Assembly (NCBI RefSeq): GCF_021412625.1
Contig: NZ_JAKCFI010000003.1
Coordinates: 1 to 64,000, forward strand
Origin: Myxococcus stipitatus
Lineage (GTDB): Bacteria > Myxococcota > Myxococcia > Myxococcales > Myxococcaceae
Direction of reading: 5' to 3'
Length of the DNA stretch: 64,000 bases
The notes below the pieces were generated by a model. It was given only the letters and a program-made list of their open reading frames with translations. It had not been told where the DNA came from and did not search any database. Every line of letters starts with the position of its first letter. Position 1 is the stretch's first letter. This document shows, piece after piece, positions 1 through 64,000 of the stretch. Both the position numbers and the translations under genes were made by a program.

Positions 1-191
1 AGCTGCTGGTATGCGCTTCTCAGCGCTCCCTGGCTGGCTTCGTTTCAAGAAATTGACTGCGGTTTCCGCAATCCTTCTTCTTCTTGGGCTTGCTATTTGG
101 TTTTCAAAGACCGAGTCGCTTGTTTCAACCGCGACCTTCTGCTACTCTCGCTTCCGCTTTCGACCTCCTTCTCGCCGTCAGCGGGGCGCCT
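1..191 (-). other. rRNA operon leader (5' external transcribed region)
   Basis: No protein gene is seen here. The stretch lies downstream of four leftward promoters and contains a boxA-like antitermination signal at 99-112, so it reads as the transcribed leader of an rRNA operon. The 16S gene itself would lie to the left of base 1 and is not in the window. The identification rests on promoter architecture and boxA only. Confidence 0.7.
99..112 (-). promoter_or_regulatory. boxA-like rRNA antitermination element
   Basis: On the minus strand the sequence reads GGTCTTTGAAAACC followed by AAATAGCAAG. This closely matches the TCTTTGAAAAC boxA core found in the leaders of bacterial rRNA operons, where NusB/NusE bind and modify RNA polymerase. 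It lies about 80 bases downstream of the nearest promoter -10. Confidence 0.65.
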
Positions 192-221
192 CTTCTATTT
201 CATCTTCGCGTCCGCTGTCAA
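192..221 (-). promoter_or_regulatory. rrn promoter, proximal copy
   Basis: On the minus strand a -35 TTGACA and a -10 TAGAAG are separated by 18 bases. The A-rich stretch just upstream of the -35 (about 232-248) resembles an UP element. It is the last of four similarly built promoters spaced 107-117 bp apart, all pointing left toward the presumed rRNA operon. Confidence 0.7.
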
Positions 222-308
222 CCTCTCAGCTTCAGCTTTTTTCTTTTCGACTTCCCGTCCACTCCAGCGCCGCCCAGTGGCTTCCGCTGTCGTTTTCGGG
301 AGGCGCGC

Positions 309-336
309 CTTTTATCACCGCCGCGCTCCGGATCAA
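309..336 (-). promoter_or_regulatory. rrn promoter, second copy
   Basis: The minus strand shows TTGATC, a 16-base spacer ending in TGA, then TAAAAG, i.e. an extended -10 type promoter. The block GGCGCGCC directly downstream of the -10 is shared in spirit with the other copies, which have a G/C discriminator after the -10. Confidence 0.65.
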
Positions 337-417
337 CCTATTTGGTTGAGCCCTTCGTTTTCTTCCGTCCGCCATCCGCGTGCTGCCTGGATCAGCGGGC
401 CGGTCGAGGGGGCGCGG

Positions 418-445
418 CTTCTATCACCACCGCGTCCCAGGTCAA
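418..445 (-). promoter_or_regulatory. rrn promoter, third copy
   Basis: The minus strand shows TTGACC, a 16-base spacer ending in TGA, then TAGAAG and a GC-rich discriminator. It matches the second copy in spacer length and extended -10. Confidence 0.65.
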
Positions 446-524
446 CAACCTTCGTCGACCTCTACTTCCCCCCGTCCTGCCAACTCCGGGTGCCGGGGCA
501 CCGAGGCGTCGAGCAGGGGTCCAT

Positions 525-553
525 CTAGTACCCTGCCGCGTTGCGTCCGTCAA
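525..553 (-). promoter_or_regulatory. rrn promoter, distal copy
   Basis: The minus strand shows TTGACG, 17 bases, then TACTAG. It continues the roughly 110-bp spacing of the three other promoters but matches the consensus less well. Confidence 0.5.
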
Positions 554-692
554 ATACCCAATGTTCGAACCGTGGCGGACAGAGGGACGCCTTGCCAGGT
601 CCCCCTGAAATCTGAACCGGGTGCCCGGGTCGGGACTTCCTCCCGCGTCCTAGGTCGCCCCGCCGGCCGCCCCTCCCCCGCGAGGCCAAGCC

Positions 693-1418
693 TCACGTTC
701 CCTTCCCGGTCTCCGCCGGGGCGGGCCGCGCTTCCGCTCCCGGCGGGAGCTCCGGCCGCCAGAGGGTCCCGAAGAGCCAGTCTCCTAGAGGGAGGGTGAT
801 GTTGAAGTGGTAGCGCCCCATCAAGGAGGGGTCATGGTGCGCCTGATGATGGCGGCGCAGGCGGGCCATCACCGGGAGGCGGGCCACGGGGTGCCCGGGC
901 GGCAGGTGGTGGCAGAAGTGCAGCCACTCATAGGAGAGGTAGTAGCCCATGGCCGACGCGGCGAAGAGCCAGCCCACCGCCGGAGAGACGAGCCACCAGG
1001 CCAGCATGCCCAGCGGCGTGGCGATGCCCCCCAGGAAGAAAAGGAGGAGCACCGGCGGGAAGAGCACCATCTTCACGTCCCGGGACGACTCGCAGGCCAG
1101 GGCGTCGTGGGTGAAGAAGCGGTGGTGCTGTTCGGTGTGCCGCTGGAAGAGGAGCCCGAGCCCCTTCCTCCGGTGGTGCATGGGCCCTCGGTGCCCTAGG
1201 AACTCCACGAGGTTGCCCAGGACGAAGACCGCCGGGACGGTCAGCCACTCCAGCGGCCGGACCCCGTCCAGCCGCCCGAGCGCGAAGCCGATGACCCCGA
1301 GGGAGCCGAGGCTGGTGAAGGCGAAGTGCCCCACCCCCGAATAGCGAGGGCCGACGTGGCGCCGCCGGTACTCCTCCCGGAAGGCCGCCACCCTGGCTGG
1401 GACCGCGCCCTCGTCCAT
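693..1418 (-). CDS. fatty acid hydroxylase / sterol desaturase superfamily membrane protein
   Basis: A 241-residue membrane protein with the histidine clusters of the di-iron fatty acid hydroxylase superfamily: HRGPMHH at 76-82, HTEQHH at 94-99, HFCHH at 167-171 and HHQAHH at 190-195. Hydrophobic segments at about 33-50, 57-74, 113-135 and 138-165 would place these clusters on the cytoplasmic face. Members hydroxylate or desaturate lipid chains using O2; the substrate here is unknown. It starts 22 bp after the deformylase stop on the same strand and is probably co-transcribed with it. Confidence 0.8.
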   Translation of the reverse strand: MDEGAVPARVAAFREEYRRRHVGPRYSGVGHFAFTSLGSLGVIGFALGRLDGVRPLEWLTVPAVFVLGNLVEFLGHRGPMHHRRKGLGLLFQRHTEQHHRFFTHDALACESSRDVKMVLFPPVLLLFFLGGIATPLGMLAWWLVSPAVGWLFAASAMGYYLSYEWLHFCHHLPPGHPVARLPVMARLRRHHQAHHDPSLMGRYHFNITLPLGDWLFGTLWRPELPPGAEARPAPAETGKGT

Positions 1419-1440
1419 CGTGCCTCCCCCGGGTGGGCGC

Positions 1441-1956
1441 TCAGCCCTCCCGCTTCTCGTGCCGGGCCTTCGCCTTCTGGTACTTCTTCATCCGGTCCAG
1501 GATGAGGGTGCGCTTCAGGCTGGAGAGGTGCTCCACGAAGACGTGCCCGTCCAGGTGGTCGATTTCGTGCTGGAGGATGTGGGCGATGCGGCCCTCCGCC
1601 TCCATTTCGTGCCACTCCCCCGCGCGGTCCTGGAAGCGGACCTTCACCTTGTGGAAGCGCGGGCACTTCTCCCACTCGCGCGGCACCGAGAGGCAGCCCT
1701 CCTCCAGCGTGACGGGCTCCTTCTTCTCGAGCACCTGCGGGTTGACGATTTCGAAGGACGTCCCGTCCTCGCGGGACACCAGCGCCACGCGGAGGGATTC
1801 GCCCACCTGGTTGGCGGCGATGCCGATACCTTCGGCTTCCTTCATGGACTCGGCCATCTCCTCCAGCAGCTTCTGGAGCGAGGGGCCGAAGTCCGTCACG
1901 GGCTTCGTGGGAGAGGACAGGACCTTGTGGGGCCAGATGACGATGTCGCGAGCCAT
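1441..1956 (-). CDS. def: peptide deformylase
   Basis: This gene removes the formyl group from the N-terminal Met of new proteins. All three metal-site motifs are present in a 171-residue frame: GIGIAANQ at 43-50, EGCLS at 86-90 (metal-binding Cys88) and HEIDH at 130-134. The open frame extends 25 codons further upstream, but ATG 1956 begins exactly where the family begins (MARDIVIWPH) and gives a normal length. It is first in a short operon with the hydroxylase-like gene. Confidence 0.95.
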   Translation of the reverse strand: MARDIVIWPHKVLSSPTKPVTDFGPSLQKLLEEMAESMKEAEGIGIAANQVGESLRVALVSREDGTSFEIVNPQVLEKKEPVTLEEGCLSVPREWEKCPRFHKVKVRFQDRAGEWHEMEAEGRIAHILQHEIDHLDGHVFVEHLSSLKRTLILDRMKKYQKAKARHEKREG

Positions 1957-2066
1957 ATGAGGCCACAATCTGCCACGCGCCCCCTGGCCATGCCGCGCGA
2001 TTCCGCATTTCCACGATTCGAGGGCACACACCGCGGGTCCTGGTCCGCCCCCAGGTCTGCTAGACC

Positions 2067-2555
2067 ATGGACATGCACCCGCACGCCCAGCTCATCCACG
2101 ACTTCTACACCGCGTTCCAACGGCGCGACGCACAGGCCATGGCCGCCTGCTACCACCCGGACCTGGAGTTCTCCGACGCTGTCTTCGTCGGCCTGCGCCA
2201 CGCCCGCGCCACCGCCATGTGGACGATGCTCGTCGAGCGGGGCACGGACCTGCAGCTGACCTTCCGCGACGTCCAGGCCGATGACCACACCGGCCGCGCC
2301 CACTGGGACGCGCACTACACCTTCTCCACCACCGGCCGGAAGGTCATCAACCGCATCGACGCCGCGTTCGAGTTCCGCGACGGGAAGATCGTCCGCCACC
2401 GCGACGCCTTCGACTTCTGGACGTGGTCGCGCCAGGCGCTCGGTCCCGCCGGACTGCTGCTGGGGTGGACGCCCCTGCTGAAGAACCAGGTCCGGAAGCA
2501 GGCCCAGCGCTCCCTCGACAAGTTCATGAAGGAGCGCGGCCTCACCGGTCCCTGA
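2067..2555 (+). CDS. NTF2-like / SnoaL family protein
   Basis: A 162-residue protein with the cone-shaped NTF2 fold pattern. An N-terminal helix (LIHDFYTAFQRRDAQAMAACY) is followed by strands ending in FEFRDGKIVRHRDAFDFWTWS. The fold serves small isomerases, polyketide cyclases and non-enzymatic binding proteins; no substrate can be assigned. The C-terminus from about 135 is an extra basic tail. The gene is divergent from def and converges on the next gene with a 24-bp gap. Confidence 0.75.
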   Translation: MDMHPHAQLIHDFYTAFQRRDAQAMAACYHPDLEFSDAVFVGLRHARATAMWTMLVERGTDLQLTFRDVQADDHTGRAHWDAHYTFSTTGRKVINRIDAAFEFRDGKIVRHRDAFDFWTWSRQALGPAGLLLGWTPLLKNQVRKQAQRSLDKFMKERGLTGP

Positions 2556-2579
2556 GCGCGCGGCGCCGGCCATTCCTCC

Positions 2580-2999
2580 TCACGGCAGCGGGGCCACGTC
2601 CGGCGGCACCCACTCGGCGCGCGCCCGGGGGGAGTCCAGCGTCTCCTCGCGGTAGTGCCGCGCCAGCAGGCTCCCCTCCAGGAGCTCCGGGCAACGGCCC
2701 AGGAAGTCCCCGAAGGTCTCACCCGCCGGAGCGGCGGCCAGGCCAGCGCCCACCAGCAGGACCCAGGCGCGGGTCCGCGTCTCGTGGTACTTGCCGCTCG
2801 CCCCCAGCGCGGCGGCGTACCGCTGGATGAGGTCCGGCACCCTCGCGTGCCCCGCCTCCACGCCATGCGCCCGGAGGCACAGCCAGGCCAGCCGCAGGTG
2901 CTCCCGGTGCCGGAAGCGCTCCCCCGGCCACGTGGCCGTCTCCACCGCCGAGAGGAAGGCCGCGTCGTCCAACGCGTCCGTCGCCGTGTCACCGGGCAT
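2580..2999 (-). CDS. conserved hypothetical protein, MarR operon
   Basis: A 139-residue protein from ATG 2999, with no recognised enzyme motif. The FRHREHLRLAWLCLR segment near 30-44 and a largely helical make-up are the visible features. The chosen start overlaps the MarR stop by 11 bp, which suggests translational coupling; an ATG 20 codons upstream is also open but would lie deep inside the MarR gene. The function is unknown. Confidence 0.65.
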   Translation of the reverse strand: MPGDTATDALDDAAFLSAVETATWPGERFRHREHLRLAWLCLRAHGVEAGHARVPDLIQRYAAALGASGKYHETRTRAWVLLVGAGLAAAPAGETFGDFLGRCPELLEGSLLARHYREETLDSPRARAEWVPPDVAPLP

Positions 3000-3468
3000 G
3001 TCCGCCCCGCTTCCTCGCGCTCGCCCGGGGCGCTGGCGACGCCGGCTCCTCGGGGGCATCCGCCCTGGCGAACGCCGCGAGCACCTTGCACAGCCCTTCG
3101 ACGTCCCGCTCCCCCACCTGGGTCTGGACGAGCGCCTCCAGCGCCTCCAGCCGCCGGTGGACCCTCGCGGCCAGGGCGCGCCCCGTGGGCGTCAGCAGCA
3201 CCTGGAACGAGCGCCGGTCCTCCTCGCGCGCCACCCGCTTCACCAGCCGCTTCGCCTCCAGCCGGTCCATGTAGCTGGTCAGCGTCGAGCGCTTGTGCGC
3301 GAAGGCCGCGTGCAGCTCGCTCAGCGACGTGTCGCCCGACTCCACGAGGTAGGCCAGCAGGTGGGCCTCACCCTGGGACAGAGCGAAGGGAGGCTCCGCC
3401 TCCTCCAGGAACAGGCCGACCCGATGGGTGGCCCGGTGGAGCTCCAGGACGAATCGAAGCGGCCTCAT
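2989..3468 (-). CDS. MarR family transcriptional regulator
   Basis: A 159-residue protein with a winged helix. ALSQGEAHLLAYL is followed by a recognition helix (HKRSTLTSYMDRLEAKRLVKR, about 58-78) and the wing AREEDRRSFQVLLTPTGRAL, the classic MarR DR-x-LT pattern. Such dimers usually repress their own operon and release DNA on binding a small phenolic ligand. It is first in a two-gene operon with the overlapping unknown gene at 2580-2999. The C-terminal 25 residues are Ala/Pro/Arg-rich and probably disordered. Confidence 0.88.
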   Translation of the reverse strand: MRPLRFVLELHRATHRVGLFLEEAEPPFALSQGEAHLLAYLVESGDTSLSELHAAFAHKRSTLTSYMDRLEAKRLVKRVAREEDRRSFQVLLTPTGRALAARVHRRLEALEALVQTQVGERDVEGLCKVLAAFARADAPEEPASPAPRASARKRGGHAR

Positions 3469-3559
3469 GCGCCGACCTCAACACCCCACCCGCCCCCGGA
3501 TATTCCGAAATCGGAGCGAATCGTCCGATTCTCCACGCTCCCCCTGGGGACGCGCGCCG

Positions 3560-4186
3560 CTACTTGTCGACCTTCGCCTCCGTCTTCATGGCCGCCTCCC
3601 GCTCGTCGCGCTCCTTCGCGAGCGCGCGGGCATCCTTCGCCTTGCCGTCCCGGTACGCATGGAGCGTGTAGAAGGAGCCCGTCGCGTATCCGGACAGCTT
3701 CGCGGGGTTGAAGATGCTGGTGCTGGAGACCATGCCGCCCTTGTAGCCCGGGGGGAACTCCACCAGCTTCAGCGCACACGCGCCGAGCACCAGCTTCGGC
3801 TCAGGCACGTCGTTGCTCACCAGGGTGCACGCGCCCGTCGCCGTGAAGTGGCCCTCCGGCAGGCTGAAGCGGAAGTGCGCCGGCACCTGCTGGCCCGGGG
3901 GGAACGTGGGGTCGGTGATGCGCAGGCACGCGGTGGCGGTCCCCGCGCGCCGCTGGCCCTCGTAGACGACCTTGCCGTCCTGGGGACGGTGCAGCGGGAT
4001 GTAGATGCTCGCGCCCAGCTTCACCGTGGCCACGAAGGGCGCCGCCGCGCACACCGCCTCGTCCGGAGGCCTGGACGCATCCTCCTGCGTGCGGAACTGG
4101 AACATCACCTCCTCCGCCCGAGCCTGGGTGGCTCCCACCAGCACCAGCAGGACACCCAGCACCACGTCCCCGCGACTCAGCGACAT
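3560..4186 (-). CDS. secreted hypothetical protein
   Basis: A 208-residue protein with a signal peptide (hydrophobic stretch VVLGVLLVLVGATQARA, predicted cleavage near residue 24). The mature part is probably beta-rich and has four Cys that could form disulphides. The C-terminus is a charged Lys/Glu-rich helix (KAKDARALAKERDEREAA). No family was recognised. It stands alone between the MarR operon and the DUF2378 gene. Confidence 0.65.
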   Translation of the reverse strand: MSLSRGDVVLGVLLVLVGATQARAEEVMFQFRTQEDASRPPDEAVCAAAPFVATVKLGASIYIPLHRPQDGKVVYEGQRRAGTATACLRITDPTFPPGQQVPAHFRFSLPEGHFTATGACTLVSNDVPEPKLVLGACALKLVEFPPGYKGGMVSSTSIFNPAKLSGYATGSFYTLHAYRDGKAKDARALAKERDEREAAMKTEAKVDK

Positions 4187-4257
4187 GCAACACCCCTCTC
4201 GGGAAGACCTCGGTTCGCAAGCCCACCGCGACGGCGTGAAGCCTCATGCTCCCTCGA

Positions 4258-4281
4258 GCGCCGGGCCCTCCCTCCCGGCGC
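4258..4281 (-). terminator. terminator-like hairpin after the DUF2378 gene
   Basis: An 8-bp perfect stem GCGCCGGG/CCCGGCGC with an 8-base loop begins 12 bases beyond the DUF2378 stop codon. There is no clear U-tract, so termination strength is uncertain. Confidence 0.5.
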
Positions 4282-4292
4282 GCCGACGGGGC

Positions 4293-4916
4293 CTACCGCC
4301 AGGACAGCACGTACTCGGCGTCGAGCGGGCCCGTCTTCTGGCCGGTGACGCGCACGTCCTTGCCTCCCACCGCCTCGATGACGGCCTGGAGCACGCCCTC
4401 GTGGTACTCCGGCGTCATGAAGTCGCGCTTCATGGTGAACACGCCGCTGGTCTCTCCCGTCCAGCGCACGCCGCGCTCGCCATAGCTCACCGCCGCGCGG
4501 TAGCCGGAGTGCAGGTTGCTCAACATGCGCTTGGGGTTGTTGACCGCCAGCAGCAGCAGCGTCTTGCCCGCCGCCGACGACAGGAAGTCCGCCGTGGCCT
4601 GCACGCCCATGCGCCGCAACGCCACGTCGAAGCCACCCAGCTGCGGCCCCATCACCTCCGCGGCCGTGAAGGCCAGCTTCAGGAAGGCCGTCACCGGGTA
4701 GTTGAAGAAGTCGACGAACTTCTTCTCACCGGCGGCGGCGAGGCAGCGTTGCACCGCGGCGTCGCCACCGAGCACCTTCACCGCGCCAAGCGCGCCATTG
4801 AAGAAGAGTCCTCGCGCGGTGTCGTCGCGCGTGGCCAGGGCCAGGCGTTCCTCCAGGTCCCGTGCGTGTCGAGGTTCGAGCCCGGTGGTGTGAATCGCGT
4901 TCATGTCTGTCGTCAC
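4293..4916 (-). CDS. DUF2378 / TIGR02265 family protein
   Basis: A 207-residue protein of the family expanded in Myxococcales (TIGR02265, DUF2378). The pattern DTARGLFFNGAL near the start and the region RMLSNLHSGYRAAVSYGERGV...FTMKRDFMTPEYHEGVL resemble family members, several of which carry a haem-NO-binding-like (HNOB) helical fold. No haem-ligating His can be assigned from this sequence. It follows the ketoacyl synthase gene by 36 bp on the same strand and is probably in one transcript with it. The biochemical role is unknown. Confidence 0.8.
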   Translation of the reverse strand: MTTDMNAIHTTGLEPRHARDLEERLALATRDDTARGLFFNGALGAVKVLGGDAAVQRCLAAAGEKKFVDFFNYPVTAFLKLAFTAAEVMGPQLGGFDVALRRMGVQATADFLSSAAGKTLLLLAVNNPKRMLSNLHSGYRAAVSYGERGVRWTGETSGVFTMKRDFMTPEYHEGVLQAVIEAVGGKDVRVTGQKTGPLDAEYVLSWR

Positions 4917-4952
4917 GGAGTGTCTCCATGGGGGGAAGGAGCCACTCGAAGT

Positions 4953-6065
4953 CTACAGGCGGATCAACTGCGCGCCGTAGTGGACGTTGGCGCCAACGGC
5001 CGCCACCAACACCAGGTCTCCCCCACCGAGTCGCACCCGACCCGACTCCAGGTCCTCCGCGAGGAGGATGAGCATTCCCGCGGCGGAGGTATTCCCGTAT
5101 CGGTCCACGTTGCAGGCCACCGCGTCCGCGGGCAACCCCGCACGTGAGACGAACGAATCCATCACGCGTTTGTTGGGTTGGTGAAAGTAGTAACGGCGCA
5201 CCTCGCCGCGCAGCTCGGGCCTGGGGCCGAGCACGGTGTCAAGGCACTTCTGCATGTACTCCGGATAGCTGCGCGCCACGCGGAACCCATCCACCACGAA
5301 GGCCATGTCCGCCGGACGCATCCGCCCCGGCTGGTAGGGGAGCTTCAACAGGCCCCCACCCTTGCGAATCACCAGGTCCGCGTACGCGTTGCCGGAGAAC
5401 GAGGCGAGGATGCCCGCGCGCCCGGACTCCCCCTCCTTCGACTGGAGCACCACCGCTCCCGCGCCGTCCCCGAACACGTACATGGACAGGTAGCCCTGCA
5501 GCGCCTTCGAGCGCCCCGGCCCCGGCGGGAGCTCGTCCATGTACACCTCGCGATTCACCAGCGGCGAGGTGAAGGCGGACGCCACCACCGCCACCGAGCG
5601 GAACCGGCCGCCCTCCATCATCTTCTTCACCATGTCGAGCACGTACGGCGTGCCGCCGCAGCCGTCGTCCACCACCAGCGCGAACGCGTCCTCGCGCAGC
5701 TCGAGGCGCCGGTGCAGTTCCATGGCGTCGTGGTTGAAGTGCGGCGCGTCCGGGGTGCAGGTGACCACGAAGAGCGCGTCCAGTTCGCGCGCGTCCACGC
5801 CCGACCCCTCCAGCGCCTTGCGCAGCGCCACCTCGCACATGTCCGTGTTCGTCGCCGGGTAGTAGTGCCCGTCATCCGTCGGCGGCGGCACCGCGCGCCC
5901 CGTCGCCTCGTCGATGTCCCAGAGGAAGCGGCGCTCGCGGATGCCCAGCTTCTCCTCGATGCGCTCGGCCGGCCAACCCGGGATGGCTCGCGTGATTCGC
6001 GCGTTGCTCACCTTGCGCGTGGGGACGAAGGCTCCGGCTCCGACGACACAGACATTGAGTGTCAT
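4953..6065 (-). CDS. 3-oxoacyl-ACP synthase III family protein (FabH-like)
   Basis: A 370-residue thiolase-fold protein with the Cys-His-Asn triad of ketoacyl synthase III: Cys136 in DDGCGGTPY, His295 in YFHQPNKR and Asn325 in YGNTSAAG. The glycine-rich end (VGANVHYGAQL) is also conserved. The enzymes condense an acyl-CoA starter with malonyl-ACP in fatty acid or secondary-metabolite synthesis. The family's usual D-A-A-C-x-G pocket is replaced by D-D-G-C-G-G, so the starter may differ from acetyl-CoA. It is expressed with the DUF2378 gene, apparently from a sigma-54 promoter at 6130-6145. Confidence 0.85.
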   Translation of the reverse strand: MTLNVCVVGAGAFVPTRKVSNARITRAIPGWPAERIEEKLGIRERRFLWDIDEATGRAVPPPTDDGHYYPATNTDMCEVALRKALEGSGVDARELDALFVVTCTPDAPHFNHDAMELHRRLELREDAFALVVDDGCGGTPYVLDMVKKMMEGGRFRSVAVVASAFTSPLVNREVYMDELPPGPGRSKALQGYLSMYVFGDGAGAVVLQSKEGESGRAGILASFSGNAYADLVIRKGGGLLKLPYQPGRMRPADMAFVVDGFRVARSYPEYMQKCLDTVLGPRPELRGEVRRYYFHQPNKRVMDSFVSRAGLPADAVACNVDRYGNTSAAGMLILLAEDLESGRVRLGGGDLVLVAAVGANVHYGAQLIRL

Positions 6066-6129
6066 TTCATGGCCTCGCTTCCTTCACATCCGGGCCAGGT
6101 GGGGGGAACTTCCTGGGCGAGACGTATCG

Positions 6130-6145
6130 AGCAGGATCCAGGCCA
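6130..6145 (-). promoter_or_regulatory. sigma-54-type promoter of the ketoacyl synthase operon
   Basis: The minus strand reads TGGCCTGGATCCTGCT. It keeps the essential GG (-24) and GC (-12) ten bases apart and matches TGGC-N8-TGC of the sigma-54 consensus. The predicted transcript would have a leader of about 50 bases before ATG 6065. Two palindromes at the usual enhancer distance upstream support the call. Confidence 0.6.
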
Positions 6146-6187
6146 GCTTCGAAACCCTTGAAATGACGGCGGCCGCCCGCAGCGACT

Positions 6188-6203
6188 GCTTCAACAATGA
6201 AGC
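6188..6203. promoter_or_regulatory. palindrome GCTTCA-N4-TGAAGC, copy 1 (probable activator site)
   Basis: A perfect 6-4-6 inverted repeat, centred about 75 bp upstream of the predicted sigma-54 start. It is the position expected for a bacterial enhancer-binding protein. Confidence 0.55.
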
Positions 6204-6257
6204 TTCCCCGACATCGCAACCCACTGGATTCCGTGACAAATCTCTCGTCGAGACGAT

Positions 6258-6273
6258 GCTTCAAGATTGAAGC
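6258..6273. promoter_or_regulatory. palindrome GCTTCA-N4-TGAAGC, copy 2 (probable activator site)
   Basis: A second perfect copy of the same 6-4-6 inverted repeat lies exactly 70 bp from the first. Further TGAAGC half-sites lie at 6289-6294 and 6350-6355, which suggests a cluster of weaker sites. Confidence 0.55.
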
Positions 6274-6574
6274 ACTTCGTGTCGTATCTGAAGCAGGCCC
6301 GAGCCGTGAGCGATACTTCTGGTGCGACACACGATGCACCGGGCGCATTTGAAGCGGATTCCACCCGGGTCCACGCAGACATTGCGCCCGCGTGAAGGGG
6401 TTCACCATCCACCCGCGGGCCGATGCCCGCCACACTGCAAGTCATTGAGCCCCGGAGACACCGGTGGCACGCGCGGGGAGGGGTTCCATACTCCGGGTCC
6501 TTCCCGACGGTGGAGTGCCCGTGTCAGGCTGCCGCCCCACCGAAAGGCGCCGGCCGCGATACGCGCCAGGGGAC

Positions 6575-8314
<1,740 letters not shown>

Positions 8315-8371
8315 GTGGCCCGAGCGGAACGCCCCCCGCGCGAGGCGAAGGGCGCCCACCTCCATCGTTCC

Positions 8372-8893
8372 TCAGAACGGGATGTTGTCGTCGTCACCCG
8401 GCGGCGGGATGTCGTCGTCCTGGAAGCCGCCGCCGCCACGGCCGCCACCGCCGCCGTAGCCGCCACCGCCGCCGTAGCCGCCACCGCCCTCGCCCCCGCC
8501 CTCGCCCCGCTGACGCGCCATCTCCGCCTCGATGGCGGCCAGCAGCTGGCGCTCCTTGTCGTGCCAGCGCGCCTTGCTGGGGTCGTTCAGCGAGCGGCGC
8601 GCGCCGTTCGCGTAGAACTCGAGGTCCTGCATGCTCGCGCCCGCGACCGGGGCGCCCTTGCTGCGGCCATAGTTCGGGAAGACCATTCCGTCCCCGCCAC
8701 CGCCGCCACCACCGCTGGGGGCCGCGCGACGCGGGGCCGGGGCCGCCGCGTCCGGCGTGGACCCGATGGACATCTCGCCCAGCTTCAAGCTGAAGCCGTC
8801 GCCGTTCTTGAACGCCGTGCCGACTCGCACCTGCTCCACGCGCCCGTCCGGACGCCGCACCGCCACGGTGACTGGATAGCCTTGATCACTCAT
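8372..8893 (-). CDS. glycine-rich protein with SSB-like C-terminal tip
   Basis: A 173-residue protein. Residues 1-45 form a small basic/beta domain (VAVRRPDGRVEQVRVG...FKNGDGFSLKLG). A Gly tract leads to a conserved-looking helical block (YGRSKGAPVAG...DLEFYANGARRSLNDPSKARWHDKERQLLAAIEAEMARQ). A Gly/Tyr-rich linker then runs to an acidic tail ending DDDNIPF. The linker-plus-DDxIPF end is the hallmark of single-stranded DNA-binding protein, where the tip docks repair enzymes, but no OB-fold is visible. A role in DNA metabolism is inference. Linker codons include an 18-bp tandem repeat. Confidence 0.75.
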   Translation of the reverse strand: MSDQGYPVTVAVRRPDGRVEQVRVGTAFKNGDGFSLKLGEMSIGSTPDAAAPAPRRAAPSGGGGGGGDGMVFPNYGRSKGAPVAGASMQDLEFYANGARRSLNDPSKARWHDKERQLLAAIEAEMARQRGEGGGEGGGGYGGGGGYGGGGGRGGGGFQDDDIPPPGDDDNIPF

Positions 8894-9081
8894 GCGCGCC
8901 CGAATCCCATCCCCGCCCCCTGGGTGTCAACGGCGTCGGGGCCTCGCCTGTCGGCCAGCCACTCGCGCGCGACAGCCCCCCGGCCTCGCGACCATGCGAG
9001 CTGGAGCCGGGACCTCGACAGGGGAGCGTCCCGCCGCCGACCCCGGCACGGACGCTCGACCCGCGTCTTCCCCACCGGAGT

Positions 9082-9106
9082 GGCCCGGGCGCGACGTGCC
9101 CGGGCC
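9082..9106 (-). terminator. terminator-like hairpin
   Basis: A perfect 9-bp stem GGCCCGGGC/GCCCGGGCC with a 7-base loop starts 12 bases past the stop of the 9119-9736 gene. There is no U-tract on the minus strand. Confidence 0.5.
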
Positions 9107-9118
9107 CCGGCGTGGACC

Positions 9119-9736
9119 TCAGTGCAACGAGAGCTGGCCGGAGCGCGCCTTCTTGCGCCCCTTGGCCTTCGCGCCGCGCGCCGACGGAGCCGCCGCCTGG
9201 CGGGCCTCCTGGAGCACCTTGCTGGCCGCGCGCCCCCGCGGGAGCTTCACGTCCTGCACCGACTGCGGCTTCGCGTCGTCCACCCACTCCGAGGGACGCC
9301 GCCCCGTGCGCATCAGGAGCCGCAGCTTCTGGTAGTGCGCCGAGCAATACCCCTTCGACCGGCTGGGGCGCTTGCAGCCGATGACCGCGCACGTGCGCGA
9401 GCCCTCGGCGCCCCGGGCCCGCACCACCGGCGCCTTCGCCGACACTCGCGCGGCGCCCAGCAGCGGCAGCTCCTCCTGCCGGGTCGCGCCCCGTCCACCC
9501 CGGCCGCGCTTCGCCGCGGGCGGCGACGACGCACCGGCCTGCTTCGCCAGGGGCGCCCGCACGCCCGCCATGGCGCCGAGCCTGCTGGTCAGCGGCGCCA
9601 GCCGGAACGTCACCGAACGCAGCATCTCCAGGGCCTCCAGGCCCTCCTCCATGCGGCGCACGGCCTCCTGAAGGGGCACGAGCTGGGTCTGCAGCTCACG
9701 CCGGAACAATTCTCCGAGCTCATTCGCGATGGACAT
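9119..9736 (-). CDS. putative zinc-binding protein with CX4C-CX2H module
   Basis: A 205-residue protein from ATG 9736. An N-terminal amphipathic helix pair (ELGELFRRELQTQLVPLQEAVRRMEEGLEALEML) could form a coiled coil. After a basic low-complexity stretch comes C-A-V-I-G-C...KGYCSAHYQK, a compact Cys2-CysHis arrangement likely to bind one zinc. The tail is Lys/Arg-rich (AKGRKKARSG), which would favour nucleic-acid binding. The family is not known to me. The frame is open far upstream, but codon use and composition look natural only from this start. Confidence 0.7.
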   Translation of the reverse strand: MSIANELGELFRRELQTQLVPLQEAVRRMEEGLEALEMLRSVTFRLAPLTSRLGAMAGVRAPLAKQAGASSPPAAKRGRGGRGATRQEELPLLGAARVSAKAPVVRARGAEGSRTCAVIGCKRPSRSKGYCSAHYQKLRLLMRTGRRPSEWVDDAKPQSVQDVKLPRGRAASKVLQEARQAAAPSARGAKAKGRKKARSGQLSLH

Positions 9737-10300
9737 GTGACGAGAGGATATACGCCCTGCCACGTCTCGAAACGGGAAATCCGCTGCATGGCACGCGCCA
9801 ACGGTCATCCCACGGGCGAATCCCCGGCGGAGCCCCCCTCCCAGGGTCGTCCTCCCCGCGTTGGACTCCGACCGCCGGGCCAGTGCCAACGACAGGGATT
9901 GAACCCTCGACGAGACGGGCTGGCGGCGGCTCAGCTCCGGACCGAGGGCGCGGAAACGGGCGCCGGTGTCTTTTCGCTCACGGAGCCCGCCGCCGGCCGC
10001 GCCGGGGGGTGCTCCGGCAGCAGCGCCGCCGCCATGGGGCAGGAGCGCAGCGCCGTGGAAAGCGCCCACAGCAACAACAGGGTTGGAACGAACGGGTGAC
10101 CCACGACGACGCCTCCAACAAGAGCCGGAATACCCACGAGAAACGCGACCCGCCGCATTTCTTGGAGGGGGAATACGCACGGGCCCGTCGGAAAGGTCTC
10201 ACCAGCACCCGGGGTGGGAGCCAGGGGCCCGCCCGGCGTCCGGGCGCACGCGGCGGCCGCGGCCCCGCCAGCGACGGGAGGGTGTTAAAGGAGGCGGGAC
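9737..10300. other. intergenic region, 564 bp
   Basis: The region lies between the Cys/His protein gene and the MoxR operon, which are divergent. Apart from the doubtful small membrane ORF at 9931-10158 on the minus strand I see no gene. An AGGAGG-type ribosome site just before 10301 belongs to the MoxR gene. A tRNA-like T-arm string near 9890 did not fold into a tRNA. Confidence 0.5.
9931..10158 (-). CDS. possible small membrane protein
   Basis: A 75-residue frame with one or two hydrophobic segments (FLVGIPALVGGVVVG and FVPTLLLLWALSTAL) and a Cys-Pro near the membrane end (RSCPMAAALL). This faintly recalls DUF2892/YgaP-like proteins, which end a helix in a similar W/R-C-P motif. The tail is Pro/Ala/Ser-rich. 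No good ribosome site precedes the ATG, so the call is weak. Confidence 0.35.
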   Translation of the reverse strand: MRRVAFLVGIPALVGGVVVGHPFVPTLLLLWALSTALRSCPMAAALLPEHPPARPAAGSVSEKTPAPVSAPSVRS

Positions 10301-11149
10301 ATGACTTCGGCACCTCCCCCCGTCCGCTTCAAAGGCACCGCGACCTACCTGACCCACGAGGGCCTCCAGGCCGCGGTCAATTGCGCGCTGACGCTGCAGC
10401 GCCCCCTGCTGGTGAAGGGTGAGCCCGGCACCGGCAAGACGCTGCTGGCGGAGGCCATCGCCGAGGCCCTGGGGCTGAAGCTGCTCACCTGGCACGTGAA
10501 GAGCACCACGCGCGCCCAGGACGGCCTGTATGTCTACGACACCGTGCAGCGGCTCTACGACTCGCGCTTCGGGGACGGGGACGTGCGGGACATCCGCCGC
10601 TACATCCGCCTGGGCCCGCTGGGCGAGGCGTTCTCGTCGCCCGAGCGCGTGGTGCTGCTCATCGACGAGGTGGACAAGGCGGACCTGGAGTTCCCCAACG
10701 ACCTGCTCCACGAGCTGGACCGGATGCGCTTCCGCATCACCGAGACGAACGACGAGGTGAGCGCGAAGCACCGCCCCGTGGTGGTCATCACGTCCAACAA
10801 CGAGAAGGAGCTGCCCGACGCGTTCCTGCGCCGCTGCGTGTTCCACTTCATCGACTTCCCGGACGCGGAGCTCATGCGCCGCATCGTCGACGTGCACCAC
10901 CCGGGGCTGGACGCCGCGCTCGCCGAGCAGGCGCTGAAGATCTTCTACGAGCTGCGCGGCTTCACCCGCCTGCGCAAGCGCCCCTCCACCAGCGAGCTCA
11001 TCGACTGGATCTCCGTGCTCAAGGCGCAGGGCATCCACGACCTGAAGCTGGAGGAGCAGCTGCCGTTCCTGGGGGCGCTCCTGAAGAAGGAGCAGGACCT
11101 GGTGTCGGTGGCGGAGGCGTTCGGACGCGGGCGCAGGAGCCGGGCCTGA
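10301..11149 (+). CDS. MoxR-type AAA+ ATPase
   Basis: A 282-residue AAA+ protein: Walker A GEPGTGKT at 40-47, Walker B VVLLIDEVDKAD near 120, sensor 1 ITSNNEKELPDAFLRRC. MoxR ATPases act as chaperones or metal-insertion/assembly factors with a VWA-domain partner, which here is the next gene 18 bp downstream. A strong AGGAGG precedes the start. The client protein is not evident from neighbours. Confidence 0.9.
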   Translation: MTSAPPPVRFKGTATYLTHEGLQAAVNCALTLQRPLLVKGEPGTGKTLLAEAIAEALGLKLLTWHVKSTTRAQDGLYVYDTVQRLYDSRFGDGDVRDIRRYIRLGPLGEAFSSPERVVLLIDEVDKADLEFPNDLLHELDRMRFRITETNDEVSAKHRPVVVITSNNEKELPDAFLRRCVFHFIDFPDAELMRRIVDVHHPGLDAALAEQALKIFYELRGFTRLRKRPSTSELIDWISVLKAQGIHDLKLEEQLPFLGALLKKEQDLVSVAEAFGRGRRSRA

Positions 11150-11167
11150 CCCCCAGGAGCGCGCGCC

Positions 11168-12376
<1,209 letters not shown>

Positions 12377-12519
12377 CCTGGACGGATGCTCCCGGGGCCG
12401 GGATTTCCGGTGACCCCGTGGACCGCCAAACGCTGGGGCGAGGGGGCATGGCGTTTGGTGCGGCGCCCCGGCGCCAGTTACGGCATGGTGCGCGCCACGC
12501 AAGGGAGCGCGAGGACACC

Positions 12520-14577
12520 ATGACGACCAATTCGCAGGACGTGCTGAGCATCAACACCATCCGCACCCTGGCCATGGATGCGGTGCAGCAGGCCCACTCG
12601 GGACACCCCGGGGCGCCCATGTCGCTGGCCCCCGTGGCGTACCAGCTGTGGCAGCAGGAGCTGCGGTACGACCCGACCAACCCCATCTGGCCGGACCGCG
12701 ACCGGTTCATCCTCTCCAACGGCCACGCGTCGATGCTGCTGTACGCGCTCCTGCACCTGGCCGGGGTGAAGCGCGTCACGAAGGACTACCGCGTCGAGGA
12801 CACGCCGGCGGTGTCGCTGGAGGACATCCAGAAGTTCCGCCAGCTCGACTCGTCGACGCCGGGCCACCCGGAGTACCGGTGGACCACGGGCGTGGAGACG
12901 ACGACGGGCCCGCTGGGCCAGGGCGTGGCCAACAGCGTGGGCATGGCCATCGCCAGCCGGTGGCTCGCCGGGCACTTCAACCGGCCGAACTTCGAGATGT
13001 TCAGCCACGACGTGTACGCCATCTGTGGCGACGGTGACCTGATGGAGGGCGTGGCGTCCGAGGCGGCGTCCATCGCCGGACACCTGCAGCTGCCCAACCT
13101 GTGCTGGGTCTACGACAGCAACCACATCTCCATCGACGGCAGCACGGAGCTGGCCTTCACCGAGGACGTGGGCCGGCGCTTCGAGGCCTATGGCTGGCGC
13201 GTGCTGCGCGTGGCCGACGGCAATGACTTGACGGCGCTGAGCGAGGCGCTGCGCACCTTCAAGACGCTGCGGGGCAAGCCGACGCTCATCATCGTCACCA
13301 CGCAGATCGCCTTCGGCGCGCCCAAGCTCCAGGGCTCGTCCAAGGCGCACGGCGAGCCGCTGGGCGAGGAGGAGATCAAGGGCACCAAGCGCAACTACGG
13401 CTGGCCCGAGGACGCGAAGTTCCTGGTGCCCGAGGGCGTGCGCGAGCGGTTCCAGGAGCGCATGGGCGCTCGCGGGCAGGAGCTGCGCCGCGCGTGGGAG
13501 CAGCGCTTCGTCGAGTACAAGAAGGCGCACCCGGAGCTGGCGGAGCAGCTGGAGGCCATGCAGCGCCGCGAGGCGCCGAAGGGCTGGGACGCGGAGCTGC
13601 CCGTGTTCCCGGCGGACGCCAAGGGCCTGGCCACGCGCGAGTCGAGCGGCAAGGTGCTCAACGCGCTGGCGAAGAACTACCCGTGGCTGGTGGGCGGGTC
13701 CGCGGACCTGAACCCGTCGACGAAGACGTACATCAACGGCTCCGAGTCCATGAAGCCCGGTGAGCACGCGGGGCGCAACATCCACTTCGGCGTGCGCGAG
13801 CACGCGATGGGCTCCATCGTCAACGGGCTGTGCCTGAGCAAGGTGCGTGGCTACGGCGCGACGTTCCTCATCTTCAGCGAGTACGAGCGCCCCGCCATCC
13901 GCCTGTCGGCGCTGATGGAGCTGCCGGCCATCCACATCTTCACGCACGACTCCATCGGCCTGGGCGAGGACGGCCCCACGCACCAGCCGGTGGAGCAGTT
14001 GGCGAGCCTGCGCGCGATTCCGGGCCTCATCGTGCTGCGCCCGGCGGACGCGAACGAGGTCACCGAGGCGTGGAAGGTCATCGCGAAGCAGCGGCACCAC
14101 CCGGTGGTGCTGGTGCTCACGCGCCAGGCGGTGCCCACGCTGGACCGCAGCAAGTACGGCGCGGCGTCCGGCGTGGCGCGCGGCGGCTACGTGCTGGCGG
14201 ACGCGGAGGGCGGCAAGCCAGAGCTGGTGCTCATCGGCACGGGCAGCGAGGTGTCGCTGTGCCTGGACGCCCACGAGAAGCTCAAGGCCGAGGGCATCCG
14301 GTCGCGCGTGGTGAGCCTGCCGTCGTGGGAGCTGTTCGAGGAGCAGTCGCAGGAGTACCGCGACAGCGTGCTGCCTCCGGACGTGCACGCCCGCGTCGCG
14401 GTGGAGAAGGCGGCGGCGTTCGGCTGGGAGCGGTTCGTGGGCCTGCGCGGGAGCATCGTCGGCATGCGCAGCTTCGGCGCCTCCGCGCCCATCAAGGCGC
14501 TCCAGCAGAAGTTCGGCTTCACCGTGGACAACGTGGTGAAGGTGGCCAAGGACACGCTGGCGAAGGCGAAGGCGTAG
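12520..14577 (+). CDS. tkt: transketolase
   Basis: A 685-residue enzyme from ATG 12520, which follows GAGG. It transfers two-carbon ketol units in the pentose phosphate pathway using thiamine diphosphate. Visible motifs are SGHPGAPMSLAP, GPLGQGVANSVGMA, the ThDP/Mg motif GDGDLMEG at 170-177, GGSADLNPSTKT and HDSIGLGEDGPTHQPVEQ. Length and motif order are normal for the family. Upstream in-frame codons to 12418 lack any resemblance to transketolase. Its transcript ends in the hairpin at 14610-14647. Confidence 0.96.
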   Translation: MTTNSQDVLSINTIRTLAMDAVQQAHSGHPGAPMSLAPVAYQLWQQELRYDPTNPIWPDRDRFILSNGHASMLLYALLHLAGVKRVTKDYRVEDTPAVSLEDIQKFRQLDSSTPGHPEYRWTTGVETTTGPLGQGVANSVGMAIASRWLAGHFNRPNFEMFSHDVYAICGDGDLMEGVASEAASIAGHLQLPNLCWVYDSNHISIDGSTELAFTEDVGRRFEAYGWRVLRVADGNDLTALSEALRTFKTLRGKPTLIIVTTQIAFGAPKLQGSSKAHGEPLGEEEIKGTKRNYGWPEDAKFLVPEGVRERFQERMGARGQELRRAWEQRFVEYKKAHPELAEQLEAMQRREAPKGWDAELPVFPADAKGLATRESSGKVLNALAKNYPWLVGGSADLNPSTKTYINGSESMKPGEHAGRNIHFGVREHAMGSIVNGLCLSKVRGYGATFLIFSEYERPAIRLSALMELPAIHIFTHDSIGLGEDGPTHQPVEQLASLRAIPGLIVLRPADANEVTEAWKVIAKQRHHPVVLVLTRQAVPTLDRSKYGAASGVARGGYVLADAEGGKPELVLIGTGSEVSLCLDAHEKLKAEGIRSRVVSLPSWELFEEQSQEYRDSVLPPDVHARVAVEKAAAFGWERFVGLRGSIVGMRSFGASAPIKALQQKFGFTVDNVVKVAKDTLAKAKA

Positions 14578-14609
14578 TCGGCTCGCCGCGCCCCGGGCGC
14601 TGAAAAGAC

Positions 14610-14647
14610 AAGGGCCGCGGACCATCCCCCGAGGGTCCGCGGCCCTT
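14610..14647. terminator. bidirectional-looking terminator of tkt; hairpin 1 of the C-loop array
   Basis: A perfect 14-bp stem (AAGGGCCGCGGACC and its complement) closes the loop ATCCCCCGAG and is followed by CGTTTTT, a canonical intrinsic terminator for tkt. Its C5 loop matches the loops of the eight hairpins that follow. Confidence 0.85.
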
Positions 14648-15208
14648 CGTTTTTCCGGTACGCCTCCGGATGCCGGAGCCCACCCCCCGGTGGCTCCGCA
14701 CATCCGGCGTCCTTCCTTTCCGACGGCTCCGACCGGCTCCAGGAAACACCCCCCGGTGATTCCCGGCTCCCCGGCCGTGACCTTCGTCCTGCCACCCTCT
14801 CACCCTGGCGCTGGAACCTCCCCCCGGTGGTTCCTGGCGCCCGGCGTCGGGCTTCTTCTTCGACCTTCACCGCGCGTGCCTGGAGTGTCCCCCGGTCACT
14901 CCCGGCACGCGGCGTCGGGCTTCGATGTCGCCCTCGAACGGGCACCTGGATCCACCCCCCGGTGATTCAGGTGCCCGTCATCAGGGCTTGGATACGTACC
15001 ACCCGAGCCTCTGGATCCCCCCCGGTATCCAGCGCTCCCTCCGTCCCCTCTAAGAAGGGGCCTCACGGAGAGAAAGGGCCTCGGACCCTCCCCCGAAAGT
15101 CCGAGCGCCCTGCTGCTCCCCTTGCAAGAGAGGAGCCCATCCCCGCTTCTCGTCGCGGTGGGGAATCCCCCCGTCGTCACCCGGCCCCCCACCGGGTGTC
15201 CCCACCGC
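14610..15208 (+). repeat. array of nine stem-loops with C-run loops
   Basis: Nine inverted repeats fill the gap between the convergent tkt and the repeat-protein gene: 14610-14647, 14666-14707, 14733-14774, 14807-14841, 14873-14911, 14940-14976, 15005-15037, 15076-15110 and 15155-15208. Each places a run of 5-7 C (often CCCCCCGGTG) in or beside the loop, with C-runs recurring every 57-77 bases. Stem sequences differ completely from one hairpin to the next while pairing is kept (for example GGAACC/GGTTCC, GGAGTG/CACTCC, CTCGGAC/GTCCGAG). That pattern argues for RNA structure rather than copied DNA. No known element was recognised. Confidence 0.8.
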
Positions 15209-15225
15209 GCCGTTGGGACCGCGAA

Positions 15226-16695
15226 TCAGGCCACGATCTGGCGGAGGGCCGGCAGCGCGACCACCAGGTTCATCGTCGTCAGCATCTTCTTGAAGTCGTT
15301 GTTGGCGATGCCCGTCTCGCCCTTCGCCAGGGCGTTGGTGGCGGTGCGCTCGTAGATGCCGAGGACCCGCTTCGCCTCCGGGCTCAGGCGGTCGTAGTTG
15401 TCGCGAGCCCACTTCTGGAGGTCCGCGAACTCGAGGCCCGCGGCCTGGCCGTCCAGGTCACCCGCGCCGTCCGAGATGGCCTTGATGAGGTCGCGGCCGG
15501 AGATGGTGCCGTTCTTGTCGTCCAGCTTCTCCAGCGCGGCGCGCATGGAGTCGTCCCGGAACGTCTTGAACTGGGAGGCCTCCTTCACCATCGAGTCGAA
15601 GTTGGCCTGCGTCAGCCCCCCCGAGCCGGCCTTCTTGGCGTGCTTCTCGTAGGTGGCGAGCACCTGGCGGGCCTCGGGCGTGAGCCGGTCCTTGTTCTTC
15701 TCCGCCCACTTCTTGAAGTCGCGCAGCTCGGAGGTGGAGGAGTGCCCGTCCATGTCGGAGACGCCCTCCTTGATGGCCTCGAGCATGTCCTCGCCGGAGA
15801 TGGGGCCGTGCTCCTTGTCGAGCTTGGAGAGCGCCTTCTGCGCGCTCACGTCACCGATGTTCTTGAACGCGTCGTGCAGGTCGCGCAGCTCGGCCTTCGA
15901 GAAGTCCTTGCTGCCGGACTCGGTCACCTTCTTCGCGTGACGCTCGAAGGTGGAGAGCACCTGCTTCGCCTCGGGCGACAGCTTGCCCTCGTTCTTCCGC
16001 GCCCAGTCCGCCAGGGCCTTGGCCTCCGCGTGCGTCTGGCCATCCGCGTCGCGCACGCCGCGCTCGATGGCGCGCGCCAGATCCTCACCGGAGATGGGGG
16101 CGGCCTTCTTGTCGAGGTTCGCCAGCTCGCGCTCCATGCCCTTGTCGCCCACCGAGCGCATGTCCTCGAGCATCTGGTTCCACTCCCCCGTGGGGATGCC
16201 CGTCTGGCCCTTGGCCTGCGCCTTCGCTGCGGCCTTCGAGTACAGGTCCATCACCTGCTTCGCCTCGGGCGTGAGGCGGTCGCCGTTCTGGCGCGCCCAC
16301 TCCTCGAAGGCGCGGTACTCACCACCCGCCGCCTGGTTGTCCAGGTCCGCCGTGCCGCGCTCGATGGCCTGCGTGAGCTGCTCCGCCGTGATGGGGCCCT
16401 TCGTCTGGTCCAGCTTCGCCGTCTCGCGCAGCGCGCCGGTGTCGAGCGGCTGCCACTCGTTGGGCAGCTTGCGGGCGGGACGCCCCAGCTGACCCTTGTC
16501 GAAGAGGTCACCCAGCTTGTGGTGCGGCACCAGCGGGCGGCCGCAGTTGACCGCCTGGTGCAGCGCGCCCAGCAGCCGCTGCTCGGCCTCGCGCAGGCCG
16601 CGCGCATGGTTGAGCGGCGAGGACACCGTCGAGGTGATGCCGTGGCTCTTGGAGGCGACGTTGGCGTTCAGCTGGGCGTTCAGGCGGGTGGTCAT
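15226..16695 (-). CDS. four-fold repeat protein of unknown function
   Basis: A 489-residue soluble protein without signal peptide, from ATG 16695 preceded by GGAG. After an 85-residue N-terminal region it has four repeats of about 97 residues (near 88-182, 188-283, 288-378, 386-476). Each runs: LDxxxGPIxxxxLxxAIxxG, then D-x-D-G/N, then W-A-x-x-N-x-x-x-L-S/T-P-E-A-K-Q-V. The LDKEHGPISGEDM and DMDGHSSTSEL parts recall degenerate EF-hand loops, so calcium binding is possible but unproven. Expression appears to depend on a sigma-54 promoter at 16741-16756. The 3' end faces the hairpin array. Confidence 0.8.
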   Translation of the reverse strand: MTTRLNAQLNANVASKSHGITSTVSSPLNHARGLREAEQRLLGALHQAVNCGRPLVPHHKLGDLFDKGQLGRPARKLPNEWQPLDTGALRETAKLDQTKGPITAEQLTQAIERGTADLDNQAAGGEYRAFEEWARQNGDRLTPEAKQVMDLYSKAAAKAQAKGQTGIPTGEWNQMLEDMRSVGDKGMERELANLDKKAAPISGEDLARAIERGVRDADGQTHAEAKALADWARKNEGKLSPEAKQVLSTFERHAKKVTESGSKDFSKAELRDLHDAFKNIGDVSAQKALSKLDKEHGPISGEDMLEAIKEGVSDMDGHSSTSELRDFKKWAEKNKDRLTPEARQVLATYEKHAKKAGSGGLTQANFDSMVKEASQFKTFRDDSMRAALEKLDDKNGTISGRDLIKAISDGAGDLDGQAAGLEFADLQKWARDNYDRLSPEAKRVLGIYERTATNALAKGETGIANNDFKKMLTTMNLVVALPALRQIVA

Positions 16696-16740
16696 TTGAG
16701 TTCTCCGTTCTTTCGTTTGGAGCGTGATGACCAGCCCTAT

Positions 16741-16756
16741 TGCGCGCGTCGTGCCA
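16741..16756 (-). promoter_or_regulatory. sigma-54-type promoter of the four-repeat protein gene
   Basis: The minus strand reads TGGCACGACGCGCGCA: a perfect TGGCAC -24 element and a GC -12 element ten bases on. The transcript start would fall near 16729, giving a leader of about 35 bases. Three palindromes upstream fit activator sites. Confidence 0.7.
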
Positions 16757-16835
16757 GCCCTCCGCGGCCCGACTCCGCCTCTCAATCCCCCATGATTTCA
16801 AAGAGTTGAGGCGACACATCCGTCACCAGGAGGAT

Positions 16836-16851
16836 GGTGACAACAGTCACC
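16836..16851. promoter_or_regulatory. palindrome GGTGAC-N4-GTCACC, copy 1
   Basis: A perfect 6-4-6 inverted repeat centred about 114 bp upstream of the predicted sigma-54 start, a typical enhancer-binding-protein position. Confidence 0.6.
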
Positions 16852-16854
16852 ACC

Positions 16855-16870
16855 GGTGACTGCAATCACC
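16855..16870. promoter_or_regulatory. palindrome GGTGAC-N4-ATCACC, copy 2
   Basis: The same element with one mismatch, 19 bp from copy 1. Confidence 0.55.
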
Positions 16871-16890
16871 AGGGATCCGCGCCTGGGGGT

Positions 16891-16906
16891 GGTGACGACA
16901 GTCACC
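16891..16906. promoter_or_regulatory. palindrome GGTGAC-N4-GTCACC, copy 3
   Basis: A third, perfect copy 36 bp from copy 2. It overlaps the last codons of the GNAT gene. Confidence 0.55.
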
Positions 16907-17510
16907 GGATCCGCTTGGAGGCACCGCGCGGCGGAGACAGGCGCCGGCGCACGCGCTGCTTTCCCTGGGGCCGCTCGCCCACGAGGACGAAGCCCTGCTT
17001 CTCGAACAGCGGCAGCGTCCCGGTATAGGCGGACGCATTGGAGGTCCGCGTGGAGCCCGGGGGCGGCTTCACCGGATAGCCCTCCACCACACGCGCGCCC
17101 TTCCGCCGCAACACGTCCACGGACGCCTTCAACAGCGCCGTGGCGACGCCCTGCCCCCGGAAGCCCTTCTGGATGAAGAAGCACGGCAGCGACCAGACCT
17201 CGTCCGCGTCGTCGCAGCGGAGGCTCGGCGCGCGGTCCAACCGGGGGAAGCTCTTGCGGGGCCCCAGCGTGAGCCACCCCACCGGCGTCCCGTCGACGAA
17301 CGCCAGCAGCCCCTGCGCCTCGCCTCGCGCGACCAGCGCCTTCATCCGCGCCTTCGCGCGGGCGCCCTTCACGTCGCGGAACTGCTCACCCGCCTCCAGG
17401 CGCCAGAACATGCACCAACAGCCCGAACATGCGCCGTTCTCTCCGAACAACGTCTCCAGCGCGGGCCACAGGTCCGGCGTCAGCTCACGAATCTCGAGGT
17501 CGATGGACAT
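16902..17510 (-). CDS. GNAT family N-acetyltransferase
   Basis: A 202-residue protein from ATG 17510, preceded by GAGGG. The acetyl-CoA-binding core is seen at FFIQKGFRGQGVATALLKASVDVLRRKGA (Q/R-x-x-G-x-G/A motif A), with motif B near LPLFEKQGFVLVGE. An unusual N-terminal block GACSGCWCMFWR carries a C-x-x-C-W-C cluster seen in a subset of GNAT proteins. The substrate is unknown. Its 3' end overlaps a palindrome serving the next gene. Confidence 0.85.
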   Translation of the reverse strand: MSIDLEIRELTPDLWPALETLFGENGACSGCWCMFWRLEAGEQFRDVKGARAKARMKALVARGEAQGLLAFVDGTPVGWLTLGPRKSFPRLDRAPSLRCDDADEVWSLPCFFIQKGFRGQGVATALLKASVDVLRRKGARVVEGYPVKPPPGSTRTSNASAYTGTLPLFEKQGFVLVGERPQGKQRVRRRLSPPRGASKRIR

Positions 17511-17549
17511 GGTCGCCCTCAACGTAGGCCCGCGAAGCGTCCCTTGGAA

Positions 17550-18446
17550 TCACAGACCGCCACGCAGCTCCTGGCCGCTCCAGAGCACGCCATCCCGCTC
17601 GCGCAGCAGGAAGGTGAGCCGACCCTGATGGAAGCCTCGGACCCACGGCTCCGGGTCCGGGAACCCCGGCGGCAGACGCCAGTCGGGAGGCTGGCTCGGC
17701 GCACGCGGAATGGACTGCTCGCGGCGCAGCGCGCCTACCTCCTGGTCCGTCAGTGGACGCGACGCGTACCACGGGAGCAGCTCCCGCCCGTGCAGGCCCA
17801 CGCGCCCGCCCCGCTGCCCCGGGTCCTCCCACGGCCCAATCGCCGTGCGTCGCAGCGCGGACAGATGCGCGCCACAGCCCAGCGCCCGGCCCAGGTCCCT
17901 GGCGAGCGCGCGGACGTAATAGCCCCCGCGACAGACGAGGCGCAGGCGGCTCGCGCGCGGCAGGTCATGCGACAGCCACCGCGCCGAGTGCAGGTACACG
18001 CGCGAGGGCGGCAGCTCCACGACCTCGCCCCGGTGCGCCTTGCGGTACGCGGGCTCCCCGCCCACCTTCTTCGCGCTCGTGGCGGGAGGCACCTGCTCCG
18101 TCCACCCCAGGAAGGGCTCGAGCGCGGCGTCGAGCCGCTCCGGGGTGAGGCCCGCGACGTCGCCCTGGAACATGGGGCGGCCGTGCAGGTCCCCCGTGTC
18201 CATCTCCGTGCCCCAGACGACGTCGGCCTCGTAGGTCTTCGGCACCGCGTGCAGCAGCTCGAACAAGCGCGTGGCCTGCCCCACCAGCATCAGCAGGAGC
18301 CCCTCCGCGAACGGGTCCAGCGTGCCGCCGTGACACACGGGCACGCGCTTGCCCGGCGTGGCGCGAGTCTCCTCGAGGAAGGACCGCACCACGGAGAAGC
18401 TCGTCGGCCCCACGGGCTTGTGGACGCGATAGATGCCGGGCGTCAT
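17550..18446 (-). CDS. truB: tRNA pseudouridine(55) synthase
   Basis: A 298-residue enzyme that converts U55 of tRNA to pseudouridine. The catalytic Asp44 lies in HGGTLDPFAEGLL. The KPVGPTSF start, the KTYEA strand and the RGGYYVRALARDLG motif are also typical of TruB. It is not next to the usual nusA/infB/rbfA cluster. It follows the ATPase gene by 39 bp and may share its transcript. Confidence 0.93.
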   Translation of the reverse strand: MTPGIYRVHKPVGPTSFSVVRSFLEETRATPGKRVPVCHGGTLDPFAEGLLLMLVGQATRLFELLHAVPKTYEADVVWGTEMDTGDLHGRPMFQGDVAGLTPERLDAALEPFLGWTEQVPPATSAKKVGGEPAYRKAHRGEVVELPPSRVYLHSARWLSHDLPRASRLRLVCRGGYYVRALARDLGRALGCGAHLSALRRTAIGPWEDPGQRGGRVGLHGRELLPWYASRPLTDQEVGALRREQSIPRAPSQPPDWRLPPGFPDPEPWVRGFHQGRLTFLLRERDGVLWSGQELRGGL

Positions 18447-18485
18447 GGCGGAGCCTCCCGTATCAGAGGTCCTGGGCGTTGGGGC

Positions 18486-19619
18486 TCATTCCGTGTCCTC
18501 GACGGCCTCCTCGACACGGAGCCCCAGTGGGTGGGCGCCCTCCACCCCGGTGGCGCCCTCCGTCTTCACCAGCCGCACGGGCTCGCAGCCCGAGCCCTCG
18601 GCCACCACCCGGGCCAGCGGCTCCGCGTGGGTCGTCACCCAGAGCTGGCTGTGCCTCGACGCCTTCACGATGAGCCGGCCGAGCGGCGCCAACAGGTCCG
18701 GATGGAGGCTCGTCTCCGGCTCGTTCAGCGCCAGGAAGGGCGGCGGACGCGGGCTCATCAACGCGGCGAGCAGGCACAGGTAGCGCAACGTCCCATCCGA
18801 CAGCTCGGACGCGGCCATGGGCCGATGCAGTCCCGGCATGTGCATCAAGACCCCGAAGCGCGTCTCCTTCGTGCGGTGGATCTCCAACCTCGCGCCGGGG
18901 AACGCGTCCTCGACGGCGTCGAGGAGTCCTCGCGTGTCGCCAATCAGCAGGATGGTCTGCAGCGCCGCCGCCAGGTCCCGCCCGTCATGAGCCAGCACCG
19001 GCGTGCGCACGCCAATCTGCGGTTGGCGCATGGGCGCGTCCATGTCCGTGCGGAAGTGGTGGTAGAAGCGCCACGCGCGGAACTGGCGCTGGACCTCCAT
19101 CAAGCGCGGGAACCGCTGTGGCTCGCCGAGCTGGTCCATCACCGACTCGGAGCTCCACAGCTCCGTGGGGAACCTCACGCGAGCGCCCCCCTGGTCACGC
19201 AGGAACGCCGTGCGGTCCTTGCGCTCCATCAGGATGACCTTGCGGCCTCCGGACCAGGCCCACAGGTGCTCCTCCTTCACCTCCGGGTCCAGGTCGAAGA
19301 CGCCCTTTTCCGTGGGCGTCGGAGGAACGACCCCGCAGCTCAACTCGTAGGCCAGCTCGCCCAGCTCCGCGCCCACCGTCAGCCTCGGCGACTCGTGACG
19401 CTTGCGAGGCCCCGCCCACAGCGCGCTCGGCGTCCCGCCCTCCTCCGCGAACGTCCGCGCCAGTCGCCCCTCCGCCGCCGCCACGAGGAGCGACAACGCG
19501 CGATACAGGTTCGACTTGCCGCTGCCATTGGCGCCGACAATCACATTCACGGGGCCCAGCTCCAGCGACAGACTCCGCACGGAGCGATAGCCAGCGATGT
19601 CCAGACGGGTGAGAGGCAT
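18486..19619 (-). CDS. AAA-family ATPase, OLD/RecF-like
   Basis: A 377-residue ABC-type ATPase with Walker A GANGSGKS at 29-36, a signature-like ASELSDGTLRYL and a Walker B region FLALNEPETSLHPDLL. The usual D of DEPE is N here. The H-loop is VTTHAEPLARVV. This is the single-gene AAA_21-type arrangement found in many genomes, in some cases as part of defence modules. No nuclease or reverse transcriptase partner is next to it, and truB follows downstream. The function is unassigned. Confidence 0.82.
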   Translation of the reverse strand: MPLTRLDIAGYRSVRSLSLELGPVNVIVGANGSGKSNLYRALSLLVAAAEGRLARTFAEEGGTPSALWAGPRKRHESPRLTVGAELGELAYELSCGVVPPTPTEKGVFDLDPEVKEEHLWAWSGGRKVILMERKDRTAFLRDQGGARVRFPTELWSSESVMDQLGEPQRFPRLMEVQRQFRAWRFYHHFRTDMDAPMRQPQIGVRTPVLAHDGRDLAAALQTILLIGDTRGLLDAVEDAFPGARLEIHRTKETRFGVLMHMPGLHRPMAASELSDGTLRYLCLLAALMSPRPPPFLALNEPETSLHPDLLAPLGRLIVKASRHSQLWVTTHAEPLARVVAEGSGCEPVRLVKTEGATGVEGAHPLGLRVEEAVEDTE

Positions 19620-19987
19620 CGACGCCCGACCCTAGACCAAACACGCCCGCGCCTCGAACAGCCCTGGCGACGTTCAGGGTCCGAGGTGTCGACGGAGGCA
19701 GCCAAGCCTCGCTGCCGCGTGGCTCGACACGGACCGGAGGGCTCGTGAAGACGCCCCCGGGCCCGCGCCGAGCCGAGGGAACGGAAGGACCGGCCTCCTC
19801 CCACTCACCTCGACGGGACCGGAGAGGACATCGACACCGCTGCTCCGGCCCAGGCTGCGACCTCCAGCCTACCGTCGCGCGAGGCCCGTCGTCTCCTTCC
19901 CCCCCAGGCCCACCGTCCTGGCCCGCAGCGGTGTCGATGGACCCACCACCCGGAACGCACGCCGCCCCTCTCGTGGACGCCCTCGCG

Positions 19988-20045
19988 CGTGGCGAGTGTC
20001 CTCGCGCCACGTGTCCCGGGAAGCAGCGGCGTCCGTTCGGGACGC
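19988..20045. promoter_or_regulatory. two inverted repeats upstream of a candidate sigma-54 promoter
   Basis: The first repeat (19988-20011) has the arms CGTGGCGAG and CTCGCGCCACG with one bulged pair. The second (20029-20045) is GCGTCC-N5-GGACGC. Their centres fall about 126 and 89 bp before the predicted start, where activator sites would be expected. The two differ in sequence, so one activator may not bind both. Confidence 0.35.
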
Positions 20046-20098
20046 AGCAGCGCCGCGTAACAGCGTCTGGAATGGGCCTCCTCGGGCGGACACGGCGC

Positions 20099-20114
20099 TG
20101 GCGTGTGAAGTGCA
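20099..20114 (+). promoter_or_regulatory. candidate sigma-54-type promoter
   Basis: TGGCGTGTGAAGTGCA retains GG and GC at the -24/-12 spacing and matches TGGC...TGCA. The predicted start is near 20126, 18 bases before ATG 20144 and just upstream of GAGGAG. Confidence 0.45.
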
Positions 20115-20143
20115 GTCCCTCGCAACCGGGGAGGAGCCACGCC

Positions 20144-20827
20144 ATGGCCATGCGCTGCCTGCAATGCGGTCACATCGAGGACGACACGCCCATTCCCGAC
20201 GGCCGCGACCTGGACGCGTTGATTTCGGGGGGGCCGTCATCCTCGCGGTGCCCGGAGTGCCGGGGGCTGATGAGCCCCATCCAGCTCTGCCGACCGAGCC
20301 CCGCCCCCGTCGTGGTCCGAGCGGAGCCACCCCGTCCGCGCCCCATCCAGGACTACCTGCTCGTCGATGCGCACATGGGCGACTACGGCCCGCCCCCCGC
20401 CGAGGCGCAGCCGTTCAAGGGCATGACCGGCTTCGCCCCCACTCCGGGGGACTCCTTCGCGCCCATCAACGGGAGCCTGTTCCGCATCACCTACAGGTTC
20501 GGCCCGTGGAACGTCATCATCCCCTGGCCCGCCCTGTGGCTCCTGCGGGGAGAGGCCTGCGTTCCGGCGAAGAACCGCTATGGGTTCGTCCCCTCCGCGG
20601 AGTTCGGCGTGCCGACCTTCAACGGAGAGACGACCCCCAAGCTGGACATGGGCACCGTCGCGCCCTTCGCCTATCCGACGCTGGGCGCGGGCCTGTACAC
20701 GCCCGAGGTGCCCTTCATCTTCGGGGAGACGATCACCGGCACGCTCTATCGCTCCATCGCCGCCGCGGTGCGGGGAGGCGCGTCCGTCGAGGAGGCCGTG
20801 AAGAAGTTCATCCCCTCCCGGCGGTGA
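20144..20827 (+). CDS. zinc-ribbon-like hypothetical protein
   Basis: A 227-residue protein from ATG 20144, preceded by GAGGAG. Two CxxC pairs near the N-terminus (RCLQCGH at 4-10 and RCPECRG near 40) could form a zinc ribbon. The remainder has aromatic-rich strands (FRITYRFGPWNVIIPWPALWLL, FIFGETITGTLYRSIAAAV) and is not a recognised domain. There are no membrane segments or signal peptide. A sigma-54-type promoter lies directly upstream. Confidence 0.7.
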   Translation: MAMRCLQCGHIEDDTPIPDGRDLDALISGGPSSSRCPECRGLMSPIQLCRPSPAPVVVRAEPPRPRPIQDYLLVDAHMGDYGPPPAEAQPFKGMTGFAPTPGDSFAPINGSLFRITYRFGPWNVIIPWPALWLLRGEACVPAKNRYGFVPSAEFGVPTFNGETTPKLDMGTVAPFAYPTLGAGLYTPEVPFIFGETITGTLYRSIAAAVRGGASVEEAVKKFIPSRR

Positions 20828-20902
20828 GCGGGACATCCTCCGCGTTCCGCCACTCCCTTGCTCGGACGTCGCCGCCGTGAAGGCCCGCCTCCCGCAATCC
20901 GG

Positions 20903-23149
20903 CTACCCGCGCTGAGGCTCCGAGCGCGGCTCGCCCAGCGTGCGCAGGAAGAACATCCCCACGTCGTCGAAGTAGAAGCGATACGCGGCGGGGCTGGGGG
21001 AGTGCGGCTCCCCCGGCAGGATGAGCAGCTCGAAGTGCTTGCCCGCCCGGATGAGCGCGTCGGCCATGCGCATCGTCACCGAGAGCGTGGCGTTCACGTC
21101 GCTCGTGCCGTGCATCAGCTTCAGGTGCCCCTGGAGCTTCCCCGCCAGCGGCGGGTTGGAGCCCACCGCGTAGCCCTCCGGATTCGAGGACGGCAGCCCC
21201 AGGTAGGGCTCGTTGATGATGGCCTCCTCCTCCATCGCGCCGGGCGCTCCGGCGTAGCCCGCCTTGAAGAAGTCGGGGGCCGTCAGCATGCCGCGCAGCG
21301 CGAAGTAGCCGCCCCACGAGGTGCCGTGGATGCCCACGCGCTCCAGGTCCATCCAGGGACGCGTGGCGCCCAGCTGCTTCAACCCCTCCACGTAGTCGGG
21401 AATCTCCGTCTGCCCCACGCGCCCGTAGTTCGCGTCCTGGAAGGCCTTGCTCCGCCCCGGAGTCCCCCGGGGGTCCAGCAGCACCACCACGAAGCCGAGC
21501 TGCGCCAGCCCCGCGCAGTTGAGCGACATGCCGCTGCCCACGTAGCTCCAGGGCACCACGTTGAGGAACGGCCCCGCGTAGACGTACGCGAGCACGGGGT
21601 AGCGCTTCGACGCGTCGAAGTCCCGGGGCTTGTAGAGGACGCCATGCAGCGGCGTGACACCATCCGCGGCGCGGACGACGAAGCCCTCCGGGGGCACGTA
21701 GCCCATGGCCTCGACCTGGCTCACGTCCGACGTGGTGAGCCGCACGTTCATGCGCCCATCCATGGACCGCAGCTCGCGCAACCTCGGCTGCGTGCGCGAG
21801 GACCACGTGTCCACGTAGTAGCGCCCCGATGGCGCGAACGACACGCGGTGCAGCCCCTCCGCCGAGGACACCCGCTTCAGCGCGCCGCCCTTCAAGCTCC
21901 CCCGATAGACGAGCTGCGCGTACGGAGAGCCCGGCTCGGCGGAGGCCACCACGAGCAGGGCGTCCGTGCCGGGCTCCACGCCCACCACCTCGTGCACCGG
22001 GAACGCGCCCCGGGTGAGCTGACGGGGCCTCCGACCCTCGCTGTCGTAGTAGTAGACGTGGCGCCAGCCATCGCGCTCCGACAGCCAGAGGAAGCCCCGG
22101 TTCGCCGGCAACGGGAACACCCGCGGCGCGGCGCCTCCCACCTCGAAGTCCAGCCCCATGACGAAGCTCTCCGGGCGCTCCTCGCGCAGCACCCGCCGGC
22201 GCGCGCCCGTCGTCGCCTCCACCGCCGTGAGGTCCAGCCGCTTGCCGTCGCGAGAGAGATGGAGGAACAGCGCCTCGTTCCGGTCCGGCCACCACCCGAC
22301 GAAGGCGTCATGGTGCTCGCCGTCGACCGGCGCGGCGGCCGTCACGCGCCCCGTCGCCACCTCCACCACGTGCGCCTCCCAGCGCGGCAGCGGCGTCCCC
22401 GTCTTCGCATAGGGCACCCACTCCACCTTCTCCAGCGGACTGGAGTAGTCGACCACCGGCACCTGGTGCACCGCGCGCGCGTCCACGTGCCACACGACGA
22501 GGAAGCGGCCGTCCGGTGACCACGCCTTGTCCGGGATGCGCCAATCCCATCCACGCTCCCCCGCGCGCTCCACCACCGTCCGCCCCGCGGCGTCCAGCAC
22601 CGCGAAGCCCTCCCCGCGCCGCGCCGCCACCGCGCCACCCTCCGGCGCGACGACGTGCTCGCGGGACAGGCCCCCCCCGTCGCGGTCGTCCTTCGAGAGC
22701 TCCGTGAGCGCCCCATCCTCCAGGCCGAGCCGGAACACCCGTCCCGCATGGGTGAAGACGAGCCCCCGCTCATCCGGCGTCAGCGCCACCTCCGTGAAGC
22801 GGAGCCGCTTCGCGGGAGCGCCCAGCAACCGGGACAGGTGCTCGCGGAGGTCCGCGCCCGACAGCAGCGGCTTCACCTTCCCCGTGCGCGCGTCCGCCAA
22901 CGCCCAGGTCCCGCCCTCCGCCTGACTCCAGAAGACGAGCCTCGCGCCATCCTTCAGCCAGCGCGGCGGGACGAGGCTGTCCTCGATGCGCGCGGGCAGC
23001 TGCAGGAAGTCCTGGGCCCTGTCCAACCGCGCGCGCAGCTCCGGAGGAGGCGTGGGACCGGAGGCGGCCTCCGCCAGTGATGCCGCGTGGACCTCCGCGT
23101 CCAGCACGAACACGAGCAGACATCCGAGACACACGAGGGAGCGTCGCAT
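20903..23149 (-). CDS. S9 family (dipeptidyl-peptidase IV-like) serine peptidase
   Basis: A 748-residue exported peptidase from ATG 23149 with a signal peptide (LVCLGCLLVFVLDAEVHA). Residues to about 500 form the eight-bladed propeller of DPP-IV type. The alpha/beta-hydrolase domain carries Ser611 in GTSWGGY, Asp684 in HGTSDVNA and His716 in PGEPHSP. Such enzymes release N-terminal dipeptides or short peptides, here probably in the periplasm. The open frame continues upstream to 23551, but that part overlaps the divergent LysR gene. Regulation by that LysR protein is likely. Confidence 0.92.
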   Translation of the reverse strand: MRRSLVCLGCLLVFVLDAEVHAASLAEAASGPTPPPELRARLDRAQDFLQLPARIEDSLVPPRWLKDGARLVFWSQAEGGTWALADARTGKVKPLLSGADLREHLSRLLGAPAKRLRFTEVALTPDERGLVFTHAGRVFRLGLEDGALTELSKDDRDGGGLSREHVVAPEGGAVAARRGEGFAVLDAAGRTVVERAGERGWDWRIPDKAWSPDGRFLVVWHVDARAVHQVPVVDYSSPLEKVEWVPYAKTGTPLPRWEAHVVEVATGRVTAAAPVDGEHHDAFVGWWPDRNEALFLHLSRDGKRLDLTAVEATTGARRRVLREERPESFVMGLDFEVGGAAPRVFPLPANRGFLWLSERDGWRHVYYYDSEGRRPRQLTRGAFPVHEVVGVEPGTDALLVVASAEPGSPYAQLVYRGSLKGGALKRVSSAEGLHRVSFAPSGRYYVDTWSSRTQPRLRELRSMDGRMNVRLTTSDVSQVEAMGYVPPEGFVVRAADGVTPLHGVLYKPRDFDASKRYPVLAYVYAGPFLNVVPWSYVGSGMSLNCAGLAQLGFVVVLLDPRGTPGRSKAFQDANYGRVGQTEIPDYVEGLKQLGATRPWMDLERVGIHGTSWGGYFALRGMLTAPDFFKAGYAGAPGAMEEEAIINEPYLGLPSSNPEGYAVGSNPPLAGKLQGHLKLMHGTSDVNATLSVTMRMADALIRAGKHFELLILPGEPHSPSPAAYRFYFDDVGMFFLRTLGEPRSEPQRG

Positions 23150-23202
23150 GCGCGGATGGTAGGGAGCCGCATCCCGCGCGACCAATATATCTTTCACCCC
23201 GC

Positions 23203-23225
23203 ATCGAGACGGATATCGTCTCGAT
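23203..23225. promoter_or_regulatory. perfect palindromic operator abutting a LysR start codon
   Basis: ATCGAGACG-N5-CGTCTCGAT, a perfect 9-5-9 inverted repeat, ends at the base before ATG 23226 and lies between two divergent genes. The A/T-rich string AATATAT at 23184-23190 may be a -10 region. It is a natural site for autoregulation and for control of the S9 peptidase. Confidence 0.65.
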
Positions 23226-24122
23226 ATGGAATTCCGACAGCTCCAGCTCTTCGTCGCCGTCGCGGAGGAGCTGCACTTCGGGCGGGCCGCCTCACGCATA
23301 GGGATGGCCCAGCCGCCGTTCAGCCAGCAGATACGCCGCCTGGAGGCCGAGCTGGGCGTCACGCTGCTGACGCGCACCAGCCGCCGCGTGGCGCTCACCG
23401 CCGCGGGAGCCCGGCTGCTCGAGGAGGCCCGGAGCCTGCTCGCCCGCCGCGTGGACGTCATCACCTCCATCCAGCGCGCGGCCCACGGCGAGACGGGCAC
23501 GCTGCGCGTCGGCTTCGCCGCGTCCTCCGCCTTCGGCGTGCTGCCCGCCATCGTGTCCCGCTACCGCGAGCGCTTCCCCCACGTGACGCTGGAGCTGGAT
23601 GACCGGGAGTCGCTCAACGTCGGCGCCGCGCTCGTCGGGGGAGAGCTGGACGTCGCCATCCTCCGCGCGCCCTTCCGCCATCCGGGCGTCACCACGGAGC
23701 GGCTGCTGAGCGAGCCGTTCGCCCTGGCGCTCCCCTCGGCCCACCCCCGAGCGGAGCAGCGCGCCATCACCCTGTCGACGCTCGCCAACGAGCCCTTCGT
23801 GCTCTTCCCCCGCCACTCCGCGCCGGGCCTCCACGACACGGTGACGAGCATGTGCCTGGCGGCGGGATTCTCCCCGCGCGTCGTCCAGGAGGCCAGCTCC
23901 TGGCCCTCCGTCATCGGCCTGGTGGAGGCGGGCATGGGCCTGACGCTGGCGCCCACGTCCGCGCAGGCGCTCAAGCCCCGGGGCGTCGTCTTCCGCCCGC
24001 TGCGGGGCGCCCACGGCCAGGCCGAGCTGACCCTCGCCTACCCCGGCCCCCAGCCCTCTCCCGCGGCGGCGCGCTTCCGCGCGCTCGCGCACGAGGCCGT
24101 GGCCCGCACCCGCGCGCACTGA
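23226..24122 (+). CDS. LysR family transcriptional regulator
   Basis: A 298-residue LysR protein. The N-terminal winged helix reads MEFRQLQLFVAVAEELHFGRAASRIGMAQPPFSQQIRRLEAELG, followed by the periplasmic-binding-like effector domain from about 90 (GTLRVGFAASSAFGVLP). The PPFSQQI recognition helix is typical of BenM/CatM-like members. There is no Shine-Dalgarno sequence because the operator palindrome touches the start codon, so the mRNA may be nearly leaderless. It is divergent from the S9 peptidase. Confidence 0.92.
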   Translation: MEFRQLQLFVAVAEELHFGRAASRIGMAQPPFSQQIRRLEAELGVTLLTRTSRRVALTAAGARLLEEARSLLARRVDVITSIQRAAHGETGTLRVGFAASSAFGVLPAIVSRYRERFPHVTLELDDRESLNVGAALVGGELDVAILRAPFRHPGVTTERLLSEPFALALPSAHPRAEQRAITLSTLANEPFVLFPRHSAPGLHDTVTSMCLAAGFSPRVVQEASSWPSVIGLVEAGMGLTLAPTSAQALKPRGVVFRPLRGAHGQAELTLAYPGPQPSPAAARFRALAHEAVARTRAH

Positions 24123-24201
24123 AGGCCGTCCCCGCTCCCGCGACGGTGGGCGTGATGAGACACCCTGGCGCGCCTGGCGGCGGACTTCCCCGCGCGGGTC
24201 C

Positions 24202-24417
24202 TCACTCCCGCGACGGGGGTGCCTTGCGAGACACGCGTCCTGTCGGCTTCACGCTCTTGCGGCGGGGCGCGCGCTCCACCGGCCCCAGGTTGAACCAGAA
24301 GGCACACAGCAGCGGAGGCGCACCACCCTCGGGCCGCGAGATGGCCCGCACCCCGTCCCGACTCCAGCCCCGTCGCTCGGACAGCTCACGCACCACGCGA
24401 TTCGCACGTCGCGCCAT
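24202..24417 (-). CDS. small basic hypothetical protein
   Basis: A 71-residue frame from ATG 24417 with natural GC3 codon use. It has an N-terminal helix (ANRVVRELSERRGWSRDGVRAIS) and a basic tail (RAPRRKSVKPTGRVSRKAPP). Support comes from a promoter-like sequence upstream: TTGACA with a 17-base spacer, overlapping the palindrome at 24506-24521. The family is unknown. Confidence 0.5.
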   Translation of the reverse strand: MARRANRVVRELSERRGWSRDGVRAISRPEGGAPPLLCAFWFNLGPVERAPRRKSVKPTGRVSRKAPPSRE

Positions 24418-24505
24418 CAGTGACTCGCCCCGGGCAGAGACCTCGCCCCTTCCCTGACCGCGGGGTCCAGCGTGGGCTCGGGCATGGTCCCATGAGCTAA
24501 CATCA

Positions 24506-24521
24506 TGACAGGAACCTGTCA
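24506..24521. promoter_or_regulatory. palindrome TGACAGG-N2-CCTGTCA overlapping a -35 element
   Basis: A perfect 7-2-7 inverted repeat. On the minus strand a consensus -35 TTGACA (24517-24522) is part of it, so a bound repressor would block the promoter of the small gene at 24202-24417. Confidence 0.5.
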
Positions 24522-24556
24522 ATCAAGACCCTGGCGCGACGCGAGTGTTCAATGGC

Positions 24557-25462
24557 TCAGCGTGGCGGCGTCCCACCCTGTCTGCGCCACGCGGCGGGTG
24601 TGACGCCATGTACGCGGCGGAACAGGCGGATGAAGTGGGTCACGTCCGCGTAACCCACGCGCTCGGCGATGATGTCCACGCGCTCGTCGGAGGCCCGCAG
24701 GCGGCGGCGGGCCTCGGCCATGCGGCACTCCAGAATCCATTCGCCCACGGTGCGGCCCGTCTCCTGACGGACGATGCTCGCGACGTGGGGCGCGGAGCGG
24801 CCCAGCGCGCGGGCCACCTTGGCGAGCGACAGCGGCTCCAGGCAGTGCGCTTCGATATAGGTGAGGGCCTTGCGGCCCAGGCTCACGCTCGCGCCGTCGG
24901 GCGGGAGCGAGGTCGCGGTCATCCGCTCCAGCTCGAGGAGGACCAGCCGCAGCAATGCCAGACACGCCTCGTCGCGGCCCGGCTCGTTGCGAGCCAGCTC
25001 GTCGGCGACCAGGAGAATCCACCGGCGCAGGCGCCGACGCTGGGTCACCGTGGGCCGCAGCACCGGGTGACAGCCCTGACGCACGCGCAGGAGCGGACCG
25101 AGCGGGGACTCGCCCTCCTTCGCGGGCAACGCCTCCGGATAGAACGCGAGCCCCAGGCCCTCGCCGTCCGAGGTCTCCCGGCCATGGACGTCCCCCGGAG
25201 GGATGAGGTGGACGTCGCCCGGGCGGCGCACCACCTCGCCCGCGTGGTGCACCCTCGACTCGCCGCGCGTGACGAGCAGCACGACGGCGTAGGTGTGGAC
25301 CGCGGTGGCCTTGCAGGGCCGCGGGCCATGACGCCCCAGGGGCCCCGCCCACACCGGCAGGCGCCCCTCCTCGAAGTCGCGACGGGAGGGGGCGCGGGGC
25401 TCGGGAGACATGTCCGCCTGCGTAACGGGTGCGGCGGATGGACTCAAGCCCCCGTCATCCAT
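24557..25462 (-). CDS. AraC family transcriptional regulator
   Basis: A 301-residue protein. An N-terminal cupin-like sensor (GDVHLIPPGDVHGRET) is followed by the double helix-turn-helix AraC domain at about 200-298 (ALTYIEAHCLEPLSLAKVARALGRSAPHVASIVRQETG and VGYADVTHFIRLFRRVHGVTPAAWRR). The start codon overlaps the 3' end of the flavoprotein gene by 8 bp, so the two are co-translated. It may regulate its own operon. Confidence 0.9.
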   Translation of the reverse strand: MDDGGLSPSAAPVTQADMSPEPRAPSRRDFEEGRLPVWAGPLGRHGPRPCKATAVHTYAVVLLVTRGESRVHHAGEVVRRPGDVHLIPPGDVHGRETSDGEGLGLAFYPEALPAKEGESPLGPLLRVRQGCHPVLRPTVTQRRRLRRWILLVADELARNEPGRDEACLALLRLVLLELERMTATSLPPDGASVSLGRKALTYIEAHCLEPLSLAKVARALGRSAPHVASIVRQETGRTVGEWILECRMAEARRRLRASDERVDIIAERVGYADVTHFIRLFRRVHGVTPAAWRRQGGTPPR

Positions 25463-26396
25463 GGCTCCCGCCCACCGCCTCCATGTTCAGCTCGTGATTC
25501 ATCCGGTAGGCGGACATGGCGCCCGCCGCCGCCGCCACGAGCGCGCCCTGCAAGCGCGTAGTGAGGTCCCCCGCCGCGTACAGCCCGGGGACGGAGGTCT
25601 GCTGGAAGGCGTCCACGCGCACGAAGCCCATGTCGTCCAGCGCGAGCCCCATCGTCCGCACCAACGACTCCACCAGCGGCACCTGCTTCTGCGGCGGGTG
25701 CACGAAGAGGACGTCCCGGGCCACGCGCGTCCCGTCCTCCAGCTCCACCGCCTCCAGCGCGCCCGCGTCCGACGCGGAGACCACGAGGCGACGGATGCGC
25801 GGCTCGACGAGGCGGACCTCCGCCCGGCGGAGGCGTTCGCGCTGCTCCGCCGACACCTCCAGCACCCCGTTCGTGAACAGCGTCACGTCCGCCGACCACC
25901 CCTTCACGAACTGCGCGAACTCGAGCGAGTGCTCACCGGACGCCACGACGCCCCAGGCGCGGTCCTGGATTTCCCAGCCATGGCAGTAGGGGCACTGGAA
26001 GAGGGCCTTGCCCCACAGCTCGCGGAAGCCGGGGAGGTCCAGGGGCTGGTCCACCAGGCCCGTGGCGAGCAGCATGCGCCGGGCCTCCACGAGCGTCCCG
26101 TCCTCGAGCTCGACGTGGAACACGCCCTCGTGGCGCTCCACGCGGGCCACGCGCACGTCGCGCAGCTCCACGTCGTAGCGCGCGAGCTGCTCGCGGCCGA
26201 TGGCCCGGAACTCCCCCGGGGGGATGCCATCCCGCGAGACGAAGCCGTGCATGTGCTCCGCCGCCGCGTTCCGCCGCGTCCCCGCGTCGCAGACCAGCAC
26301 CTTCTTGCGCCCACGCCCCAGGTTCAGCGCCGCGCTCAGCCCCGCCGGCCCCGAGCCGACGATGACCACGTCCTTGCGCAACCGACTCCGCTCCAT
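25455..26396 (-). CDS. thioredoxin reductase-like FAD/NAD(P) oxidoreductase
   Basis: A 313-residue flavoprotein from ATG 26396, preceded by GAGAGAGGG; ATG 26420 is an alternative. The FAD Rossmann motif VVIVGSGPAGLSAALNLGRGRKKVLVCDAG opens the protein. CPYCHG near 140 supplies the redox-active CxxC. FVRVDAFQQTSVPGLYAAGDLT closes the FAD site. The NADPH motif (GxGxxA) is degenerate (VVASGEHSLEFA), so it may be a thioredoxin-reductase-like enzyme with a different donor. It is first in an operon with AraC. Confidence 0.87.
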   Translation of the reverse strand: MERSRLRKDVVIVGSGPAGLSAALNLGRGRKKVLVCDAGTRRNAAAEHMHGFVSRDGIPPGEFRAIGREQLARYDVELRDVRVARVERHEGVFHVELEDGTLVEARRMLLATGLVDQPLDLPGFRELWGKALFQCPYCHGWEIQDRAWGVVASGEHSLEFAQFVKGWSADVTLFTNGVLEVSAEQRERLRRAEVRLVEPRIRRLVVSASDAGALEAVELEDGTRVARDVLFVHPPQKQVPLVESLVRTMGLALDDMGFVRVDAFQQTSVPGLYAAGDLTTRLQGALVAAAAGAMSAYRMNHELNMEAVGGSHG

Positions 26397-26750
26397 GTCG
26401 CCCTCTCTCCCGTTCGTCATGAGGTCTTCCTGGGGAAGAGGTAGTCGGAGGGGGGCGCCGTCGCGAGAGCGGGGCTTGCGTGGGAATCGGCGCATCGGAG
26501 GGTGCCCTTTTCGGCCCATCCGCCGAGCGGCCCCACGAGGCCCCGGAGGTGGGCTCGCGCGCACGGTGGGCCTGGCCCAAGCACTGCAAGACGAGGACCC
26601 GGGAGAGGAGAAACAGCCGCGACTCCAGGTTTCGCGGGGAACATCCTCCATCCGACAAGCATTCCTCCCGGCCAGACCCGCCCATCCGTGTCCTTGTGAC
26701 ATTCCAGGGCGGCCCGCCGATTGGGAGCGGGCCTACTCCCAAGGTCCCAG
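26397..26750. other. divergent promoter region, 354 bp
   Basis: No gene is seen. A leader hairpin GGCCCGC-N9-GCGGGCC (26711-26733) lies 17 bases before the start of the LVIVD lipoprotein gene and could affect its translation. Confidence 0.4.
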
Positions 26751-28448
26751 ATGCCCCGTTTCGCTTCACGACCCGCTCGAACGTCCCTGACCTGCTGCGT
26801 CCTGCTGATGCTGTCGCTGGCTGGCTGCGACGACGACTCCTCCGCCAAGCCCACCCCGACCAGCCCCACGCCGGTGGATCCGACGCCGACGGATCCCGAG
26901 CCAGAGCCCGAGCCCGTCCCCTGGGACGGCACCTATACCGAGCTGGAGGACCCGGGGGACCTGGTGGACGAGGGTCCCTATGACGAGGCCTGCCGCTTCC
27001 TGGCGGCGGAGAACCCCGACCCGGCCGTCTGCGAGGACCCGTCCCAGTTCGACATCTCCGGGTGTGACGCGGCCGGGCTCGCGGCGACGGAGACGACCGG
27101 CATCTACTCGAGCCTCCTGCGAATCGAGCAGCGCCTGCGTGATGGGCAGCCCCCGTCGAACACCCTCGCGTGGAGCGCAGTCGACTTCCGGCTGTTCGCG
27201 GACGGCACCACGGGCACGGTGTTCCGAACGCCCCTCGTCACGCGGGAGACGTCGAACGGGCGCTTCTTCCTGCTCAGCAAGCGCCAGTTGCCCAACAACA
27301 CCACCACGACCACGGCCCTCATGGGGTGCCACGCGCGCACCCCGGGGCTCATCACCGGCTGCTTCGTGAGCTGCTCCTCCAACCCGCGCACCGGGCGCAC
27401 CGTGGGCACGTTCGCCGCGCATCGCATGTCGTGGCACGGCCACGAGGGCGAGTCCTCGGGAGGCCTGAAGCTCGTCTCCGAATCCTCCACGCCGGTGGGC
27501 CTGCCCGCGGACATCTACGTCGCCAAGGGGCACGCCTATGTCGTCTCGCTCGCCGAAGGCCCCCGGCTCGGCGGACTGAGCGTGTTCGACGTGAGCGACC
27601 GGAAGCACCCCGTGCTCAGGACGACCATCTCCCTCCCGGGTGACAACTCGTGGAACGGCGTCTGGTCGAAGGGCGACGCGCTCTACATCGCGGCCAACGG
27701 CTCCGGCCTCATCGTCTACGACATCTCCAAGCCTGCGGAGCCCGTCTTCGTCCGCCACTTCGAGACCGCCCCCTACGGAGTGCACACGGTGCTCGTGGAT
27801 GGAGACCGGCTCTACGCGATGGCGCCCAGCATCGGCACGTACGTCTACGACGTCACCCATCCCCTAGACCCCGTGCTGCGCACGGTCGTGTCGCCGGGGA
27901 CGGAGTTCGCGCTCGGCGGCCCCCATGATTCCTTCGTGTACGAGGGCCGGCTCTACATCAGCCACGAGTTCGACGGCTATATCGTCATGGACGTGTCCAA
28001 TCTGGACGACGTGAGGGTCCTGGGCCACTACCCCCACCCGGACAGGGGCTACGCGCACCACAGCGCGGTGGGCACGTTCGCCGGGCGCACGATTGCGTTC
28101 GAGGGCGGCGAGTTCAGCGGCGCCCATCTGCGAGTGCTCGACGTGGGCGCGCCCGAGCGCATCGTGAAGATGGGCGAGTTCCGCCTGCGGCCGGCGGCGT
28201 CCATCCACAACATCCTGCTGAAGGGCGAGCGGCTCTACATCGCCTGGTACCAGGAGGGCCTGCGCGTGCTGGATGTCTCCAACCCGACGAAGCCCACGCA
28301 GGTGGCGCACTACAACACGTTCCGCGACAGCGACCCGAACCGGACCGACAACCTCTTCGAGGGCGCCATCGGCGTGCGCCTGGGTGACGACGGCACCATC
28401 TACGTCGTGGACACGTCGCGCGGGCTGCTCATCTTCGACGAGGAGTGA
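26751..28448 (+). CDS. LVIVD-repeat lipoprotein, copy 1
   Basis: A 565-residue exported lipoprotein from ATG 26751. A hydrophobic signal ends in lipobox LAGC, with the lipidated Cys near residue 26. An Asp/Pro/Thr spacer (PTPTSPTPVDPTPTDPEPEPEP) follows. After an N-terminal domain rich in Cys pairs come about six propeller blades of LVIVD type (LSVFDVSDRKHPVL, LIVYDISKPAEPVF, TYVYDVTHPLDPVL, YIVMDVSNLDDVRVLG, LRVLDVGAPERIV, LRVLDVSNPTKPTQ). A surface binding role is likely; the ligand is unknown. The next gene is a tandem paralogue. Confidence 0.85.
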   Translation: MPRFASRPARTSLTCCVLLMLSLAGCDDDSSAKPTPTSPTPVDPTPTDPEPEPEPVPWDGTYTELEDPGDLVDEGPYDEACRFLAAENPDPAVCEDPSQFDISGCDAAGLAATETTGIYSSLLRIEQRLRDGQPPSNTLAWSAVDFRLFADGTTGTVFRTPLVTRETSNGRFFLLSKRQLPNNTTTTTALMGCHARTPGLITGCFVSCSSNPRTGRTVGTFAAHRMSWHGHEGESSGGLKLVSESSTPVGLPADIYVAKGHAYVVSLAEGPRLGGLSVFDVSDRKHPVLRTTISLPGDNSWNGVWSKGDALYIAANGSGLIVYDISKPAEPVFVRHFETAPYGVHTVLVDGDRLYAMAPSIGTYVYDVTHPLDPVLRTVVSPGTEFALGGPHDSFVYEGRLYISHEFDGYIVMDVSNLDDVRVLGHYPHPDRGYAHHSAVGTFAGRTIAFEGGEFSGAHLRVLDVGAPERIVKMGEFRLRPAASIHNILLKGERLYIAWYQEGLRVLDVSNPTKPTQVAHYNTFRDSDPNRTDNLFEGAIGVRLGDDGTIYVVDTSRGLLIFDEE

Positions 28449-28517
28449 GCCGCCGCGTCCGCGAGGGCCGCTGGCGCGGTGCGGGCCAGCGAATGGATGT
28501 GTGAGGTACGGTGACGA

Positions 28518-28539
28518 GGCCCACCTCCTGGGGTGGGCT
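28518..28539 (+). terminator. terminator-like hairpin between LVIVD paralogues
   Basis: A stem GCCCACC/GGTGGGC around a 6-base loop lies 70 bases after the first lipoprotein gene. The following TTCCCG is a poor U-tract. Confidence 0.4.
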
Positions 28540-28619
28540 TCCCGAAACAGTCGCCGGGTCCCTACACTTCGTGCCAGGGGGCTCCCTGGCCGGAGCGGGC
28601 TCCCTGGAAAGGGAGTGCG

Positions 28620-30197
28620 ATGAGGCCCACGCGTCTCGCGCTGATGGTCCTGCTCGCCAGCGTGGCATCCGCGTCCGGATGCTCCGACGCGGGGGACGCT
28701 CCCTGGGACGGCCACTACACACCGCTGGAGGAGCGGGGAGACTGGGTGGACTCCGGCCCCAAGTCCACGTGTCAGGTGCTCGACAGCCCCGAGGTGGCCT
28801 GTGGCTCGCTGGCGTCGTTCGACCTGTCGCGGTGCCAGCGGCGCACGCTGTCGACGTTGGAGCGCGAGGGCATCTACCGGGGGGAGCTGCGCGCGTCCTT
28901 CGGCGCGGTGGACCCGACGCCCAGGGGGCCGGTGGGCGCGGGCTTCAAGCTCGACACGCAAGGCTTCCCCCAGCGCGTCCAGGGGATGCCCGCCACCGAC
29001 GGGGTGTGGGACGCGAGGACGTTCCTCGTCTCCGGGCAGGACGCGAGCGGCTCGTTCACCTTCGTGGGCTGCAACGCGGTGAGCCCCCGCTCGCTGACGG
29101 GGTGCTATTCGCGGTGCCGTCAGGGGCGGCTCGTGGAGGCGGGAACGTTCCGGGTGGAGCGCATGGCGCGCTTCAAGGGCGAGGAGGACGCCTCCGGTGG
29201 GATGCGGCTGGTGTCGGAGACGTACGTGAGCCTGGGCATGCCGGTGGACGTGCATGTCGTGGGGCACCATGCGTACGTGGTGTCGCAGGACAAGCAGGGG
29301 GCGCCGGGGGGGCTGACGGTGTTCGACGTGAGCGACCCGGCGGCGCCGGTGCGGGTGGCGGAGCTGGTGCCTCCGGGCAACTCGGACTGGAAGGGCGTGG
29401 CGTCGCGGAAGGACGTGCTCTACGTCGCCAGCAGTCAGCGGGGCGTGGTGGTGGTGGACATCTCCGAGCCGACCGCGCCCCGGGTCATCGGCCACGTGCC
29501 AGAGGAGCCCACCGACGTCAGCCTGGTGAGCGTGGCGGAGGACCGGCTCTATGCGCTGGCGATGGCGCCCAGGTCGGGGACGTTGATGTTCGACTTGACC
29601 ACGCCCACGGCGCCGCAGCTGTTGGAGCGCATCGCGAGCGGCTCGCGGCTGTCGGACGAGCCCAACACCTCGCGGGGCGCGGTGTCGTACGAGGGGCGGC
29701 TGTATGTGAATCATCTGCACGACGGGTTGCAGGTCGTCGACGCGCGCAACGCCACGCGCGTGCAGGTGCTGGGGCGCTACACGTATCCGTACACCAACAG
29801 CCGCGCGAGCGCGGTGGGCACGTTCGCGGGGCGCGTCGTCGCGTTCGAGAGCAGCCTGGGGGTGGGGGCGCGGGTGCGGGCGTTGGACGTCACGGACCCA
29901 GCGCACATCGTGAAGATTGGCGAGTACGGGTTGCGGGGCGCGGTGTCGCCCCGGGGGATGGAGCTGCGCGGCAACCGGCTGTACATGACGTACCACCAGG
30001 AGGGCGTGCGCGTGCTGGACGTGTCCAACCCCACGCGCCCCCGCGAGGTGGCGTACTTCAACAGCTTCCGGGAGACGGACCCGAACCGGGGCGACTCGAT
30101 GATGGAGGGCGCCACCGGACTCCAGGTGCCCGGGGACGGACACGTCTACGTGGTGGATACGTCCCGCGGGCTGCTGGTGCTCACGGAGCCACAGTAG
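28620..30197 (+). CDS. LVIVD-repeat lipoprotein, copy 2
   Basis: A 525-residue paralogue of the preceding gene, from ATG 28620 preceded by GGGAG. The lipobox is ASGC, and WDGHYTPLEERGDWVDSGP matches WDGTYTELEDPGDLVDEGP of copy 1. The same order of Cys-rich domain and LVIVD blades follows, ending in the shared string VVDTSRGLL. The acidic Pro spacer of copy 1 is missing. The two genes arose by tandem duplication and have since diverged widely. Protein location would be the cell envelope. Confidence 0.85.
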   Translation: MRPTRLALMVLLASVASASGCSDAGDAPWDGHYTPLEERGDWVDSGPKSTCQVLDSPEVACGSLASFDLSRCQRRTLSTLEREGIYRGELRASFGAVDPTPRGPVGAGFKLDTQGFPQRVQGMPATDGVWDARTFLVSGQDASGSFTFVGCNAVSPRSLTGCYSRCRQGRLVEAGTFRVERMARFKGEEDASGGMRLVSETYVSLGMPVDVHVVGHHAYVVSQDKQGAPGGLTVFDVSDPAAPVRVAELVPPGNSDWKGVASRKDVLYVASSQRGVVVVDISEPTAPRVIGHVPEEPTDVSLVSVAEDRLYALAMAPRSGTLMFDLTTPTAPQLLERIASGSRLSDEPNTSRGAVSYEGRLYVNHLHDGLQVVDARNATRVQVLGRYTYPYTNSRASAVGTFAGRVVAFESSLGVGARVRALDVTDPAHIVKIGEYGLRGAVSPRGMELRGNRLYMTYHQEGVRVLDVSNPTRPREVAYFNSFRETDPNRGDSMMEGATGLQVPGDGHVYVVDTSRGLLVLTEPQ

Positions 30198-30212
30198 GGC
30201 CGTGGCCTCGCG

Positions 30213-30674
30213 CTATTCCAGCCAGTAGAGGTGACCCGAGCCGCGCAGGGCCCGCGACAGGAACTCCTGGAACGACTCCGCGATGCGGCGGACCTCTCGT
30301 GGATAGGTCTCGTGATACGCGTCGAGCAGGGGATAGGGGCCGCCCGTCGGGGTCACGTCGACCAGGACCCAATCCGAGTCCTGGCAGTCCACGAGTGGGA
30401 AGAAGGAAGCCCTTTCGGGAGCGCCCTGGTCGCGCCTGCGTAGACGCACGCATGCGCGCTCGATGTCGTCGAGCGAGAGGATGCTGTAGTTCGAATCAGG
30501 GAGCGGTTTGAACAGCTCCGCGCCGTCACAGCGGAGATAGAACGCGCGAAGGTCCGCATCCAACCGCCACCCCATCCTCTCCTCGAATGCGGCAATCCGT
30601 TCCGCCGTCGCCGGAGGCCGTGGGAAGTGCGCACGAACGACTTCGTCCAGGAGCGTGTCGAGCGTCATGGTCAA
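30213..30674 (-). CDS. SMI1/KNR4 (SUKH) family protein
   Basis: A 153-residue protein with the SUKH pattern: PPATAERIAAFEERMGWRLDADLRAFYLRCDGAEL, then a middle strand ILSLDDIERA and the C-terminal FQEFLSRALRG. In bacteria this fold commonly acts as immunity protein against contact-dependent or polymorphic toxins. No toxin gene is adjacent, but a fragment of another immunity-like gene lies just upstream, so this looks like part of an orphan immunity cluster. ATG 30668 is an equally possible start. Confidence 0.8.
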   Translation of the reverse strand: MTMTLDTLLDEVVRAHFPRPPATAERIAAFEERMGWRLDADLRAFYLRCDGAELFKPLPDSNYSILSLDDIERACVRLRRRDQGAPERASFFPLVDCQDSDWVLVDVTPTGGPYPLLDAYHETYPREVRRIAESFQEFLSRALRGSGHLYWLE

Positions 30675-30759
30675 TCACTGTAGGGCCTGTCGGGGCCGAC
30701 GGAGCTCCAGCTCATGGGGATGCGATGCCCCGAGAGCATTGGCATCTCCTTGCCATGGC

Positions 30760-30957
30760 TCATGGCTCGAACTCCCAATTGAAGTGTCGGCGCAGCAAAT
30801 CGACACAGCCGCTCCAGCTCTCCGCCACGCAAGAAGCAACGATGCGCTCGAGCGCATGAATGAGGTCGTCGCGGTCGTACCGGCGCATCACGATGATGCG
30901 CCCCCAGGCGAGGATCTCCCCCTCAACATCCAACTGCTCCAGTCCCCCGGGAGGCGA
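30760..30957 (-). pseudogene. C-terminal remnant of an immunity-type gene
   Basis: After the stop of the GGDEF gene the same frame stays open for 65 codons and reads as good protein: GLEQLDVEGEILAWGRIIVM, a run of charged helix, then LLRRHFNWEFEP and a stop. There is no obvious start codon with ribosome site. The ending resembles the W-E-F-E ends common in myxobacterial immunity proteins. It is best read as a truncated gene left beside the SUKH gene. Confidence 0.5.
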
Positions 30958-30960
30958 GGT

Positions 30961-32976
30961 TCACGTCTCGATGCGATTGCGCCCGTTCGACTTCGCGCGG
31001 TGGAGCCGCGTATCCGCCACGCGCAAGAGCTCCTCCATCGTGCCGCCGTCCCCCGGCGTCGCCGCGATGCCCGCGCTCACCGTGATGTGGAAGGACTCGC
31101 CCGCGTCCCCCTCGAAGCGCATGTCCGCCACCTCCGTCATCGTCCGCGTGAGGATGGCCTTCGCGCTCTCCACCGTCTCCCCCAACAGCGCCACCACGAA
31201 CTCCTCCCCGCCCCACCGCCCGCGCACGTCCTCCCTCCGGAAGCGCGCCCCCAACAGCCGCCCCAGCCGCGTCAACACACGGTCCCCCGCCAGGTGCCCG
31301 TACTTGTCGTTCACCTGCTTGAAGTGGTCCACGTCCAGGAAGCACACCGCCAGGGGCCGCTGCTGCCGCCCCGCCTCCGACAACCGCGCCCGCAACCCCT
31401 CGATGAACGGCCGCCGCATCAACAACCCCGTCAGCGCGTCCCGCTCCGCCCGCTCCCGCGACAGCCGCGCCCGCTCCAGCCGCGCCTGCACTCGCGCCCG
31501 CAACTCCTCGCGCAACACCGGCTTCGAGATGTAGTCGTCCGCCCCCGCCTGGAACGCCGCCAGCCGGAACTCCAACCCCAGGTGCGCCGTAATCAACAAC
31601 ACCGGCAGCTCCTGCCACTCCGGCGTCGACCGCAGGATGCGACACAAGTCGAACCCGCTCGGCCCCGGCATCTGCACGTCCAACAACAACAGGTCCGGCC
31701 GGTGCTCCGCCAACGACTCCATCAGCCGGTGCGCGTCGCTCAGCCCCACCACCTCCACCTGGTCGCTCGCCAACGCATGCACCAGCACCGCGATGGCCTC
31801 CAGGTCGTCATCCACCACCAACACCCGCGAACGCTCCGGCCGCCGCGCCGCCACCATCCGCTCCGCCGCCGACGCGAAGTCCAACCCCGTCAACGGCCGG
31901 GGCAGGAACAACGACGCCCCCGCGTGCGCCGCCGCCACCCGGTCCTCCAACCCCAACGCCTCCCCCGTGAACGCCAACGGCAACGCCTCCAGCCCCGGCT
32001 CCGCGCGCAGCACGTGCGCCGCCTGGATGCCGCCCTGGGGCCCGCCCAGATCCATGTGGATGAGCGCCCCATCCACCCACTGCCGGCGCGCCACCGCCCG
32101 CGCCCCCTCCGGCGTCCCCGCCGTCACCACCCGCACCACGTGCGTCCGCCCCAGCCGCTCCGCCTCCGCCAACACCCGCGAGTCCTCGTCCACCACCAGC
32201 AACACCCCCTCCGTCGGCAACACCGGAGCGGGCACCACCCGGGGCGGCGGCGCCAGGGGGACCCGCGTCGTCGCCACCAGGTCCCGGAACGCCGCGTCCA
32301 CCGCCCCCCAGTCCAACGCCAGGCCCTCGCGCCCCGGCCGCAACACGTCCTCCAACTTCCCCGCCGCCGCGCTCACCGCCGCGAAGCCATAGCTGCCCGC
32401 CGTCCCATGCATCTTGTGCACGAGCACGTACGCGTCCTCCAACGCCGCCCCCGCCCGCGCCTCCCGCAGCAGTGCCTCCAGCGCCGCCACCTTGTCCTTC
32501 AACCGCGCGCCGTACTCCGCGTTCAGCGCCGCCAAGCTCGCCGCCAGCTCGTCGCCCGGGTCCACGTCCGCCAACGCCCGGGGGCTCGCCGGCGGAGGCA
32601 ACGCCCGCGTGAAGAGCTGGCTCACCCAGACGAACAGCTCCTCCGGCCGGTACGGCTTGTGGATGATGCGCGCCACCCGCAGCTGCCGCGTCAGCAGCTC
32701 GTGGCTCTTCAGGTCCTTCCAGAACGCGGACGCGAACAACACCGGCAGCTCCGGCTGCGTCTCGCGCAGCTCGCGGATGAAGTCCGTCCCCGTCACTCCC
32801 GGCAACAGGCCATCCACGATGGCCGCGTCCACCTTCGTCCTCGACAGGAGCGTGCGCGCCTCCACCGCCGTGCGCGCCGCCTCCACGCGAAAGCCCTTCT
32901 CGCGCAGGAAGGCCGAGACCAGGTTCTGCAGGTCCTTGTCGTCCTCGAGGAACAGGAGCGTCCGCGCCTCGCTCAT
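30961..32976 (-). CDS. multi-receiver diguanylate cyclase (REC-Hpt-REC-REC-GGDEF)
   Basis: A 671-residue signalling protein. A first receiver (LLFLEDDKDLQ, Asp in AAIVDGLLPG) is followed by an Hpt-like helix bundle with the candidate phospho-His in HKMHGTAGSYG. A second, degenerate receiver-like region lacks a clear acceptor Asp. A third receiver (VLVVDDDLEAI, LLLLDVQMPG) leads to a GGDEF domain with the active RWGGEEF loop, which makes cyclic di-GMP. Its ATG overlaps the hybrid kinase stop (ATGA), so phosphoryl flow from that kinase is likely. Confidence 0.88.
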   Translation of the reverse strand: MSEARTLLFLEDDKDLQNLVSAFLREKGFRVEAARTAVEARTLLSRTKVDAAIVDGLLPGVTGTDFIRELRETQPELPVLFASAFWKDLKSHELLTRQLRVARIIHKPYRPEELFVWVSQLFTRALPPPASPRALADVDPGDELAASLAALNAEYGARLKDKVAALEALLREARAGAALEDAYVLVHKMHGTAGSYGFAAVSAAAGKLEDVLRPGREGLALDWGAVDAAFRDLVATTRVPLAPPPRVVPAPVLPTEGVLLVVDEDSRVLAEAERLGRTHVVRVVTAGTPEGARAVARRQWVDGALIHMDLGGPQGGIQAAHVLRAEPGLEALPLAFTGEALGLEDRVAAAHAGASLFLPRPLTGLDFASAAERMVAARRPERSRVLVVDDDLEAIAVLVHALASDQVEVVGLSDAHRLMESLAEHRPDLLLLDVQMPGPSGFDLCRILRSTPEWQELPVLLITAHLGLEFRLAAFQAGADDYISKPVLREELRARVQARLERARLSRERAERDALTGLLMRRPFIEGLRARLSEAGRQQRPLAVCFLDVDHFKQVNDKYGHLAGDRVLTRLGRLLGARFRREDVRGRWGGEEFVVALLGETVESAKAILTRTMTEVADMRFEGDAGESFHITVSAGIAATPGDGGTMEELLRVADTRLHRAKSNGRNRIET

Positions 32977-35531
32977 GACATCGCCTTTCTCGTCGGCTCG
33001 ATGGCCTCTTTGCGCGACAGCAGTCCGCTGAGCAGCTCCCGCACGGAGGCCACCAGCTCCTCCTCCGTCGAGCGCGCCTTCATCAAGTGTCGGGTGATGC
33101 CCAACGTGAGCTGCCGCTGGTCCGCCCGCGACAGCTCCCGCGCAGTAAACACGATGAGGGGCGTGGCCCGCCCCCGCTCCTGGCGCAGGATGTCCACCAC
33201 TTCAAACCCGTCCAGCCGAGGCAACGCCACGTCCAGCACGATGAGGTCCGGCGGCGTCTCCCGCGCCAGCTCCACCGCGCTCTCCCCATCCGCCGCCTCG
33301 AACACCTGCACGCTGCCCAGCTTCTCCAGCTGCGCGGAGATGATGCGCCGGGTGGTGGCGTCGTCGTCCACCACCAGCACCCGCGCCTGTCCGGGCCTGC
33401 GCATCGCGCAGCGCAGCGCCGCCAACAACCGCGACGCCTCCAGCGGCTTGGGCACCCAGTCCACCCACAGCGGGCGCCCCACGCCCTCCTCCTCGGACGA
33501 GCGCCCCGACAGCGCCAGCATCGGCAGGTCGCGCGTGCGCGGCTGCTCTCGCAGCCCCCGCACCCACTCCAGCGCGTGCCCGTCCGGCATCTGCGTGTCC
33601 AGCACCACCGCGTCCGGCAGCACGTCCTCCACCGCCTTCGCCGCCTCCACCAGCGACGAGACGCGCACCACCCGGTAGCCCTCGTTCGTCAGCAGCCCGC
33701 GCAGCAGCGTGGACAGCTCCAGGTCCGCCGTCGCCACCAGCACCGTGTGCCGCGACGCGTCCCGGACGGGCCCCACCACCGCGTGCGAGCCCGACACCGC
33801 GCGCAGCGGCGCCTCCAGCGTGAAGGTGAACGTCGACCCCCGCCCCAGCTCGCTCACCACCTCGATGCGCCCGCCGTGCTGGTTCACGATGGCCTGCGAG
33901 ATGGCCAGCCCCAGGCCCGTGCCACCCTTGGAGCGCGTGTCCGAGCCGTCCAGCTGCTGGAAGCGCCCGAAGAGCTTCTGCCGCTGCTCCTCCGCGATGC
34001 CCGGCCCCCGGTCCACCACGCCGAAGCGCACCTGCCCCGCGCCCTCCGGCCGCACGCGCACCGTCACCTCCGCCCCGGACGGCGAGAACTTCACCGCGTT
34101 GGACACCAGGTTGGTGAGCACCTGGATGAGCCGGTCGCGGTCGCCCCTCACCTTCGGCGCGTCCTCCACGTCCGCGCGCAGCGACACGCCCGCCGCGTCC
34201 GCCATGCCGCGCACGCCCGCGAACGTCGCCTCCACCAGCTCGTGGCACTCCAGCGGGGCCAGCTTCAGCTCCAGCTTGCCCGCCTCCATCTTCTCCAGGT
34301 CGAGGATGTCGTTGATGAGCCGGATGAGGCGCTCGGTGTTCGTGCGCGCGATGCGCACCATGTCCAGCGCCTGCGCCGGCATCTCCCCCACGATGCCGCC
34401 CTCCAGCAGGCCCAGCGAGCCGCGGATGGAGGTGAGCGGCGTGCGCAGCTCGTGGCTCACCGTGGAGACGAACTCGTTCTTCATCCGCTCCACCTCCTTG
34501 CGCTCGGTGATGTCGCGCACGAAGGCGGTGAAGCGCGCGGGGCCCTCGCCGGGCACGCGCAGCATCGTCAGCTCCGCCGGGAACATGCTCCCGTCCGCGC
34601 GCAGGCACGGCGACTCCACGCGCGTGGCCCCGCGCGCCGTGTCGCGCAGCGCGGCGGCCACCTCCTCGCGCTTGCCCGCCGGCAGCGACGCGGGCAGCGC
34701 CAGCGCCAGGAAGTCGCGCCCGCGCGCCTGGGCCTCCGACAAGAGGAAGACGCGCTCGGCCGTGGGGTTGAGCTCCAGCAGCCGCCCCTCCTCGTCCAGC
34801 AGCAGGATGCCGTCCGGGGCCGCCTCCAGGATGGCCGCCTTGCGCGCCTCGCTCGCGCGCTGGTCCGCGCTCGCGCGCACCAGGTCCTGGCCGCGCTCCT
34901 CCACGCGCCGCTCCAGGTCCTGGTTGAGCAGGGCCAGCTGCGTGCCCACGCGCGACAGCCGCACCAGCACCACCAGCACGTACGCCCCCAGCACCACCGA
35001 CACCACGAAGAGGACGATGCGAGAGCGCTCGTTCGCGCGCTGCGCCTCCTCGTAGAGCTGGAGGAAGGTGCCCATCAGCCGTTCGGCCTGGGCGCTGGCG
35101 GAGCGCTCCAACAGCGCCTGGAGCGCCACGTCCGACGCGCGCCGGTCGCCTCGGGCCTCCGCCTGACGCGAGCGCTCCAACAGCGCCTGGTCGTCCTCCA
35201 GCGCGCGCGCGTACCCGTCCAGCACCGCGCCCAGCACGCCCCGCTCCTCGCGCGAGAGGAACGACGGGAAGTCGCGCAGCGCGTCCGCGCGGGCCCGCAG
35301 CGCGGCGAAGGCCGGCGCCTGGGAGCCATGCAGCTGCGGCAGGCCCAGCCGCTCGCGCAGCACGTCCTGCTCCAGCTCCACGCTGGCGACGCGCAGCTGC
35401 TGCAGCAGGGCGCGGTAGCGGTCGCTCTGCGCCGTCGCCCAGGGGCGACCCCACGCGAACAGGCCGCAGAGCGCGAGCAGCGCCACCCCCGCGAGCCCCA
35501 CGGAGCGCTTGGACAGACGGGTCCGCGTCAT
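32973..35531 (-). CDS. hybrid sensor histidine kinase with two receivers
   Basis: An 852-residue membrane kinase from ATG 35531. TM1 is near 10-27, then comes a helical periplasmic region, and TM2 is IVLFVVSVVLGAYVLVVLVRL. A PAS domain follows (ILEAAPDGILLLDEEGRLLELNPTAERVF), then HisKA (VSTVSHELRTPLTSIRGSL), then the ATPase domain ([34 protein letters not shown]). Two C-terminal receivers carry VVLDTQMPDG and LIVLDVALPRLDG. Start and stop both overlap the neighbouring genes by ATGA, so the three-gene unit is translationally coupled. Confidence 0.92.
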   Translation of the reverse strand: MTRTRLSKRSVGLAGVALLALCGLFAWGRPWATAQSDRYRALLQQLRVASVELEQDVLRERLGLPQLHGSQAPAFAALRARADALRDFPSFLSREERGVLGAVLDGYARALEDDQALLERSRQAEARGDRRASDVALQALLERSASAQAERLMGTFLQLYEEAQRANERSRIVLFVVSVVLGAYVLVVLVRLSRVGTQLALLNQDLERRVEERGQDLVRASADQRASEARKAAILEAAPDGILLLDEEGRLLELNPTAERVFLLSEAQARGRDFLALALPASLPAGKREEVAAALRDTARGATRVESPCLRADGSMFPAELTMLRVPGEGPARFTAFVRDITERKEVERMKNEFVSTVSHELRTPLTSIRGSLGLLEGGIVGEMPAQALDMVRIARTNTERLIRLINDILDLEKMEAGKLELKLAPLECHELVEATFAGVRGMADAAGVSLRADVEDAPKVRGDRDRLIQVLTNLVSNAVKFSPSGAEVTVRVRPEGAGQVRFGVVDRGPGIAEEQRQKLFGRFQQLDGSDTRSKGGTGLGLAISQAIVNQHGGRIEVVSELGRGSTFTFTLEAPLRAVSGSHAVVGPVRDASRHTVLVATADLELSTLLRGLLTNEGYRVVRVSSLVEAAKAVEDVLPDAVVLDTQMPDGHALEWVRGLREQPRTRDLPMLALSGRSSEEEGVGRPLWVDWVPKPLEASRLLAALRCAMRRPGQARVLVVDDDATTRRIISAQLEKLGSVQVFEAADGESAVELARETPPDLIVLDVALPRLDGFEVVDILRQERGRATPLIVFTARELSRADQRQLTLGITRHLMKARSTEEELVASVRELLSGLLSRKEAIEPTRKAMS

Positions 35532-35905
35532 CCCGCCACCAGCTTGCGAATCTCCTGGGGCAGCGTCATGGGGTCGAAGGGCTTGCCAATCACTCCCGCG
35601 GCGCCCAGCTCCAGGTAGCGCGCCACCTCCTGCTTCTGCACCTTCGCCGTCATGAAGATGATGGGCGTGCGCGACGTGGCGTCCTGGGCGCGCAGCCTGC
35701 CGAACGTCGTGGGCCCGTCCATGCCGGGCATCATCACGTCGAGCAGGATGAGGTCGGGCAGCTCCGCCAGCGCCACCGCGAGCGCCTCCGTCCCCGACGC
35801 CGCGAGCACCGTCTCCCACCCGCCCACGCGGCTGAGGCTGAGCCGGCCGATGGCACGGATGTCCTCCTCGTCATCCACGAGCATCACCTTGCGAAGCGTC
35901 GTCAT
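35528..35905 (-). CDS. single-domain response regulator
   Basis: A 125-residue CheY-like protein from ATG 35905. The acidic pocket is DDEED at 11-15, the phospho-acceptor is Asp56 (LILLDVMMPG), with Thr near 86 (IIFMTAK) and Lys in IGKPFDP. It has no output domain. It is first in the operon with the hybrid kinase and the diguanylate cyclase and may shuttle phosphate between them. Confidence 0.9.
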   Translation of the reverse strand: MTTLRKVMLVDDEEDIRAIGRLSLSRVGGWETVLAASGTEALAVALAELPDLILLDVMMPGMDGPTTFGRLRAQDATSRTPIIFMTAKVQKQEVARYLELGAAGVIGKPFDPMTLPQEIRKLVAG

Positions 35906-36113
35906 GCGAACAGTCCTCGGGGTCGTTGCGGGGGTGGGGCGCGACCAGGATGGAGGGAACGGCTGCACGCTAGCTCGCGGGGCGCGAACCGGGGCACTCC
36001 CGTGCTACCGCATCCGGGCCCGTCCAGGCAGTGGACGTCCGTCCAAGGCCGCTCCCCCGGCGGGGAGGCGAGGCCCCGCCCTCCCGCCGTGGGTGGCGAT
36101 GGAGTCGCCCGAC

Positions 36114-36551
36114 CTACCCGGACGCCCGACGCCGACGCGCGGGCCTGGCCCGGGGAGGCGCCGGCGGGGCGCGGGGAATCACCGTCACCACGGCGTTGAC
36201 CACGCGCGACACCGCGCGCAGCTGAGCCGGGTCCAGCTCCCGCAGCTTGCGCGTCATCCGCCGCAGCTCGAGGGAGTCGTCCTCATCCGGGGCACGCACG
36301 GGGCGGCCCACGGGGGCCATTCCACGCCCCACGCCCAGCAGCGTATCCGAGGAGACCTGGAGCACCTCGCACAGCCGGCGCAGCGTCTGTGTGCGCGGCA
36401 ACATCCGCCCGCGCTCCAGCCGGCTGTAGACCTCCATGGACATCCCCACGCGCTCGGCCACGTCCGTCTGGGTCAACCCCAGCCGCATCCGAGCCACGCG
36501 GGCGGCGCCGCCCAGGACGGCGGCCAGCTCGAAGTCGACGGGCTCACGCAT
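36114..36551 (-). CDS. XRE family HTH regulator, copy A
   Basis: A 145-residue protein from ATG 36551. A lambda-repressor-type HTH at about 15-70 reads RVARMRLGLTQTDVAERVGMSMEVYSRLERGRMLPRTQTLRRLCEVLQVSSDTLLG. A helical stretch (MTRKLRELDPAQLRAVSRVVNAV) and a basic Pro/Arg tail follow. It sits 92 bp after a shorter paralogue with the same HTH, so the pair looks like a duplication. Confidence 0.82.
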   Translation of the reverse strand: MREPVDFELAAVLGGAARVARMRLGLTQTDVAERVGMSMEVYSRLERGRMLPRTQTLRRLCEVLQVSSDTLLGVGRGMAPVGRPVRAPDEDDSLELRRMTRKLRELDPAQLRAVSRVVNAVVTVIPRAPPAPPRARPARRRRASG

Positions 36552-36643
36552 GGTCCGCGAGCCTCGCACGCGCTGGGGGCGCGGCAAGTTTCCGGGCCCC
36601 GCCTCCGCCCCCGGAGCGGGAGGGGCCCCCGGCGGCGCCTCCG

Positions 36644-36889
36644 TCACCGGACCGCCTCGCTCCGCCCCCGGGCGTCCGGCAGGCCCAGCAGCGCGTTGGC
36701 GTCCAGCGCCAACACCTGGCACAGCCTGCGCAACGTGACGACGGAGGGCAGCGCCCGGCCCCGCTCCAGTCGGGCATAGACCTCCGGGGAGATGCCCACG
36801 CGCACGGCCACGTCCGCCTGGGACAATCCCAGCCGCGCCCGGGCCCTCCTCGCCACCGCGCCCGCGGTGATGGCCAGTTCCTCGTTCAT
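36644..36889 (-). CDS. XRE family HTH regulator, copy B
   Basis: An 81-residue protein from ATG 36889, made almost entirely of an HTH (RRARARLGLSQADVAVRVGISPEVYARLERGRALPSVVTLRRLCQVLALDANALLG). It shares about half of its HTH residues with copy A. Small single-domain regulators of this kind often act as dimers. It is divergent from the Ser/Thr kinase pair. Confidence 0.8.
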   Translation of the reverse strand: MNEELAITAGAVARRARARLGLSQADVAVRVGISPEVYARLERGRALPSVVTLRRLCQVLALDANALLGLPDARGRSEAVR

Positions 36890-37105
36890 CGTCCTCGCGC
36901 CCCTCCCGGGCATTCCCTGTCACGTCTCCCACCCCAATCCCTACCCGTCACGGCTGGACACTACCCGAAACGGCGTCCACCATGCTATGGACCTCAGAGG
37001 TTGAATCGAGATGCCAGGAATGAACATCCACCAACGACCCGTGAGAGATGGATTGGACCCTGGAAGTCATATGAAGGCATGCGGCGTGGAGGGGAGGGCC
37101 GGGAG

Positions 37106-38320
37106 ATGAGCGACCTCGAGGCGATGCACCCGCTGCTCCTCCAGGGCTCCGAGCAGATCGGCGCGCTGCGCATCATCCGGAGGCTGGCGACCGGGGGGTA
37201 TGGCGCCATCTTCCTGGCGGAGAGCGAGACGCGCGGCACGGTGGCGTTGAAGTTCGCGCTCCAGGGGCCGTCGCGCGACGACGAGGCGCGGGTGGACGCG
37301 CGCACGCGCAAGGAGGCGAAGCTGCTGATGCACCTGGCCCACCCGAACGTGGTGGAGCTGCTGGGCTACCGCCGCTGGCCGGACGCGCGGCGCGGCTACC
37401 TGTGCCTCATCATGGACTACGTGGAGGGCCCCACCCTGTCCGAGTGGGCGCTGGGGCCGCAGGCCACGCCGCGCCGGGCGGTGGAGGTCTTCGCGTCGCT
37501 GGCGTTGACGCTGGACGCGGTGCACCGCGAGGGCGTCATGCACCGCGACCTCAAGGGCAGCAACATCATCGTGCGCGCGTCGGACGGGCAGCCGGTGCTG
37601 GTGGACTTCGGCTCCGGGGACCACGCGTGCACGCCCACGCTGACGGAGGACCGGCTGCCGCCGGGCACGCCCAGCTACCGCAGCCCGGAGGCGCTGCGCT
37701 TCTGGCTGGGGCCACGCGCGCCCGGGTCGCGCTACCGCTTCGAGCGCACCGACGACCTGTATTCGCTGGGGCTGGTGTTCCACGAGCTGCTCACGGGCGC
37801 CTTCCCCTACCCCGCCCACCTGCCGCCGTCGGCGTTGCTGGCGAGCATCGAGTCGGCCGTGCTGGCCTCGCCGTCCTCGCTCAACCCGCGCGTGCCGCCC
37901 GCGCTGGACGGCATCGTGCTCAAGCTCCTGAGCCGCTACGCCGTGGACCGTTACGCCACGGGCGGCGAGCTGTACGCGGCGCTGAGCGAGGCGCTGGAGC
38001 ACGCGGACGCGACCTGGGACGCGCCGCTGTTCCCGCCGCGTCCGCCCCACGAGGCCGTCACCGAGGAGGCCGAGGAGCTGTTCGACGGCGACGAGGATGC
38101 CCGCGCGCTGCGGCGGTGGATGCGGCGGCCCGAGTGGCCGGGCGTGGACTCCGACTCCGCGCCCGCGCGCACGCCGCCCACCGAGCCCGGCCCGCCGCAT
38201 CCGTCCGACGCGGCGGCGGCGTGGCGCGCGTGGGTGCGCAAGCACTTGCATGCGCTGCGCTCGGCGCTGCGACCCTGGCGGCGCAAGGGTCCCGGGACAC
38301 CGCCCTCGCACGACGACTGA
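37106..38320 (+). CDS. Ser/Thr protein kinase (Hanks type)
   Basis: A 404-residue kinase from ATG 37106, preceded by GGGAG. The Gly loop is TGGYGAIF near 29-36, with Lys49 (VALKF), HRD at 146-148 (MHRDLKGSN) and DFG at 167-169. An activation segment with GTPSYRSPE follows. All catalytic residues are present, so it should be active. After the kinase domain (to about 295) the C-terminus is charged and Pro-rich without a membrane helix, so the protein is cytosolic. The next gene encodes a kinase-like protein lacking DFG. Confidence 0.9.
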   Translation: MSDLEAMHPLLLQGSEQIGALRIIRRLATGGYGAIFLAESETRGTVALKFALQGPSRDDEARVDARTRKEAKLLMHLAHPNVVELLGYRRWPDARRGYLCLIMDYVEGPTLSEWALGPQATPRRAVEVFASLALTLDAVHREGVMHRDLKGSNIIVRASDGQPVLVDFGSGDHACTPTLTEDRLPPGTPSYRSPEALRFWLGPRAPGSRYRFERTDDLYSLGLVFHELLTGAFPYPAHLPPSALLASIESAVLASPSSLNPRVPPALDGIVLKLLSRYAVDRYATGGELYAALSEALEHADATWDAPLFPPRPPHEAVTEEAEELFDGDEDARALRRWMRRPEWPGVDSDSAPARTPPTEPGPPHPSDAAAAWRAWVRKHLHALRSALRPWRRKGPGTPPSHDD

Positions 38321-38353
38321 ATCGCGTTCCACCCTGGAGGTCCATCGACTCTC

Positions 38354-39541
38354 ATGACGACGCCCGACACTCCCGATACGTTGGATGATGCCCCCGGAAG
38401 TCCCCGCGTCCCGCGCGTGCTGTTCAGCGTGGGAGGCACGGTGTTCGAGTTCGTGCGCAAGCTGGAGGTGCGCTCCACGGGCGAGCTGTTGATGCTGGCC
38501 CGGAGGCGCTACCGCAACGGCCTGGGGGGGCTGGTGGTGGTGAAGCGGCTGCGCAACCCGACGACGTTCGTCGAGCGGCGGCGGCTGGTGGAGGAGGTGG
38601 AGCTGACGTTCCGGCTCAACCACCCCAACATCGCCCAGGTGCACCACCTGAAGCTGTACCGGGGCGCGCCGCACGTGGTGATGGAGCACGTGGAGGGCCG
38701 CTCGCTGGACACGGTGCTCAACCTGGCGGCGATGCGGCGCCGGCCCATGTCCCCGGCGTTCGCCGCGCACGTGGTGGCGGAGGTGGCGGACGCGCTGCAC
38801 CACGCTCACCAGCTGCGCGACGACGCGAACCGGCCGCTGGACATCGTCCACCGGGACGTGAGCCCCCGGAACATCCGCGTGGGCACCCACGGCGAGGTGA
38901 AGTTGACGCACTTCACGGTGGCCACGTCACGGCTCGCCGGGCGCGAGGACACCAGCCGGCCGCTGGTGAAGGGCGACATCGCCTATGCGTCGCCGGAGGT
39001 GTTGCTGCGCGTGCCGGTGGATGCGCGCTCGGACGTCTTCTCGTTGGGGCTGGTGTTGCTGGAGCTCCTGACGGGGAAGCACCCGCTCGGCGTGGAGGAG
39101 CCGCCGCCCCCGCCCGTCGCGCCCGGGCTTCCGCTGGAGGCGCAGGGCCCCACGTGGATGCCGGTGAGCGAGGTGTCCGCGCGCATCCTCCGGTTGGAGC
39201 CGGAGCTGGTGGCCCGGCTGGCGGAGGGCGCGCCCGCGCCGCTCGTCGAGGTGGTGCGGCGCGCGCTGCGCGTGGACCCGGCGGACCGCTTCCAGAGCGC
39301 GGCGGAGCTGGGCGAGGCGCTGCGCGCGTGGCTGCACGCGAGCGCGCCCAACCACGGGCGTCACGACATCGCCCAGGAGGTGGTCCGCGCGGCGGCCGAG
39401 GCCACGGAGCGGAGGAACCAGTCCGAGCTGCTCGAGAACGGGGTGATGCCGGAGGGGCTGACCGCGGACGAGGCCACCCTCGAGAGCGACCCGACGCGGC
39501 CTCACGACGACGGGGAGCCACCCGGGGGTTCGGGGCGCTGA
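38354..39541 (+). CDS. probable Ser/Thr pseudokinase
   Basis: A 395-residue kinase-fold protein. Lys64 (VVVKRL), Glu in the C-helix and HRDVSPRN at 166-173 are kept. The Gly loop is not glycine-rich (EVRSTGELLML), and the Mg-binding DFG is replaced by THF at 185-187 (VKLTHFTVA). The P+1 region GDIAYASPEVL and the rest of the C-lobe are intact. Loss of the DFG Asp suggests it cannot phosphorylate efficiently. It starts 33 bp after the active kinase and may be its partner or regulator. Confidence 0.85.
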   Translation: MTTPDTPDTLDDAPGSPRVPRVLFSVGGTVFEFVRKLEVRSTGELLMLARRRYRNGLGGLVVVKRLRNPTTFVERRRLVEEVELTFRLNHPNIAQVHHLKLYRGAPHVVMEHVEGRSLDTVLNLAAMRRRPMSPAFAAHVVAEVADALHHAHQLRDDANRPLDIVHRDVSPRNIRVGTHGEVKLTHFTVATSRLAGREDTSRPLVKGDIAYASPEVLLRVPVDARSDVFSLGLVLLELLTGKHPLGVEEPPPPPVAPGLPLEAQGPTWMPVSEVSARILRLEPELVARLAEGAPAPLVEVVRRALRVDPADRFQSAAELGEALRAWLHASAPNHGRHDIAQEVVRAAAEATERRNQSELLENGVMPEGLTADEATLESDPTRPHDDGEPPGGSGR

Positions 39542-39652
39542 GCGCGCGAGGCCCCGTCCGCTCGTCCGCTCCACGGGCTCCGGGTCCAGCGTCCAGGCGG
39601 GCTTGCGGGACGCATCCTCCGTCACGAACGTACCTCGACGGAGGAGGGCACC

Positions 39653-40042
39653 ATGGCGCACGACAACGAGCGGCAGCATCCCAACCAACCGGCGGAGGAC
39701 TACTACGGAAGGACCACGGGCTCGCGCCACGAGGTGGGCTTGAGCGGTGACGCCGAGGACGCGCCCTCCGAGAAGAAGGGCGGAGGTCCGCCCGCGCGTC
39801 CCGCCATCGCGCGCGAGGCGGCGGTGGACACCGAGGACACGCGCGAGGAAGAGGCGCTCGCGGCGGACGAGGAGGACCTGGAGCGCGACCGGCCCCGTCC
39901 TCTCGACCCCACCGAGCGCACCCCGGGCGCCATCCTCGACGACATCCCCGACGGCGACGGCCCTCGCAGCGACGCGGGCACCAACCCGCTGCCGGACCAC
40001 TACTGGACGGCCTACCCCGGCGCCCTCGAGGAGGAGCGCTGA
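39653..40042 (+). CDS. acidic, probably disordered small protein
   Basis: A 129-residue hydrophilic protein with many Asp, Glu, Arg and Pro and hardly any hydrophobic residues. It opens with NERQHPNQPAEDYYGRTTGS and closes with an aromatic patch (PLPDHYWTAYPGAL). No fold or family was recognised. GGAGG precedes the ATG. A 12-bp-stem hairpin follows directly, so it is a separate transcription unit. Confidence 0.65.
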   Translation: MAHDNERQHPNQPAEDYYGRTTGSRHEVGLSGDAEDAPSEKKGGGPPARPAIAREAAVDTEDTREEEALAADEEDLERDRPRPLDPTERTPGAILDDIPDGDGPRSDAGTNPLPDHYWTAYPGALEEER

Positions 40043-40057
40043 CGGTCGACGTCCCCC

Positions 40058-40090
40058 GCGCGCCACGGTGAGTCGAATACCGTGGCGCGC
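40058..40090 (+). terminator. strong hairpin after the acidic-protein gene
   Basis: A perfect 12-bp stem (GCGCGCCACGGT and its complement) with a 9-base loop begins 15 bases after the stop. There is no U-tract. Confidence 0.6.
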
Positions 40091-40448
40091 CCGCCGACCG
40101 GAGGCCACACGGTTGGCGGTTGTCTGTCTTTCGCGGCTGGCCCGCAGCCGTTGCGCGCGTCCCAGGTGCTCGGAGACCTTCCAGGTCTCGCGCCCGCGCG
40201 CCCTCCTCCACGCCACCCGCCCCTTCGTGGGCCCGACCCGACGGCGGGCACCCGCGCCCTGGGGCCTGACGACGCGCGAGCATCCCCGCGCGCCCCAGGC
40301 CCCGGACCACCCCGGCGCGTCCCGTCCCGCCGGACAGGGCAAACGTGCGTGGTGAGGGACACGTCTTTCAATGCCTCACGTGTTTCCCGGGATGTCAGCC
40401 CCCCTCTGTAACGTGGACACATTCGCCAGCACCCAGGGGGAGCACTCC
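40091..40448. other. intergenic region, about 360 bp
   Basis: No gene is seen. A GTGAGG-N16-CCTCAC inverted repeat (40352-40379) lies 70 bp before the next start and may be a regulatory site. Confidence 0.4.
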
Positions 40449-41132
40449 ATGGCGGAGATTCGTGAATTGCCGCGTGTGTCCGTGAACAAGCTCGGGGAAT
40501 ACCTCGTCGCCACGCCCGCGCGCCGCAAGCGCATCATCTACGACCAGAAGCACCCTCCGGAGCAGCAGTACCTGCGCTATCCGGAGGCCTCGCACGCCAT
40601 CACGGACTTCCTCTGCCGGGGGATGGACCCGAACATCCTGCGCGAGCACCAGCGCCGCTTCGCGTGCAGCGTGCCGCAGACGGAGTTCGAGGCGCAGCGG
40701 CTGCAGCTGTGTTCGGAGGCGCTGGAGCGCTTCGCGGACGTGGTGCCTTGGCTGGGATTGGAGGAGGCGGTGCTCAGCGCGGTGGGCGCCGAGCCGCCCG
40801 TGCTGGAGATGGCGGGCGTCACCATCAGCGTGCGGCCGGAGGTCGTCATCCAGCGAATCGACCGGCACGGCGGCCCGCGCGTGGGGTTGATGAAGCTCTA
40901 CTTCTCCAAGCACCACCCGCTGGACGAGCGCTCGGGGCAGTACATCGGGACGATGTTGCAGCGCTTCGCGGAGCAGCACCTGTGCCAGCTCGGTCCCTCG
41001 GACCACAAGCTCATCCAGGTGGTGGATGTCTTCGCGGGGACCATCTTCACCGCGCCGCGAGCGCACATCCGCCGGCTGAGCGACGTGGTGCTCGCGTGCG
41101 AGGAGATCGCCGAGCGGTGGGCGGTGCACTGA
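40449..41132 (+). CDS. conserved hypothetical protein
   Basis: A 227-residue soluble protein from ATG 40449, with GGGGGAG upstream. It has no signal peptide or membrane helix and no motif known to me. Its middle reads MAGVTISVRPEVVIQRIDRHGGPRVGLMKLYFSKHHPLDERSGQYIGTMLQRFAEQHL, a strand-turn-strand-helix arrangement reminiscent of PD-(D/E)xK-like cores. The spacing of acidic residues is not convincing for a nuclease. The gene converges on the immunity gene at 41164. Confidence 0.65.
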   Translation: MAEIRELPRVSVNKLGEYLVATPARRKRIIYDQKHPPEQQYLRYPEASHAITDFLCRGMDPNILREHQRRFACSVPQTEFEAQRLQLCSEALERFADVVPWLGLEEAVLSAVGAEPPVLEMAGVTISVRPEVVIQRIDRHGGPRVGLMKLYFSKHHPLDERSGQYIGTMLQRFAEQHLCQLGPSDHKLIQVVDVFAGTIFTAPRAHIRRLSDVVLACEEIAERWAVH

Positions 41133-41163
41133 AGGCCCTGGCGCGCCTGCGCGGAGAGGACGC

Positions 41164-42498
41164 TCAGGGCCGGTGCCGCTCCGCCTCCTTGAAGAACTGG
41201 GTGAGCGAGTACTCCAACAGCGACTGGCGGGACTGCATGTACCGGCGGGCTCGGAGGAAGGGCAGCCAGACGCGCTGGCCTACGCGCACCTGCGACTCCT
41301 CTCGCTTGTGCCGCGGCACCCATGTGCCGCCCAGTCCCCGCACCAACATGCCACCCAGGTAGGCACCTAGGGCCGGTGCAGTGTGCTCGTCGATGAGCTT
41401 CCGCTCGTACCTCTCCGGGAAGCTCTCCCTCCAGAAAAAGAAGTCGAGGTCCGTGAGAGACTCGGGCGTCGCCTCCCTGATGGAGGGCACCTGGGAGTGC
41501 AGCGCCGCCACGAGGCTTTCAGACAGGTCGCCGTAATCGCCGCGGACACGCTCGGGATTCTCCACGTCCGAGGGGAGGGCAACCGGCAGCCACTCCTCCG
41601 GCTCGGGCGGTCGGAAGGCGTTGAGTTCGGAAATCTTCCGCTGCCTTTCGCTGATAGCGAACTCGGCGGGCAACCGCGAGAGGAGCGGCGCCAGGTCAGG
41701 ATGGAAGCGGGGTTCCACGGGGGCGAGCGCGGCGCTGCGCGCCCTCAGCGTGCGAAGCACCGTGTCGAAGTCGAGGTCTGGCCGCAGGTGGACCTGAGCT
41801 CGTGCCTGGGCCACACGCGCTTCGTCGCTCGCGAAGTCCGCGGCGGCGGGCCGCAGCACCAGCAGGACGGAGCCGTTGGGGAGCGCCTCCACGAGGTGCG
41901 CGGGAGTCGAGAGCATCCGCTCTCGTCCCACGCTTTCGACGAGTTCGGGGCCGAAGACGTTCAGCCAGGACACTTCTTGAACCCTGTCGACCTCGTTCCC
42001 CTCCGACGTTTCCACGGCATGGTCAGAACCAGAGGCGTCCACCAACTGGTCCTCTGCAAGGCTGCTGGCCGTGGCGCTGGCCACCGGGTAATGGGAGGCC
42101 CAGTCACGAACCATGTCCACGAATTCAAGACAGCGCACTTCCTCGCTGAAGAGCGAAAGCGGCTGAACAGAGACCCAGACATACAATCTGGGGGCTGATG
42201 GCGGCAGCCAGAGTCTCAGGGACATATCCAATGCGGGCCACGTCGCACGAGAGAGGCCCGCGGACATGCTCTTCTTTCCGCGCTTCTCGGCCAGCGCCTT
42301 CAGGACAGCGGCGCGGGAGTAGGTGTACCGCCGGTTGCCTTCGACAACGTCCGGCATCCACGCGCCCGCACGCGCTTCGAGGCCCTCGAGAAAGGGCTCC
42401 AATGCCCGCTTCAGGTCCACGGTCTGGTCGAAGGTGGCTTCGAAGGAGAGACGAAGACGGTCGTCGGTGTTGAGTTCGCGTTTCTCCGCTCCATTCAT
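41164..42498 (-). CDS. probable immunity protein of a SitA-like toxin cassette
   Basis: A 444-residue soluble protein. Its ATG overlaps the toxin stop (ATGA at 42495-42498), the arrangement expected for cognate immunity. It contains a segment like other myxobacterial immunity proteins (SEEVRCLEFVDMVRDWASHYPVASATASSLAEDQL). Its C-terminal block AYLGGMLVRGLGGTWVPR...VRVGQRVWLPFLRARRYMQSRQSLLEYSLTQFF also fits. It may belong to the TIGR04255-like set. It would bind and neutralise the nuclease-like toxin domain encoded just upstream. Confidence 0.65.
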   Translation of the reverse strand: MNGAEKRELNTDDRLRLSFEATFDQTVDLKRALEPFLEGLEARAGAWMPDVVEGNRRYTYSRAAVLKALAEKRGKKSMSAGLSRATWPALDMSLRLWLPPSAPRLYVWVSVQPLSLFSEEVRCLEFVDMVRDWASHYPVASATASSLAEDQLVDASGSDHAVETSEGNEVDRVQEVSWLNVFGPELVESVGRERMLSTPAHLVEALPNGSVLLVLRPAAADFASDEARVAQARAQVHLRPDLDFDTVLRTLRARSAALAPVEPRFHPDLAPLLSRLPAEFAISERQRKISELNAFRPPEPEEWLPVALPSDVENPERVRGDYGDLSESLVAALHSQVPSIREATPESLTDLDFFFWRESFPERYERKLIDEHTAPALGAYLGGMLVRGLGGTWVPRHKREESQVRVGQRVWLPFLRARRYMQSRQSLLEYSLTQFFKEAERHRP

Positions 42499-43541
42499 TG
42501 AAACGACACCTCCACTCCCTCGACTTCATGCTGAGCATCTCGCACCGCCGCTCGCGATGCTTTCGGGTCAGCAGGCTTGAGCTGTCCGCCCTCATATACA
42601 AGGCGGACCCTTTGGATCCGTGCCGTCTGTGCGATTCCTGGGCGGCGGATTCTCAGGGTCTCCCCGTAGTACCTCACGGCAGCGCTCGCGTCCTCGATCA
42701 GTTGCGCGGTGAGCGCCTCGGCTCCGAACCGCGAAAGGTCCCGGCTCTTGAAGCTGAACGTCTCCACACGGGGCGCCGAGCCGACCGAAGGCCCGGCTTC
42801 GATGACGAGCACGTCCGCGAAGCGGAGATCTGACTTGGCCACCCCCACGTGCGTCTCGATGCGCGGCTGGTCGAAGTCCTTGAGCCACTGCCGCTTCGCC
42901 CGTGGAAGGGCCGCGTCCGCCTCCAGGAGGGCGACCATCTTCCTCTCGAAGGCCAGGCCCCGGGCGTACCTGTCACGAACGAGCTGGTAGCCCGCCCACT
43001 TCAGCGGCCCCTTCTCGGCAATCCCCCGGCGGATTTCAGCGGCCCGCGTCTCCAGGTACGCCACGTAGTCGGCCCAGCGTGGCTGCGCGGTGACCGAGGA
43101 AGGAGCCGTCTCCAGCAGGGCCTGGCGGTGCCTCGTCAGCTCCGCCACGTCCATTGGCAGGCGCTCTCCTGGGAACTCCGCCTCCAGCTGCCGGAACTTC
43201 GCCTCCGCCACCTGTGGCGGGAGTCCGGTCGCCTCCGGGGGCACGGAGGGACGGGTTCCATCCCTTCTCCCGGAGCCTCCACCGGTGGACGTGGCACCGG
43301 TGGGCTCGCGGTAGCGCACCGCCAACGTGGCCTGTGCCTGCGCGACGTTACCGCGCGCCTCGTGCAACGCCAGCGCGCCTGCCTCTCCCCACTCCCCCAC
43401 CAGGATGGCGGCCTCCCGGTTCTGCTGGAGGTAACGGGCCAACTCCCCCACGGCGCCCTCCCCGACTCGCGCCTCCAACCTCCCCAGCACCGCCTTCAGC
43501 GCCTCCACACGGGGCACCAACGCGCGGAGTCGAGCCCCCTC
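42495..43541 (-). CDS. SitA-like toxin, C-terminal part beyond an in-frame amber codon
   Basis: The 348 codons after TAG 43542-43544 continue in the same frame as the lipoprotein gene upstream. They read EGARLRALVPRVEALKAVLGRLEARVGEGAVGELARYLQ, normal SitA-type sequence. The C-terminal domain (LAFERKMVALL...DLRFADVLVIEAGP...VETFSFKSRDLS) has a D-x-x-x-x-x-D/E...F-x-F-K pattern consistent with a PD-(D/E)xK nuclease. A separate start is possible at TTG 43520 or GTG 43517. AGGAGGG formed across the amber codon sits about 15 bases before it. If so, the toxin half would lack a signal peptide. Confidence 0.65.
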   Translation of the reverse strand, partial: EGARLRALVPRVEALKAVLGRLEARVGEGAVGELARYLQQNREAAILVGEWGEAGALALHEARGNVAQAQATLAVRYREPTGATSTGGGSGRRDGTRPSVPPEATGLPPQVAEAKFRQLEAEFPGERLPMDVAELTRHRQALLETAPSSVTAQPRWADYVAYLETRAAEIRRGIAEKGPLKWAGYQLVRDRYARGLAFERKMVALLEADAALPRAKRQWLKDFDQPRIETHVGVAKSDLRFADVLVIEAGPSVGSAPRVETFSFKSRDLSRFGAEALTAQLIEDASAAVRYYGETLRIRRPGIAQTARIQRVRLVYEGGQLKPADPKASRAAVRDAQHEVEGVEVSFQ

Positions 43542-44690
43542 CTACATGGAGAGGCCCGCTTCACGCAGCACGCGCGCCCCCTTCCCTCCCGCGTACAGGC
43601 TCACCATGAGGGCCGCGGGAGCCAACTGCCGCGTGGCCTCCTCGTACTCGCCCTTGGCCAGGGAAGCCCCGCCTCGCGCCGTCCCCGCCGCCAGGTGGTA
43701 GAAGCCCAGCGGCACGCCGAAGGTGAGGTGGTCGAAGGACGCCAGGGCCACGTTGCCCGGTGCGAAGGCCCCCAGGTACTGCGCCTTCTCCACCTCCTCG
43801 TATGCGGCTCGGTAGGGCGGCGGAAGCCGAGGGGGCAGCGCGGACGCCTCCACGCTCCGGGATCCACCGACGAGGGGAACGGAGACCGCGACGTCATCCG
43901 CGGCCCGTCCCAGCCCGCGCGCGATGTCGCCCGCGCGGAAGTCCCGCTCCGGGAAGTCGGTGAGGGCCATGCCCCGCTGCTTGAGCTCCTCGCGCACCAC
44001 CTCCATCGCCCCCAGGGCGCGCTTGAGCAGCTTGTCCTCGGCCAGCCGGCGCAGCAGTTGCCGCACCTCGTCGTCGTGGGTGGTGTGCAGGACGAAGAGG
44101 GCGAGGACTTCCGCCTTGGCCAGACCGTGCTTCTCCACGGCGGTGGAGAGGAAGGTCGCGCGCTTCTCGAGGAGGACGCGGGCCGCCTTGGCCCCCAGGG
44201 GCCCCAGGGCTCCCAGCCGGACGGCGTTCCAAGCCGAGAGGGACTCCACCACCCGGGGCATGTCCGCCTGGCGCTGCAAGGCCAGGAAGGCCGCAGGCGA
44301 GGTGCACTCCAGGAAGGGCGCCAGCACCGCCTCGTCCGAGTCCAGGCGCGGCCAGCCAGGGGGCAGCACCCCACAGGCCGCCGACCTCGTCCCGCCGACA
44401 CGCAGGGGCGCTGTCTCATCCAGTCCTGCCCCGTCGGAATGTGCTGGGCCGTGACGAAAAACCAGCGGCGTCCCCTCGTCCGCTGCGCCAGGGACGACTT
44501 CGAGCGTGCCGTCCTCCGGCAGACTCGCGCCGGCCGTGTGCCCCGCTTCGAACATGGGTATCCGCCCCGAATGGGACGAGAAGGCGGGGTCCCGCCCATG
44601 CCAGGAGGACTGGGAGGCACAGGCGAGCTGGAGCATCGCCGCCGCCAAGGCCAGCCAGGCTCTGCCGCGCGGCCGTCGCTCAGCGCACAT
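43542..44690 (-). CDS. SitA-like lipoprotein toxin, N-terminal part ending at an amber codon
   Basis: A 382-residue frame from ATG 44690. A signal peptide ends at a lipidation Cys near residue 24 (MLQLACAS). An Ala/Leu-rich helical carrier domain follows, of the kind shared by SitA toxins of Myxococcus that pass between cells by outer-membrane exchange (RGLGRAADDVAVSVPLVG and GTARGGASLAKGEYEEATRQLAPAALMVSLY). It stops at TAG 43542 within GLSM-stop-EGARLRAL, and the frame then continues to 42495. The undisrupted product would have about 731 residues. The start overlaps the small upstream gene by 11 bp. Confidence 0.7.
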   Translation of the reverse strand: MCAERRPRGRAWLALAAAMLQLACASQSSWHGRDPAFSSHSGRIPMFEAGHTAGASLPEDGTLEVVPGAADEGTPLVFRHGPAHSDGAGLDETAPLRVGGTRSAACGVLPPGWPRLDSDEAVLAPFLECTSPAAFLALQRQADMPRVVESLSAWNAVRLGALGPLGAKAARVLLEKRATFLSTAVEKHGLAKAEVLALFVLHTTHDDEVRQLLRRLAEDKLLKRALGAMEVVREELKQRGMALTDFPERDFRAGDIARGLGRAADDVAVSVPLVGGSRSVEASALPPRLPPPYRAAYEEVEKAQYLGAFAPGNVALASFDHLTFGVPLGFYHLAAGTARGGASLAKGEYEEATRQLAPAALMVSLYAGGKGARVLREAGLSM

Positions 44691-44847
44691 TGTCCACCCC
44701 CAGCCCCACACCCGCGAAGGCCCCCGACCGCGGCGTCCCTGTCGCCTCCGGGCACAGCGGCGTGCCGCCCTGCCCCAGCAGCTGGGCCATTCCCGTCGCA
44801 GGCAGCAGCACCAGCCATACGACGGCCCAACTCCAATGGCTGAACAT
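44680..44847 (-). CDS. small exported protein upstream of the toxin (sitB position)
   Basis: A 55-residue frame from ATG 44847, with GGGAG six bases upstream. The hydrophobic signal segment SWAVVWLVLLPATGMAQ is followed by a short Gly/Pro-rich mature part with one Cys. It overlaps the toxin start by 11 bp, so the two are co-translated. Myxococcus toxin loci of the sitBAI type also carry an extra gene here, although this one is very short. The start codon and ribosome site lie in one arm of a 13-bp inverted repeat. Confidence 0.55.
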   Translation of the reverse strand: MFSHWSWAVVWLVLLPATGMAQLLGQGGTPLCPEATGTPRSGAFAGVGLGVDNVR

Positions 44848-44939
44848 CGGCGACTCCCGTGAAAGGCCCCGGCAGGGGCGACAAGGGACGGAGACTGTCC
44901 GTTCGGTCAGACATGCATTGCATTGAGGGAGTCGCCGAT
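44846..44939 (-). promoter_or_regulatory. leader RNA that can sequester the first start codon of the toxin cassette
   Basis: A perfect 13-bp inverted repeat joins 44927-44939 (5' arm on the minus strand) to 44846-44858 (3' arm). The 3' arm holds GGGAG and the AU of the start codon. The 68 bases between contain two smaller stems (ACGGA/TCCGT and GCCCC/GGGGC). When folded, the ribosome site would be closed. Confidence 0.6.
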
Positions 44940-45451
44940 CGCCTGGCCAGTCCAGCGCATTCACAGACGAAGGCACCTCATGAGTGAGTTCGAGAGCGAG
45001 ACTACGACTCGCTCACCGCCTTTGCCGAGGCGCGCCCTGCCAGCCCGCTGCATGGACTTACCAACGAGTTGGGTGAAGGCGATGTCGCCGCGATGCAGGT
45101 GTTCAGCGGATGGCCCGTTGAGGCAGAACAGTGCGGGCGGGTTACACGTCCGTGCGCGATGTGTCCGCGCGCGAGCTGTCCGACGACTTTCCCTTCGGCT
45201 GGCCGGCCGTATGGGCGCCGCCATCGCGCCTGGTCGATGGAGTGGCCAGGCCAGCACTGCGCTCCTTGCCACGCTGCCGCCCGGCCGGTGGGTGCCCGCT
45301 CGGACCCGACGACGCGCTTCTCCGGGCGTCAGCGGGCCCGGTGCCGGGTAGCGGCCAGCCGCCTCGCCGCAGCGCCGTGGACCGGCCGGCCATAGCGGAG
45401 GGCTCGGAGGGCCGGGTTGGAGGGGGATGGGGGCGTCTTCAGCTTCCCTGC
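44940..45451. other. region without a confident gene, about 510 bp
   Basis: Protein-like stretches appear in two different frames on the plus strand. DYDSLTAFAEARPASPLHGL and onward lies near 45000-45125, and GYTSVRDVSARELSDDFPFG and onward lies near 45135-45230. This could be a frameshifted, decayed gene. No family was recognised. Confidence 0.35.
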
Positions 45452-46912
45452 ATGGCTCAGAGACTCGACAACGGTCGGGACGACTCCCCGGACGCGCGGC
45501 GGCGCAGGATGGAACTCGAGGGCTCGCGGCCCGTCGACGCGGCCCCGCCGGGCTCGCGCGAGCGCGGCGAGTCGGACCTGACGGGATGGAACCCGGCACG
45601 CGACGAGGAGTCCTCCTTGCGAGAGGGGCGCTTCCACCGCGCGGCGCAGCTGCGCATGGCGCAGCCCCGCACGGAAATCGACGACCGGGACGAGGCCCAG
45701 TGGCGCTCGGGACGGGGACCGGAGTGGGCCACGGGAGGCGTCCACGGTGGGCCGTACGGACTCGATGACCGGGATGACCGGTACGCGGACGGGCGCGGCT
45801 CGCGCGCCATCATGGGCGAGCAGGACCAGGAGCTGCGTCCGCAGCGCGCCGAGTTCCGTGCGTGGGACCGCGCCGGCTACGGCGCCGAGGACGTGGGCCC
45901 GGACGGGCACGCGCTCCGCGAGGACTGGACGCGCCAGGACGAACGGATGGGCTCCGTGGAGGAGTCGTGGGGCGGAGGACGCCGGTGGCGTGGCGGCGGA
46001 CACGGTCCGGACGAGGAGCCACGACGCCGCGCGACGCCGCGCGAGGAGGAGCACGCGCGGCACGACGACCGAGGCCATCGAGAGCTCCGGCACGGGGGCC
46101 TCGGAGCGATGCACCGGGGTCCTCCGGGACGCGACAGGCTCGGGGCGGGTCGGCACGAGCACGCCCAGCACGACGAACACTTCCACGGTGGAGGACACGC
46201 TCGCCACGGCTGGAGGCGCGAGGGCGGCCCTCTCGATGCGCATGCGCGTGGCGCGGCGATGCGCGGCGACACCTATGGCGACGAGCGCGTGCGTCCCATG
46301 GGGCCGCGAGAGTCGGGCTGGAGCGTACGGGAGCGCGGACATGGCATGGACCCGCGCGAGCGCTCCGAACGGACCCGCATGGTGGACCACCTCCGCGAGG
46401 ACCGGAGCCAGGACTTCCGCTTCGCGCCGTCGACGGCGCCGGGACGCCGCGGCTGGAAGCGCGAGCCCCTGACGGCGGGCGAGGTGATGACCCGCGACGT
46501 GCGCACCGTGCGGCGCAACACACCCCTGCGCGACGTGGCGCGCATCATGATGGACGAGGACTGTGGCGTGGTGCCCATCGTCGATTCACTGGGCCGGCTG
46601 GAGGGCATCGTCACCGACCGAGACCTGGCCCTGCGCGCGTTCCTCCAGAGCCGCTCCGTGGAGCAGCTCCAGGTCTCGGACGTGATGACCGACGAAGTGG
46701 AGGCCGTCACCGCCGACGAGGACCTGCACGGCGTGCTGGCCGTCATGGGCCAGAAACAGATTCGACGCCTGCCCGTCGTGGAGCGCGATGACCGCGTCAT
46801 CGGCATCGTCTCGCTGGGCGACATCGCCCGCCGCGCCGACAACGACGAGGAGCTCCAACGGACGCTGGAGCGAATCTCCTCGCGACGCTCGTTCTGGATG
46901 CGGCTGCGGTGA
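45452..46912 (+). CDS. CBS-pair protein with long charged N-terminal region
   Basis: A 486-residue protein from ATG 45452. Residues 1 to about 335 are Arg/Asp/Glu/Gly/His-rich and almost free of hydrophobic residues, so probably disordered. The last 145 residues form two CBS motifs (AGEVMTRDVRTVRRNTPLRDVARIMMDEDCGVVPIVDSLGRLEGIVTDRDLA and VSDVMTDEVEAVTADEDLHGVLAVMGQKQIRRLPVVERDDRVIGIVSLGDIA). CBS pairs bind adenine nucleotides and often sense energy state. No Shine-Dalgarno sequence precedes the start, so the true N-terminus is unsure. Confidence 0.8.
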   Translation: MAQRLDNGRDDSPDARRRRMELEGSRPVDAAPPGSRERGESDLTGWNPARDEESSLREGRFHRAAQLRMAQPRTEIDDRDEAQWRSGRGPEWATGGVHGGPYGLDDRDDRYADGRGSRAIMGEQDQELRPQRAEFRAWDRAGYGAEDVGPDGHALREDWTRQDERMGSVEESWGGGRRWRGGGHGPDEEPRRRATPREEEHARHDDRGHRELRHGGLGAMHRGPPGRDRLGAGRHEHAQHDEHFHGGGHARHGWRREGGPLDAHARGAAMRGDTYGDERVRPMGPRESGWSVRERGHGMDPRERSERTRMVDHLREDRSQDFRFAPSTAPGRRGWKREPLTAGEVMTRDVRTVRRNTPLRDVARIMMDEDCGVVPIVDSLGRLEGIVTDRDLALRAFLQSRSVEQLQVSDVMTDEVEAVTADEDLHGVLAVMGQKQIRRLPVVERDDRVIGIVSLGDIARRADNDEELQRTLERISSRRSFWMRLR

Positions 46913-46948
46913 GGGCGCTCAGACACGCAACCCGTCCTCCGCGAATCC

Positions 46949-47839
46949 TCACACCGGCGCCTTGATGAAGTCCACGAAGGCCCGGAGCACGGACGGAAGC
47001 TGGCGGCGGCTCGGGTAGTACAGGAAGAACCCCGCGTACGGCGGGCACCAGTCCTCGAGCACCCGCACCAGCCGCCCCTCGTCGAGCAGCGACGACACCT
47101 GCGCCTCGAAGACATACGCGAGCCCCACGCCCGCCAGCGCCGCGTCCACCATCAACCCCTGGTCGTTCATCGTCAGTGGCCCCTCCACCTCCACCAGCAC
47201 CTCCTCGCCGTCCTTCTCGAACTCCCAGCGGTAGAACGAGCCGCTGGAGAACCGGAAGCGCACGCACGGCAACCCGCGCAGGTCCTGGGGTGACGCGGGC
47301 GCCACGTGCCTCGCGAAGAACCCGGGCGACGCGACGACCGCCGACCGCTGCTTCCCACCGAGCGGCACCGCGACCATGTCCGCCGCGACGGCCTCGCCGA
47401 ACCGCACCCCCGCGTCGAACCCCTGCCCCACGATGTCCGTGAGCGCGTCATCCACCCGTATCTCGACCCGCACGTCCGGATACGCGCGCAGGAACCGCGC
47501 GACGACGGGCAGCAGCGCCAGGTGCGCCGACTGCCGGGCCGCGTTGAGGCGCAACGTCCCCATGGGCTGGCCCCGGAACGCGTTCAGGTCCTCCAGCGCG
47601 TCGCGGATGTCCAGGAACGCCGGCCGCACCCGCGCGTAGAGCCGCTCCCCCGCCTCCGTCAGCGCCACGCTGCGCGTCGTCCGGTTGACCAGCCGCACGC
47701 CCAACCGCGCCTCGATGCCCCGCAGCGCATGGCTCAGCGCCGAGGGCGTCACCCCCAGCTCCGCCGCCGCCTTCCGGAAGCTGCGGTGCGTGGCGACGGA
47801 CAGGAACGCGGACAGCGCGGCGGGGTCGATGCGCTTCAT
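46949..47839 (-). CDS. LysR family transcriptional regulator
   Basis: A 296-residue protein from ATG 47839. The HTH is AALSAFLSVATHRSFRKAAAELGVTPSALSHALRGIEARLGVRLVNRTTRSVALTEAG, and the effector domain begins near GTLRLNAARQSAHLALLP. The DVRVEIRVDDALTDIVGQGFDAGVRFGE region places it in the CrgA/YafC-like LysR branch, which usually controls a divergent oxidoreductase. The divergent neighbour is a short-chain dehydrogenase. Confidence 0.93.
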   Translation of the reverse strand: MKRIDPAALSAFLSVATHRSFRKAAAELGVTPSALSHALRGIEARLGVRLVNRTTRSVALTEAGERLYARVRPAFLDIRDALEDLNAFRGQPMGTLRLNAARQSAHLALLPVVARFLRAYPDVRVEIRVDDALTDIVGQGFDAGVRFGEAVAADMVAVPLGGKQRSAVVASPGFFARHVAPASPQDLRGLPCVRFRFSSGSFYRWEFEKDGEEVLVEVEGPLTMNDQGLMVDAALAGVGLAYVFEAQVSSLLDEGRLVRVLEDWCPPYAGFFLYYPSRRQLPSVLRAFVDFIKAPV

Positions 47840-47891
47840 TGATGAAAGCACCTCAACAGCTCGATGAACGTCCGAGAGATTCTCTCATCAA
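47839..47891. promoter_or_regulatory. candidate LysR operator region
   Basis: GAGAGA-N1-TCTCTC (47874-47886) is a perfect palindrome. The pair TTGATGA (47839-47845) / TCATCAA (47885-47891) forms a wider inverted repeat. Both lie between the divergent LysR and SDR genes. Confidence 0.5.
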
Positions 47892-47961
47892 AACGGAATC
47901 CGTACCTTCTCTCCATACCGGCCGACACCGTCGTCGGCGGTCCCACGAAGGGGAGTCCCTC

Positions 47962-48813
47962 ATGCGAGTCTGGTTCATCACCGGTGCGTCCCGTGGTTTT
48001 GGTGCCCTCATCGCCGCCGAGGCGCTGGCCGCGGGCGACGCCGTCGTCGCCACCGCGCGCAACCCCGCCGACGTCACCGCGAAGCTGGGCGAGCACCCCC
48101 GCCTGCTGGCCGCGAAGCTCGACATCACCCAGGAGTCCCAGGCCCGGGAGGCCGTGGAGGCGGCCGTCCAGCGCTTCGGCCGCATCGACGTGCTGGTGAA
48201 CAACGCGGGCTTCGGGCTGCTCGGGGCCGTCGAGGAGGCGAGCGCCCAGGACGTGGAGCGCGTCTTCCGCACCAACGTCTTCGGCCTGCTCACCGTCACC
48301 CGCGCCGTGCTGCCACGCATGCGCCAGCAGCGCTCCGGGCACATCCTCAACTTCTCGTCCATCGGCGGCTACGCGTCCGCGCCGGGCTGGGGCGTCTACT
48401 GCGCCACGAAGTTCGCGGTGGAGGGCCTCTCCGAGGCCATGGCCGGCGAGCTGGCCCCGCTCGGGGTGCACGTCACCATCGTGGAGCCCGGCTACTTCCG
48501 CACGGACTTCCTCGACGGCCAGTCGCTCGCCGTCTCCCGCGAGCGCATCACCGACTACGACGGGACGTCCGGCGCCATCCGCCAGCACGCGCAGGTGATG
48601 AACCACTCCCAGCCGGGCAACCCCGCCAAGCTGGCCCGCGCCATCGTCACGCTGGTCAACGCGCCCCAGCCGCCCCTGCGCCTGGCCCTGGGCAGCGACA
48701 CCCTCGAGCGCATCGCGGAGAAGAACCGCGAGGTGAACCGCGAGCTGGAGGCGTGGCGCGCGCTGTCGCTCTCCACCGACGGGTTCGAGGAGACGCAGGG
48801 CGCCCACGCGTGA
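47962..48813 (+). CDS. short-chain dehydrogenase/reductase
   Basis: A 283-residue classical SDR from ATG 47962, preceded by GGGGAG. The cofactor motif is TGASRGFG at 7-14, with NNAG near 81 and catalytic Ser (NFSSIGG), Tyr146 and Lys150 (YCATK). The Arg after TARN favours NADP(H). Substrate unknown. It is probably switched by the divergent LysR protein. Confidence 0.93.
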   Translation: MRVWFITGASRGFGALIAAEALAAGDAVVATARNPADVTAKLGEHPRLLAAKLDITQESQAREAVEAAVQRFGRIDVLVNNAGFGLLGAVEEASAQDVERVFRTNVFGLLTVTRAVLPRMRQQRSGHILNFSSIGGYASAPGWGVYCATKFAVEGLSEAMAGELAPLGVHVTIVEPGYFRTDFLDGQSLAVSRERITDYDGTSGAIRQHAQVMNHSQPGNPAKLARAIVTLVNAPQPPLRLALGSDTLERIAEKNREVNRELEAWRALSLSTDGFEETQGAHA

Positions 48814-48832
48814 GGCGCCCGTGCATCGGCCA

Positions 48833-48862
48833 CGGGCCCGCCGGAGTCACACGGCGGGCCCG
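48833..48862. terminator. bidirectional hairpin between SDR and Kelch genes
   Basis: A perfect 11-bp stem (CGGGCCCGCCG and its complement) with an 8-base loop lies between two convergent genes, 20 bases from the SDR stop and 12 from the Kelch stop. Confidence 0.65.
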
Positions 48863-48874
48863 CGCGAGCCGAGG

Positions 48875-50209
48875 TCAGGGGACGTACAGCTCGACCGAGT
48901 CGAGGAAGGTCTCGCCAACCGGGTCCTCACCGCCCACCACGAGCACGGTCCCGTCCGGCATTTCAGTGCAGGTGTGACCGACGCGAGGATGCGCCATGTC
49001 TCCCTTCGCCGGATGCCAGCGTCGATCCTTCGGGTCGAACAGCTCCGCGGAGTTGTGCGCGGCGCGATACGCCGCGGAGTAGCCTCCCGTCACCAGGACC
49101 TCTCCCGTCGACACCCGCGCGGCCGCATGACGGAAGCGGCCTTGCTGCATGGACGCCACCGTGGACCACGAATCCGAGGTCGCGTTGTAGATGGCGGCGC
49201 TATTGCCAACGCCCGCATCGGTGGTCGTGACGTAGGTTCCCGCGATGAGCAGCTCGTTCTCCGAGAGCGCCGTCGCGGTATGCCCCTCACGTCCCTCCCC
49301 GGGCACGGAGGTCGCGGTGAGACGCCACTCCACTCCATCGAAGACCTCCGCGGACCGATGTCGTCCATTCAGGTCATAGCCCCCCACGGCGATGGCCACC
49401 GAGCCCAGGACGGTGAGGGTCAGTGCGTTGCGCTCGGCTTTCATGGAGGCGCTAGGGGACCAGCCCGCATCCGAGGTATAGACCGCCGAGGTCGCGAGTC
49501 CTCCGTTGGGATTGTTTCCGCCTCCGGTCACGAGGACCTTGTTCGACGGCAGCAGCACCGCCGCATGACTCGCCCGCTGAGCGGCGGGAATGCCGCTCGC
49601 GGGCGACCAGCTCTGGGTTGTCGGGTCATAGAGCTCCGCCGTCCCCGTCGCGGTCGTTCCATCCACCAGCCCTCCCACCACCAGGACCTGATTATTGGGG
49701 AGCAGCGTCGCGGTGTGGTCCATCCGAGGCTGTGCGAGTTCGTTCTTCAGGAGGATCCAGCTATTCGTCTTGGGGTCGTAGACCTCGGCGGTCGAGGTGA
49801 TGCCATCGGGCGTGAGCCCCCCCACCACGAGGACCGTTCCATTCCTCAAGAGCGTCGCCGTATGCCCTGACCGCATGAGGTTCAGGGGCGCGCGCTCATG
49901 CCAACCGGACTCCAAGGTGGATCCGCCGTCCGGCCCCGCGTCGCCACCATCCGGGCCTCCGTCGCCGCCATCCTCACCACCGTTCGGCCCCGCGTCGCCA
50001 CCATCCGAGCCTCCGTCGCCGCCACCATCCGAGCCTCCGTCGCCGCCACCATCCGAGCCTCCGTCCGAGGACGCGCCGCCGTCCTGGCACACGGGATTGC
50101 CCTCGCAGAAGCGGTCCAGTTCGTCGTCGAAGTCGATGCAGCCGAGGCCCAAGCCGCCCAGCCCCAGGCCCACCAGCGCCACCGCGCGCCAGAGCGTCTT
50201 CACGGCCAC
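48875..50209 (-). CDS. Kelch-repeat lipoprotein with Gly/Asp-rich spacer
   Basis: A 444-residue exported protein. The signal ends in lipobox LGLGC (Cys24). A Gly/Asp/Ser-rich spacer at about 43-96 is encoded by tandem DNA repeats. Six Kelch-like propeller blades follow, each with a V-V-G-G or equivalent and an aspartate-rich turn (GHTATLLRNGTVLVVGG, DHTATLLPNNQVLVVGG, SHAAVLLPSNKVLVTGG, RHAAARVSTGEVLVTGG, GHTCTEMPDGTVLVVGG). A surface-exposed binding role is likely. It overlaps the upstream gene by 10 bp. Confidence 0.88.
   Translation of the reverse strand: MAVKTLWRAVALVGLGLGGLGLGCIDFDDELDRFCEGNPVCQDGGASSDGGSDGGGDGGSDGGGDGGSDGGDAGPNGGEDGGDGGPDGGDAGPDGGSTLESGWHERAPLNLMRSGHTATLLRNGTVLVVGGLTPDGITSTAEVYDPKTNSWILLKNELAQPRMDHTATLLPNNQVLVVGGLVDGTTATGTAELYDPTTQSWSPASGIPAAQRASHAAVLLPSNKVLVTGGGNNPNGGLATSAVYTSDAGWSPSASMKAERNALTLTVLGSVAIAVGGYDLNGRHRSAEVFDGVEWRLTATSVPGEGREGHTATALSENELLIAGTYVTTTDAGVGNSAAIYNATSDSWSTVASMQQGRFRHAAARVSTGEVLVTGGYSAAYRAAHNSAELFDPKDRRWHPAKGDMAHPRVGHTCTEMPDGTVLVVGGEDPVGETFLDSVELYVP
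49990..50062. repeat. 24-bp tandem repeat, about three copies
   Basis: Units of the form GCCACCATCCGAGCCTCCGT plus four bases recur three times in the spacer region of the Kelch lipoprotein gene and encode the Gly-Ser-Asp-Gly-Gly tract. Copy number could vary between strains by slippage. Confidence 0.7.
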
Positions 50210-51069
50210 CTCCCGGAAATGAACGCGGACGTGCCATCCGTGCCCACTTGGAGCGTCATCGACCCCGACGGCTCGGGGGGCCCGCCCAGCACGTACATCC
50301 CCGTGGCGATGCCCAGGCCCACCACGCCCACGGACAGCAGGCTCACGCCCACCGTCTGGAGCGTCTTCCCCTTCGAGGCCACGTCCTCCGCCGCCCGAGG
50401 CGAGTCGAGGCTCGCGTCACGGTCGCGCAGCTTCGACTTCTGTCCGTGCGCCAGCCCATAGAACACGCCCCCCGTCACGGCCAGGGCGCCCCCCGCCACC
50501 GCGGGAATCCATGCCCGGCTCCGCAACGAGGCGGGCTGCTCCAACAACAGGTCTTCCCGCTCCTTCCGGATGGGAGGCGTATCGCTGGGGGGAGGCAGCG
50601 GCGGGACGTCGACCTTCTTCTCCTTGGCCGCGCTCTCCCCACGCGCCGCCAGCTCCGCGCGGACCTTCTTCCGCACCTCCTCGAAGCGCCGCTTGAGCTT
50701 GGGCGACACGCTCAACGGCAGCTTCGCGTCGGGGTCCAGGAACAACGCCGACTTGAAGGCGGCCTCCGCTTCGTCCTGCCGCCCCTTGCTCAGCTCCGCC
50801 AGGACGACGCCCTCGTAGAGGGACACCGCCACGTCGTCCTCGGGCCCCTGGGAGACCTTCTTCGCGCGGGAGATCTGCTCCAGCGCCCGCTCGTACTCCA
50901 GGTCCTCGATGAGCCGGTTGATGGACATCAGGTACTTGCGAACGTCCGGGGAGGGTTCCGCCCGCGCTCCCACGGGCAACAGCAGGAGCCCCAGCGACAA
51001 GACACACAGCCACCGCCCCCCCAGGGCGCGCCAGACCCGCAAGCCTCGGTTCTTTGGCATGGATTCCAT
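50200..51069 (-). CDS. exported TPR-like protein with C-terminal membrane segments
   Basis: A 289-residue protein from ATG 51069, preceded by AGGA; ATG 51060 is an alternative. A signal peptide (LCVLSLGLLLLPVGARA) is followed by TPR-like helices (INRLIEDLEYERALEQISRAKK, SLYEGVVLAELSKGRQDEAEAAFKSALFLDP) and the segment PDAKLPLSVSPKLKRRFEEVRK. That segment recurs in myxobacterial envelope proteins. After a Pro-rich linker come two hydrophobic segments (AWIPAVAGGALAVTGGVFYGLA and TVGVSLLSVGVVGLGIATGMYVLG). It heads an operon with the Kelch lipoprotein. Confidence 0.8.
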   Translation of the reverse strand: MESMPKNRGLRVWRALGGRWLCVLSLGLLLLPVGARAEPSPDVRKYLMSINRLIEDLEYERALEQISRAKKVSQGPEDDVAVSLYEGVVLAELSKGRQDEAEAAFKSALFLDPDAKLPLSVSPKLKRRFEEVRKKVRAELAARGESAAKEKKVDVPPLPPPSDTPPIRKEREDLLLEQPASLRSRAWIPAVAGGALAVTGGVFYGLAHGQKSKLRDRDASLDSPRAAEDVASKGKTLQTVGVSLLSVGVVGLGIATGMYVLGGPPEPSGSMTLQVGTDGTSAFISGRWP

Positions 51070-51154
51070 TATTCCTGGAGATCCATCCCTGATTCCCGGT
51101 GTGGGTCAAGACTTCTCTATGATTCTCCGAAAGTGCGAAACACCAGGAAACTAT

Positions 51155-51182
51155 CCGGGTCTCCCACTGGGAGGAGACCCGG
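51155..51182 (-). terminator. terminator hairpin of the Rieske operon
   Basis: A perfect 10-bp stem (CCGGGTCTCC and its complement) with an 8-base loop begins 11 bases past the Rieske stop. On the minus strand it is followed by ATAGTTTCC. Confidence 0.6.
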
Positions 51183-51193
51183 AACGTCCCGCG

Positions 51194-51997
51194 TCACTGC
51201 ACGCCGGTGAGGACGACTTCGTCCGCCGTCTCCGTGGCGGTGAACTTCTTGAGGGGCAGCGTGGCGACTCCGCTGACCGCGTCTCCCGTCGCCGAGAAGA
51301 TGGACATGTGGCAGGGACAGACGAGGTTCAGCTCCTCCTGGTTGGCCTGCACCTCGCAGCCCTGATGGGTGCAGACGGAGTCGACCGCGGACAACGTCCC
51401 GTCCTCCTGGCGGAAGACGAAGATGCGCTTGCCGTAGCCGGAGGGGACTCCATCCACCACGCTGCCGTTGTCACGCAGTGTCGGGAACTGAGCGAAGGGC
51501 AGGCGCACCTCGCCGTTGACCGCCGCGGGGAAGCCCGACTCGCCCGCGCGCAGGTCGATGCTCAGCACCTGGGTGGCCGGGTTGTACTTGGAGGAGAACT
51601 TGCGCAGGCCCACCGTCGCCGGACGCTGCGTCACCGTGCCGTCCACCGGGTTGAACTTGGACAGGTGGCAGGGGCAGACGACCTCGCGGCCGTCGAACCC
51701 GAGCGGGCAGGCCGCGTGGGTGCAGATGGAGGACAGGACGGAGAACTCGTCCTTCGCGGTGTGCGTCACCAGCACCGGCTCGTCCTCGCCCGCCACGCGC
51801 ACCGTGAGGGCGCCGCCCACTGGCTCCAGGTCCGGGTAGCGGGTGACGAGCAGGCTCACCACGCCCTCGGAGCTGGCGGTGACGTCCGTCACCGGCGCGG
51901 GATTGATGTCTGGCGCGCACGCCGGCAGCGTCGCCGCCGCCCCCGCCGCGCCCGTGCCCAGGATGCCCTTGAGGAAGCCTCGCCGCGACGTGCTCAC
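51194..51997 (-). CDS. double-Rieske iron-sulfur lipoprotein
   Basis: A 267-residue exported protein with a twin-Arg signal (SRRGFLKG) and a lipobox-like LPAC at 24-27. It contains two complete Rieske sites. Site 1 uses Cys92/His94 (CTHAAC) and Cys110/His111 (CPCHLSKF). Site 2 uses Cys209/His211 (CTHQGC) and Cys229/His230 (CPCHMSIF). Both keep the extra Cys pair that forms the disulphide of high-potential Rieske proteins. It is last in an operon with YceI and a four-His membrane protein, with an ATGA overlap to YceI, so membrane electron transfer is the likely job. Confidence 0.88.
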   Translation of the reverse strand: MSTSRRGFLKGILGTGAAGAAATLPACAPDINPAPVTDVTASSEGVVSLLVTRYPDLEPVGGALTVRVAGEDEPVLVTHTAKDEFSVLSSICTHAACPLGFDGREVVCPCHLSKFNPVDGTVTQRPATVGLRKFSSKYNPATQVLSIDLRAGESGFPAAVNGEVRLPFAQFPTLRDNGSVVDGVPSGYGKRIFVFRQEDGTLSAVDSVCTHQGCEVQANQEELNLVCPCHMSIFSATGDAVSGVATLPLKKFTATETADEVVLTGVQ

Positions 51998-52578
51998 TTC
52001 CCCTCCACCTCGAACGTCAGCCTGGGCTCCAGCACCAGCTTGTCCTCCACCTTCACCATCAGCAGCGAGGGGCGCTCGATCTTGAACGCCTCCAGGCTGA
52101 TGTCGAAGGCGCCGTCGGTGGTGACGAGCGTGGGCGACTTGAAGACCACCGTCACCGGAATCTCCACGTTCTGCTTCACGCCGTGGAAGGTGAGCTGGCC
52201 CTTGAGCGTCACCGGGACCTTGCCGGGGAACGACGCGGGGGGCTTCACGCCGGAGGCCGCGCCCTTGAAGTCGACGAGGGGGTACTTGGCCACCTCCGTC
52301 ACTTCCATCATGTGCGCGTCGCGGTTGGCGTTCTTGGAGTCGAAGTCCTTGATGTTGGCGCGCACGGCCACCTGCAGCGTGCCGTCCGGCAGGAGGCGCG
52401 CCTTGCCGTCACTGGGCTTCGCAGTGCCCACCACCTCGTGGGCCGGGTGTTTCATCTTGTAGGTGAGCGAGCTGTCGTCCTTCTTCAGCGCGTACGTCTT
52501 GCCGGCATCCTGGGCGGCGGCGGACAGGGAGAAGAGCAGCGGAGCGAGCAGCGCGAGTCGTCGACCAATCATGTGCAT
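51994..52578 (-). CDS. YceI family periplasmic protein
   Basis: A 194-residue protein with a signal peptide (RLALLAPLLFSLSAAAQ) and a lipocalin-like YceI barrel. Recognisable parts are LTYKMKHPAHEVVGTAK, IKDFDSKNANRDAHMMEVTEVAKYPLVDFKG, LTFHGVKQNVEIPVTV and AFDISLEAFKIERPSLLMVKVEDKLVL. The family binds isoprenoids or other amphiphiles and is often encoded with cytochrome b561, as here. Its stop overlaps the Rieske start. Confidence 0.9.
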   Translation of the reverse strand: MHMIGRRLALLAPLLFSLSAAAQDAGKTYALKKDDSSLTYKMKHPAHEVVGTAKPSDGKARLLPDGTLQVAVRANIKDFDSKNANRDAHMMEVTEVAKYPLVDFKGAASGVKPPASFPGKVPVTLKGQLTFHGVKQNVEIPVTVVFKSPTLVTTDGAFDISLEAFKIERPSLLMVKVEDKLVLEPRLTFEVEGK

Positions 52579-52640
52579 CTCCAGGTGGGAACCCGAGGGC
52601 CCGCGTCACCTCGAAGCCAACGGCGCGCGGGCGGAAAGAT

Positions 52641-53303
52641 TCAGAAGAAGAGCGTGACGACACCCGCCGTCACGGCGCCGAGCGTGGTGAAGCCCACCAC
52701 CTGGTGCGCGGTGGCCAGGTCCGTCTCCGACAGCTTGCCGTAGCGGTCCGTCGCCATGATGCCGAGGATGATCTGCGCCACCATGCCCGCGGTGGCGAGC
52801 GCCATGAAGAGCTTGTGGTAGCTGATGGTGTCCCACTCCGTCTTCTCCTTCTCGAAGGGCTCCGGGGCGAGCAGGCCCAGCAGTCCCACCGACGCGAACA
52901 ACGCGGAGGTGCCGATAGCGAAGCCCCGGTGCAAGCCCAGGAGGTTGCGGTCGTCACCGCCCCCCCGGAAGGAGTCGTTGAACTGCAGCTGACCCAACAC
53001 CGTGGTGGTGGCGATGCCCGCCGCCATCGCGATGCCCAGCCCCTGGTGCAGCTTGAGCATGGTGCGGCGCCGGTCGATGCGCGCCTGGAGCTCCGGATCC
53101 ACCTGCGCGGCGGCCGCGGTCTCCGCGGGCTCGAGGAGGTCGAAGTCCAGCGCGGGGTCCTCCGCGGGCGAGGCCTCCTGCGGGTCCTTCCTGGGCGCGT
53201 CCGACCCCGGCGCGTCCTTCGAGGCGGAGGACGGCTGCTGTGCCCGGGCCGTGGTGGTGGAAAGCAGGGAGAGGATGACGAGGACTGCGGCGAAGCGGTT
53301 CAT
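52641..53303 (-). CDS. four-helix b561-like membrane cytochrome
   Basis: A 220-residue protein from ATG 53303 with a signal peptide (RFAAVLVILSLLSTTTARA) and an acidic linker. Four hydrophobic helices follow, each opening with a His: His86 (KLHQGLG), His125 (LHRGFAI), His163 (YHKLFMA) and His200 (AHQVVGF). This is the bis-His haem arrangement expected of cytochrome b561-type proteins. It starts the operon with YceI and the double-Rieske protein and could pass electrons across the membrane to or from them. Confidence 0.78.
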   Translation of the reverse strand: MNRFAAVLVILSLLSTTTARAQQPSSASKDAPGSDAPRKDPQEASPAEDPALDFDLLEPAETAAAAQVDPELQARIDRRRTMLKLHQGLGIAMAAGIATTTVLGQLQFNDSFRGGGDDRNLLGLHRGFAIGTSALFASVGLLGLLAPEPFEKEKTEWDTISYHKLFMALATAGMVAQIILGIMATDRYGKLSETDLATAHQVVGFTTLGAVTAGVVTLFF

Positions 53304-53449
53304 CGAATGAGTTCCGAGGGGAGACGCCAGGCGAGGGCCGACGGGCAACCCACGCGGGAATGATTTCCAGGGCGGGCCGGACCCGTCGCCCGGACCCCAG
53401 GGGACCCCGCGATGACGGTAGCGCCCCACGACGCAATGCGAAAGGAGCA

Positions 53450-53475
53450 TGTCGGTTTGTCTGGTCTGTCCGACA
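53450..53475. promoter_or_regulatory. inverted repeat upstream of the b561-YceI-Rieske operon
   Basis: TGTCGG-N14-CCGACA, with an inner CTGTC-N1-GACAG (53466-53476), lies about 150 bp before the b561 start and about 170 bp before the divergent kinase gene. It could serve either direction. Confidence 0.4.
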
Positions 53476-53643
53476 GGAACCTTCCTTCCCGCTTTGGGTC
53501 GGACGACTCCGGCCGGTGTGTTCACTGGGCGCGCGGGGGAGTGACGGGCTGGAGACAATCACGAGCCGGAGGCCGGAAATCCGGCCTCGGATGCGTTTCA
53601 GTGGAGCCGCTCCCGGTGTCACCTGCGCCGGTGGGCAGCGCGC

Positions 53644-55503
53644 ATGGAGAAGCATTCATCCGCCAGCCTCAGGTTGCCTCCGACCGAAGAGGGTCAAGGC
53701 ACGGGGCTGGAACTGCTGGCCGAGGCCCGCCGGGCGAGACAGGGCGCGGAGCTGGCCAGCGCGAGGATGCGCAGCCTCCAGTCACTCACCTTGGCGTTGT
53801 CGGGCGCCCTCACCCCCGAGGACGTGGCCCGGGCGGTGGTGGTGGAGGCCGTGCGCACCATGGACGCGTCGATTGGCGTCCTGTACCTGATGGATGGGGC
53901 GGGCACCGGGTTGGAGCTGGTCCACGCGGTGCGCTGTCCTCCGGAGGTCGAGGCGGCGATGCGCCGCATCCCGCTGGAGGCGAACCTGCCGGTGGCGGAG
54001 GTGGTGCGCACGCGCGCGCCGCTGTGGCTGGAGAGCTACGAGCGGTTGACGGAGCGCTACCCGCCGGCCTCCATCCTGACGCGGCCGGCGAGTGGTGACA
54101 TGTCCGTGGCATGCCTGCCGGTGCACGGGCGCGGGCGGACGGTGGGGGCGCTCGGCTTCACGTGGGAGCGGACGCGCGCGTTCGACCCGGAGGAGCGGGC
54201 CTTCATGGACATGATGGCGCAGCAGGCCTCCATGGCCCTGGAGCGCGCGCGCCTGCTCGCGGCCGAGCGGCGACAGGTGGAGCGCACGGAGCTGCTCCAG
54301 CAGGCCACCGCGGTGCTGGCCACGTCGCTGGACCTGGGCCACACGCTGCGCGGCGTGGCGCTGGGGCTGGTGCCCACGCTGGGCGACTTCTGCATCATCG
54401 ACGTGATGGGACCGGACCGGGAGGTGCGCCGCACCTTCCACGCCGCCACGCCCGGGAGCGCCGCCCTGCTCGCCGCCAGCCGCTGGCAACCGCCGGAGCG
54501 CTCGGGCACGCCGGTGTGCGCGCTCGCCAGCGGCACGCCCCAGTTCCACCCCCAGGTGGACGCCGCGTGGGTGGAGGGCACGGCGTGCGGCCCGGAGCAG
54601 CTCGAGCTGCTGCGCGCGCTGGCGCCGTGCTCCTGGCTGTCGGTGCCGCTGGAGACGCCGGAGGGCCTGCTCGGCGCGCTGACGCTGGGGTATTCGCTCT
54701 CCGACCGCCACCACACGCCCGAGGACCTGGCGCTGGCCGCGGAGCTGGCCCGCCGCGCGAGCGCGGCCGTGCAGAACGCGCACCTGTTCCACCAGACCCA
54801 GCAGGCGCTCCAGCTGCGCGACGAGTTCCTCGCCATCGCCAGCCACGAGCTGAACACACCGTTGACGGCCCTCAAGCTGCAACTGTCCCGGCTGCGGCGC
54901 ATGTCCTCGGACGTGGACATGCAGGAGCGCACGCTCTCCGCCGTCCAGCAGGTGGACCGGCTGGGCCGGCTGGTGCGCGAGCTGCTCGAGGTGGCCCACC
55001 TGTCCGAGGGCCGCCTGCACCTCACCCCCGAGCCCGTGGACCTGGTGGACGTCTGCCGCGAGGTGCTGGAGCGCTTCTCCGAGGAGCAGTCCCGCGCGGG
55101 CACCGCCGTCCATCTGCACGCCCCGAGCGCCGTGTCCGGCCGCTGGGACCATGCGCGGGTGGACGGCATGGTGACGCACCTGGTGTCCAACGCGCTCAAG
55201 TACGGCCAGGGCCATCCGGTGGACGTGGAGGTGCGCTGCATGCCCGGGGATCTGGCGCGGCTGGTGGTGAGGGACCGGGGCATCGGCATCCCTCCCGAGC
55301 AGCTGGCCCACCTCTTCCAGCGCTTCGGCCGCGCGGTCCCCTTGCGGCACTACGGCGGCTTCGGCCTGGGGCTGTGGTTCTCCCGGCAGGTGGTGGAGGC
55401 CCACGGCGGCCACATCCACCTGGAGAGCGCGCCGGGCCAGGGCACCACCGTCACCGTGGAGCTGCCGCGCATGCCGGAGGCCCCCGAGGACGACCGCCCC
55501 TGA
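53644..55503 (+). CDS. GAF-GAF sensor histidine kinase
   Basis: A 619-residue soluble kinase. There are two GAF domains, at about 45-205 (LALSGALTPEDVARAVVVEAVRTMDASIGVLYLMD) and 215-375 (TAVLATSLDLGHTLRGVALGLVPTLGDFCIIDV). HisKA follows with His401 (ASHELNTPLTALKLQ), then the ATPase domain with HLVSNALKYGQG, DRGIGIPPEQLAHLFQRF, GGFGLGLWFSRQVV and GQGTTVTVELP. An orphan kinase without adjacent regulator. Asn replaces the usual Arg after HEL. Confidence 0.9.
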   Translation: MEKHSSASLRLPPTEEGQGTGLELLAEARRARQGAELASARMRSLQSLTLALSGALTPEDVARAVVVEAVRTMDASIGVLYLMDGAGTGLELVHAVRCPPEVEAAMRRIPLEANLPVAEVVRTRAPLWLESYERLTERYPPASILTRPASGDMSVACLPVHGRGRTVGALGFTWERTRAFDPEERAFMDMMAQQASMALERARLLAAERRQVERTELLQQATAVLATSLDLGHTLRGVALGLVPTLGDFCIIDVMGPDREVRRTFHAATPGSAALLAASRWQPPERSGTPVCALASGTPQFHPQVDAAWVEGTACGPEQLELLRALAPCSWLSVPLETPEGLLGALTLGYSLSDRHHTPEDLALAAELARRASAAVQNAHLFHQTQQALQLRDEFLAIASHELNTPLTALKLQLSRLRRMSSDVDMQERTLSAVQQVDRLGRLVRELLEVAHLSEGRLHLTPEPVDLVDVCREVLERFSEEQSRAGTAVHLHAPSAVSGRWDHARVDGMVTHLVSNALKYGQGHPVDVEVRCMPGDLARLVVRDRGIGIPPEQLAHLFQRFGRAVPLRHYGGFGLGLWFSRQVVEAHGGHIHLESAPGQGTTVTVELPRMPEAPEDDRP

Positions 55504-55510
55504 CGCCCCC

Positions 55511-55936
55511 TCACGCGGGCGTGGTGGCGGGCACCTCCGAGCGCCTCGCCGTGCCATGGGCCAGCTCCAGGCCCAGCAGGTGCGGGTCGAAGTACGCGTA
55601 GAAGCGGCGGACGAGCTCGCCGTCCCATTCGAGGATGGAGACGCCCTCGTAGGACACGGCCGCGCCGTTCTGCGCGGTGCCCTGGGACTCCCACTCCAGC
55701 GCGACCTTGTCCCCGGCTTCGATCATGTTCCGGAAGGAGGACTTCACGCGGCGCAGCGTGCCCTTGTACTCCGACCAGAACTTCCGGGCGCCCTCCTTGC
55801 CGGAGAAGACGCGCTGGGAGGCCACGTTGCTCACCTGCGCGTCGTCGCTGAAGAGGGCCACCATCGCCTCCACGTCCCCTTCCTCTTCCAGCCTCGACAG
55901 TGCCTCCACGAATCGCTGTGCTCGCTCCATCGACAT
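55511..55936 (-). CDS. SnoaL-like / NTF2 family protein
   Basis: A 141-residue protein from ATG 55936 with an NTF2 fold. The helix RFVEALSRLEEEGDVEAMVALFSDDAQVSNVA leads to GKEGARKFWSEYKGTLRRVKSSFRNMIEAGDKVALEWESQG and ends in VSILEWDGELVRRFYAYFDPHLLG. Such small proteins often act on polar ketides or steroids or only bind ligands. It converges on the kinase gene with a 7-bp gap. Confidence 0.8.
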   Translation of the reverse strand: MSMERAQRFVEALSRLEEEGDVEAMVALFSDDAQVSNVASQRVFSGKEGARKFWSEYKGTLRRVKSSFRNMIEAGDKVALEWESQGTAQNGAAVSYEGVSILEWDGELVRRFYAYFDPHLLGLELAHGTARRSEVPATTPA

Positions 55937-56139
55937 GCGCACCCTCGCTCGCCCCAGGTGAAAGAAGTCTTCCTTGCGGGGAGGGTGCGCACGCGGAAGG
56001 GACCTGTCTGCCGTCCCAGCCCCCTCCCCCGCCCGACTGGCGGCCTTTGGCGGTGGCCCGGACGGCGCGCTGGCGTGAAGGCGGCGGACGAGGGAGCGAG
56101 CGCCCCGCATGGGGTACGGCGCCGCCACGAGAGGGGGCC

Positions 56140-57597
56140 TCACCCGCCGGGCGCGCGTGCCCCCATCCAGTCCTCGCGAGTCCAGCCATTCAGCGTGTAC
56201 TGCTCTCGCCGGGCCGGTGTCAGGGCGTCCCAGGAGAGGCCCCGGGCCCGCTCGGGAGGCTCGTCGAAGATGCCCACCCGCGCCCTGTCCACCGCGGCCT
56301 CCGCGCGCTCGCGCGTCAGGCCCTTCATGGTCGCGCCGAGCCGCGCCTCCACCTTGTCGTTGCCCGACTTCACCTTCGCGAAGACGCCCCCGCCGAACTT
56401 CGCGGCCTGCGTGTCGAGCGTGACGTAGCCACCGAAGAGTTCCCCCGCGCCGACGGCCACCTTCAGCTCTCCGTCCGACGCGCTGGTGATGGCCACCGCC
56501 CCCAGGTCCAGCTTCACCTCCGCGCGGGACTTCCCCTTCGAGTCGAGTGAGACGTCCAGCGCCAGCGGGCCTCCCTTCAACGTCGCCGCCGCCTTCGACT
56601 TCACGTCCACGCGGCCGCGCGAGTCGAGCGACGCCTCGCCGCCGACCTTGAACTGGCCCTGCGTCAGCTCCGCCTTGCCCTCCAGCGCGAAGGTGCCTCC
56701 CGCCCGCTGGCCGGACAGCTCCCACTGCCGCGCGGCGACGGCCCGCCACGCGCCCACGGTGGACACGGGCGTGCCAATGGCCATGCGCCATTCGCGGGCC
56801 CGCGTCTCCCGCTGGGGGTCCCTCGCGGACAAGCCGAGCACGCCGTCGCGCAGCTCCGCTTCGCGCGGCGCACCCAGCTTGCGCAGCTCCGGCAGGCTCG
56901 TCGCGTCCTCGACGGCGCGCGTGTACCGGTCGAGGTACTCGCCGTGGGCCCGGAGGTAGGCGCGGCCCGCGTCGACCGCGTGCGCGGCCACGGCCTCGCG
57001 CAGGGATTCGGGGAGCCGGGGGCCGGAGCGATAGAAGCCCGGCCGCCCCGGAGGGCCCAGCGGCCCCGACGCGGGCTCGCCCTCGAGCTTCAGCAGCAGC
57101 CCCTTGGACTCGGCCTGCGCGAGGAAGGCCTTGCGCGCCTCCACGCCCTGCTCGCCCACGTACGTCTTCAGCAACCCGTCCCGCTCCATCCGCTCCAGCG
57201 TGGAGCGGTACACGCCGGGCTCCAGGCCCTCCAGCGTCGAGTGGACCTTCTCCACATCGCCGTCCGTGACGGCCCAGTCCGCCGCGCCTCGCGTCAACCT
57301 GGACTGGATGCTCGCGTAGGCGTCCGCGGGCACCTCCGGCGTGAACGCGCGCAGCCTGCCTCCCAGGGCCGCGAGCGACGCCGCGGACACCGTCGGGCCC
57401 GTGTCCCGGGCATCGGTCCCCCTCCCTGTCCCCGACGGGGAGCGGGCCGGAGGCCCGTCATAGGGCCGCACCGCGTTCGGCTCGTGGGAGGCCGGCGCGA
57501 CGGAGGCGCGCGGCGTGGCGGGCGAGGGAGGTGGGAGGACTTCGGAGGAGGACTCGGTGGGCAGCGGCGAGGGACCGGACGGCTCGATTCGGGACAT
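56140..57597 (-). CDS. hypothetical protein with disordered N-terminus and repetitive beta domain
   Basis: A 485-residue protein from ATG 57597. Residues 1-70 are Ser/Pro-rich. Residues 75-170 form a helical block (RLTRGAADWAVTDGDVEKVHSTLEGLEPGVYRSTLERMERDGLL). From about 275 come alternating strands of simple sequence (AGGTFALEGKAELTQGQFKVGGEASLDSRGRVDVKSKAAATLKGGPLALDVSLDSKGKS), like a beta-sheet made from imperfect repeats. There is no signal peptide. The family was not recognised. The composition suggests a large structural or secreted effector-type protein. Confidence 0.65.
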   Translation of the reverse strand: MSRIEPSGPSPLPTESSSEVLPPPSPATPRASVAPASHEPNAVRPYDGPPARSPSGTGRGTDARDTGPTVSAASLAALGGRLRAFTPEVPADAYASIQSRLTRGAADWAVTDGDVEKVHSTLEGLEPGVYRSTLERMERDGLLKTYVGEQGVEARKAFLAQAESKGLLLKLEGEPASGPLGPPGRPGFYRSGPRLPESLREAVAAHAVDAGRAYLRAHGEYLDRYTRAVEDATSLPELRKLGAPREAELRDGVLGLSARDPQRETRAREWRMAIGTPVSTVGAWRAVAARQWELSGQRAGGTFALEGKAELTQGQFKVGGEASLDSRGRVDVKSKAAATLKGGPLALDVSLDSKGKSRAEVKLDLGAVAITSASDGELKVAVGAGELFGGYVTLDTQAAKFGGGVFAKVKSGNDKVEARLGATMKGLTRERAEAAVDRARVGIFDEPPERARGLSWDALTPARREQYTLNGWTREDWMGARAPGG

Positions 57598-57741
57598 GGC
57601 GGCGACTCCGGAAGGGACCCGGAGCCGCACTGCATCCGGCGCACCAGGGCTTCCGCCTCGTCACGCCCCCGCTCGCGGCGCGCGAGGGATCGCGCCCTTG
57701 GGACGTGGCATCTCCGGAAGCGGACGTCGAACCGCGCGGCG

Positions 57742-59370
57742 CTACTGCTGATAGGGCCGCGCGTCGAGGGGCAGCTCCAGGATGAAGGTCGTCCCGTGAC
57801 GCGCGTCGCTGGTGACGGACACCCTCCCCCCGTGGGCCTGGGCGCAGCCCCAGACCAGCGTCAGGCCGAGCCCCCAGCCCTTCGAGGGCCCCGTCCGGGC
57901 CGAGTGCGTGCGGCTGAAGGGCTTGAAGATGGACTCCTGGTCGGCGACGGGGATCGCCGGCCCCTCGTTGTGCACGGAGGCCATCGCCCCGGTGGGCGTT
58001 CGCGCCACCGTCACGGTGATGGGGGTGGCGGGGGCCCCGTACTTCACCGCGTTGTTCGTGAGGTTCCAGAGCGCGCGGCGCAGCTCGTCGACGCTCCAGA
58101 TTCCGCGGACCTGCTCCTCCGCGCGGAGCACGAAGCGCTCTCCGTGCAGGTCGCGCATCTCCTCGACGACCTCCAGGGCGACCCGTCCGAGGTCACAGGT
58201 ATCGAGCCGCAGCGGGAGCCGCTCCCCCGCCCGGATGCGGTTCGCGTCGAGCAGGTTCCGGACCATCCGGTCGGCGCGCTCGATGTTCTGGTCGATGCGC
58301 ACCGCCAGGTCCCGTCGTTCGTCGAGCCGCTCGGGGTTGCGGAGGATGAGCTGCGCGCTCAGCTTCGCCGAGGACAGCGGACCGCGAAGGTCATGGGCCA
58401 GCACGGACACGAACCGTTCGCGCAGGTCCCGCTCGACCTGGAGCTCGCCGACCTGCTGCTGCAGGTCCGCATGCAGCTTCGCGTTGTCCAGGTGGACCGT
58501 CAGGCGCTCGCCCAGCGACTCGAGGCGCCGCCGCTCCCGGCCGGTGAACTCCCGCGCCGTGGTGATGCCGACATACATGACCCCGACCAGCGCGTGGCGC
58601 GTGTTCAGACGCACACCGAGCAGGGAGCGGATGCCCTCGCGCTGGAGCAGCCGCGCCTCCTCGCCTCGTGGGTGTGCGTCGAGGAGGATGGACACCGCCT
58701 CCGTCACCAGGGGCCCGGGCACCATCGCCGGGCCTGGCCCCGAGGCCGACATGAAGCGGAGCCAGGGCTCCTCCGCCACGCCCACGGAGATGACCGTGAC
58801 GCGCTCGCGCGCGTCGGGCTCGTACAAGAGCAGGGCCGCGCCCCCGGCGCCCATGGACTCCTTCACCAGCGTGAGGACCTCCTTCAGCCGGTCCTTGAAG
58901 GCGACGGAGTCCACCTCGAGGGCCTCGCTGGCCACCTCCTGGATGAGCCGCAGGTAGCGCTTCTCCGTCCGCTCATCCTCCACGAGCCGTTCGACGAAGA
59001 CATCCATCGCCGCCGCCGACATCGAGTACAGCTCGGTGAAGAGGCGCTCGACCTCGAGGCTGTCGGGCCGCTGCCGCGGTGGCTCCGTGGTCCACATGCG
59101 GGTGATGCAGCGTCCCAGGCTCGCGAACTCCTCGATGACCTGGGCCAGATGGAAGCCCTGACGGAGGCGCGCCGCCAGGTCGCTCGCGAGCCGCGAGCGT
59201 CGGGTCACCAGGTCGTCCCGTGTGGTGAGCAAGTCCAGACAGGCCGGCACGATGTCGAGGAGCTCCGGGGCCTTCAGGCCACGCGAGGCAGCCGTCCGCG
59301 TCGCCTCCTCGGTCCAGCACCGGAGGATTTCGCGCCGCTGCGCTTGGATGACCTCCGTGACGCTCACCAT
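57742..59370 (-). CDS. sensor histidine kinase with RsbRD-like N-terminus and GAF domain
   Basis: A 542-residue soluble kinase. The N-terminal helical region (AQRREILRCWTEEATRTAASRG...RRSRLASDLAARLRQGFHLAQVIEEFASLGRCI) resembles the RsbRD N-terminal sensor domain. A GAF domain follows (GAGGAALLLYEPDARERVTVISVG...VRLNTRHALVGVMYVG). HisKA has its phospho-His near residue 333 (VLAHDLRGPLSSAKLSAQL), followed by an ATPase domain (NLTNNAVKYGAPATP, VHNEGPAI, GWGLGLTLVWGCAQAHGG). The H-D-L-R-G-P form is typical of this subgroup. No partner regulator is nearby. Confidence 0.88.
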   Translation of the reverse strand: MVSVTEVIQAQRREILRCWTEEATRTAASRGLKAPELLDIVPACLDLLTTRDDLVTRRSRLASDLAARLRQGFHLAQVIEEFASLGRCITRMWTTEPPRQRPDSLEVERLFTELYSMSAAAMDVFVERLVEDERTEKRYLRLIQEVASEALEVDSVAFKDRLKEVLTLVKESMGAGGAALLLYEPDARERVTVISVGVAEEPWLRFMSASGPGPAMVPGPLVTEAVSILLDAHPRGEEARLLQREGIRSLLGVRLNTRHALVGVMYVGITTAREFTGRERRRLESLGERLTVHLDNAKLHADLQQQVGELQVERDLRERFVSVLAHDLRGPLSSAKLSAQLILRNPERLDERRDLAVRIDQNIERADRMVRNLLDANRIRAGERLPLRLDTCDLGRVALEVVEEMRDLHGERFVLRAEEQVRGIWSVDELRRALWNLTNNAVKYGAPATPITVTVARTPTGAMASVHNEGPAIPVADQESIFKPFSRTHSARTGPSKGWGLGLTLVWGCAQAHGGRVSVTSDARHGTTFILELPLDARPYQQ

Positions 59371-59484
59371 GACGCCATCTCCACGGCTTCATTCTCCGGA
59401 GAGACCACCGATAGGACCGGGTGCGTCCGCTCCACGGCCGAAGGGAGGAGCATGCGACGAGACGACGTGCCGCCTGTCACCCAT

Positions 59485-59501
59485 CCGACGATTTCGGTCG
59501 G
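59485..59501. promoter_or_regulatory. inverted repeat CCGAC-N7-GTCGG before the desaturase gene
   Basis: A small perfect inverted repeat lies 42 bp upstream of ATG 59543, between the divergent kinase and desaturase genes. It could be an operator for either. Confidence 0.35.
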
Positions 59502-59542
59502 ACACTGACACGCGCGTGACACCTCCGGCGGTTTCGCCGCTC

Positions 59543-60319
59543 ATGGTTCCTCTCTTCTTCGCCGCCCATTGGGCCCTGAGTGTCTTCTTCCAGAGTCTCT
59601 TCCAACACCGCTACGCCGCGCACCGCATGTACACGATGAAGCCTCGGACCGAGCGGGCGCTCCATCTGTGCACCGCGCTCGTGCAGGGTTCGAGCTACCT
59701 GGACCCACGCGCGTACGCGCTCCTGCATCGCGAGCACCACGCCTTCGCGGACACGAAGAGGGACCCGCACGCGCCCACACATCATGGCAATCCTTTGCGC
59801 ATGATGCGGGAGACGGCGCGACGCTTCGAGGGTCTGCTCACCCGTCGCCTGCGCTCCGAGCCACGCTTCGAGGGAGGCTACCCGGAGTGGCCGTTCGCCG
59901 AGCGGGTCTTCAACCACTGGACCTCTCGCGTCGCCTTCGGCACGCTCTACACCCTGTTCTACAAGCGCTTCGCCACCCGACGCTGGCACTGGGCGCTGTT
60001 GCCCGCGCAGTTCGTGCTCGGTCCCATCCACGGCGCCATCGTCAACTGGTGCGGCCACCGCTATGGCTACCGCAACTTCGGGACGCGGGACGAGTCCCGC
60101 AACACGCTCCCCTTCGACGTGCTGTGCATGGGGGAGTTGTTCCAGAACAACCACCATGCCCGCCCCGCGAGCCCCAACTTCGCCTCGCGCCGCTTCGAGC
60201 TGGACCCGGTGTGGCACGCGCTGCGGTTGCTCTCCCGGCTGAAGCTCGTCCGGCTCCAGTCGAGCCCCACCTCGCGCGGCGGCTCCGCCCCGGAGGCGAC
60301 GAGCGCCCTGGCCGCGTGA
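59543..60319 (+). CDS. membrane fatty acid desaturase
   Basis: A 258-residue acyl desaturase of the delta-9 type. Three His boxes are present: HRYAAH at 22-27, HREHH at 62-66 and NNHH near 200. HGAIVNWCGHRYGYRNF lies between them. Hydrophobic segments at 2-20 and around 135-160 give a short membrane topology. These di-iron enzymes introduce double bonds into membrane lipid chains. A GTG at 59516 would add nine residues; neither start has a clear ribosome site. Confidence 0.87.
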   Translation: MVPLFFAAHWALSVFFQSLFQHRYAAHRMYTMKPRTERALHLCTALVQGSSYLDPRAYALLHREHHAFADTKRDPHAPTHHGNPLRMMRETARRFEGLLTRRLRSEPRFEGGYPEWPFAERVFNHWTSRVAFGTLYTLFYKRFATRRWHWALLPAQFVLGPIHGAIVNWCGHRYGYRNFGTRDESRNTLPFDVLCMGELFQNNHHARPASPNFASRRFELDPVWHALRLLSRLKLVRLQSSPTSRGGSAPEATSALAA

Positions 60320-60325
60320 GCGGGG

Positions 60326-61366
60326 CTAGGGCGGGTTCGCCATGGTGGAGGCGCGCAGCCGGGCCTTGAGGGCCTCGGCCTCGTCGGTGTCGCGCAGCCT
60401 CACGAGCGACTGCACGTAGTACGCGAGCGCCCAGAGATTCTCCTCGGGGATGGCGCCCTTCCAGGTGGGCATCGCCGCGCCCCCCACGCCGGAGGCAATC
60501 ACGCGGTAGAGGTCCTCGCGCTGGCGCTCGGCGGTGTAGGGCGCGCCGTCGACCGTCTCGCCCTCGGGCCAGACGGTGCGCAGTTCGTGGAAGAGGAAGT
60601 CCGGGGGCAGCACCTTCTGCGTGCGCGTGGGTTCGCCCTTCGCGTCGACCTCCACGGGGTGGTCGGACTCGCGGGCCTGGGCCGTGTACGGGTCGAGCCT
60701 CGACAGGTCCACCTTGCGGCCCAGGGACTTCTCCAGGAGCGCGGCCAGTTCGGCGCGCGGCAGGTACGCGACGTGACAGCCCGAACAGCCCGCGTTGCCG
60801 CCTCCGGAGACGTGGTACGCGACCTTGCCGCGCTCGACGGCCTCCGCCTCCCGCCCCTTCCACGGGTCCGGTGACATGGCCAGCGGCTGCCCCGTGGGCT
60901 CCTGGGTCCAGCGCGGGCTGAAGGTCTTCAAGTATTGCAGCACCGCGTCCTGGTCCGCGTCCGGGACGTCCCAGGCGAACATCGGCGTGCCGTGCAGGCC
61001 GCGCCGCAGCGTGCGCTTCAACGCCTCGTCCGTGGGCAGCTCGCCCACCGCGACGCCGCCGAACTTGAAGAGGCCCTGTCGGAAGCTGCGCGGCACCGGC
61101 CGCATGCCGCGCCCCGCGGGCCCCTGCCCGTCTCCGCGCTCGCCGTGACAGGAGGCGCAGTAGTACGTGTACACCGAGTGTCCACGCGACAGCGTCTCCG
61201 CCGGGATGACGCGGCCATCCGCGAGCTTCAGGGGCTCGAAGGTGGGGCTGGAGCGCGAGCGGCAGCCCGCCACGACGGCGAGCGCCGTGAGGAGCGCCAG
61301 CGCGCATCGGCCCGCGCGGCCCGGACTGGTGGATGACGAGGACACCCGTGCGCCGCGAAGGGTCAT
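60326..61366 (-). CDS. dihaem cytochrome c lipoprotein
   Basis: A 346-residue exported protein from ATG 61366. A hydrophobic signal ends in lipobox VAGC (Cys35). Two haem-c sites are seen: CASCH at 70-74 and CSGCH at 194-198, each in a c-type domain. C-terminal Met residues (AAMPTWKG) could be axial ligands. The ATG overlaps the coxC stop (ATGA). As the last gene of the oxidase operon it probably delivers electrons to the CuA site or acts as a fused donor subunit. Confidence 0.9.
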   Translation of the reverse strand: MTLRGARVSSSSTSPGRAGRCALALLTALAVVAGCRSRSSPTFEPLKLADGRVIPAETLSRGHSVYTYYCASCHGERGDGQGPAGRGMRPVPRSFRQGLFKFGGVAVGELPTDEALKRTLRRGLHGTPMFAWDVPDADQDAVLQYLKTFSPRWTQEPTGQPLAMSPDPWKGREAEAVERGKVAYHVSGGGNAGCSGCHVAYLPRAELAALLEKSLGRKVDLSRLDPYTAQARESDHPVEVDAKGEPTRTQKVLPPDFLFHELRTVWPEGETVDGAPYTAERQREDLYRVIASGVGGAAMPTWKGAIPEENLWALAYYVQSLVRLRDTDEAEALKARLRASTMANPP

Positions 61367-61983
61367 GGGAGGTACACCGCCGCGAAGAGGAGCAGCCACA
61401 TCCCGCTCACGAAGCGCCAGCCGAGGACGTGGCGCCGCAGCGAGGTTCGCACATCCGCGCCGCGCAGGTGACGGAGGACGAGGAAGAAGAATCCGGACAT
61501 CACCCCGACGACATGCAGCGCGTGCAGCGCGGTGAGGCCGTAGAAGGCCGACGCGGGCACGCCTCCCTCGGGGATGCGCAGGTGCTCGTCCCACCAGGCC
61601 AGGTGCGTCCACGTCGCCTGGAGCGCGAGGAAGACGAGCCCCAGCCCCATCGCGACCCAGGGCGTGAGGGGCGAGCGACGCGCGCCGGACGGTTCGCGAC
61701 GGTCACGACGCGCCACGAGCGGGAGCACGCCGTCGCCGGCGAGGAGCACCAGCCCCGTGAGGCCCAGCGCCCACCGCGAGATGGGCAACGATGGCCACGG
61801 GGCACGCATCCGGTACCAGCCCACGGCGAAGACCAGCGACACGAAGAACATCGCCCACGCGGACCAGGCGAGCACCGTCCCGAGCCAGCGGGTGCCCTCC
61901 TCGTGCGAAGCCCCGGTGGAGGGCGGCGACGTCTCGACCGACGGGGACTCGGTCCGCGGATCGAGGGTGGAATCCGTGCTCAT
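61363..61983 (-). CDS. coxC: cytochrome c oxidase subunit III
   Basis: A 206-residue membrane protein with five hydrophobic segments. The family pattern is seen at WYRMRAPWP, FLALQATWTHLAWWDEHLRIPEGGVPASAFYGLTALHALHVVGVMSGFFFLV and RRHVLGWRFVSGMWLLLFAAVYLP. It is shorter than mitochondrial subunit III, as in many bacteria. The N-terminal 35 residues are an acidic extension. It overlaps the cytochrome c gene by 4 bp and follows coxA by 88 bp. Confidence 0.88.
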   Translation of the reverse strand: MSTDSTLDPRTESPSVETSPPSTGASHEEGTRWLGTVLAWSAWAMFFVSLVFAVGWYRMRAPWPSLPISRWALGLTGLVLLAGDGVLPLVARRDRREPSGARRSPLTPWVAMGLGLVFLALQATWTHLAWWDEHLRIPEGGVPASAFYGLTALHALHVVGVMSGFFFLVLRHLRGADVRTSLRRHVLGWRFVSGMWLLLFAAVYLP

Positions 61984-62071
61984 GCGCGGCGGCTCCTTCT
62001 CGGGGCGGGCTGTGTCTCATGGGCGGCGACCACTGGAAGTCCCGCCTCCACCGAGGTGTCACCTCGCGCGC

Positions 62072-63814
62072 TCATGATGCGCCACCCGATGTGAGGGCCA
62101 CCGGGGCCTCGGGGGACGTCGCCGTCGCCGGGCTCGCCGGGAGGTCCTCCGCCTGTCCCAGCCAGTCGCGGCCCAGTCGCTCGATCGACTCGGGTTGTGA
62201 CAGCGCATGCGGTCCGCGCAGCACCACGGGCGGGCGCGCGAAGTTCCCCTCGGGGGGCGGGCTCGGCGCGCAGGTCCATTCCAACGTGCCCACCCGCCAT
62301 GGGTTCGCGTCGGCGGCGCGACCGCGCCTCAGCGTCCACGCCAGGTTCACCACGAACAGCCCCTGCACCGCGCCGAGCAGGAACGCACAGGCCGTCGTCC
62401 ACTGGTTCAGCGGGAGCAGGTGCCGCAGGTACGTGTACTGATAGGGGTCGTAGAGACGGCGCAGCTGCCCCGCGTAGCCCGCCGCGAGCTGCCCGCCGAA
62501 CACGCCGAGGAACAACACCGCGCTCGCGAGGACGTGCGCCTTGGCGAGCCCCTCGTGCAGCGCGCGTCCGAACATCTTCGGGAACCAGAAGTAGAGGCCC
62601 GCGAAGACCCCCAGGAAGCTCGCCGCGCCCATCGTCAGGTGGAAGTGGCCCACCACCCACAGCGTCCCGTGCAACGGCACGTCCGTGGCCACCGCGCCCA
62701 GCGCGAGCCCCGTGATGCCACCCAGGCCGAAGACGCTCATCGTCGCCAGCGCCGCGAGCATCGGTGACGTCAACCGCACGCTGCCGCGCCACAGCGTCAT
62801 CAACCAGTTGAGGAACATCACCTCCGCCGGAAGCGAGATGAGCAGCGTGAGCACCATGAACGTGCGCCCGAGCACCGGCGACATGCCGCTGGTGAAGAGG
62901 TGGTGCGCGTAGACCAGCCCGCTCAGCGCCGACACCGCGCCCATGGCGCCCGCCGTCAGCCGATAGCCGTGCGCGGGCCGTCGGCTGAAGAAGGCCACGA
63001 AGTCCCCCACCATGCCCCAGGCCGGGAGGATGAGGATGTAGACCTCCGGGTGGCCGAACAGCCAGAACAGGTGCTGGTACACCAACGGGTCCCCGCCTCC
63101 GCCCACCGCCGCCGCGCCCGCCACGAAGAACTGCGTGCCGAGCAACCGGTCCATCAGCACCAGCACCGTCGCCGCCGCCAGCACCGGCACGAACAGCACG
63201 TTGAGCACCGAGGCGAAGAACAGCCCCCACACCGTCAACGGCAGCCTGCCCCACGTCATCCCCGGCGCGCGACAGCGCACCACCGTGACGACGAAGTTGA
63301 GGCCATACAGGAACGCCGACACGCCCGCGCACAGCACCGCCACCGTCACCAGCGTCTGCCCCAGGCCCGGCGTGAAGACCGACGTCGACAGCGGTGGGTA
63401 GCCCGTCCACCCCGCGCTCGCCGGCCCGAGCCGCAACCCGAACGACGCCAGCACCAGCGCGCCGCCCAGCGCGTAGACCCAGAAGCCCACGGACGACAGC
63501 CGGGGAAAGGCCAGCCCCCTCGCGCCGATGGCCAGGGGCACCACGAAGTGACCCAACGCACCGAACAGCAGCGGCGTCACCGCGAAGAAGATCATCACCA
63601 GCCCGTGCGTGGTGAACACGGCCGTGTACGTCGGAGGCGTCAGCGCGCCATGCGACTCGGGCAACGCCCACGCGAGCCCCGGCACCGGCTGCCCCGGGAA
63701 GGCCCACTGCCAGCGGATGAGCAGCGCCAGCAGCCCTCCGAACGCCAGGAAGCCGAGCCCGCTCCACAGATAGCGCCGCGCCACCGCCTTGTGGTCGCTC
63801 GAGGAGAGACTCAT
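62072..63814 (-). CDS. coxA: cytochrome c oxidase subunit I
   Basis: A 580-residue haem-copper oxidase core from ATG 63814 with about twelve membrane helices. Haem a is bound by the His in FTTHGLVMIFF and by the one in VVGHFHLTMGA. CuB is bound by the GHPEVYILILP His, whose Tyr two residues later is the cross-linked catalytic Tyr, and by the pair in YAHHLFTSGMS. The pump-type H-P-E-V-Y motif marks an A-type enzyme. Its ATG overlaps coxB (ATGA). The C-terminus ends with a hydrophilic 80-residue tail. Confidence 0.95.
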   Translation of the reverse strand: MSLSSSDHKAVARRYLWSGLGFLAFGGLLALLIRWQWAFPGQPVPGLAWALPESHGALTPPTYTAVFTTHGLVMIFFAVTPLLFGALGHFVVPLAIGARGLAFPRLSSVGFWVYALGGALVLASFGLRLGPASAGWTGYPPLSTSVFTPGLGQTLVTVAVLCAGVSAFLYGLNFVVTVVRCRAPGMTWGRLPLTVWGLFFASVLNVLFVPVLAAATVLVLMDRLLGTQFFVAGAAAVGGGGDPLVYQHLFWLFGHPEVYILILPAWGMVGDFVAFFSRRPAHGYRLTAGAMGAVSALSGLVYAHHLFTSGMSPVLGRTFMVLTLLISLPAEVMFLNWLMTLWRGSVRLTSPMLAALATMSVFGLGGITGLALGAVATDVPLHGTLWVVGHFHLTMGAASFLGVFAGLYFWFPKMFGRALHEGLAKAHVLASAVLFLGVFGGQLAAGYAGQLRRLYDPYQYTYLRHLLPLNQWTTACAFLLGAVQGLFVVNLAWTLRRGRAADANPWRVGTLEWTCAPSPPPEGNFARPPVVLRGPHALSQPESIERLGRDWLGQAEDLPASPATATSPEAPVALTSGGAS

Positions 63815-64000
63815 GGCGCCTTCCACTCCCAACCCCAGTTCGCCGCGCTGTCGTCGGCGTCGTACACGCGCTCCGCCTGTCGCCCGGCCTCGCGGAGCCA
63901 CGCGGCGTGCGCGTCGGGGGAGAGGGCCCTCAACACGCCACGCATCCGATAGTGGCTGGTGCCGCAGTGCTGATAGCAGGCCACCTCCCACTCCCCCTCG
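63811..64000 (-). CDS. coxB: cytochrome c oxidase subunit II, C-terminal part (runs off the window)
   Basis: Only the last 62 codons are in the window. They hold most of the CuA site, EVACYQHCGTSHYRMRGVL: two Cys, His and Met in the canonical spacing. The residue that is usually Glu between the Cys is Gln here. The downstream tail reads SPDAHAAWLREAGRQAE and ends NWGWEWKAP. The stop overlaps the coxA start by four bases (ATGA). Confidence 0.9.
   Translation of the reverse strand, partial: EGEWEVACYQHCGTSHYRMRGVLRALSPDAHAAWLREAGRQAERVYDADDSAANWGWEWKAP

Follow-up and report, generated by a model that had tools for sequence, protein, structure and literature searches.

Domain organization of the protein encoded at 8372–8893

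The window analysed here is a 64,000-nucleotide stretch of the genome of Myxococcus stipitatus (contig NZ_JAKCFI010000003.1, positions 1 to 64,000). At 8372–8893 its minus strand carries an open reading frame (ORF) for a protein of 173 residues, with the C-terminal end GGGGFQDDDIPPPGDDDNIPF. The GC content of its three codon positions, 0.74, 0.58 and 0.89, is like that of a real gene in a GC-rich genome. The features of the gene are as follows.

8372–8893, minus strand: coding sequence, 173 aa, comprising a beta domain, a linker, a helical block, a Gly-rich linker and a tip like that of single-stranded DNA-binding protein (SSB)
8780–8881, minus strand: three-stranded beta domain, residues 5–38, predicted not to be an OB barrel (AF2 model)
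8501–8689, minus strand: YGRSKG loop and two predicted helices, residues 69–131 (AF2 model; hhalign comparison with a RecT C-terminus and small prophage proteins)
8423–8500, minus strand: Gly-rich linker, predicted disordered and fast-evolving, residues 132–157 (21 of 26 residues are Gly; tail lengths vary)
8375–8422, minus strand: doubled acidic motif DDDIPPPG-DDDNIPF, residues 158–173, with the SSB-like tip last (sequence; tails of homologues)

The AF2 model was computed from an alignment of 49 rows, which holds 49 of 70 family proteins. It places strands at residues 5–13, 19–30 and 33–38 and helices at 88–103 and 105–130, with the linkers and the tail disordered and single-residue bridges around the YGRSKG loop. 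The beta domain, modelled with a pLDDT of 83–92 (averaged per ten-residue block), contains the motif VTV-RPDG-VEQVRVGTA, which is conserved in the alignment. When the helical block was modelled alone from one sequence, the same two helices were obtained with a mean pLDDT of 84.8. The block carries a net charge of +2 and four basic residues that are invariant in the alignment (R77, R100, K107 and H111), while the net charge of the tail (residues 132–173) is −6. The doubling of the acidic motif is seen in many homologues too.

No OB barrel is present in the model. Scans of the ORF against Pfam and NCBIfam returned no match at E ≤ 1, and the 49 homologues, scanned singly against Pfam, gave chance matches only; the annealing domains of RecT (PF03837) and ERF (PF04404) were found by Pfam neither in the ORF nor in these homologues. 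The sole match to the SSB domain PF00436 in the 10.1-Mb genome of the same organism lies on a different contig (G000:C10:277375) and belongs to an SSB ending in GDDDIPF. An ordinary SSB paralogue is thus ruled out. The first-pass annotation had described an SSB-like tail, made of a Gly-rich linker and a DDDNIPF end, on a protein with no OB fold, a different small N-terminal domain and a conserved helical block. The tail is borne out by the sequence and by its conservation in homologues, and the predicted structure, with its three-stranded N-terminal sheet and two-helix block in place of an ordinary OB-fold SSB, agrees with the rest of this description.

The chromosomal neighbourhood is uninformative, and no repair genes lie beside the chromosomal family gene. 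Neighbours are conserved only among near relatives and, named from reading their translations, include a ketoacyl synthase-like gene, a kinase, MoxR/VWA genes and a transketolase. The upstream gene at 9119–9835 (minus strand) encodes a Cys/His-rich stretch, SRTCAVIGCKRPSRSKGYCSAHY, and is kept beside the family gene in near relatives; Pfam gives only a weak hint of a zinc finger in it.

Distribution of the family and conservation of the tip

When 195 genomes of the phylum were searched with a profile, 98 proved to have the family gene, and the genomes listed without a match include whole families of the order. The 69 named loci come mostly from Myxococcus, Corallococcus, Pyxidicoccus, Archangium, Hyalangium and uncultured Myxococcales. 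The gene is mostly single-copy and retained across Myxococcaceae. In a set of 41 genomes 31 were matched, the true figure being 30, since the match in G029 (L033) is spurious; this locus was rejected as a relative, being a different reading frame without the domains. Records titled Comamonas sp. (L045) and Klebsiella pneumoniae MAG (L101) also contain the myxobacterial gene, in the case of L045 with Myxococcus neighbours, and the titles therefore look wrong.

The tail could be read in 63 of the 69 loci; the other six contigs (L043, L051, L052, L054, L058 and L062, by title five of Corallococcus and one Myxococcaceae MAG) stop in the vicinity of the Gly-rich linker or right at it, and its repeat therefore seems to break assemblies. 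Fifty-nine of the 63 tails terminate in PF, and 57 have at least two acidic residues within two residues of it. Two tails with PF are looser in the acidic run beside it (L039 and L046), and four have lost PF (L089, L092, L098 and L100); some tails without PF are still acidic. The length of the tail past the block varies from 18 to 55 residues. A second set of 30 homologues, from genomes that overlap with those of the 63 tails, includes 28 with the tip. The two exceptions are L025, with the end SDDEAY, a loss that is genuine in its DNA, and L028, where the linker is frameshifted and the codons for DDDNIPF no longer lie in the reading frame.

The residue preceding PF may be Ile, Val, Met or Ala, with Ala (DEDAPF or DDDAPF) in 19 of the 57 strict tails, while the SSB tips conform to [DE]D[IV]PF in all 30 that were read, out of 61 SSB places. 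The tip of the family is accordingly held less tightly than that of SSB. The loop of the block is nearly constant, with YGR[SA][KR]G in 62 of the 63 readable members and YGRSKN in L060, so that a tip without the loop is hardly seen. The divergent relatives L208–L211 possess the beta domain and the two helices and lack both the YGRSKG loop and the tip, and L213 and L214 are alike. The first-pass annotation had taken homologues without the acidic tip as evidence against its reading: most homologues keep the tip, and a tipless minority does exist, made up of the four tails without PF, L025, L208–L211, L213 and L214.

The tails that could be read show strong conservation of the tip in Myxococcaceae and in a few families close to them, and the tail is under selection, with PF kept while the linker drifts. 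This bears on the possibility that the C-terminus is simply a disordered acidic extension, serving solubility or nucleic-acid mimicry, with no SSB receptor to bind. Such tails have a precedent in Hfq, a nucleic-acid chaperone described as autoregulated by its acidic tail (PMC5606850), and the members that lose PF yet keep the acids would fit it. The retention of terminal PF in 59 of 63 tails beside a drifting linker is not what a generic tail would be expected to show, the more so as the PF end matters in SSB, where F177 of the E. coli protein is reported as the terminal residue of importance (PMC11981726). This explanation is considered very unlikely.

Relation of the helical block to phage annealing proteins

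Searches with the family profile and with the block alone returned weak extra matches, which were fetched as loci and compared with the block profile by hhalign, using 100 shuffles per comparison. The block scored 45.6 against the C-terminus of the RecT protein of L219 (best shuffle 14.8), 52.0 against L216 (best shuffle 14.6) and 39.8 against L220 (best shuffle 20.2). The first of these is a prophage RecT (8.4e-40) with the block at its C-terminus, and its gene adjoins that of a YqaJ exonuclease (8.5e-28). In L216 a small block protein is encoded behind ERF (7.9e-13) and PDDEXK_1 (1.5e-12) genes, and the small block protein of L220 adjoins PDDEXK_1 (3.9e-12). By these profile comparisons, the C-terminal domain of the prophage RecT and the small prophage proteins are homologues of the block.

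The block of the L219 RecT in turn matches protein p92 of the Myxococcus phage Mx4 (E 1e-8), and the Mx4 block leads to an ERF fusion on a viral contig, L242 (ERF domain 6.5e-16), where the block is 76% identical. The direct hhalign comparison of the family block with Mx4 gave 15.1, not above the best shuffle of 20.5, and ERF and Mx4 are thus joined to the family block only through the RecT of L219. The RecT of L219, the ERF of L242 and Mx4 p92 share with the family a (Y/F)GxxKG loop, two helices and a PxKxRW-type motif. They differ in that they have no SSB-like tip, while the family protein lacks the RecT or ERF annealing domain. The domain with the FGxxK loop, of about 60 residues, appears as a mobile C-terminal domain of RecT, ERF and Mx4-type proteins of myxobacterial phages and prophages (L219:2978–4018, minus strand; L242:3008–4222, plus strand; L241:1694–3148, plus strand), and no Pfam model reported it in these three. 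Annealing proteins of different families have been described as sharing C-terminal domains, perhaps through shuffling (PMC8093625).

Other comparisons gave less. The ExoX-like C-terminal domain PF20600 has an FGKYRG loop that aligns with YGRSKG; its hhalign score against the block, 12.3, lies below the best shuffle of 16.7, a wider alignment gave P 0.0018 without a shuffle control, and hmmscan found no match to it among the 49 homologues or in any of the 41 genomes. The match to phrog_29425 (E 0.019–0.15) is too weak to use. A sequence search of the PDB returned low-complexity or chance matches only, and Foldseek against the PDB and viral models found none at E ≤ 0.001; a Foldseek match to E5KIM2 has 44% identity over 43 columns. 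The best rows of VIA-align, which cover the block only, are helical hairpins such as those of ribosomal proteins (Z ≤ 6.7, rmsd 2.4 over 56). The C-terminal domain of Redbeta and lambda Orf are not named among the PDB structure matches listed.

The Redbeta C-terminal domain and lambda Orf nevertheless invite comparison. Like the family block, theirs is a small helical domain, which in Redbeta terminates an annealing protein and binds the exonuclease and SSB (PMC8303780). The folds differ in that these domains are three-helix bundles and the family block is predicted to be a loop with two helices. If the block nonetheless bound SSB tips as the Redbeta domain does, the protein's own tip could fill it, resulting in autoinhibition or in a head-to-tail assembly that SSB would open. 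The position of the block in the annealing proteins, C-terminal just where Redbeta has its SSB-binding domain (PMC8303780), would suit this idea, as would the fact that the tipless divergent relatives L208–L211, L213 and L214 are without the YGRSKG loop as well. The difference in predicted fold speaks against it, and so do the block-bearing annealing proteins, which have no tip of their own and keep the FGxxKG loop, so that loop and tip are not strictly coupled. Self-binding of this kind is rated unlikely.

The same block could instead be a DNA-binding element. The protein shares with SSB a Gly-rich disordered linker followed by an acidic tip ending in PF, and it differs in having a beta sheet and a helical block in place of the OB domain and in the looser tip. 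Were the block or the beta domain to bind ssDNA, the whole would repeat the SSB layout of DNA-binding part, Gly linker and tip, acting as a second SSB that lacks the OB fold and presents ssDNA to SSB receptors. The invariant basic residues of the block and its occurrence in annealing proteins are in line with such a function. The net charge of the block is just +2, Redbeta is reported to bind DNA through its N-terminal and not its C-terminal domain (PMC8303780), and the tail is the sole SSB-like part of the protein, all of which makes this alternative quite improbable.

Phage contigs with block and tip

Two IMG/VR contigs encode proteins with both the block and the tip. That of L132 is a full relative of 160 aa ending in DDSGLPF. 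The L133 protein has the block and a GDDDIPF end, with a different N-terminus in place of the beta domain, so a change of N-terminus need not separate block and tip. The L133 gene lies downstream of a PDDEXK exonuclease gene and, further up, of a gene for a protein that shares 33% identity over 251 aa with the Mx4 protein bearing the block. Neither contig, each of them possibly a fragment, gave a match to the SSB domain PF00436. Repeated viral scans yielded no contig besides these two, and named phages gave nothing at E 0.1 with the family block and chance pieces only at E 10 with the L133 block; plasmids searched with the block likewise gave no real match.

The phage proteins raise the possibility that the chromosomal gene is a domesticated phage gene, the tip of which titrates host SSB receptors as a decoy. 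The tips DDSGLPF and DDDIPF on the two phage contigs and the existence of small prophage-like relatives would be compatible with this origin. The gene is, on the other side, mostly single-copy and kept across Myxococcaceae, and the constant retention of a decoy would presumably burden the host. A decoy function has therefore been given a low probability, comparable to that of the generic acidic tail.

Proposed role of the family

RecO and over a dozen further proteins are described as docking on the last nine residues of SSB (PMC7913777), and in a phage SSB, cooperation with the annealing protein Sak4 is reported to be driven by the last six residues (PMC5928155). The family joins an SSB-like docking tail to a domain of phage annealing proteins, and it probably plugs into the DNA repair machinery. 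We propose a myxobacterial adaptor of DNA recombination and repair, not itself an SSB, that would dock on the enzymes recognizing the SSB tip; the probability of this reading is put at about 0.45. It is supported by the anatomy of the protein, the conservation of its tip, the homology of its block and the phage block genes that accompany annealing and exonuclease genes, and also by the ssDNA-related function of SSB and XseB, the two other proteins of the genome with such an end. Against it count the absence of repair genes next to the chromosomal gene, a tip less strict than that of SSB and lost in a few members, the lack of any tip on the block-bearing annealing proteins, and the link to Mx4 that runs only through the RecT of L219. 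Its chief competitors are self-binding of the tip by the block and ssDNA binding by the protein itself.

In the proposed mechanism, the tip would occupy the pocket for the SSB tip on at least one SSB-binding enzyme, with RecO as the obvious first candidate receptor and RecQ, PriA and ExoI as guesses. The block and the small beta domain may hold another partner or DNA. The adaptor would then bring a recombination partner to enzymes normally seated on SSB or, alternatively, would hold such enzymes without coating ssDNA. The first-pass annotation had suggested recruitment of SSB-tip-binding enzymes, or competition with SSB for them; the presence of the block at the C-terminus of phage annealing proteins points more specifically to a role in recombination than to the whole range of SSB partners.

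Literature searches on SSB-tip mimics and decoys, on exonuclease VII with the SSB C-terminus and on myxobacterial SSB, covering titles and the beginnings of abstracts from few subscription journals, brought up neither this family nor a tipped XseB, the small subunit of exonuclease VII. Within the literature searched, an annealing-protein block and an SSB tip in one protein is an undescribed combination, the tip and the block each being known. What results is a family ready to be named, together with a mobile domain that connects RecT and small phage proteins and probably also ERF.

A similar tip in exonuclease VII

The 10.1-Mb genome was scanned with a DNA pattern for [DE][DE]x(1-2)PF followed by a TRR codon. 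Seven distinct places were found, three of which have the non-stop codon TGG and four a stop; the reversed pattern, used as a control, gave 2 matches per search. One of the four places ends no listed ORF of at least 60 aa, and the other three are the ends of SSB, the 8372–8893 ORF and XseB. The genome-wide scan, together with the 59 of 63 homologue tails ending in PF, led us to reject a chance origin of the tail. Both of the other proteins with such ends, SSB and XseB, act on ssDNA.

The XseB of this genome (PF02609, 4.7e-18) is encoded at C12:162575–162943 (L140:1501–1869, minus strand) and ends in EDDVPF, a tip conserved in most of its family. In a survey of 50 of the 54 XseB matches, it was kept in all 29 readable copies of one set, a thirtieth being incomplete, and in 18 of the 20 divergent copies. 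The E. coli XseB has no SSB-like tip. Like the proposed adaptor, myxobacterial XseB is a non-SSB protein with a conserved SSB-like tip, and its PF02609 domain is unrelated to the domains of the family.

The SSB tip is regarded as a hallmark of SSB proper. A broader and more tentative suggestion, which we hold to be somewhat less probable than the adaptor role, is that in myxobacteria it may serve as a portable address label: besides SSB, at least two unrelated proteins, XseB and the adaptor with its annealing-protein block, would dock directly through their own tips on the enzymes that are SSB receptors. Recombination and nuclease factors would in this way join the SSB hub as competing "SSBs", with no need to coat ssDNA. 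The SSB interaction hub would then have several inputs, and its receptors could be loaded without SSB-coated DNA.

Two small, reduced genomes, G150 and G151 (L221 and L222), account for the two divergent XseB copies without the tip; they keep the tip of SSB and lack both the XseB tip and the family gene. A co-loss of the latter two is possible, with both genomes counting as one event because they form one clade. G133 and G134 retain the XseB tip (L224 and L236), though their family relatives (L209 and L208) are tipless.

Follow-up and report, generated by a model that had tools for sequence, protein, structure and literature searches.

What is encoded by a row of hairpins between two genes that converge, which strand carries it, and which part of it does selection hold? 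The question is raised by a locus of Myxococcus stipitatus within the window, i.e. the whole stretch of 64,000 nucleotides analysed here. The intergenic region 14578-15225 is flanked by tkt, on the plus strand, and by the gene for a 489-aa repeat protein, on the minus strand; nine C-run hairpins span 14602-15212 (Table 1). A first examination of the letters alone (the sequence-only reading) placed these hairpins in a plus-strand RNA. Comparison with related genomes points to the other strand.

Table 1. Features of the hairpin locus, with positions in the window
Feature	Position	Strand	Remarks
tkt (transketolase)	12418..14577	+	convergent neighbour; anchor for finding the locus in relatives
Predicted 3' UTR hairpin array, ~620 nt, G-run loops	14602..15225	-	folding, G-run counts
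H1, terminator-like	14602..14656	-	GGGG loop 14627-14630; U-rich tail on minus side; covariation
H2	14657..14712	-	GGGG loop 14685-14688
H3	14728..14780	-	GGGG loop 14751-14754
H4	14795..14851	-	GGGG loop 14822-14825
H5	14864..14918	-	G-run loop 14891-14893
H6	14931..14986	-	GGGG loop 14957-14960
H7	14994..15048	-	GGGG loop 15020-15023
H8	15067..15119	-	GGGG loop 15091-15094
H9, branched	15151..15212	-	outer stem 15151-15169/15194-15212; inner hairpin 15178-15198, G-run loop
489-aa repeat protein (predicted helical)	15226..16695	-	ATG 16695, stop TGA 15228-15226; array = predicted 3' UTR
sigma54-like promoter box TGGCACGACGCGCGCAATAGG (GG-N10-GC)	16736..16756	-	inferred start ~16728; core conservation, 35 sequences
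Three palindromes GTGAC/T-N4-GTCAC, candidate enhancer (activator) sites	16836..16906	-	upstream of promoter, between GNAT gene and promoter

The hairpin array

The sequence-only reading had reported nine hairpins with 5-7 C in or beside the loop, and this is borne out: all nine runs were located, in or adjoining the loops. In the plus-strand reading they start at 14626, 14683, 14749, 14820, 14889, 14955, 15017, 15090 and 15185, and there is an extra C-run at 15167, within the ninth element. The proposed spacing of 57-77 bases holds if the ninth element is counted from 15167; the starts as listed are 57-95 apart. Two more hairpins, without C-run loops, are found inside the array (~15039-15070 and ~15115-15136). 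The stems had been called unrelated; this is not wholly so, as H1 and H8 are 87% alike over 30 nt, but stem sequence is otherwise free. Against dinucleotide shuffles, folding of the array gives z-scores of -9.4 on the plus strand and -8.0 on the minus strand.

The array is single-copy in the genome. In 864 kb of the same genome, which served as the background for the cluster scan, it is the only cluster of at least four C-run hairpins; the next-largest clusters have three members and are chance-like. The C-run sits on the tip of a strict (no-bulge) hairpin in 5 of 10 cases in the array versus 32 of 2566 elsewhere. A genome-wide check of the loop motif had been proposed, with a REP-type repeat as the alternative. 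The loop word CCCCCCGGTG is not enriched genome-wide (50 occurrences versus 47 for reversed controls). Because the word is unenriched and the array is single-copy, the array is not a REP element; a dispersed repeat is likewise rejected, there being a single locus and no second large cluster in the 864 kb scanned. The earlier view of a conserved structure rather than copied DNA is upheld by a fixed loop on free stems and by the compensatory changes found for H1 in related genomes. Rfam gave no family for the array region at the gathering threshold and nothing credible at E 10, and no report of this locus was found in the literature.

The region downstream of tkt is present, with tkt, in all 27 Myxococcus genomes and in Corallococcus, and H1 is kept in both genera. 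The number of hairpins beyond H1 ranges from none (G008, G009, G013 and G014) to about nine; turnover is fast, and the C-run (plus-strand reading) is kept. Four species have the protein and H1 as the sole hairpin; the rest of the array is dispensable in them. Three C-run words at the spacing of the array were matched nine times in the 27 Myxococcus genomes, six times at tkt. The three other matches are near-identical tandem repeats of another kind, and arrays at other loci are thus rejected. At another locus, tandem units of ~60 nt are arranged around GGAATGAACGTTCCTTCC palindromes (G010:C1:2988380 and G022:C93:43310; L178, L175). G020 (L040 / L095) has an extra gene between tkt and the H1-like terminator, which parts the repeat-protein and array side from tkt.

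Support for a minus-strand RNA

H1 was compared in an ungapped alignment of 28 distinct sequences, with the same structure scored on both strands. Standard pairs make up 97.8% on the minus strand versus 87.7% on the plus strand. On the minus strand there are 26 cells with two-sided change (5.5 in shuffles), and the covariation score is 0.239 (versus 0.123). The plus strand has 20 such cells; further pair types number 13 on the minus strand and 9 on the plus. Two positions are decisive. Pair 22-31 is GC in 11 sequences, GU in 9 and UG in 6 on the minus strand, and unpaired in 17 of 28 on the plus; the second is UG or CG on the minus strand and unpaired in 20 of 28 on the plus. The covariation check in related genomes that had been suggested therefore finds compensatory changes for H1, and finds them better on the minus strand. 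Between the whole arrays of G000 and G016 there are 5 compensatory changes versus 0-4 in slid controls, which is not clearly above them. Covariation is firm for H1 only.

Wobbles in the stems of the C-run hairpins lean the same way. A.C pairs on the plus strand, which are G.U on the minus, number 76, versus 23 G.U pairs on the plus (56 versus 22 in unique contexts); local composition predicts equal numbers on both strands. The bias is significant in this count; an earlier one on fewer positions gave 12:5, which is not (p 0.14). Background C-run hairpins elsewhere in the genome show the same lean more weakly (46 versus 28), and for this reason H1 covariation and the promoter are weighted above the wobbles, which lend support to the minus strand and are not proof of it. 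The folding z-scores of the whole array show no preference for the minus strand.

H1 is flanked in the window by U-rich tails on both sides (the T-run on the plus side is seen in G000). In the aligned homologues the U-rich tail is on the minus side, and on the plus side in some only. The first hairpin had been taken for the tkt terminator. This may stand for some species; the conserved tail suggests that H1 is the end of a minus-strand transcript.

The array RNA very probably lies on the minus strand and is structured, given the promoter described below, the terminator U-run, the wobble pattern and the retention of the array after loss of the ORF. An RNA from the plus-strand 3' UTR of tkt, as first proposed, is disfavoured by the wobbles, by H1 covariation and by the minus-strand promoter; the repeat-protein gene, not tkt, would have the array as its 3' UTR. 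The C-rich loops appear to be the complement of G loops on the transcribed strand. Anti-Shine-Dalgarno action by C-loops, also envisaged in the sequence-only reading, finds no support, because loops of a minus-strand RNA read GGGG rather than CCCC and could not serve in this way.

A candidate sigma54-type promoter

The minus strand carries a box, TGGCACG-N3-CGNGCAATRGG, ahead of the start codon of the repeat protein. Across 35 sequences from Myxococcus and Corallococcus its core (TGGCACG, CG, GCAA..GG) varies little or not at all, and most of the columns flanking it are 40-77% conserved. Of the 27 Myxococcus genomes, 22 have a single copy of the box and two, G003 and G005, have two copies. The remaining three lack an exact match: the contig ends first in G001 and G015, and G018 has one change. 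The sigma54 consensus of M. xanthus is TGGCACG-N4-TTGC(T/A), and CTGCT and TCGCT are listed as variants of the -12 element (PMC9765219). All 35 aligned sequences have GG at -24 and GC at -12 with ten bases between them. The -24 half is a perfect match to the M. xanthus consensus; the -12 half is GCGCA or GAGCA, not TTGC. The box may be read as an activator-dependent promoter of the sigma54 type.

Three GTGAC/T-N4-GTCAC palindromes are found at 16837-16905; by chance, 0.24 would be expected over the full 64 kb. Of 35 homologous upstream regions, 33 have one or more of these palindromes and 24 have two or more; the exact palindrome was not found in two ORF-less genomes among these sequences. The GTGAC-N4-GTCAC palindromes lie ~80-180 bases upstream of the box, the usual distance for activator sites. 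Their conservation across Myxococcus and Corallococcus makes them likely candidates for such sites.

The repeat protein and the clade without it

The repeat protein has D-x-D-G motifs in helix-loop-helix repeats, which are EF-hand-like by eye. Homologues are found in Myxococcus, in Corallococcus and, weakly, in two other genera. Curated Pfam and NCBIfam models gave marginal matches only. The predicted structure is helical, with moderate confidence (pLDDT 73), and a fold search of the PDB with this model returned no significant match.

No homologue of the repeat protein was found in nine Myxococcus genomes, M. vastator among them. In the tree the nine group together (support 100/100) inside the ORF-bearing species, and ORF-bearing Corallococcus falls outside. 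A single loss of the ORF is the simplest reading, since the nine are monophyletic within ORF-bearing species. M. xanthus presumably belongs to the same clade. The locus could be read across in seven of the nine genomes, and in each the box precedes the same leader, with the array immediately behind it. The ribosome-binding site of the leader, CACGGAG, is kept in most of the ORF-less species, with no start codon close behind it; the mechanical ORFs that overlap this stretch on the minus strand are at most 85 aa long. Promoter, array and terminator are all kept. What remains is ~367 nt long and folds with a z-score of -7.2, and a stand-alone non-coding RNA of ~370 nt is predicted for this clade. 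The protein occurs without the array in four species and the array without the protein in nine. This double dissociation argues that protein and array have separate functions on one transcript.

G-runs as the conserved unit

Read on the minus strand, the hairpins of the window have a loop of 3-4 G at eight of their nine tips. GGGG is shared by 44 array hairpins, and stem positions hold less than 0.7 bit except next to the loop; these hairpins were chosen on the G-run, so the identity of the loop is partly by construction. Across relatives the base pair that closes the GGGG loop is, with few exceptions, C-G or U-G. Runs of at least five G are strongly biased to one strand when H1 is excluded: 109 on the minus strand versus 1 on the plus in Myxococcus UTRs (6079 nt) and 20 versus 0 in Corallococcus UTRs (824 nt). 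The genome average for such runs is about one per 600-730 nt. The G-runs of Corallococcus UTRs are mostly unpaired.

In the ORF-less clade, 49 of 51 G-run columns are invariant versus 224 of 329 other array columns (p 7e-6) and versus 117 of 140 4-fold C sites of tkt (p 0.03); overall divergence of the array is about that of 4-fold sites. Although related species do not count as independent cases, two genera whose scaffolds differ agree in the G-run bias, and this suggests that selection acts on the G-run rather than on the stem. The Corallococcus UTRs downstream of tkt (L193, L195) also contain repeated TTCAAATCCCCCC words (GGGGGGATTTGAA on the minus strand), outside the hairpins. These words resemble half a tRNA T-arm, perhaps by chance.

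Possible roles of the array

The strand preference, the conservation of the promoter and upstream sites, the structure, the G-run bias and the loss of the ORF with retention of the UTR are features of the sequences themselves. The explanation that we prefer for the whole, at close to an even chance, is a sigma54-type mRNA with a G-run array in its 3' UTR that acts as a docking platform, and that has become a non-coding RNA in one clade. An activator-dependent sigma54-type promoter at ~16756 would start the repeat-protein mRNA; the hairpin array would form its 3' UTR, and the transcript would end at H1, just before tkt. The stems would be scaffolds free to change, and what is selected would be 4-6 consecutive G, exposed on hairpin tips in Myxococcus or mostly in unpaired UTR in Corallococcus. 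The array could then serve, as a docking platform or a sponge, to bind a G-run-recognising partner at many sites; this partner could be a protein that binds RNA or an RNA rich in C. In the ORF-less clade the same promoter, leader, array and terminator would yield the stand-alone RNA. Transcription, the reading of the box by sigma54, the binding of a G-run partner and a regulatory outcome are what we infer. Docking or sponging of a putative G-run-binding partner is, taken by itself, a tentative proposal to which we give appreciably less than an even chance. A sponge with many sites, whether part of a 3' UTR or transcribed on its own, had been raised as a possibility from the letters alone; as a possibility it is supported, for a locus-specific array on the minus strand. 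The boldest form of the idea is speculative and on balance unlikely: a new family of RNA in which GGGG-capped hairpins titrate a G-run-binding regulator under enhancer-dependent control. The untranslated array would be the selected product, and one clade would have dropped the protein and kept the RNA with its promoter and terminator, so that a former mRNA became non-coding.

The hairpins might instead be a passive 3' UTR or barrier, protecting the mRNA from exonucleases and blocking antisense run into tkt, with G-runs that are incidental or stabilising. Convergent genes, very stable hairpins, a terminator-like H1 and an array length that is free to vary between species would all suit this role. 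It does not predict the G-run bias of 109:1 and 20:0, however, which includes the mostly unpaired runs of Corallococcus, nor an array whose conserved loops outlast the ORF, and we consider it rather unlikely. Pairing between RNAs would make use of the G-runs as the conserved element: the loops could catch C-rich RNAs, such as a 6C/B11-like sRNA, or, in the manner of a Shine-Dalgarno sequence, the CCUCC tail of 16S rRNA, and so form a sponge for sRNA or ribosomes. For mycobacterial B11, base pairing of the C-rich loops with a six-G tract in a target has been proposed (PMC10470900). Such pairing is improbable here, as only four G are exposed and closed by a pair, which is short for specific pairing, and Rfam found no C-rich sRNA family within this window.

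The two remaining alternatives do without a minus-strand RNA. A plus-strand RNA downstream of tkt could act as an anti-Shine-Dalgarno sponge through its C-loops or provide C-rich loading sites for Rho; the plus-side T-run of H1 in G000 would fit, and in Corallococcus, whose H1 is without that T-run, Rho could make use of the C-rich stretches. Wobbles and covariation favour the minus strand, however, and the conserved promoter and candidate activator sites lie on it, which leaves a plus-strand RNA very improbable. Least credible is an element acting as DNA, by cruciforms, recombination or protein-binding sites. Inverted repeats with turnover, which fold well on both strands, would be expected of it; strand-asymmetric wobbles, the arrangement of promoter and terminator and locus specificity across the genus would not.

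To our knowledge, few regulatory RNAs have been described in myxobacteria; Pxr, which gates multicellular development, is the one we found in the literature. A conserved array of one loop motif behind a regulated-looking sigma54-type promoter would suggest an RNA-binding factor that has yet to be described. The ORF-less clade would also be a natural experiment, with the same RNA in the presence and absence of the protein: can an mRNA become a non-coding RNA by way of its 3' UTR?

Comparison with known RNA systems

The alpha-r14 or cuckoo (CcsR) sRNAs resemble the array in that one loop motif recurs on successive hairpins whose stems differ in sequence (PMC10746234). The array likewise repeats an identical loop on different stems. 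The cuckoo motif is CCUCCUCCC, an anti-Shine-Dalgarno sequence in unpaired regions, whereas the loops here are GGGG on the minus strand and CCCC on the plus and do not contain it. The cuckoo RNAs also belong to another phylum and another gene neighbourhood, and the array has no Rfam match.

The sponge sRNAs RsmZ and CsrB, which sequester an RNA-binding protein multivalently (PMC4005645), also consist of several hairpins with one G-containing loop motif. Their motif is ANGGAX, bound by CsrA/RsmE, whereas the loops of the array are GGGG without A. A search of G000, the genome of the window, with PF02599 did not detect CsrA, although control genomes gave matches; a CsrA sponge is rejected on this result. 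The 6C/B11 RNA of actinobacteria shares the feature of homopolymer runs in hairpin loops. It differs in having C-rich loops, two hairpins and a place in the Actinobacteria, and the 6C covariance model of Rfam gave no match at the gathering threshold or at E up to 10. Small RNAs derived from 3' UTRs are comparable as RNAs that share a 3' end with an mRNA. Here, by contrast, the coding part is gone altogether from one clade, and transcription of the UTR would begin at the promoter of the mRNA itself.
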